A DNA stretch of 7,771 nt from Candidatus Baldrarchaeota archaeon (GTDB lineage: Archaea > Asgardarchaeota > Baldrarchaeia > Baldrarchaeales > DXJG01), in contig JAUQZC010000139.1 of assembly GCA_030587435.1 (NCBI GenBank), positions 1 through 7,771 on the forward strand. Direction: 5' to 3'. The number at the start of each line of letters is the position of its first letter. Position 1 is the stretch's first letter. The notes below the pieces were generated by a model. It was given only the letters and a program-made list of their open reading frames with translations. It was not told the origin of the DNA and made no database searches. This document shows positions 1 to 7,771 of this stretch, one piece after another. Made by a program: the position numbers and the translations under genes.

Positions 1-478
1 TTCCTCCATTGAAAAGTACAGCATTATCGTGGTCTAAAAACTGTTTGAGGAGTTCTTCACTTGTAGCTGCAACATGTATTTTAGGTTGTTCGGGCACTCT
101 CCCCATGCTGTACGCTGCCAGTGCAATTATCAATTCACATCCAAACTCGTGAAACTTTTGTGCAATAAATTTAGAATACTCGTGAAGACCAACCGGGCTT
201 AAAGGTTGCGCATCTCCTGTTAAAAACAAAAAGTCTCGATCTTTACCTTTATAGAGGAAAATTGAGCTTTTTAGTGGCCGTGCAACTCCGTTTTTTCCAA
301 CCACGATCCATGCAGGATAATCGTATGGAAAAATATCCATAATTCGTTTAGCGTTTAATTCTACTATCATTCTTACTACAGCTAGCTTTCCAACTCTCGC
401 TATTCCAGGTAACCCTACTATAGCTATTGGGTGATTAAGATTTTCTCTTTTTACTTCTTGATATATTTTTGTTCGCAT
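1..478 (-). CDS. PAC2 family protein (proteasome assembly chaperone-like), C-terminus cut off by the window
   Basis: An open frame of 159 codons begins at the ATG at 478-476 and runs off the left edge, so the C-terminal part is missing. The N-terminus carries the family signature: a beta strand and glycine loop reading IAIVGLPGIARVGK (about residues 18-31), followed by a helix. Further on are LFLTGDAQPLSPVGLHEYS (about 92-110) and a strand/loop ending AAYSMGRVPEQP, then a segment on the way to a glycine-rich loop (FNGG at the edge). This order (GLPGIG-like loop, TGD-QPLSP, GGY-GR-like turn) is typical of the archaeal PAC2/COG2047 family, related to eukaryotic PAC2 and the archaeal Pba proteasome-assembly chaperones. 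The usual length is about 240-270 residues, so about 60% is visible. A role in proteasome assembly is inferred from the family; many archaeal members are uncharacterised. The gene is divergent from the longin-type gene at 661. Its ribosome binding site is weak (GGCGGTC just upstream). Confidence 0.88.
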   Translation of the reverse strand, partial: MRTKIYQEVKRENLNHPIAIVGLPGIARVGKLAVVRMIVELNAKRIMDIFPYDYPAWIVVGKNGVARPLKSSIFLYKGKDRDFLFLTGDAQPLSPVGLHEYSKFIAQKFHEFGCELIIALAAYSMGRVPEQPKIHVAATSEELLKQFLDHDNAVLFNGG

Positions 479-584
479 TTTGACCGCCGAAACTTTCGCT
501 CCATTAATGAAATATTTTATGTCTCTTTAAGTTTACTATTATGGGAACTGCTATATTAATTGCGAGGTTCTCAAAAATAAAAGA

Positions 585-602
585 GATATATGTGAAATTT
601 CA
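585..602 (+). promoter_or_regulatory. Putative TATA element overlapping a 10-bp palindrome, upstream of the longin-type gene
   Basis: A TATA-like stretch (GATATATG, 585-592) is followed at once by the perfect palindrome TGAAATTTCA (593-602). A start site about 25 bp downstream of the TATA centre would fall near 613, giving a leader of about 20-50 nt depending on the start codon used. The palindrome sits where a repressor would occlude initiation, but perfect 10-bp palindromes are common in AT-rich DNA, so operator function is only a guess. Confidence 0.3.
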
Positions 603-660
603 TATGTTAGAAATATAGGTTAAAGGTTGAATGAACAAAACTAGTAAAGAGGCCCGCAAT

Positions 661-1620
661 ATGATTTATAACATTTGGATTATTGATTCTTCTGGGCTTT
701 GTATATTTTATAGGTCGTATGGGGGGTTCAAGACAGACCCACATCTAATTTCCGGGTTTTTTACAGCTATATACAATTTTGCTAGGGAGGTTGGAGGAGA
801 TAGATTAGAAACCATTTCCATGCAAGATACAGCATTTACTTTTCTTGTCTCTAAAAATATACTTTTTGTAGTTGCTTCAGATGATAAAACTGGAAATGAA
901 GGTAAAGAACTTCTGAAAGCAATTGAAAAGGAATTCTTCAAGAGATTTGAACGAAAACTTGTTCTTTTCAGTGACATGCTTCGTGAAACTCCTGAAGTTT
1001 TAGCCTTCCAACACTTTGTGGATTCTTTAGTTGAAAAAATTAACGCTAAACCTACAGTTTTACTGGAAATTAAACTTGAAAAAGAGCTGGAAAATATTTA
1101 TCCAAAGCGATTATGTAGTATTATTGAATTATTAAGACGAGGTTCTAGAATTCGCGAAGAAATAATGAAAAAATTTGGTTTAGAAGGATTAGACGTTCTA
1201 AGTATTGCAGACGGAACTCGTAATATAGTAGAAATTTCCGAAATTGTTGGCTTACCACCTCCAAGAGCTCTCGAAATAATAGAATATGCTAGACAACATG
1301 GATGGCTAACAATGCGATCAATCGGTAAAGCAGAGATCTCGAGTATTATCGAGAGTTTTCTTAGAGGAGAGATAAACATCAGAGAAGTTGGAGAAAAATT
1401 ATCTAAAGTTTATGGAAGAAAGGTAGATGAAGAAACCATAATGAGACTAATAGAACCTGCCAAAAGGATCGAAGGAAGCATTAAAAAAGGTTTATCTGCA
1501 TCATTGAAAAGAAGACCGGACATAAAAAAAGAAACTGTCTCAAAAATAGCATTTTTAGCTGCAATAACTACCCTAATTTTAGTGTTAATTCTATTGTTTA
1601 CAAAAAATGTTAGAATCTAA
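661..1620 (+). CDS. Longin-like domain protein with winged-helix-like segment and C-terminal membrane anchor
   Basis: This is a 319-residue protein of unknown function. Residues 1-125 read as a longin-type alpha/beta domain. They start directly with a strand (MIYNIWIIDSSGLCIFYRSY), then SGFFTAIYNFAREVG (helix), TAFTFLVSKNILFVVASDD (two strands) and a long helix ending EKEFFKRF. This is the pattern seen in sigma/mu-adaptin-like longins and archaeal relatives. Residues about 173-218 (LSIADGTRNIVEISEIVGLP to EYARQHGWL) look like a winged helix-turn-helix of the 'DGxR...EIAE.LGL' kind. A basic, helical stretch follows, then one hydrophobic segment (about 296-313, IAFLAAITTLILVLILLF) with only six residues after it, so the protein is probably tail-anchored facing the cytoplasm. 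Start choice: the ATG at 661 has GAGG (649-652) eight bases upstream and opens exactly on the domain. An in-frame ATG at 631 would add ten polar residues and has a poorer site. The longin call is from pattern recognition, not a search. Confidence 0.8.
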   Translation: MIYNIWIIDSSGLCIFYRSYGGFKTDPHLISGFFTAIYNFAREVGGDRLETISMQDTAFTFLVSKNILFVVASDDKTGNEGKELLKAIEKEFFKRFERKLVLFSDMLRETPEVLAFQHFVDSLVEKINAKPTVLLEIKLEKELENIYPKRLCSIIELLRRGSRIREEIMKKFGLEGLDVLSIADGTRNIVEISEIVGLPPPRALEIIEYARQHGWLTMRSIGKAEISSIIESFLRGEINIREVGEKLSKVYGRKVDEETIMRLIEPAKRIEGSIKKGLSASLKRRPDIKKETVSKIAFLAAITTLILVLILLFTKNVRI

Positions 1621-1741
1621 CTCTGGAAATGTTTATTAATAACCTGCAATTTTATGTAATTTCCTTAAAATAAATTGACACTTACCTGAAAAGCATTGGA
1701 TTCCGAAATAGACTTACTGCCTAGATGTGCAATGTAAAGAC

Positions 1742-1795
1742 ATATATAGAAGGGTGCTTAATTTCATGTTGCTCTTCATCACTAATATTTATCTA
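1742..1795 (+). promoter_or_regulatory. Possible promoter elements for the RAM-domain gene in a 218-bp intergenic stretch
   Basis: The gap between the longin-type gene and the RAM-domain gene (1621-1838) is AT-rich and shows no coding frame or stable hairpin. Two TATA-like stretches are visible: ATATATAG near 1742-1749, which would imply a leader of about 70 nt, and TTTATCTA near 1788-1795, which would place initiation about 20-25 nt before the start codon. The nearer one fits the short leaders typical of archaea better. I cannot decide between them. Confidence 0.25.
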
Positions 1796-1825
1796 GTTAA
1801 AAGTTGTTATTTCTATTAGTGTTAC

Positions 1826-1831
1826 GGAGGG
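1826..1831 (+). promoter_or_regulatory. Strong ribosome binding site (GGAGGG) that fixes the RAM-gene start
   Basis: GGAGGG lies seven bases before the ATG at 1839 and only four bases before the in-frame TTG at 1836. Normal spacing selects the ATG, so the protein starts MIAFVLIVTK rather than one codon earlier. Confidence 0.75.
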
Positions 1832-1838
1832 CGATTTG

Positions 1839-2090
1839 ATGATAGCGTTTGTACTCATAGTTACGAAACCAGATACCGAAGAACAAATATTAAGTAAACT
1901 TTCGGAACATGAAGAAGTTATAGAAGCACATTTCGTAACGGGAGAATTTGACATTATAGCAAAAGTACGAGGAAAGGATATAAGAGAAATCAGCGAATTT
2001 GTTAGTAAAAAAATTAGGACTTGGGAAGGAGTACAGAGAACAGTAACAGCACTATCCATTAAGGAAATCAAAGGTAAGTCGACTTACTAA
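1839..2090 (+). CDS. Stand-alone Lrp/AsnC ligand-binding (RAM) domain protein
   Basis: This 83-residue protein consists of only the effector-binding domain of Lrp/AsnC regulators, without the DNA-binding helix-turn-helix. It shows the whole betaalphabeta-betaalphabeta pattern: strand MIAFVLIVTK, helix TEEQILSKLSEHEEV, strand EAHFVTGEFDIIAKVRG (the conserved G-x-(F/Y)-D-(I/L) turn at about residues 46-50), helix REISEFVSKKIRTWEGV, and a final strand RTVTALSIKEI. Family members of about 75-85 residues are common in archaea. They assemble as dimers or higher rings that bind small molecules such as amino acids at subunit interfaces, and may hetero-oligomerise with full Lrp proteins. The ligand and partner here are unknown. 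The gene appears monocistronic and converges on the minus-strand gene ending at 2139, 48 bp away. Confidence 0.87.
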   Translation: MIAFVLIVTKPDTEEQILSKLSEHEEVIEAHFVTGEFDIIAKVRGKDIREISEFVSKKIRTWEGVQRTVTALSIKEIKGKSTY

Positions 2091-2138
2091 CATCACAATT
2101 TAATACAACTGCGAAATAGCAACATCTATAGATTTGAA

Positions 2139-2999
2139 TTATTCCAAAAACTTTGTAATAGATGTTTGTTTCGTCTTAAAGAACCTATACTTACATACCT
2201 CAAATATTTTTGCGGAAAGTTTTTCAGTGGCTTCTCCTATATTCCTTAAAATTGTTCTAACTTCTTCTTCAGACATTTCACGCAACCTAAATGAGAGTAA
2301 CAACAAGGAAAATGAATTTTTTACAAGAGCAGACAATTTGTTCCAATCTCTTAGGGAAATCAGCCCATGTCTGGTTCCAAATCTTCTCTTACCAGCCCAC
2401 TTTATAAACATTGAAACATAATGTTCACCATCGACGCTAGATATTCCAAAAGCCATCAGGGAAGTAAATCTTAGTAAGCGTTCTCCCTTAATTTGCGGCA
2501 AATCTGATATTTTACATGTTTTACTCTCTATTGCATGAGATGAGAGATTTATCTGAGGAGTTATTTCTATTGGTCCTCCAACAAAACTTTGGGTTACAGA
2601 AAGCCTATCTGAGAGAGTTTCGTAAAGTTTTGAAGCCATTTTCTCAGCTTCTCTTAAGGTTAACTTTATGATAAAGGGATCCTTGTTAAATAGCTTAGCA
2701 GAGGCTTTTAGAAAACTAATGGTTGCTACATTTAGTTTAAAGAGTTTATCTATCTCGGTAAGTGGGAATTGCACAGATATGTGGTCAATAAATGGTTTTT
2801 CGGTTGCTTGCCTTACATTTTTTGAAGAAATAGCTATTAATAGTTTCCATTCGCCTCTAAAATTAACAACGCGAAAAGAAAGAATGTAAACCGTGTCATA
2901 AAACCTATGTAAAATGATGGAGGGAAGAGGAAGCGCCATACTTTTGTTAAAAGTCAACTCATAAATTGATGGCGTTCCTAATATTAAGCGACTTGCCAA
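2139..2999 (-). CDS. Uncharacterised protein with a C-terminal PIP-box (predicted PCNA partner)
   Basis: I do not recognise the family of this 286-residue protein. It is soluble-looking and mixed alpha/beta: an N-terminal beta-rich part (ILSFRVVNFRGEWKLLIAIS near 39-58), a helical middle (LREAEKMASKLYETLSDR near 118-135), a second beta-rich part with VDGEHYVSMFIKWAGKRRFG, and a long amphipathic helical C-terminal region (MSEEEVRTILRNIGEATEKL). The last residues are KTKQTSITKFLE. Q278-T-S-I281-T-K-F284-L285 matches the PCNA-interacting motif Q-x-x-(I/L/M)-x-x-aromatic-hydrophobic, at the extreme C-terminus after a basic linker, as in many archaeal PCNA clients. That predicts a role at the sliding clamp in replication or repair, but the catalytic or structural function is unknown. 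Start: a TTG at 2999 with AGGTG (3011-3007) seven bases upstream; the next in-frame ATG would remove 20 residues. It is divergent from the uracil-DNA glycosylase gene. Confidence 0.75.
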   Translation of the reverse strand: MASRLILGTPSIYELTFNKSMALPLPSIILHRFYDTVYILSFRVVNFRGEWKLLIAISSKNVRQATEKPFIDHISVQFPLTEIDKLFKLNVATISFLKASAKLFNKDPFIIKLTLREAEKMASKLYETLSDRLSVTQSFVGGPIEITPQINLSSHAIESKTCKISDLPQIKGERLLRFTSLMAFGISSVDGEHYVSMFIKWAGKRRFGTRHGLISLRDWNKLSALVKNSFSLLLLSFRLREMSEEEVRTILRNIGEATEKLSAKIFEVCKYRFFKTKQTSITKFLE

Positions 3000-3006
3000 G
3001 AGTCTA

Positions 3007-3011
3007 CACCT
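3007..3011 (-). promoter_or_regulatory. Ribosome binding site (AGGTG) supporting a TTG start
   Basis: On the minus strand AGGTG, complementary to the archaeal 16S tail, ends seven bases before the TTG at 2999-2997. This spacing is the main reason for accepting a TTG start for the PIP-box protein. A TATA-like stretch (TTTTTATATAG) lies further upstream on the minus strand near 3045-3055. Confidence 0.5.
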
Positions 3012-3103
3012 ATATTCGACTTCAACTAAAAATATTGTATACTTATCTATATAAAAATTCCGAGATACTTCTCTATAAATTTAACATATCAATGGCAAAT
3101 TAA

Positions 3104-3111
3104 TATATAAA
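3104..3111 (+). promoter_or_regulatory. TATA box of the uracil-DNA glycosylase gene
   Basis: TATATAAA lies at 3104-3111, about 48 bp before the ATG at 3155. Initiation about 25 bp downstream of its centre would fall around 3130-3134, leaving a short leader that includes GAGG at 3148-3151. Confidence 0.45.
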
Positions 3112-3154
3112 CATCCGTGGAGAAAGAAAAATAAATATCCTAGGGTTGAGGAAA

Positions 3155-3742
3155 ATGGAAAACAAAGCTACAAAATTGAAGGAAATAGCTGAGAAGATAA
3201 AAAACTGTAAGAAATGCGAACTTTGGAAAAATAGGACAAATGCCGTTCCGGGAGAAGGAAACCCAAATGCAAAAATAATGTTTATAGGAGAAGCTCCAGG
3301 TAGGAACGAAGACCTTTATGGTATACCTTTTTGTGGAAGAGCTGGTGCAGTCTTAGATGACCTTTTAAGCGAAATAGGCTTGAAAAGGGAAGATGTTTTC
3401 ATTACTAATGTTGTAAAATGCAGACCTCCAGGAAACCGTGACCCTAAGCCTGAAGAAATTGCTGCGTGTTCCCCCTTTTTAGATGAACAGATTAAAGTAG
3501 TAAATCCGAAAATAATTGTCACCTTAGGAAATTATGCAACTAGTTATATTTTGAATAAATTTGGGTTTAAAGCTGAAAACATAAGTAAGGTTCGTGGAAA
3601 AGTTTTCAAAGTAACCACACTTCTAACAACATTAAAAATCATACCAACATATCATCCAGCTACCTCTCTCTATAGACCTCCACTAAGAGAATACCTTAAA
3701 GAAGATTTTAAAATCATAGCTAGAGAATTGGAGGAAACTTAA
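3155..3742 (+). CDS. udg: Family-4 uracil-DNA glycosylase, [4Fe-4S] type
   Basis: This 195-residue enzyme removes uracil from DNA by cleaving the N-glycosidic bond, the first step of base excision repair after cytosine deamination. Four cysteines for the iron-sulfur cluster are present: C18 and C21 (NCKKCEL), C89 (VVKCRPPGNRDPKP) and C105 (AACSPF), with the normal spacing. Motif A is GEAPGRNED (45-53), the uracil-pocket segment is GIPFCGRAG (about 56-64), and motif B carries the catalytic-loop histidine in TYHPAT (H167). Length is normal for the family, and no key residue is missing. Start: the ATG at 3155 has GAGG at 3148-3151, with a short spacing of three bases; an in-frame TTG at 3146 would add three residues. 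No PIP-box is visible in this protein, although family-4 enzymes elsewhere work with PCNA. It appears monocistronic, divergent from the PIP-box gene and followed by the structured-RNA island. Confidence 0.95.
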   Translation: MENKATKLKEIAEKIKNCKKCELWKNRTNAVPGEGNPNAKIMFIGEAPGRNEDLYGIPFCGRAGAVLDDLLSEIGLKREDVFITNVVKCRPPGNRDPKPEEIAACSPFLDEQIKVVNPKIIVTLGNYATSYILNKFGFKAENISKVRGKVFKVTTLLTTLKIIPTYHPATSLYRPPLREYLKEDFKIIARELEET

Positions 3743-3756
3743 AACGTATTAAATTG

Positions 3757-3874
3757 CCGTAGGGTGAGGCTATAGCGAGAGAAGCGTGCTACGGACAGAT
3801 CCTTTGCATCCAAAGATACACTTAATCCCCCACAGAGGAGGATTGAGGATCACGCTTCACCTATCGCCGCCTCA
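3757..3874. ncRNA. Unidentified structured RNA: GC-rich island with nested stems and a crossing pairing
   Basis: This intergenic island is about 54% G+C in an AT-rich window and folds extensively. Pairings seen directly: TGAGGC 3765-3770 with GCCTCA 3869-3874; ATAG 3772-3775 with CTAT 3861-3864; GAAGCGTG 3781-3788 with CACGCTTC 3851-3858 (8 bp, perfect). Inside these, hairpin CTTTG 3802-3806 / CAAAG 3811-3815 has a 4-base loop, and hairpin AATCC 3824-3828 / GGATT 3840-3844 is extended by CC/GG around ACAGA. CCGTAG 3757-3762 with CTACGG 3789-3794 crosses the nested stems. GC-rich structured islands in AT-rich archaeal genomes are a classic sign of non-coding RNA genes. The strand is unresolved. 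The minus strand is slightly favoured, because the C3829/A3839 mismatch becomes a U-G wobble there, making hairpin 2 continuous. I find no 5S, SRP, RNase P or tRNA signature. It could be a trans-acting RNA or, on the plus strand, part of a long tldD leader. Confidence 0.7.
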
Positions 3875-4110
3875 ATATTTATATTGCTGAATTATAATAT
3901 TAGTTTTTCTATCTAGAATCCTAGAACGCCAGTTGCAACTAATATTTGGATGTTTGATTTAAAGTCGGTTATATATCGTTGTACGTAGATAAATACTGTC
4001 ATTGCAATGAAATGGTAGATTATTATAATATCTAATACCTTTAAAATAGGTAATTGAATCTGTAAGAATGTTGAAAGATTAGATAACTAGGTTTGATAGG
4101 AAGGGATTTT
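3875..4110. other. AT-rich intergenic stretch between the RNA island and tldD
   Basis: I see no coding frame here. Just after the island on the plus strand is a T5 run (3904-3908) that could end a plus-strand RNA. Read on the minus strand, ATATAAAT and TATTATAA stretches (about 3876-3900) could be promoter elements for a minus-strand RNA. Two perfect palindromes share the core TTGCAA: AGTTGCAACT (3931-3940) and TCATTGCAATGA (3999-4010). The tldD promoter follows. Confidence 0.4.
4036..4052 (+). promoter_or_regulatory. Probable tldDE promoter with inverted repeat around the TATA element
   Basis: A TATA-like core (CTTTAAAATA, 4039-4048) is framed by the inverted repeat TACCT (4036-4040) / AGGTA (4048-4052). 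Initiation about 25 bp downstream would fall near 4069, giving a leader of about 40 nt to the ATG at 4111. The repeat could be an operator, but its arms are only 5 bp. Confidence 0.4.
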
Positions 4111-5505
4111 ATGGAAGAAATTTTTGATAAAATTGTTGAAAAGGGGTTCCAGCTTGGAGCTGAGTATATTGATATGCGATATCAAGAGGTGAAAAGCGAA
4201 ATTATAGTATCTGAAAATGGGAAATTTTCAAGGTATGAAAGTGAGGCTGCCCGCGGTGTTGGCATAACGGCTATCGTGGATGGAATTCCAGGTTTTGCGT
4301 CTACTACCATAATAAATCCAGACATTTTATTGGAAGTTTTAAATGAAGCTGTTAAAATTGCTAAAACGTCCACAAAACTTGTTAACAAAAAGGTTTATGC
4401 TGAAATAGAACCTTACACCGATGAGAAAACTGTTTCCGTAAAAGTAGATCCATTTGAGGTTTCTCCAGATGAAAAGGTCAACTTTGTAGTTGATGTTAAC
4501 AAAGCATCGATTATAAGTGATGAAGTAAAGAGTGTTTCTACAACTCTTGGGGTAGAAGAAGATCAAAGATGGTTTTTATCAAGTGAAGGTGCAAATATAA
4601 AGACTAGAATTTTGTTAACCGGGTTAAGACACTACTCGGTTGCCAAGGTTAATGGCGTAATGGAACGAGTGAGGGATGCCGAAACCTTCGTTGGTGGATA
4701 CGAATTTTTCAAGGAATTTAATGCTGAGAAATTCGTAACGGATCTATCGAGACTTGCTATTGACGCTGCGAAGGCTAAGCCTGCTAAGCCTGGAACGTAT
4801 CCTGTTGTTGCTGATCCAGACATTATTGGATTAATTCTTCACGAGGCTTTTGGACATGCTAGTGAAGGTGATCTAGTTGCTAGCAAGGAATCTATACTTT
4901 GTGGTAAGCTTGGTGAGAAAGTTGCAAGTGAATATGTGACCATTGTCGATAATGGAGTAGTTAAAGGGGGATATCCTGTATGGTATGATGATCAAGGAGT
5001 GAAGAAGATGAAAACCGTTATAGTTAAAGAAGGTATTCTTGACGGTTACCTTTTAAGTAGGGAGACTGCCTCTGACCTTGGGTTGGAGCCAACCGGCAAT
5101 GCTAGAGCCCAAGATTTTGAGAATGTCCCCATCGTTAGACAAACAAACTATTATATGGAGCCTGGAGACCATAGTTTTGAAGAACTTGTAGAAGATGTAG
5201 ATTTTGGTTACTATATCAAAGGTAGAGGCGGCGGCGGTGGTCAAGTGGATGTAGGTGTTGGCAGTTTCATTTTTAATGCGGGACCAAGCTACGTTATTGA
5301 AAAGGGAGAAATAAAAGAGTTAGTTAAATCTGTTTCGATTAGTGGACTGATTTTAGAAACCTTAAAGAGTGTTGATGCTGTTGGAAAAGATTTTAAGGTT
5401 ACTACTAGTGTTTTTGGTGGCTGCGGGAAAAGTGCTCAACGTGTTAGAGTAGGTCATGGAGGCCCGTTTGTTAGAATTAGAAAAATGATTATCGGAGGAA
5501 GATAA
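4111..5505 (+). CDS. tldD: TldD, zinc metalloprotease catalytic subunit of the TldD/TldE complex
   Basis: This 464-residue protein has the full set of TldD features. The N-terminal alpha/beta domain reads GAEYIDMRYQE...GVGITAIVDG (about residues 13-65). The zinc motif HExxxH is H244-E-A-F-G-H249 (in LILHEAFGHASEGD). Downstream are the glycine-rich GRGGGGGQVD segment (about 371-380) and the C-terminal FGGCGKS with C438, the cysteine that completes zinc binding in the family. TldD and TldE form a heterodimeric cytoplasmic peptidase that cleaves unfolded peptides threaded into its cavity. In E. coli it matures microcin B17 and degrades the CcdA antitoxin; the archaeal substrate is unknown. Start: the ATG at 4111 has GGAAGGG (4099-4105) five bases upstream. 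An in-frame TTG at 4093 would put this site inside the gene and is less likely. It is in an operon with tldE, one base downstream. Confidence 0.95.
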   Translation: MEEIFDKIVEKGFQLGAEYIDMRYQEVKSEIIVSENGKFSRYESEAARGVGITAIVDGIPGFASTTIINPDILLEVLNEAVKIAKTSTKLVNKKVYAEIEPYTDEKTVSVKVDPFEVSPDEKVNFVVDVNKASIISDEVKSVSTTLGVEEDQRWFLSSEGANIKTRILLTGLRHYSVAKVNGVMERVRDAETFVGGYEFFKEFNAEKFVTDLSRLAIDAAKAKPAKPGTYPVVADPDIIGLILHEAFGHASEGDLVASKESILCGKLGEKVASEYVTIVDNGVVKGGYPVWYDDQGVKKMKTVIVKEGILDGYLLSRETASDLGLEPTGNARAQDFENVPIVRQTNYYMEPGDHSFEELVEDVDFGYYIKGRGGGGGQVDVGVGSFIFNAGPSYVIEKGEIKELVKSVSISGLILETLKSVDAVGKDFKVTTSVFGGCGKSAQRVRVGHGGPFVRIRKMIIGGR

Positions 5506-5506
5506 A

Positions 5507-6853
5507 ATGATAGATTTATTGGAAATAGGTGGAAAGGCTCTAAGTTTCGCCGAGAAGCTAAATGTAAGTGAAGTAGAAGTTTATCTTGTTCAAAATACTT
5601 CAAAAAGCTGTCTTTTAAGCGGTAAGATCGATGTTGTTAAAAGCAACGTGGCCTCAGGTATCGGTGTGAGAGTGATTATTAATAAAAAGATTGGAGTTTA
5701 CGGAATTACAAGCTTGGAGGAAAATGAGGTTGAAAAGGCGGTTGAAAAAGCTGTAAAGATAGCCAAGGCAAGTGACCCAGACCCAGATTTTAGAGAATTA
5801 AACAAAAAGTTCGGTAAGTCTTCTGTTTCTGGCATATATGATAGAGAAATCGCTGAAATGGACATAGGAAAAATTTTTGATGCTGCTGACACTTTAATAA
5901 CATCTTCCATGGATTATAATGAAATTGTTGAACCTACACGTGGAATTATTGAAACTTCTACTTGGAAAATTGCTATTTGTAATTCCCATGGCATAGAAGC
6001 TGAAAGAGAAGGAACAGGAGTAGTTACATGGTTTAGATGTAAGGCAAAAGATGGAGGAAAAGAAGCAAGCGCTGGAGAGTCCAAACAGGCAAGAAGATGG
6101 AAAGATATAGATTTCTCCGAAGTAGCAACAAGTGCTGCTAGCAAGGCTGTTAGCATTCTCGATGCCACGTTGATTGAAAACCAGAAACTACCGGTTATTT
6201 GGCACAATAAGTTTACAGCATCGATGGTCGACATTATGTTTGGAAACACGATAGATGCTTACAGTGTTCAAAAAGGTCGCAGCCCGTGGAAGGATAAAGT
6301 TGGACAACAAATAGCTTCTGAGGATTTTAACTTAGTAGATGACGGTGTAATGGAGGCAGGTTTAAGAACTAGAGCTTTCGACGATGAAGGAGTTGCTACA
6401 AGAAAAACGCCCATAATAGAAAAGGGAGAATTAAAAGGTTTTCTATACGATACCTACACAGCAAACAAGGAGGGAACAGAAAGTACTGGTAACGCTTTCA
6501 GAACTTATAAAAGTAATCCTCTTCCCGCACCTTCGAATCTTATACTTAAACCTGGTAACGCTAAGAGGGAGGAAATCATCGAAGAAACAAGAAAGGGACT
6601 TTTAGTTGTAGATGTAATTGGTGAGTGGCTTAGTAACCCCATAAGCGGTGAAATGAGTGCAACTGTGGTCGTAGGTTATTTAGTGGAAAATGGTGAAATT
6701 AAAAAGCCGGTCAAAGGAACTATGATTTCTGGGAACTTTCACCAAATAATAAAAGATGGAATAGAACTTGTTGGCGATGATATTACAAATGTTGGCGGAG
6801 TGTATGCACCTACAATAAAGGTATCTGAAATGACGATTGCAGGGAAATCGTAA
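5507..6853 (+). CDS. tldE: TldE/PmbA, non-catalytic partner subunit of the TldD/TldE protease
   Basis: This 448-residue protein is homologous in plan to TldD but lacks the HExxxH motif, as expected for the TldE (PmbA) subunit. Family features include the N-terminal region with SGKIDVVKSNVASGIGVRVI (about 38-57), the middle LPVIWHNKFTASMVDIMFGN (about 227-246), GRSPWKDKVGQQIAS (about 255-269), LRTRAFDDEGVATRKTPIIE (about 286-305), STGNAFR (about 328-334) and the C-terminal NPISGEMSATVVVGYLVENG followed by VKGTMISGNF. TldE shapes the cavity and is needed for TldD activity; neither subunit alone is active in the studied bacterial complex. The ATG at 5507 follows the tldD stop by one base and has GGAGG (5494-5498) inside the end of tldD, so translation is probably coupled and a 1:1 complex is expected. 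Confidence 0.94.
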   Translation: MIDLLEIGGKALSFAEKLNVSEVEVYLVQNTSKSCLLSGKIDVVKSNVASGIGVRVIINKKIGVYGITSLEENEVEKAVEKAVKIAKASDPDPDFRELNKKFGKSSVSGIYDREIAEMDIGKIFDAADTLITSSMDYNEIVEPTRGIIETSTWKIAICNSHGIEAEREGTGVVTWFRCKAKDGGKEASAGESKQARRWKDIDFSEVATSAASKAVSILDATLIENQKLPVIWHNKFTASMVDIMFGNTIDAYSVQKGRSPWKDKVGQQIASEDFNLVDDGVMEAGLRTRAFDDEGVATRKTPIIEKGELKGFLYDTYTANKEGTESTGNAFRTYKSNPLPAPSNLILKPGNAKREEIIEETRKGLLVVDVIGEWLSNPISGEMSATVVVGYLVENGEIKKPVKGTMISGNFHQIIKDGIELVGDDITNVGGVYAPTIKVSEMTIAGKS

Positions 6854-6855
6854 TC

Positions 6856-7551
6856 TTAACTTTCATCTTGACTTTTTAAATCAAAATACAGTTTTACAGG
6901 TATCAGAGTTGCTAGTGCCAGGGCTATTTGAAGCCTCTGGTACCCGTATCTATTAATAAATTCTAGAATCGATTCTTTTAAGCCTATGGGACATTCCTTA
7001 TGAACAATTTCTATAAACTCTTCTTCGCCAACTTTTTGAGCAGTTCTTCTAAGTTTTCTCAACGCATCATCTATGACTTTGTTTTCTATGAACCGTATTA
7101 CATCCTTTCTTGCTGCTGGAGGCAAACTTATAGTTACTTTTTTATAAAAGGTTTCTAAAAGAGTTTCAGCTATTTGCGCTATTTTCTCGGCTTGTCTAGA
7201 AGGAGGAGTCTTTAGTTTTTTATCTTCCCTAATTTTTTTAAGTAGTTCGACTGCTTTTTCTAATTCTTCCTGCTTGGGTGGCTTAATGATTTCGTTTTGA
7301 AGTTTTTTAATGGCTTTTCTGCTTAGCAGTTCGGTTTTTTTGATAACTTCTATATCTTGGGCTTTTTCAACTAGATCGTTAAAGACTTCCCTACTTGGGA
7401 TTTCTTTTCCATGTCTGAGGCAATATGCCCTAAGCTTTAGGAATAGGTTTTCCTCATATTCTAGGTCCCCGTCAAAGAGAGTTAAAATTAGGTTTATGTT
7501 TTCGATTTCTTCGTCGCTTAGGGCTTTTACCTTTTCTTCAAGGGAACTCAT
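6856..7551 (-). CDS. Uncharacterised, mostly helical 231-residue protein
   Basis: I do not recognise the family. The sequence predicts almost entirely as charged amphipathic helices: MSSLEEKVKALSDEEIENI at the start, LEKAVELLKKIREDKKL and RQAEKIAQIAETLLETFYKK in the middle, then SLPPAARKDVIRFIENKVID and DALRKLRRTAQKVGEEEFIE. Near the C-terminus is a hydrophobic helix (about 205-224, LQIALALATLIPVKLYFDL) that is short for a membrane span and may be buried or membrane-associated. Two cysteines occur (in AYCLRHGK and HKECPIG) but form no metal motif. Start: the ATG at 7551 has GGTG (7561-7558) six bases upstream. An in-frame TTG at 7563 would overlap that site and is less likely. Codon phase is open throughout with no competing frame of quality. 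It converges on tldE with a gap of only two bases. Confidence 0.75.
   Translation of the reverse strand: MSSLEEKVKALSDEEIENINLILTLFDGDLEYEENLFLKLRAYCLRHGKEIPSREVFNDLVEKAQDIEVIKKTELLSRKAIKKLQNEIIKPPKQEELEKAVELLKKIREDKKLKTPPSRQAEKIAQIAETLLETFYKKVTISLPPAARKDVIRFIENKVIDDALRKLRRTAQKVGEEEFIEIVHKECPIGLKESILEFINRYGYQRLQIALALATLIPVKLYFDLKSQDES
6873..6877 (+). terminator. Possible U-tract terminator of the tldDE operon
   Basis: A T5 run lies 20 bases after the tldE stop, inside the 3' end of the convergent gene. Archaeal termination often uses such short U tracts without a hairpin. With only two bases between the convergent stops, the tldDE transcript must end within the opposing gene, so this is a reasonable but weak candidate. 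Confidence 0.25.
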
Positions 7552-7586
7552 AATTAACACCAAAACCCATGGGAGAGTTGATGATT

Positions 7587-7598
7587 AATTATTAAAGG
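7587..7598 (-). promoter_or_regulatory. Promoter of the helical-protein gene
   Basis: On the minus strand CCTTTAATAATT (7598-7587) resembles a TATA box with its upstream element. Initiation about 25 bp downstream would be near 7567, giving a leader of about 16 nt that still contains the GGTG ribosome binding site. The rest of the window (7599-7771) is AT-rich, full of stops in all frames, and holds nothing I can support. Confidence 0.4.
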
Positions 7599-7771
7599 TG
7601 CAACCGTTTACTTAAGTGTTACTTGAAATTCAATAGTCAACTAAAAACTAGATACTAGTGAAAAATAGCAAAGAGTCTACTATATTAAATTATACATTTA
7701 GAAAATTATTAATGCCGTTAAATTGCCTAAAACTATCATTGCAAGTGATTTTAAACAAAAGTTAAAAAATT

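What the first reader, a model, noticed from the sequence alone, without database searches (positions are those of the whole stretch)
3757..3874. Unassigned GC-rich structured RNA between udg and tldD
In an AT-rich window this 119-base stretch (counted 3756-3874) has 64 G/C and no gene. It carries an 8-bp perfect stem (3781-3788/3851-3858), an outer 6-bp stem (3765-3770/3869-3874), a 4-bp stem between them and two internal hairpins. Such composition and nested pairing are hard to explain by chance and typical of archaeal non-coding RNA genes. It does not show the conserved sequences of 5S, SRP, RNase P or tRNA, nor clear C/D boxes. An H/ACA-type guide is possible on the plus strand, since ATA directly follows the outer stem, but there is no visible kink-turn. 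It may be a lineage-specific RNA.
Basis: partly seen in the sequence, partly recalled or inferred. Interest (0 to 1): 0.72.

Follow-up and report, generated by a model that had tools for sequence, protein, structure and literature searches.

The report
Unassigned structured RNA in Baldrarchaeia
A conserved, strongly folding stretch between two protein genes of an Asgard archaeon looks like the gene of a small non-coding RNA of no known family, although no transcript has been seen and its job is unknown.

Summary
3756-3874 has 64 of 119 G/C, joint maximum of the window, and the stems lie where stated. Trimmed to 3764-3876, both strands fold better than all but 0-1 of 1000 shuffles. The window is from an Asgard archaeon (Baldrarchaeia). 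Both other genomes found with this locus carry the island. Against the more distant one it has no substitution over 3764-3889 and one inserted loop base; flanking intergenic columns have 31 of 205 changed. It is single copy, matches no Rfam family, and is found in 2 of 227 Asgard genomes. In 0.69 Mb of the two relatives, 9 of the 10 other non-ORF islands of GC >= 0.52 are tRNA or tRNA-like. It is most likely a stand-alone ncRNA gene. The minus strand is favoured, about two to one: clearer hairpins, G.U where plus has A.C, and an unproven look-alike island in the same genome that only the minus-strand model hits. Hidden tRNA, SRP, RNase P and C/D box are contradicted or unsupported; an H/ACA guide is unsupported (no kink-turn, no 23S target; 16S untested). 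Covariation is untestable: no pair varies.

The parts
3764..3876 (-). core of the putative structured RNA (113 nt); minus strand favoured, not settled
   Evidence: fold z -4.2 to -4.4; unchanged in two relatives but for one inserted base; single copy
3765..3874 (-). P1: 3765-3770 with 3869-3874, 6 bp; on minus a 3-nt AUA bulge (3771-3773) follows on the 3' strand
   Evidence: pair probabilities 0.78-1.00
3774..3868 (-). P2: 3774-3778 with 3864-3868, 5 bp on minus with one G.U; 4 bp (3775-3778/3864-3867) on plus
3781..3858 (-). P3: 3781-3788 with 3851-3858, 8 bp without mismatch
   Evidence: pair probabilities 0.61-1.00
3805..3820 (-). hairpin B: 3805-3810 with 3815-3820; well formed on minus only
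   Evidence: pair probability 0.79-0.97 on minus, at most 0.19 on plus
3821..3847 (-). hairpin A; its loop holds the one inserted base of G002
3877..3913 (-). conserved A/T-rich flank: promoter of the minus RNA (inferred), or tail with a T5 run (3904-3908) if the RNA is on plus
   Evidence: 37 bases right of P1 (3875-3911): 36 of 37 identical G001-G002; 3877-3913 window-G002: 2 of 37 changed, not significantly fewer than the 24 of 184 further out (p 0.27)
3146..3742 (+). udg, left neighbour
   Evidence: PF03167
4093..5505 (+). tldD, right neighbour (TTG 4093 or ATG 4111)
   Evidence: PF19289, PF01523, PF19290

Best explanation
The island is the gene of a stand-alone small structured RNA of about 110-115 nt, specific to this lineage of Baldrarchaeia. 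It is most likely read from the minus strand, divergently from tldD. The RNA folds into an interrupted rod (P1, 3-nt bulge, P2, asymmetric loop, P3) topped by a head of two or three small hairpins. I infer that it acts in trans, held by a protein on the rod or head. Shown: conservation, fold, single copy, no known family. Inferred: transcription, strand, promoter, protein binding, trans action.
For: Fold z -4.2 to -4.4. Window-G002: 1 change in 128 columns (3764-3890) against 31 in 205 flanking intergenic columns, p 2e-6; G001-G002: 1 in 128 against 32 in 205. The only change inside is an inserted base in a hairpin loop. Single copy. 9 of the 10 other non-ORF GC islands (>= 0.52) in 0.69 Mb of the two relatives are tRNA or tRNA-like. 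Minus strand: hairpin B forms only there; three helix positions are G.U on minus and A.C on plus, one the reverse; flank composition leans minus in 3 of 3 genomes, weakly; L056 is hit by the minus model only.
Against: No transcript data. Only three close genomes; the closest pair (window-G001) gives no significant contrast (0 of 128 against 6 of 205, p 0.09). No covariation. Strand: fold z is equal on both strands; a T5 run follows on plus; a CTTAAAA box lies at a fitting distance on plus in two of three genomes; the upstream motif scores higher on plus, 2.9 against 1.0; the flank classifier is right for only 31 of 42 tRNA genes and wrong for RNase P. Protein binding and trans action rest on no result.
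Confidence: 0.5

Rival explanations
1. The RNA is read from the plus strand: an independent gene ending near the T5 run at 3904-3908, the 3' UTR of udg, or a leader element of tldD.
For: Island starts 22 bases after the udg stop; fold z -4.4; conserved T5 run; CTTAAAA box in the window and G001; motif score 2.9 against 1.0.
Against: Hairpin B does not form and the middle is undefined on plus; three A.C mismatches; the box is altered in G002; the bases between island and tldD are poorly kept (24 of 184 changed, 11 gap columns, window-G002), against a tldD leader.
Confidence: 0.25
2. H/ACA-type guide RNA on plus: P1 and P3 flank a pocket and ATA is the ANA box.
For: ATA directly after P1; 16 nt between P3 and ATA, near the 14-16 nt that I recall for such guides.
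Against: No kink-turn or k-loop pattern (weak evidence); no target with 11 or more pairs in the G002 23S (strict cut-off, plus pocket only); the pocket needs P2 opened; 16S untested.
Confidence: 0.05
3. A tRNA gene hidden by several introns.
For: 29 of 44 tRNA genes found in G001 and G002 are 90 nt or longer; introns missed by tRNAscan are reported for other Asgard archaea (PMC11291895, passages).
Against: All 44 hold GTTCRA and 41 of 44 have CCA directly after the match; the island has no TTCRA on either strand. Of 4 CCA sites around it only one, at 3731 inside the udg end, finds a 7-pair acceptor partner, with G.U pairs and starting inside hairpin A; I took that as chance.
Confidence: 0.03
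4. A conserved DNA element or chance composition rather than an RNA.
For: No transcript; no covariation; substitution-free runs of 113 and 110 columns also occur in coding parts of the same alignment.
Against: Fold z on both strands; single copy; no match in phage or plasmid records nor of one exact 22-mer in viral contigs.
Confidence: 0.15

Closest known systems
GC-rich ncRNA genes of AT-rich archaea (Pyrococcus abyssi sRk RNAs, PMC3124441, passages read; Klein et al. 2002 seen only in a reference list, not held)
   Same: GC-rich, structured, intergenic island in an AT-rich archaeal genome; found by the same principle (that paper reports 73 GC-rich regions in P. abyssi, including 51 known ncRNA genes)
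   Different: Those were shown by northern blot; this one has no transcript evidence. No sequence comparison with them was made beyond Rfam
Unassigned island L056:4870-4983 in the same genome G001
   Same: Matched over its full length by the minus-strand model (19.9 bits); P1, 3-nt A-rich 3' bulge, P2 with a G.U, asymmetric loop, P3
   Different: Head does not align; little shared sequence; E 0.074 in the 588 kb search; not reported by the whole-genome search of G001 at E <= 10; not matched by the plus model; no copy in the 885 kb of G002 held
Archaeal H/ACA guide sRNA
   Same: ATA after the closing stem and 16-nt spacing on plus
   Different: No kink-turn pattern and no 23S target found

Membership tests
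Any Rfam 15 family (including 5S, tRNA, SRP, RNase P) | covariance-model match | tested here: not met
   none at gathering scores in the window; at E <= 5 only leuA-Halobacteria, 13.1 bits against 47.9, E 3
RNase P / SRP RNA | being the genome's only copy | tested here: not met
   canonical RNase P lies elsewhere in G002 and SRP RNA elsewhere in G001; each was over the cut-off in only one of the two genomes
tRNA | T-arm GTTCRA | tested here: not met
   absent from both strands; present in 44 of 44 tRNA genes found in G001 and G002
H/ACA guide | ANA box after the closing stem | tested here: met
   ATA at 3875-3877 on plus
H/ACA guide | kink-turn or k-loop | tested here: not met
   0 hits on both strands; shuffles average 0.35, so weak
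H/ACA guide | rRNA target fitting the pocket | tested here: inconclusive
   none in the G002 23S; 16S not found in G001 or G002
C/D guide | C box RUGAUGA with D box CUGA | tested here: not met
   no C box with up to 1 mismatch on either strand; one CTGA on plus at 3887, which reads CTGG in G002
Stand-alone structured ncRNA gene | compensatory base changes | tested here: inconclusive
   35 of 35 pairs never vary
Stand-alone structured ncRNA gene | own transcript | not testable with these tools
   no RNA reads available

The most novel reading that the evidence does not exclude
The island is the first described member of a new Baldrarchaeia RNA family with at least two members in one genome (this one and L056), defined by a rod with a 3-nt A-rich bulge and a variable head, and working as a lineage-specific ribonucleoprotein.
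Probability: 0.2. Interest if true: 0.6.

Novelty: new member of a known kind. Interest (0 to 1): 0.4.

Why it matters
No held paper has both 'baldrarch' and 'ncrna', and no title in the listings reports non-coding RNAs of Baldrarchaeia (15 of 42 and 10 of 173 papers listed; titles and abstract starts seen). If real, this is a concrete RNA gene of unknown function in a lineage of Asgard archaea, the group regarded as closest to eukaryotes. The island scan also suggests that GC-rich islands are an efficient way to find RNA genes in these AT-rich genomes.

Tried and rejected
Divergent homologues. DNA search of 59 relatives: 5 have a match, the two known copies and three short ones of 23-37 bases (E 0.002-0.003) in the A/T-rich right flank, not followed. 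Minus model: 2 of 195 Asgard genomes; 3 of 39 relatives at E <= 10, the third (L034, 15.7 bits) lying antisense to a long ORF and dropped. Plus model: 2 of 227 Asgard genomes. Both models on 26 loci around other tldD or udg genes: none. A 21-base match elsewhere in G001 (E 0.39) was dropped. Sister genome G003 (RNase P 347 of 395 columns identical) has no udg match and only tldD paralogues of 35% or less, so the locus cannot be compared. G004 has udg (59%) but the model finds nothing around it.

Strand tests that did not decide. An upstream motif from 36 tRNA, RNase P and SRP genes was only A-rich. Orthologous tRNA genes are kept about equally on both sides (15 pairings, one of them poor), so one-sided flank conservation says little. 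T-run length behind tRNA genes does not differ from the control.

Layout alone. The P1-bulge-P2-P3 layout is common: 101 hits against 93 for the mirrored control in 1.22 Mb. Only a G-C filter, set after seeing the islands and with loops loosened, isolates the two islands (3 hits, this one counted in both genomes; mirrored 0).

Full report
WHERE IT IS. The window holds udg (3146-3742), tldD (4093 or 4111-5505) and a second tldD-like gene (5507-6853), all on plus. The tldD protein is 98% identical to Candidatus Baldrarchaeota Yap30.bin4.67 (L001, genome G001) and 95% to AUK032, filed as Odinarchaeota (L002, genome G002); the next relatives stand at 52-53%. No whole genome is held for the window itself.

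THE OBSERVATION. 3756-3874 has the joint highest GC of 7652 119-base windows, 64 of 119. In an energy scan with 119-base windows every 15 bases, the two lowest values on either strand are those at 3766 and 3751. Trimmed to 3764-3876 the island has z -4.4 on plus (1 of 1000 shuffles as good) and -4.2 on minus (0 of 1000). With flanks it is weaker, z -2.4 and -2.7.

CONSERVATION. The island lies in the same place in both relatives. Over 3764-3889 no base is substituted in any of the three; G002 has one inserted base, in the loop of hairpin A. In columns 3764-3890 the window and G002 differ by 1 substitution in 128 columns, against 31 in 205 intergenic columns at 3743-3763 and 3914-4092 (p 2e-6); G001 against G002 gives 1 in 128 against 32 in 205. 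These 205 columns leave out 3891-3913. The closest pair, window and G001, gives 0 in 128 against 6 in 205, which is not significant (p 0.09). The run of 128 is the longest inside the aligned window for window-G002, but coding runs of 113 and 110 occur too; longer runs at or past the window's end, partly gap columns, were not checked. The argument therefore rests on the contrast with the flanking intergenic columns. No pair varies, so covariation says nothing. A small protein is unlikely: the longest ORF of 20 aa or more here is 34 aa, and the inserted base of G002 shifts its frame.

CALIBRATION. In 338 kb of G001 and 351 kb of G002 I listed stretches with a 113-base window of GC 0.50 or more and at most 20 bases in an ORF of 60 aa: 16 islands, 2 of them this one (the G002 contig with the island, L002, was added on purpose). 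Of the other 14, 8 are tRNA genes by ARAGORN, 1 is tRNA-like (L150:1244, GTTCRA and similarity to tRNA-Gly loci) and 5 are unassigned (L056, L129, L130, L140, L155). At GC 0.52 or more, where this island lies, 10 others remain: 8 tRNA, 1 tRNA-like, 1 unassigned (L056). An earlier pass over 204 kb with a 90-aa ORF limit gave 6 islands, of which one holds an ORF of 80 aa; two tRNA islands of that pass are masked by 60-aa ORFs in the later one.

WHAT IT IS NOT. No Rfam family. RNase P RNA lies elsewhere in G002 and SRP RNA elsewhere in G001. Introns are frequent in the tRNA genes of these genomes (29 of 44 are 90 nt or longer), so a hidden tRNA was a serious rival; but 44 of 44 hold GTTCRA and 41 of 44 have CCA directly after the match, while the island has no TTCRA and no convincing acceptor. 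No C box. For H/ACA the ATA and the 16-nt spacing fit on plus, but the strict kink-turn scan is empty (shuffles average 0.35, so weak), no 23S site fits, and 16S was not found in G001 or G002; a partial 16S of G004 was not used. No match in phage or plasmid records, and no exact match of one 22-mer in viral contigs.

RANGE. DNA and model searches find only the two relatives: 2 of 195 and 2 of 227 Asgard genomes, apart from the weak hits told in Tried and rejected. The models rest on three near-identical sequences and the large searches use strict filters, so diverged relatives may be missed. G003, a sister by its RNase P, lacks udg and this tldD.

STRAND. For minus: hairpin B forms only there; three helix positions are G.U on minus and A.C on plus, one the reverse; the 37 bases to the right of P1 are 36 of 37 identical G001-G002 while the 21 bases to the left are 16 of 21; flank composition leans minus by 1.3, 0.2 and 3.3 log units in the three genomes. 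Against, or neutral: fold z is equal; a T5 run follows on plus; CTTAAAA lies at a fitting distance on plus in two of three genomes; the upstream motif scores 2.9 on plus and 1.0 on minus; the near right flank is not significantly better kept than the far one (p 0.27); orthologous tRNA genes show no clear difference between upstream and downstream; the composition classifier is right for 31 of 42 tRNA genes, right for SRP and wrong for RNase P. I put minus at about two in three.

A POSSIBLE RELATIVE. In 588 kb of the two relatives (35 of the 61 loci held from them by then, the larger ones) the minus model also hit L056:4870-4983 over its full length, 19.9 bits, E 0.074; the plus model on the same loci did not. 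A further 534 kb of G002 gave nothing, and the whole-genome search of G001 at E <= 10 had not reported L056. L056 is the one strong GC island left unassigned, folds at z -4.3 on that strand (-2.9 on the other) and shares P1, a 3-nt A-rich bulge on the 3' strand, P2 with a G.U, an asymmetric loop and P3, but not the head or much sequence. The layout alone is common, 101 against 93 for the mirrored control; with a G-C filter set afterwards only these two islands match in 1.22 Mb and the mirrored layout has none. No copy of L056 is in the 885 kb of G002 held. This is a lead, not a result.

HOW IT MOST LIKELY WORKS. A short RNA made from its own promoter, folded into a rod with a small head, bound by a protein and acting in trans. 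A cis role on tldD is less likely because the bases between are poorly kept. Protein, target and trans action are inference. Closest precedent: GC-rich ncRNA genes of AT-rich archaea. PMC3124441 (passages read) reports 73 GC-rich regions in P. abyssi, including 51 known ncRNA genes; PMC6429828 (passages read) describes the approach and cites Klein et al. 2002, which was not held.

Noticed in passing
L056:4857-5019 (G001:C10): A second unassigned GC-rich (0.57) island in a relative, folding at z -4.3 on plus with a 12-bp stem; weak match to the minus-strand model.
   Followed up: partly
window 631-1620 +: Protein with a match to Fuz_longin_1 (PF19036, 27.3 bits against cut-off 26.1, E 4.4e-6) and weaker winged-helix matches: a longin-like domain, a kind known from eukaryotic trafficking proteins (recalled).
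   Followed up: no
L068-L111 (tRNA loci of G001 and G002): 29 of 44 tRNA genes are 90 nt or longer, some apparently with more than one intron (L097 is 191 nt); the same is reported for other Asgard archaea in PMC11291895.
   Followed up: partly
L113 (G002:C116:68-3699): The 23S rRNA match spans 3632 bases against a 2987-position model: insertions or introns are possible.
   Followed up: no
G001, G002, G003, G026: Many tldD-like genes per genome (11, 10, 8 and 6 matches), often in adjacent pairs.
   Followed up: no
window 3793-3802 and 3830-3838: ACAGA (minus: UCUGU) occurs twice in loops of the island; the inserted base of G002 leaves it intact. Could be chance.
   Followed up: no
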